From positions 1 through 9,081 of the forward strand of contig LOCH01000020.1 in NCBI GenBank assembly GCA_001516765.1: a stretch of 9,081 nucleotides of DNA, given 5' to 3'. This DNA comes from Vulcanisaeta sp. MG_3 (lineage in GTDB: Archaea; Thermoproteota; Thermoprotei; Thermoproteales; Thermocladiaceae). The notes under the pieces were generated by a model. That model was not told the DNA's origin. It saw only the letters and a list, made by a program, of their open reading frames with translations, and did no database searches. Both the position numbers and the translations under genes were made by a program. Of the stretch, positions 1 to 9,081 are shown in pieces (position 1 is the first letter of the stretch; each line of letters begins with the position of its first letter).

Positions 1-215
1 TCCATCTCAGGTGTTATATCATACCTATCCAAAACCCTCAGGAGCGCATTGACCCTGTTCAGATAATCCTCAGAGGCGTAGAAGCTTGCCCAAGCGCTAT
101 ACAACGGGTTGTTCGTGCTGAGCACATACCTACCGATCTCGGAATAACCCCACATGCACGGTGCCCACGCGGCAAGGAACTGGGGTTGAGGAGCTGTTTC
201 GGTTTTCGTAATCAT
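1..215 (-). pseudogene. tenA: TenA-like protein, carboxy-terminal half (detached, partial)
   Basis: Reading the minus strand from an ATG at 215 gives MITKTETAPQPQ, then FLAAWAPCMWGYSEIG and a helical tail that continues past the window edge. This matches the second half of TenA/thiaminase II proteins, which act on thiamin breakdown products in pyrimidine salvage. The Cys in APCMW aligns with the catalytic Cys135 of Bacillus subtilis TenA (LLPCYW). The first half of the same protein lies at 425-793, with 236 extra bases between. An in-frame TGA lies just upstream of the ATG, so this half is not simply continuous with the other. The first residues (MITKTETA) are probably inserted sequence rather than native TenA. 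GC content (about 52%) is higher than in the other half (about 44%). Whether this piece is translated alone is unknown. Confidence 0.75.
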
Positions 216-427
216 TTGTGGTGTTTGTATTCATTGGTGTCTAAGACGTCAAAATTTATAAGGTAGTGGTTTCTGAATTAATCGGTTACCCCGAGTTTCC
301 AAGACCCGTAGGGCAATGAACCCCTGGCGACAGGTCGGGGAGCTACTGCGGTGAGGGGGCTCGGGGAGACCGTCGAGAAGGAGACGGTGAAGACAACAAG
401 TCTTTACCGTCTCCGGAGAGACGGTCA
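192..427. mobile_element. About 236-bp insertion splitting tenA
   Basis: Aligned to B. subtilis TenA from memory, the last N-half residue Gly (codon 428-430) and the first conserved C-half residue Gln (codon 180-182) should be separated by exactly three residues. The flanking sequence can supply those nine bases (for example codons 183-191), so the extra DNA looks like a clean 236-bp insertion with no loss of target. The exact edges can shift by 1-2 bases. The ends carry an 8-bp inverted repeat, GGGGTTGA at 182-189 and its complement at 425-432, which partly belongs to tenA. There is no transposase and no clear target duplication. The insert holds a plus-strand TATA box and a structured RNA. 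It could be a non-autonomous element or a captured RNA gene. Confidence 0.55.
255..261 (+). promoter_or_regulatory. TATA box of the structured RNA gene
   Basis: TTTATAA preceded by an A-rich BRE-like stretch (CAAAA). Its centre is 26 nt upstream of G284, which is also the first base of the closing helix of the predicted RNA. Promoter spacing and RNA folding therefore give the same 5' end independently. The motif is nearly symmetric, so weak transcription toward the tenA C-half on the minus strand is also possible. Confidence 0.6.
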
Positions 428-430
428 ACC
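284..430 (+). ncRNA. Structured RNA of unknown family (three-way junction, about 147 nt)
   Basis: The segment is about 61% GC against about 45% around it, typical of RNA genes in hyperthermophiles. The fold, read by eye: closing helix 284-287 with 427-430; arm 1 with 7 bp, 289-295 with 360-366, containing a GCGA tetraloop hairpin (323-326 with 331-334); arm 2 with 7 bp, 368-374 with 420-426; then five facing purine-purine mismatches (375-379 against 415-419); then a 15-bp stem, 380-394 with 400-414, with loop AACAA. Only one G-U wobble occurs in the long stem. I found no T-loop, RNase P P4 motif on this strand, SRP helix 8 or 5S signature, so the family is not recognised. Its 3' end coincides with the tenA junction. 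No U-tract follows. Confidence 0.6.
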
Positions 431-793
431 CCTCGATGCGTAGTAGTGTAAATGCCTCGTGTATGCGTAATTCACTAGGTTAAAGCCCGTGTTATTAACT
501 TCAGCATCCGTTATTGATAATGCATTGAATAATTTCTCATGAACCTCAGCGCCCCTCTCGATATTACCAAACAATGCGTTCAGCACGTCAAGGGCCTCAC
601 TTAGTGGTGCCCTACCTGCTGCCATTATTACTGCCCTCTGCATTTCCCTAACGTACTTCGTATCCTGAATTAGGTAGTACCTAAAGACGTCCTTTGGTAA
701 CGTTCCGTTTCTCAACCTCTCAACGAACTCATGCCTAACATACCTATCCCATAAATCACCTACCAATTCCCTAAGCCTATTGTGAGTGTCCAT
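425..793 (-). pseudogene. tenA: TenA-like protein, amino-terminal half (truncated)
   Basis: TenA/PqqC-like helical protein; full-length relatives are about 215-235 residues, this piece 122. It contains LWDRYVRHEFVERLRNGTL and FRYYLIQDTKYV, where the Asp matches Asp44 of B. subtilis TenA (pyrimidine binding), and ends at YTRHLHYYASRG followed by TGA. The catalytic Cys and the final Glu region are absent; the Cys is encoded in the detached half at 1-215. ATG 793 is preferred over an in-frame TTG at 838 because CTTAAAAG at 817-824 lies 26 nt upstream (leaderless mRNA) and because homologues start at this point. It follows the thg1-like gene in the same direction with its own promoter. It is either a pseudogene or one part of a split protein. 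Confidence 0.8.
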
Positions 794-816
794 TACTATT
801 AACCCATACCCAGGGT

Positions 817-824
817 CTTTTAAG
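817..824 (-). promoter_or_regulatory. TATA box of tenA
   Basis: CTTAAAAG on the minus strand, centred 26 nt upstream of ATG 793. It overlaps the stop codon of the upstream thg1-like gene (820-822). It indicates a leaderless tenA transcript that is still initiated even though the gene is interrupted. Confidence 0.45.
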
Positions 825-1554
825 TGTTGGTTCGGCAACTCATTAATTCATTAATGATGTAGATGGGGTTCTTCTCAACAATCCTCCTCCTAACATACCT
901 AACGGGCTTACCACTCCTCCTATCCACACCCTCAAGCTCAACCCTAACCCTAGCTAAGCACGTACCCAACGACTCCCAAGTCAGCCTAGGACCCCCGAGG
1001 ACCCTAATCACATCCGCAATATTGGGAGTACCGCCGAGCGGTATTAAGCCACTCCTCTGTGCCCTCTCAACGTGGTAGTTGTTGAAGCCAACCCTAACCC
1101 TATAAAGTAGGTACCTAGCCACATCGCCACAGCTATCCCTGAGCGGTATCGCCCTAGCATCGAAATAAAGAACCCTACCCAATGAGGTACTAACGAGAGC
1201 CGATGCGAGACCTGTCATTGAACTAATAAGTTTATATTCACGACCGTTGTAGGGAATGTAATTAAGCAGAAACAGGTTTATCTCATCACTAATCACAAGG
1301 GCGTAGTCACCGGCAAAGGTCCTCATCAATTCCTTGGCGGCGTTGATTAAGGCCCTATGAACACGCTCATCCCTAGGCCAGGTAAAGCCAGTGAGGGCTT
1401 TACCGAAACCAGCCCCATCAAGCCTAACAACGAGGGGTGGCTTAAGTATTGATGTAACAACCCTAGAATCAAAGTCCCCCTCCAACTCCACAGGGTTAAC
1501 GCTAAGGATAATATCTAACGCATTGCCTATGTTTTCGCCCCCATTGTACAGCAT
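820..1554 (-). CDS. thg1: Thg1-like 3'-5' polymerase (tRNAHis guanylyltransferase family)
   Basis: Thg1 and Thg1-like proteins add nucleotides to RNA 5' ends in the 3'-to-5' direction, at tRNAHis position -1 or in repair of tRNA 5' ends, using a palm domain related to ordinary polymerases. Visible motifs, numbered from ATG 1554 (244 aa): VVRLDGAGF with metal-ligand Asp46-Gly47, WPRDERVH (KPND-like region), and ISDE 88-91 with the second metal ligand, followed by SSMTGLASALVS and FDARAIPL. The HINN motif of eukaryotic Thg1 is not kept (GFNN here), which fits an archaeal Thg1-like protein. In-frame GTG codons at 1566 and 1590 are alternative starts; TATA-like ATAATTAATTA at 1591-1601 would allow a near-leaderless start at 1566. 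The substrate cannot be told from sequence; archaeal tRNAHis often already encodes G-1. Confidence 0.85.
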   Translation of the reverse strand: MLYNGGENIGNALDIILSVNPVELEGDFDSRVVTSILKPPLVVRLDGAGFGKALTGFTWPRDERVHRALINAAKELMRTFAGDYALVISDEINLFLLNYIPYNGREYKLISSMTGLASALVSTSLGRVLYFDARAIPLRDSCGDVARYLLYRVRVGFNNYHVERAQRSGLIPLGGTPNIADVIRVLGGPRLTWESLGTCLARVRVELEGVDRRSGKPVRYVRRRIVEKNPIYIINELMSCRTNT

Positions 1555-1636
1555 CACGTACCACACCCATGACCAATTAATGAAGCGCACTAATTAATTA
1601 TTGCCTCAACATACCCATGCGCCTTAGCACAGCGCA

Positions 1637-1644
1637 TTTATAAA
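1637..1644 (+). promoter_or_regulatory. TATA box of the C/D sRNA candidate
   Basis: TTTATAAA, centred about 26 nt upstream of A1666/G1667, immediately before the C-box-like sequence. No open reading frame begins at that distance, so it points to a small RNA. Confidence 0.5.
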
Positions 1645-1665
1645 CACCAATGGCTCCATTGAATT

Positions 1666-1722
1666 AGGTGATGTGGAGGGGACGGACCCGATGGGTGAGG
1701 ACAGAAGCCCTGCGCGCTGAGT
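1666..1722 (+). ncRNA. Candidate C/D box methylation-guide sRNA
   Basis: A segment of about 57 nt with C box GTGATGT (1668-1674), C' box GTGAGGA (1695-1701) and D box CTGA (1717-1720). The D' box is poor; CGGA at 1683-1686 is the best candidate. C/D sRNAs bind L7Ae, Nop5 and fibrillarin and guide 2'-O-methylation at the target base paired five nucleotides upstream of the D or D' box. The putative D guide is the 15 nt at 1702-1716 (CAGAAGCCCTGCGCG); I could not assign its target. A TATA box sits at the right distance, and size and order match crenarchaeal sRNAs. The imperfect C and D' boxes limit confidence. Confidence 0.5.
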
Positions 1723-1821
1723 ATTCTCATTGTGCCGAGTCTAACCATTCCTGGTTTATTGGTATGGTCATGATTTAGGGTAAGGAATAATAAGTTCGTA
1801 AATTCACATTATACAAGCCCT

Positions 1822-2298
1822 ATGGAGCTGACAAAGCCCTGGAGTGACGTGAGGAAGTACCAGGAGGATAGGTTTAGGGAAGCCATGTATGAGGCGGAGC
1901 TTGCCGAGAGGTTCCTAAATAATGGTTTGCTCAGGAATGCCGCAGGTAAGGCGTATCAAGCCCTTAAGTCCTACGTTGCTGGTTTAGCTGTAGATTACAG
2001 GGACCTACTCTCCAGGTATTTTCCAGGTAAGAGGAGGATTTCGCAGTCTAAGGTTGTTGAGAGGGTTGATTGGATCATAGCTGTAATGCCGTCAAGCAGG
2101 TTGAGGGAGGTGGTCTCGATTATCGGTGATAAGGAGCTCAGGCTAGTTACCGAGATAGCCCTGAACCTACACCAATTTCAATACAATGGATTTGATAGGG
2201 ATTCAGAGGTGTCTCCCTATTCCAGGGAGGAATTCGTTAGGAGGGATATAGAGTTCATCGTTAATTTCATAAGGAGTAAGCTAGGACGTACCGCATGA
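1822..2298 (+). CDS. PaREP1 family protein
   Basis: A 158-residue helical protein. The stretch EAELAERFLNNGLLRNAAGKAYQA (about residues 23-46) is the hallmark of the PaREP1/PaREP8 families, which are expanded in Pyrobaculum, Caldivirga and Vulcanisaeta and resemble HEPN-type helical bundles. The role is unknown; a nucleic-acid or toxin-antitoxin function has been suggested for HEPN relatives, but no RX4-6H nuclease motif is evident here (LHQFQYNG holds the only His). It starts at ATG 1822 after a short leader; AATAATAAG at 1787-1795 is a possible TATA region. It is monocistronic and convergent with the phosphorylase gene, only 8 bp away. Confidence 0.75.
   Translation: MELTKPWSDVRKYQEDRFREAMYEAELAERFLNNGLLRNAAGKAYQALKSYVAGLAVDYRDLLSRYFPGKRRISQSKVVERVDWIIAVMPSSRLREVVSIIGDKELRLVTEIALNLHQFQYNGFDRDSEVSPYSREEFVRRDIEFIVNFIRSKLGRTA
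2114..2132. repeat. 19-bp near-palindromic repeat, copy 1
   Basis: TCTCGATTATCGGTGATAA inside the PaREP1 gene. It matches the sequence at 2354-2372 at 18 of 19 positions, in the same orientation, 240 bp apart. The inner part is an inverted repeat (TTATC-GGT-GATAA). Confidence 0.4.
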
Positions 2299-2306
2299 TT
2301 TCAGTC

Positions 2307-3026
2307 CTAAATATCTATTCTCGTTATTGTGCTGAGGACGGCCTTACCAACCCTCTCGATTATCGGCGATAATTCCTCCGCGGTTAGGAACCTGCCCTCC
2401 CTACCCTCGGTCAGGTTGTTGCTGACCACGAGTACGGCGCCCGTCCTCACACCCCTGAGCAGGCCTAGTAGGAACAGTATTGCGGTCTCCATCTCAACGC
2501 CCAGTATCCCCCTCGAACCCATCACATTCGCCAGGTCTTCCTCGGCGTAGAATGCATCGCTGCTATAAACTGGTCCGATCCAAACCCTAACCCCAGCATC
2601 CCTTAAGCCCTGTACTAACGCGGTTAGTGTGTCGTAGTTTGGTACGGCTGGGTAGTTGACGGCAGAACCGAGGTACTGCATGTATATACCTCCAGAGTTG
2701 TACGCTGACCCCGTTGGTACTATCACATCGCCAATGCCTATCTCCCTCCTTAATGCTCCCGCTGTGCCGAGCCTTATTATTAGCTTGGCGCCGAGCTTAA
2801 TCAATTCCTCAATAACAATGGCTGCCGATGGTGCACCAACACCATGCGTAGCTATAGTTACTCTAACGCCTCCATATGTGCCTGTGTACGTTACGAATCC
2901 CCTATTTTCATTAACAACCTTTACGTCAGTTAATAAGCCGGATAATTGCCTAGCCCTGGCAGGATCACCGACGATGACCACCCTCTCCGCTACATCACCC
3001 TCGCCAGCCCTTATGTGTATGGGCAT
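2307..3026 (-). CDS. Nucleoside phosphorylase, methylthioadenosine/purine type
   Basis: PNP/UDP family enzyme: phosphorolysis of nucleosides to base plus (methylthio)ribose-1-phosphate, in purine or methylthioadenosine salvage, cytosolic. From ATG 3026 (239 aa) the start MPIHIRAGEGDVAERV and the phosphate site VGDP match Sulfolobus MTA phosphorylase I. Further motifs are NENRGFVTYTG, IATHGVGAPSAAI, RLGTAGAL (phosphate/ribose site), SSDAFYAEE and VEMETA (ribose binding). The base-site segment reads VVSNNLTEG where I recall VVSDNLAKG in Sulfolobus, an Asp-to-Asn change that may shift base preference. ATG 3026 is chosen over GTG 3035 because AGGTGA lies five bases upstream and homologues start there. 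The stop of the DUF711 gene (3032-3034) lies just before it, so the two are co-transcribed. Uridine phosphorylase activity is an alternative. Confidence 0.88.
   Translation of the reverse strand: MPIHIRAGEGDVAERVVIVGDPARARQLSGLLTDVKVVNENRGFVTYTGTYGGVRVTIATHGVGAPSAAIVIEELIKLGAKLIIRLGTAGALRREIGIGDVIVPTGSAYNSGGIYMQYLGSAVNYPAVPNYDTLTALVQGLRDAGVRVWIGPVYSSDAFYAEEDLANVMGSRGILGVEMETAILFLLGLLRGVRTGAVLVVSNNLTEGREGRFLTAEELSPIIERVGKAVLSTITRIDI
2354..2372. repeat. 19-bp near-palindromic repeat, copy 2
   Basis: TCTCGATTATCGGCGATAA inside the phosphorylase gene, antisense to it. The core TTATCG-G-CGATAA is a perfect 6-bp inverted repeat with a one-base spacer. It pairs with copy 1 at 2114-2132. Confidence 0.4.
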
Positions 3027-3031
3027 TAACA

Positions 3032-4123
3032 TCACCTAAGCATGTCCATTATAGGTGTCGGGCCAAAATCCCCAAGATCCACCTCAGCCTCACCACCTGG
3101 GTACGGTATTAACCTAAGACCCAAGGACCTACGCTTAATGCTGACTATAGCGTGTAGGTCACGTATTACCCCCTGCACAAGCCCCAATTGATTTGCCCTT
3201 ATTGGCACCATATCGACACCAGCAACACACGCCATTGTGTACTTAATCAATTTCGAAAACGTCACTAAACCCTCCCTAGCCCTTCCCTTTAATGCCTCAT
3301 CCTCAGCCAGGGGTAGCATTACCTCGTTAAAGCCCGTGACCTTGAAGCCACTCGATGACTCCCAAATCGCCCTATTAAGATCATAAACCGCATCTAATGT
3401 ACCAGGCTCACCAAACCTTATTCCATAAAGTTTTTCGATCGTTTGGACCACGGAGTCCCAACCCCATGGTGATAATGACACGTCAATGCCCAGGTAATCC
3501 ACACCGAGCCCCTCGGCAATCCATTTACCAACATCCTCAGCCCTCCTAAACACATTACTCATAGCCCCTCTTATGTTATCTCTGCTTGTTGTTATATCGT
3601 TAGTGTAGAGTATTGATAGGGCTATGCCATGCTTATTACCAAGGTTTATTGAGTCGGGGTAGTAGGGCGTTAATATTGGATCACCAATGAGCGCCGCAAC
3701 TCGTCTTGAGGCCATCCAGGAACCTGAGTCGATGAGTTTCCTCAGTATATCAATAAATAATGACGTACTATAACCACTCAATTCCTTAAAATTACCAACC
3801 CAAATGCTCATGTAACTGCCCGACCTCAGGAATGCGCCCACAAGTCTATCGGTATCGACCTTGAAATCCAGCGGTATGTTCAGTGATGAATGTATATAAC
3901 CAAGACCATTACTAACCTCATTAATTAGCATAGCCAATTCCTCATAATTCCACGTGGATTCCATGAATGGTAACGTGACCCTCCAAGTCCTAACCTCAAT
4001 ACCGTAATCTCCACGAACTTTATTTATGAGCTCCCTAAGCCTAACAAGCTCATCCCTAAGCTCGTCTAGATTGACCCTGCCATTCTCCACCGGGTAGAAC
4101 AGGGTTACGGCTCTGATGATCAT
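3032..4123 (-). CDS. DUF711/UPF0210 family protein
   Basis: A 363-residue protein of the DUF711 (PFL/UPF0210) family, distantly related to glycyl-radical-type barrels but of unproven function. Recognisable family blocks are VDYLGIDVSLSPWG, VTGFNEVMLPLAED in the middle, CVAGVDMVPI, and a C-terminal stretch LGLRLIPYPGG ending DFGPTPIMD. It is somewhat shorter than the roughly 450-residue bacterial members, as archaeal versions often are. ATG 4123 is supported by CTTAATTA at 4147-4154, centred 27 nt upstream (leaderless). Its stop overlaps the GTG/ATG region of the phosphorylase gene, so the pair forms a two-gene operon; a link to nucleoside or ribose metabolism is only inference from that arrangement. 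Confidence 0.8.
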   Translation of the reverse strand: MIIRAVTLFYPVENGRVNLDELRDELVRLRELINKVRGDYGIEVRTWRVTLPFMESTWNYEELAMLINEVSNGLGYIHSSLNIPLDFKVDTDRLVGAFLRSGSYMSIWVGNFKELSGYSTSLFIDILRKLIDSGSWMASRRVAALIGDPILTPYYPDSINLGNKHGIALSILYTNDITTSRDNIRGAMSNVFRRAEDVGKWIAEGLGVDYLGIDVSLSPWGWDSVVQTIEKLYGIRFGEPGTLDAVYDLNRAIWESSSGFKVTGFNEVMLPLAEDEALKGRAREGLVTFSKLIKYTMACVAGVDMVPIRANQLGLVQGVIRDLHAIVSIKRRSLGLRLIPYPGGEAEVDLGDFGPTPIMDMLR

Positions 4124-4146
4124 GCAATTAATTGATCGGTTGCGGG

Positions 4147-4154
4147 TAATTAAG
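4147..4154 (-). promoter_or_regulatory. TATA box of the DUF711-phosphorylase operon
   Basis: CTTAATTA on the minus strand, centred 27 nt upstream of ATG 4123, in the 43-bp gap after the Fe-S protein gene. It implies a separate leaderless transcript for the operon. Confidence 0.5.
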
Positions 4155-4166
4155 TATTGTTCTTGA

Positions 4167-5090
4167 TTAGTAGTAATACGTTAGGTAATGCACGTGTTCA
4201 TTTATAAATGAGCCCCTGGAGTATGCTTGGCACGCATTTTTTAGTGGGCATTGGTCACACCTTGGCTTATCAACAATGCAGATTGTTCTACCAAGTCTCC
4301 ATAGGTAATCATCCAGTGCTATAGGGTCCAGCTTACCAATCCTCACAACCGCATCCCAAGCATCCCTAACGATCAACCTCAACCTGGCATCCAAATCCTT
4401 ATCCACATGTACACCCTGCTTTATTAAATCGAGAACCCAATCCTCAAGCCTAACAATACCAAGCCTGTACGCAATCCTGGTCAGGTGATTATCAATGGGT
4501 AGCTTGATGTCGTACGCCTTAACCCTGAGTAGACCGCGTGAAGCCAGGAACTTTATGAGTAGGTACGCCTTCTTCCTAACCGGGTCCTCGTACGCGATCA
4601 TTGATGATAGTCGATCTATTAATTCGTCAGTCTCGGACACGTCGAATAACCTGAGGGTTGTGCCATAGTGCCTAACAACCTTCATACCAACATCCCTAAG
4701 CAGGTACGCCCTAACCCCATAATCCCACACAGGTCCATAATCACCAACCAACCAATCCCTAACCGTGATTGGATCCAGCCTGCTCAAACGCGTTGGGCTA
4801 AAGAATGACCTATCCCTATTGAAGACCTCCATACCCAACCTCCACAATAGGTCGGATCCCGTGAATGCCTCATTACCTATGTTCTTACTAAAGACGTAAT
4901 TACCAAGGTGGGTCCTGTGGTCTATGGCTACCATCGCCAGGAAGTAATTATACACAGACTCTATATCGGCATTCCTTGGTGGGAAAAACCTGGTATCAAA
5001 TACATCAGCCCTACTGAGGTTTAGGGAACTCAATGTCCTAGCCACTGTCGCAATCCTATCAATGCTTAGGGATGCCGGGATTCTAGCCAC
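4167..5090 (-). CDS. Endonuclease III-like Fe-S protein (HhH-GPD relative)
   Basis: A protein of about 307 residues. The C-terminal Cys pattern C271-x6-C278-x2-C281-x5-C287 is exactly that of the 4Fe-4S loop of endonuclease III and MutY. Upstream, LPIDNHLTRIAYRLG (Asp200) matches the VDTHIFRV segment bearing the catalytic Asp of these DNA glycosylases. The hairpin-helix-hairpin normally carrying the catalytic Lys (LPGVGxKTA) is not recognisable; YEDPVRKKAYLL sits there instead. The 130-residue N-terminal part (WLVGDYGPVWDYG and others) is longer than in EndoIII. It may be a base-excision repair enzyme with altered chemistry or an RNA- or nucleoside-acting relative. GTG 5090 is preferred over TTG 5096 because TTAATTTA at 5114-5121 lies 27 nt upstream. 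It follows rps14 by about 40 bp. Confidence 0.65.
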   Translation of the reverse strand: MARIPASLSIDRIATVARTLSSLNLSRADVFDTRFFPPRNADIESVYNYFLAMVAIDHRTHLGNYVFSKNIGNEAFTGSDLLWRLGMEVFNRDRSFFSPTRLSRLDPITVRDWLVGDYGPVWDYGVRAYLLRDVGMKVVRHYGTTLRLFDVSETDELIDRLSSMIAYEDPVRKKAYLLIKFLASRGLLRVKAYDIKLPIDNHLTRIAYRLGIVRLEDWVLDLIKQGVHVDKDLDARLRLIVRDAWDAVVRIGKLDPIALDDYLWRLGRTICIVDKPRCDQCPLKNACQAYSRGSFINEHVHYLTYYY

Positions 5091-5113
5091 GATCAATAGT
5101 TATTGCAACTACC

Positions 5114-5121
5114 TAAATTAA
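5114..5121 (-). promoter_or_regulatory. TATA box of the Fe-S protein gene
   Basis: TTAATTTA on the minus strand, centred 27 nt upstream of GTG 5090. It lies just after the rps14 stop codon, so the Fe-S gene need not rely on the rps14 transcript. Confidence 0.4.
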
Positions 5122-5128
5122 CTTTGGT

Positions 5129-5293
5129 TTAGTAGTACTTACGAAAGCCGAGTTGTGGGGCTACCTCACGGAAGCACCTCCTACATAGGTATAGCCCATA
5201 CTTCCTAATGACAGCCTCGTGAGTACCACACCTCTGGCACCTAATCACGGCCCTGCCATATTTACGCTCCTTTGGTGGCTTTATCTTCGCCAT
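5129..5293 (-). CDS. rps14: Small ribosomal subunit protein uS14 (zinc-binding, archaeal type)
   Basis: A 54-residue ribosomal protein of the 30S head. The sequence starts [14 protein letters not shown], has two zinc pairs, CQRC (19-22) and CRRC (37-40), and ends in the family-typical block [14 protein letters not shown]. Length and motifs match archaeal uS14 fully. ATG 5293 is supported by TTTTTAAA at 5318-5325, which places transcription start 2-3 nt upstream (leaderless). In many archaea this gene sits between L5 and S8 in the spc-type operon; here it stands alone between a dehydrogenase and an Fe-S protein, consistent with the scattered ribosomal genes of Thermoproteales. Confidence 0.95.
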
Positions 5294-5317
5294 CTACGTC
5301 ACGTGTAAGCAAGCCAA

Positions 5318-5325
5318 TTTAAAAA
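5318..5325. promoter_or_regulatory. Shared TATA region between rps14 and the dehydrogenase
   Basis: TTTAAAAA on plus and TTTTTAAA on minus, in a 90-bp divergent spacer. On the minus strand its centre is 28 nt from the rps14 ATG. On the plus strand it would start a leader of about 20-40 nt for the dehydrogenase; a second plus-strand candidate, CCTAAAAA at 5355-5362, is 26 nt from GTG 5384. Confidence 0.5.
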
Positions 5326-5383
5326 CATAACTACTCACGAACACGGAATAAACACCTAAAAATGGGTGCCTAAATGCTCATGC

Positions 5384-6358
5384 GTGGGTAGGGTAGTCCT
5401 AAGTACGGTAGAACTACCGGAGGGCGCACGTGAGGTTTTGAGGCAATTAGGTACTGAACTATACGAATTACCCAGGATGGGTGAGGGCGATTTGATGAAT
5501 GTATTGCCTAAGGTTGAGGTTCTCATGTGTTGGTGCGGTAAGGATTTCGACATAACCAGGTGGGTTGGCTCAATGCCTAATCTCAGGGTAATACAGACAT
5601 TCTCGGCTGGTGTGGATCATCTACCATTCCAAGCCATACCAGGTAACATCAAGATCTACAGCAATGCCGGAGCCTATTCAGAACCTGTGGCTGAGTACGC
5701 CTGGGCATTGATACTGGCGCTCGCCAAGGGTCTCCATAAGCCAACACTCATTGCCAAGGAATACCTTAGTAATGAAATCACAAGTCCAAGGAGTGTGATT
5801 GGGTCAACACTGCTCGTACTTGGTACTGGTGGTATTGGGCGTGAGATTGCGAGGATTGGCAAGGAGGGTTTCAGGACCTATAACATCGGCATTAATAGGG
5901 GTGGTAGACCTGTTGATTATTTTGATGAGGTTCATAGGACGGATGAATTAAAGGGTATCATACAGAGGGCTGACATAATAGCCATTGCGCTACCCCTGAA
6001 TAAGTATACGAGAGGTTTGATTGGCGCTGACGAATTAAGGCTAGTAAAGCGAGGCGCCATAGTGGTGAATGTCGGTCGCGGCGACGTGATTAGGGAGAAG
6101 GAGCTATACGAAGTACTTAAGGAGAGGCCTGACATTAGGTTTGGCACTGACGTGTGGTGGGTGCATGATGGGCGTGAGGAGATACCACCAAGTGTACCAT
6201 TAACCGCACTGCCTAATTTCCTAGGAACACCACACATAGCTGGCGGCGCCCAGAGGGATATTGCAGAGAGGGCTATAATGAGGGCTGTGGAGAATGTTGC
6301 CAGGTACCTAAGGGGTGAGGTTCCAATAAACGAGGTTAATAGGGACGATTACCTATAG
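5384..6358 (+). CDS. D-2-hydroxyacid dehydrogenase family protein
   Basis: NAD(P)-dependent D-isomer-specific 2-hydroxyacid dehydrogenase (324 aa), which interconverts a 2-oxo acid and a D-2-hydroxy acid; substrate unknown. Visible parts, numbered from GTG 5384: FSAGVDHLPF and SNAGAYSEPVAEYAWAL in the substrate domain, the Rossmann motif LGTGGIG (146-152), NVGRG with catalytic Arg232, and GTPHIAGG with catalytic His284. The spacings Arg-29-x-23-His equal those I recall for E. coli SerA (R240, E269, H292), but the position of the catalytic Glu holds His261 in DVWWVHD. GTG 5384 fits homologue length (MGRVVLST) and a TATA box 26 nt upstream; GTG 5366 would add six residues. Divergent from rps14, followed by the dehydratase gene. 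Confidence 0.85.
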   Translation: MGRVVLSTVELPEGAREVLRQLGTELYELPRMGEGDLMNVLPKVEVLMCWCGKDFDITRWVGSMPNLRVIQTFSAGVDHLPFQAIPGNIKIYSNAGAYSEPVAEYAWALILALAKGLHKPTLIAKEYLSNEITSPRSVIGSTLLVLGTGGIGREIARIGKEGFRTYNIGINRGGRPVDYFDEVHRTDELKGIIQRADIIAIALPLNKYTRGLIGADELRLVKRGAIVVNVGRGDVIREKELYEVLKERPDIRFGTDVWWVHDGREEIPPSVPLTALPNFLGTPHIAGGAQRDIAERAIMRAVENVARYLRGEVPINEVNRDDYL

Positions 6359-6381
6359 CTGTGGGTAAGCCAACGCGATGG

Positions 6382-6389
6382 GTTTAATA
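6382..6389 (+). promoter_or_regulatory. TATA box of the carbinolamine dehydratase gene
   Basis: GTTTAATA, centred about 26 nt upstream of ATG 6412. It argues for a leaderless start there rather than at the in-frame ATG 6397. Confidence 0.5.
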
Positions 6390-6411
6390 GCGGCGCATGG
6401 GGCAGCAATCA

Positions 6412-6708
6412 ATGGTTAGGTTGAGTACGGAGGATATCGAGAAGTCATTACCCACAGGTTGGAGGGTTGAGGGCAATTATCTGGTTAGGGATTTGGAATT
6501 CAAGACGTTCATGGATTGCATAGCTTTTATAAACGAACTCGCCAGGTTGGCCGAGTCGGAGGAGCATCACCCAGACATGCTAATAGTTTGGAAGCACCTA
6601 ACCTTAAGGTTAACGACGCATGATGAGGGTGGGATAACGGAGCTCGACATTAAAATGGCGAACCTAATAAATGGGTTGATCGAGAAATGGAAGGATAGGC
6701 TGGCCTAG
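6412..6708 (+). CDS. Pterin-4a-carbinolamine dehydratase-like protein
   Basis: A small PCD/DCoH-family protein of 98 residues. The enzyme dehydrates 4a-hydroxytetrahydrobiopterin; in archaea its role is unclear, possibly with modified pterins or the molybdopterin cofactor. The family signature is present: EEHHPDM (two catalytic His), then a Trp-containing strand, LRLTTHDEGGITELD (third catalytic His followed by the family Gly-Gly-hydroxy-x-x-Asp) and a final helix MANLINGLIEKW. ATG 6412 is chosen over ATG 6397 because the TATA box at 6382-6389 would initiate at about 6412. It lies 53 bp after the dehydrogenase and converges on the next gene with a one-base gap. Confidence 0.88.
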   Translation: MVRLSTEDIEKSLPTGWRVEGNYLVRDLEFKTFMDCIAFINELARLAESEEHHPDMLIVWKHLTLRLTTHDEGGITELDIKMANLINGLIEKWKDRLA

Positions 6709-6709
6709 G

Positions 6710-6976
6710 CTACTCCTCAATCCATTCCTCATAATTGACGACACCAAGGTAGTCATAGAGGATGCCCCTCCTAACGGCTTCCTCGTACAATCGCCAAATT
6801 CTCCTGGTGGAGACGAGACCAATGTAGAAGCCCTCCCTCTCAAGCTCGGCTTTGACCTTGTCTGGGAAGTCTATTGGCCTTATGAATGGTTCCTTCGAGA
6901 GTACATTCATTATGGCATTGATTATATCGCTATTGTGCGGATACGGCTTCTTTCTACGCTTACCCCTCCTCGTCAT
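6710..6976 (-). CDS. Small basic conserved crenarchaeal protein, possible winged-helix
   Basis: An 88-residue protein with a very basic start (MTRRGKRRKKPYPH) and a predicted helix-rich body, DIINAIMNVLSKEPFIRP, then KVKAELEREGF, VSTRRIWRLYEEAVRRGIL and a short acidic tail. The pattern (helix, turn, helix containing STRRIWRLYEEAV, then a Tyr-rich strand) suggests a winged-helix-like nucleic-acid binder, but I do not recognise the family. ATG 6976 is well supported: TTATATAC at 6999-7006 is centred 26 nt upstream, giving a leaderless mRNA. Single gene, convergent with the dehydratase gene. Confidence 0.7.
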   Translation of the reverse strand: MTRRGKRRKKPYPHNSDIINAIMNVLSKEPFIRPIDFPDKVKAELEREGFYIGLVSTRRIWRLYEEAVRRGILYDYLGVVNYEEWIEE

Positions 6977-6998
6977 CGAGTAACTGCCTAAGTCGATG

Positions 6999-7006
6999 GT
7001 ATATAA
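6999..7006 (-). promoter_or_regulatory. TATA box of the small basic protein gene
   Basis: TTATATAC on the minus strand, a strong archaeal TATA box centred 26 nt from ATG 6976. It is the clearest leaderless promoter in the window. Confidence 0.6.
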
Positions 7007-7023
7007 CCTTACCTAATCGCGCC

Positions 7024-7644
7024 CTACGTACTGTCTTGTTCATAGTTACTAAGTAGGAACGCCCTAGTTATTTCCTTACCCAGATACATTGCATGCGCAT
7101 ATGTCGTAAAGAAATTGCTGTTCTTAAGATACTCGTATGCCTCATTAATTGATTTAAAGAATAACTTGGCATGTAAATCGTGGGTCACCGGTAACCTATG
7201 CTCCAGAACCACGCCATCCCCCTCACGGGTAATCACGAAGTTACCCCTTGGATCCTCAACAAACTCCCTAAATATGGCGATATTCCTCCTAACGAACTCC
7301 CCAGCCCTGTCGAGATCACTATGCCTTATCCATGCTGAGAAGGGCATGAGCCCTATATAGCCAACGCTATACCATGCATTGAATTCCCTATTCAACTCAT
7401 CAACAACGTACCTAGCCAGTGACCACCACCTATACAGGTTTCTGCACCAATCATTGAGGACATCAACAGACCTTAAGTACACAAATTGGTTGTAGTAATC
7501 ACCACTTATCACACCCTGAACAACATAATCATCACCAAACACAACGGCATTTAATGAATGCGGATTTCCCCTCAACTCGCTAAGCACCCTATCTCCAATA
7601 GCCTTATTAGATTCCTTAAGTGCATGTAGTCCATTCTCATTCAA
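7024..7644 (-). CDS. Thymidylate-synthase-like protein lacking the catalytic Cys (tentative)
   Basis: A 206-residue protein, second gene of a coupled pair. By eye it follows the order of a ThyA core: LRGNPHSLNAVV (arginine-rich NPxSRRA region), a strand, VYLRSVDVLNDWCRNL at 55-70 (like the RSxD segment preceding the FPFN helix), WSLARYVVDELN, then a strand and an aromatic segment WIRHSDLD like the terminal HxY strand. The strand where ThyA has the PPCH nucleophile is DDYVVQGVISGDYY and contains no Cys, so classical dTMP synthesis is doubtful. It starts with TTG at 7644, overlapping the previous stop as TTGA, with an AGGGAGA ribosome site directly upstream. The C-terminal 80 residues are not recognised. 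The assignment rests on pattern recognition only. Confidence 0.5.
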   Translation of the reverse strand: MNENGLHALKESNKAIGDRVLSELRGNPHSLNAVVFGDDYVVQGVISGDYYNQFVYLRSVDVLNDWCRNLYRWWSLARYVVDELNREFNAWYSVGYIGLMPFSAWIRHSDLDRAGEFVRRNIAIFREFVEDPRGNFVITREGDGVVLEHRLPVTHDLHAKLFFKSINEAYEYLKNSNFFTTYAHAMYLGKEITRAFLLSNYEQDST

Positions 7645-8285
7645 TCTCCCTGAAGGGGATGAGGCCTACCCACGGAATCTATAATCACCAATGGCATCAG
7701 GAACTCCCTAACACCCAACCCATCAATATTGACCTTATCAAATCCGAAATTAAGCACTAAATCCACAATCTTAACCCACGACCTATAGGTATCCCTCTCG
7801 TAAATAAACGCACCAGCCAGAGGATACGGCCAATTCCTGACCTCCTCCTCAACAACCTCCACATTAAAAACTGGCCTGCTTGGTGGTTCTGGTTTGTAAT
7901 TCTCACGTATGGCTTTAGTGATTTCTTCGAACCTGCCCAACTTATAGGCTTCCCTAAGGTCCACAAGCCTAATGCTCGACCTAAGTGTTTCAAGTATTTC
8001 ATGGCTTATTAACGGTCTCAGTAAATAACCATCCCTAAAGAACCTAACAACCTGATCCCCAACACCATTGATGTCGGCACCAACCATAACTAGGGTGTTT
8101 ATTCTATTCATACGAGCCAGCGTGCTAAGCATGTAATTAATGCCAACCACGGTGTATAGGTTACCAATGACACCAACCATGTTCAACGCATCACCTAATA
8201 ACCTCTTAATCTGATCAACACTGCTCCAAAGCGTCACCACGGCTATGTTGGACTCCCCATTAATGACTTCATAATTTAACTTCAC
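7641..8285 (-). CDS. MtrA/DUF4346-like protein with a ThyA-like amino-terminal segment (tentative)
   Basis: 214 residues from GTG 8285. Residues 14-20 (IAVVTLW), 37-52 (VGVIGNLYTVVGINYM) and 64-76 (TLVMVGADINGVG) follow the pattern of the tetrahydromethanopterin S-methyltransferase subunit A family (AVCTLxS, AGxxxTENLGI, RFLxxCGxExxGH). The cobamide-ligand His is missing, as in DUF4346 domains that I recall being linked to archaeal thymidylate synthase-like proteins. The C-terminus (FIYERDTYRSWVKIVDLVL, then REFLMPLVII) resembles the first helices of ThyA. The next gene seems to continue the ThyA fold, so the two may be halves of one enzyme. GTG 8285 is chosen because AATAAATA at 8307-8314 lies 26 nt upstream; TTG 8297 is too near the box. 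Confidence 0.55.
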   Translation of the reverse strand: MKLNYEVINGESNIAVVTLWSSVDQIKRLLGDALNMVGVIGNLYTVVGINYMLSTLARMNRINTLVMVGADINGVGDQVVRFFRDGYLLRPLISHEILETLRSSIRLVDLREAYKLGRFEEITKAIRENYKPEPPSRPVFNVEVVEEEVRNWPYPLAGAFIYERDTYRSWVKIVDLVLNFGFDKVNIDGLGVREFLMPLVIIDSVGRPHPLQGD

Positions 8286-8306
8286 AACAAGAGCCAAGCA
8301 CCTAAC

Positions 8307-8314
8307 TATTTATT
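8307..8314 (-). promoter_or_regulatory. TATA box of the MtrA-like/ThyA-like operon
   Basis: AATAAATA on the minus strand, centred 26 nt from GTG 8285. It decides the start of the first gene and serves both overlapping genes. Confidence 0.5.
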
Positions 8315-8345
8315 CCCTATTACCTTACCTAAAATACCGAATTAC

Positions 8346-8984
8346 CTAGAGCATCACTATGAACATGGGTATCATCAATAATACGGAGACTATGAACACG
8401 GCTATCCAAACCTTAATATTATTCCTAAAGATTCTAAACCCATCAACCACTATGCCGGGTAGCGCAAGTGGTAACATGTTGAAGAAGCCAAGCCATGCAT
8501 TCGTGGCGTAAATAATCGATGCATAACTTGAGAATGGAGTAGGCAGCAATAGCCAGAATGGTAGGAAAATTACGGCAAAGGCTATGTTGGTGGCAGGTCC
8601 TGCCAGCGCAATCTTAAGCTCATCATCACGCATCGGGTAACCCCAAACCTTTGGGCCAATGACCGTAGCGCCTGGAGTAGCTATTATGAAGAACCTCGTC
8701 AATGCCGTGACAAGGGCCAACAATAATCCAACGAACCAAGCCCTAAAGTAGGCTATGTAACCCAACCTCCTGGCAACCTCCCTATGCATCAACTCGTGAC
8801 CGAGGAATCCCGTGAGAACCGCAATGAATGTGGCAACTAAACCACCAATATTAAATAAGGTATTAAACAGAAGCGCGAAGGCTATGGTCATGGCCACTAA
8901 CGCAATGACTATATCCCTAAGCTCATGCCTATACGGCCTAAATGACACGCCGTAGTAACCACCACCCCAGTAATTACGCCTCAT
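8346..8984 (-). CDS. Compact M50 (site-2 protease type) membrane metalloprotease
   Basis: 212 residues from ATG 8984. It has a Tyr/Gly-rich cytosolic start, then about five to six hydrophobic segments. Zinc site HELMH at 63-67 lies in the second membrane segment; AGPATNIAF (128-136) is the family's conserved loop; NMLPLALPGIVVDG (169-182) supplies the third ligand, Asp181, in the NxxPxxPxDG motif. All catalytic residues are present. Members cut transmembrane segments of regulatory or membrane proteins. There is no PDZ or CBS domain, so this is the minimal archaeal form. ATG 8984 is preferred over TTG 8993 since TTTAATAA at 9008-9015 lies 27 nt upstream. Transcribed alone, 60 bp before the MtrA-like gene. 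Confidence 0.88.
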   Translation of the reverse strand: MRRNYWGGGYYGVSFRPYRHELRDIVIALVAMTIAFALLFNTLFNIGGLVATFIAVLTGFLGHELMHREVARRLGYIAYFRAWFVGLLLALVTALTRFFIIATPGATVIGPKVWGYPMRDDELKIALAGPATNIAFAVIFLPFWLLLPTPFSSYASIIYATNAWLGFFNMLPLALPGIVVDGFRIFRNNIKVWIAVFIVSVLLMIPMFIVML

Positions 8985-9007
8985 TGAAACCAAGTCAGTG
9001 AAATAAA

Positions 9008-9015
9008 TTATTAAA
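9008..9015 (-). promoter_or_regulatory. TATA box of the M50 protease gene
   Basis: TTTAATAA on the minus strand, centred 27 nt upstream of ATG 8984, consistent with a leaderless mRNA. Confidence 0.45.
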
Positions 9016-9023
9016 TGTTACAC

Positions 9024-9081
9024 TCATCTCGAGTAAAGTTCCCTCAATAGTCTCGTAAAGACAAAGGGTCCTTCGTAAGCG
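9024..9081 (-). CDS. Carboxy-terminal end of an unidentified protein (partial)
   Basis: The minus strand from the window edge reads AYEGPFVFTRLLRELYSR and then TGA at 9024-9026. The composition is protein-like and the stop lies 40 bp before the M50 start, leaving room for that gene's promoter. Eighteen residues are too few to name the family. A second frame is also open here but would overlap the M50 promoter and start region, so it is less likely. Confidence 0.45.
   Translation of the reverse strand, partial: AYEGPFVFTRLLRELYSR

Follow-up and report, generated by a model that had tools for sequence, protein, structure and literature searches.

At positions 186–424 of the window (9,081 nucleotides of contig LOCH01000020.1 from the draft genome of Vulcanisaeta sp. 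MG_3), the tenA gene contains what we take, with a probability of about 0.7, to be a 239-bp copy of a dispersed, protein-less element, the RNA of which is likely a guide gene for the TnpB/Cas12f-like nuclease of longer copies. The junctions resemble those of IS607, but no examined copy encodes a transposase, and therefore the element is called IS607-type and non-autonomous. It is likely that its RNA gene takes the guide from the flank and serves the TnpB-like nuclease in trans; for the copy in tenA, the nuclease is predicted to be encoded elsewhere in the genome. The following features of the window were used.

1–185, minus strand: C-terminal half of TenA (QPQFLAAW...), placed by orthologue alignment; it continues beyond the contig end
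182–185, plus strand: GGGG left of the insert, containing the shared crossover GG and the presumed TAM of the empty site; eight of the 12 other empty sites have the same motif
186–424, no strand assigned: the inserted element of 239 bp in tenA, delimited by the empty sites of eight relatives
191–226, plus strand: conserved left end (GAGCTGTTTCGGTTTTCGTAATCATTTGTGGTGTTT), profile match with E 1.4e-8, and alignment
255–262, plus strand: TATA-like box TTTATAAG, 27 nt before the start of the RNA model; putative promoter
282–424, plus strand: predicted structured RNA scaffold at the right end of the element, model match of 153.4 bits, and covariation
425–444, plus strand: presumed guide, the tenA flank into which the RNA would read, based on right-end RNAs of IS607/TnpB elements and the empty-site geometry; the length is assumed
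425–793, minus strand: N-terminal half of TenA (ORF 425–838, PF03070 match 2.9e-18)

The interruption of tenA

The open reading frames of the window and the orthologue alignment placed both TenA halves in order on the minus strand, which, together with the PF03070 match, bears out the split gene described in the sequence-only reading. The suspicion that the C-terminal half might be a different paralogue was not confirmed, as both halves align with the same tenA orthologues. After removal of the insert in silico, the flanks formed one reading frame, with the exception of a stop at the joint codon. The joint base is T in the window versus C in the relatives, which results in a stop codon where the relatives encode Trp.

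Empty sites had been suggested as a check, and they were present in all eight close orthologues of the same genus (L063–L070), in which tenA is uninterrupted at the insert position. This favours an insertion over an interruption shared by all relatives. One of the eight, from genome G008, matches in two pieces, but the break lies elsewhere in tenA. The empty joint reads NNGG-C-CA(A/G)CC in the eight relatives, with GGGG in two of them, and the window reads GGGG-[TTGAGGAGCTGTTTCGG ... GGAGAGACGG]-T-CAACCCC. The insert thus comprises 239 bp, flanked by GGGG on one side and a single pyrimidine on the other, without loss of target bases. The proposal of a clean insertion with an RNA in place of a transposase holds, including the view that no target bases were lost; only its length had to be changed, from 236 bp to the 239 bp at 186–424. 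The palindrome GGGGTTG-T-CAACCCC, which had been put forward as the target, is refuted because TTG (186–188) is insert sequence and is lacking at the eight empty sites. Insertion at the centre of a palindrome is therefore ruled out. As a side observation, an ATG from the left end of the element is in frame with the C-terminal half of TenA (window 3–215, minus strand; MITKTETAPQPQFLAAW...), and a truncated fusion peptide could be read.

Dispersed copies and their probable mobilization

The sequence-only reading had called for a search for further copies, and such copies exist in the own genome as well as in other archaea. The window is grouped in the same genus as Vulcanisaeta souniana (G010), and its genome is a MAG of 164 contigs that is 55% complete. 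The insert DNA matched three further places in this draft genome and, by DNA alone, was found in 6 of 60 relatives, the own genome not counted. A covariance model of the right half of the element was built from 24 copies. It matched in 15 of 20 chosen genomes; matches numbered 4 in the genome of the window itself, 51 in Caldivirga sp. MU80 (G021), 33 in Caldivirga RSNS23 (G023), 10 in G048, and 6 in G054. The first and third richest of these genomes, G021 and G048, are 94% and 98% complete, respectively, and G023 is 67% complete.

From the tables of the RNA model, 111 copies were extracted, and 68 of them had any hit, weak ones included, to a profile of the left end. Alignment and profile showed that the left ends have GGGCWGTTTYGGTTTTCATGATTATTTGTGG in common. 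The copies with a clear left end fell into two length classes, one of 55 copies with 187–257 bp and one of seven copies with 1,275–1,342 bp; three copies were outside both classes (379, 415, and 1,469 bp). In G021, 50 of the 51 matches could be classified, and 32 were short with a left end, 7 had an adjacent ORF, and 11 belonged to neither group. The respective numbers for G023 were 19, 2, and 9 for 30 classified matches of 33.

Seven pairs of copies occupy the same site, and within these pairs the right flanks are 94–100% alike and the RNAs 70–96%. In one pair, L158 and L105, the right flanks are 96% alike, while the RNA of L158 is 73% alike and shows many G-to-A changes on the RNA strand. 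This looks like one-sided decay of the element, and therefore the same-site pairs were not taken as proof of homing. Another pair, L002 and L016, occurs at the same site in two genera with 200-bp flanks that are 100% identical, although the terminal hairpins of the elements differ; recent transfer and a binning error are the alternatives. In L011, an RNA copy (1462–1573, plus strand) lies just upstream of a gene with a LAGLIDADG domain (1661–2323, plus strand; PF14528, 5.1e-9), and thus one mobile element adjoins another.

Besides tenA, twelve sites have an empty counterpart (L112, L114, L013, L026, L006, L111, L008, L115, L122, L017, L107, and L023). A pyrimidine follows the joint at all 13 sites as well as in all 70 copies with the consensus right end (48 T, 22 C). 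The joint is preceded by GGGG at 8 of the 12 sites outside tenA, and the four preceding bases begin with GG at 10 of 12; the left side is doubtful at two of the twelve, at L017 because the flanks are on different contigs and at L023 because of a loose left alignment. The exceptions from GGGG are GGAG (L008), GGTG (L111), GGGA (L023), and AGAA (L122). Occupied sites read GGGG-CTGTTTCGG...GAGAC-GG-Y, and a longer left end after GGGG is found in L013, L146, and the window (TTATCT..., TTGAG...). At four sites whose empty counterpart has T (L008, L115, L107, and L122), C is found at the left end and T at the right end, so that the base behind the right GG appears to belong to the host. GG is thus present at both ends of the element and once in the empty target, which is the pattern of IS607. 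In PMC4058570, it is proposed that IS607 transposases exchange strands at a GG dinucleotide. The junctions fit this type of crossover better than IS110 or Y1 systems.

Y1 TnpA (PF01797) was present in 5 of 16 genomes searched and was absent from the MAG of the window (G000), G021, G023, G048, and G054. The DEDD transposase of IS110 (PF01548) was found in none of nine genomes; the controls matched in 4 of 14. Serine recombinases were detected in seven of nine genomes, including G021, G048, and G054, but not in the incomplete MAG of the window (55%) or in G023 (67%). The serine recombinase of G021 has an N-terminal HTH/MerR domain like the TnpA of IS607, and in G054 the next gene encodes a TnpB/Cas12f TNB domain. 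In G021, GGGCTGTTTCG is located at −62 of tnpA and corresponds to the initial 11 bases of the left end that the copies share. Similar left ends precede tnpA at −63 in G048 and −64 in G018, so that 3 of 10 loci have one, with a best nhmmer E of 0.48 that is not significant. Counted over 12 bases, the agreement with the left end was 11 of 12 in G021 (reached by 11 of 2000 shuffles) and 10 of 12 in G048 and G018 (88 and 106 of 2000 shuffles, respectively), and it was ordinary in the other seven loci. No match of the RNA model was found beside the recombinase genes at 8 loci.

The element looks mobilized in trans, as speculated in the sequence-only reading, but the two systems named there do not hold. 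By the tested features, the element belongs neither to IS110, with no PF01548 protein in nine genomes, nor to IS200/IS605, as the copy-rich genomes are without Y1 TnpA. We also considered that the same element was moved in another way, i.e., by the TnpB-like protein itself, by a Y1 TnpA formerly present in the host, or by guided cleavage and recombination copying only. No serine transposase TnpA is found inside the element, and the 1.3-kb unit lacks a transposase in every copy; furthermore, no serine recombinase was found in G023 or the MAG of the window, and insertion 3′ of a fixed motif is also IS200/605-like. However, GG at both ends suits serine recombination, Y1 TnpA is absent even from the nearly complete genomes G021 and G048, and the IS607-type TnpA of G021 adjoins an identical 11-base end. 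Therefore, such another route is regarded as unlikely.

The structured RNA and the predicted nuclease of the long copies

The RNA stretch of the window folds far more stably than shuffled sequences (z −7.1; none of 200 shuffles was as good). For the analysis of covariation, 80 sources yielded 79 aligned matches, weak copies being excluded. Two-sided changes were observed for 28 of 36 pairs, and 93.5% of the cells were paired versus 38–48% when the partners were slid by 1–3 columns; the alignment was fitted to the model, which biases these values toward the structure. Cells with a two-sided change numbered 270, compared with a mean of 78 after shuffling. In 58 of 98 copies, a TATA-like box starts 25–30 nt upstream of where the model begins. 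Control windows of six nucleotides between −54 and −7 gave 1–8 of 98, and one upstream window at −60 gave 22. The right-end RNA has a fixed shape and adjoins variable flanks across the copies. The window had no Rfam 15 match at gathering level, and the insert had none at E values up to 10; tRNAs and tmRNAs were not found in the window. An intergenic stretch of the window (1667–1722, plus strand) weakly matches the archaeal C/D-box sRNA family sR28, with 24.2 bits compared with a gathering score of 39 and an E of 0.0075.

The long copies of about 1.3 kb add a single ORF, which is TnpB-like and antisense to the RNA. The protein has a predicted Cas12f/TnpB fold (WED-REC-RuvC) with the D-E-D triad of RuvC, and the three residues are retained in 79–80 of 80 members. 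Many TnpBs have a zinc ribbon of CxxC pairs; between the E and the last D of RuvC, it was found in none of the 80 members. By predicted fold and motifs, the long-copy protein is a TnpB relative without zinc ribbon. For the L003 protein, this relation is based on the other members and the predicted fold and not on its own sequence searches, which gave no significant match in Pfam, NCBIfam, or PDB sequences. The best fold matches of the predicted structure are Cas12f effectors, with 320 aligned residues, most of the chain. The differences from Cas12f are the location in a mobile element, an identity of 10–14%, and the missing CxxC ribbon. The predicted fold is shared with ISDra2 TnpB of IS200/IS605 over 289 residues, together with the RuvC triad.

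Of 55 tested loci that were found by the protein alone, 41 have this RNA upstream in divergent orientation. The 55 were drawn from 80 loci after most partial-protein matches or contig-edge starts had been dropped, and they include genomes already used for building the RNA model. In five loci (L042, L043, L045, L058, and L139), a short conserved frame (MPEEYVFHARISK...) is located between a nuclease gene of the second group and the divergent RNA; it has 48 aa in L042, L043, and L058.

Some transposon ends, e.g., those of IS200/605, need strong terminal hairpins. The RNA might be nothing more than a folded end of the transposon, or it might regulate the transposase, with the TnpB-like protein as a passenger. 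Yet the scaffold consists of several covarying helices, has a TATA-like box, and is linked to a protein of TnpB/Cas12f fold across distant archaea, and serine recombination is not known to require such a hairpin. We consider this explanation quite improbable. Still less probable is a guided repressor devoid of nuclease activity. TnpB-derived repressors (TldR) exist according to PMC13418256, but the D-E-D residues are kept here, and the RNA accompanies a multi-copy mobile element and not a single regulated gene. A chimeric contig or a binning artefact, which the fragmented MAG and the identical flanks of the sister copy L002 and of L016 in another genus might suggest, can practically be dismissed, as both tenA halves align in order with the same orthologues and the junctions are equally exact in other copies.

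Proposed mechanism and relation to known systems

We propose for the putative guide-RNA element that an IS607-type serine transposase would move it in trans between GG dinucleotides. The RNA, transcribed from its own promoter, would run 3′ into the flank and take it as a guide, so that each copy would carry a guide directed against the empty form of its own site. The TnpB-like protein of the long copies, acting in trans, could then cut this empty form next to a GGG(G) TAM, after which the element would be restored there by repair from an occupied copy.

The closest known counterpart is IS607 with TnpB and a right-end RNA, as exemplified by ISXfa1. In PMC10711439, the right-end RNA of ISXfa1 extends past the transposon boundary, and GGG is depleted in the TAM assay. 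Both systems have GG at either end of the element and in the unoccupied target as well as a GGG-like TAM position, and in both the right-end RNA would run into the flank. In contrast to what is described there, the present element is without tnpA, a protein gene is missing from the majority of classified copies in two genomes, the RNA gene is divergent from the nuclease gene and has its own TATA-like box, and the nuclease is without the CxxC ribbon. From IS200/IS605 TnpB, the present system differs by the lack of Y1 TnpA in the copy-rich genomes and by an RNA that does not adjoin the 3′ end of the nuclease gene. Relative to known TnpB RNAs, both the side of the nuclease gene on which this RNA is found and its strand are reversed. 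Archaeal and bacterial MITEs are likewise short non-autonomous copies that would need trans factors, but the present element keeps a covarying RNA with a promoter-like box.

In the literature consulted, TnpB guide RNAs derive from the 3′ side of the nuclease gene itself, whereas here the guide RNA would be a separate mobile transcription unit, present in two genomes in several times as many copies as its nuclease gene. In titles and beginnings of abstracts of the open-access literature, neither this RNA nor a TnpB guide RNA divergent from its gene was described, and PF27229 was not named. We give even odds to the wider view that the guide RNA itself is the mobile element, i.e., a promoter-driven, protein-less gene of about 235 bp that acquires a new guide from each flank and parasitizes two enzymes supplied in trans, one a zinc-less relative of TnpB and the other a transposase of IS607 type, and that the divergent arrangement represents a branch of RNA-guided elements that is ancient and widely distributed in archaea. 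With such a separate guide-RNA unit, selfish guide RNAs and a conflict between RNA-only and nuclease-bearing copies could be tested directly. Further gains would be a compact archaeal nuclease without zinc that has a new RNA scaffold, an RNA family absent from Rfam 15, and a function for PF27229 proteins.

The neighbours of tenA in the window encode a Thg1-like tRNA-His guanylyltransferase (820–1590, minus strand; 4.4e-14) and a PaREP1/PaREP8 protein (1822–2298, plus strand; 4e-22).
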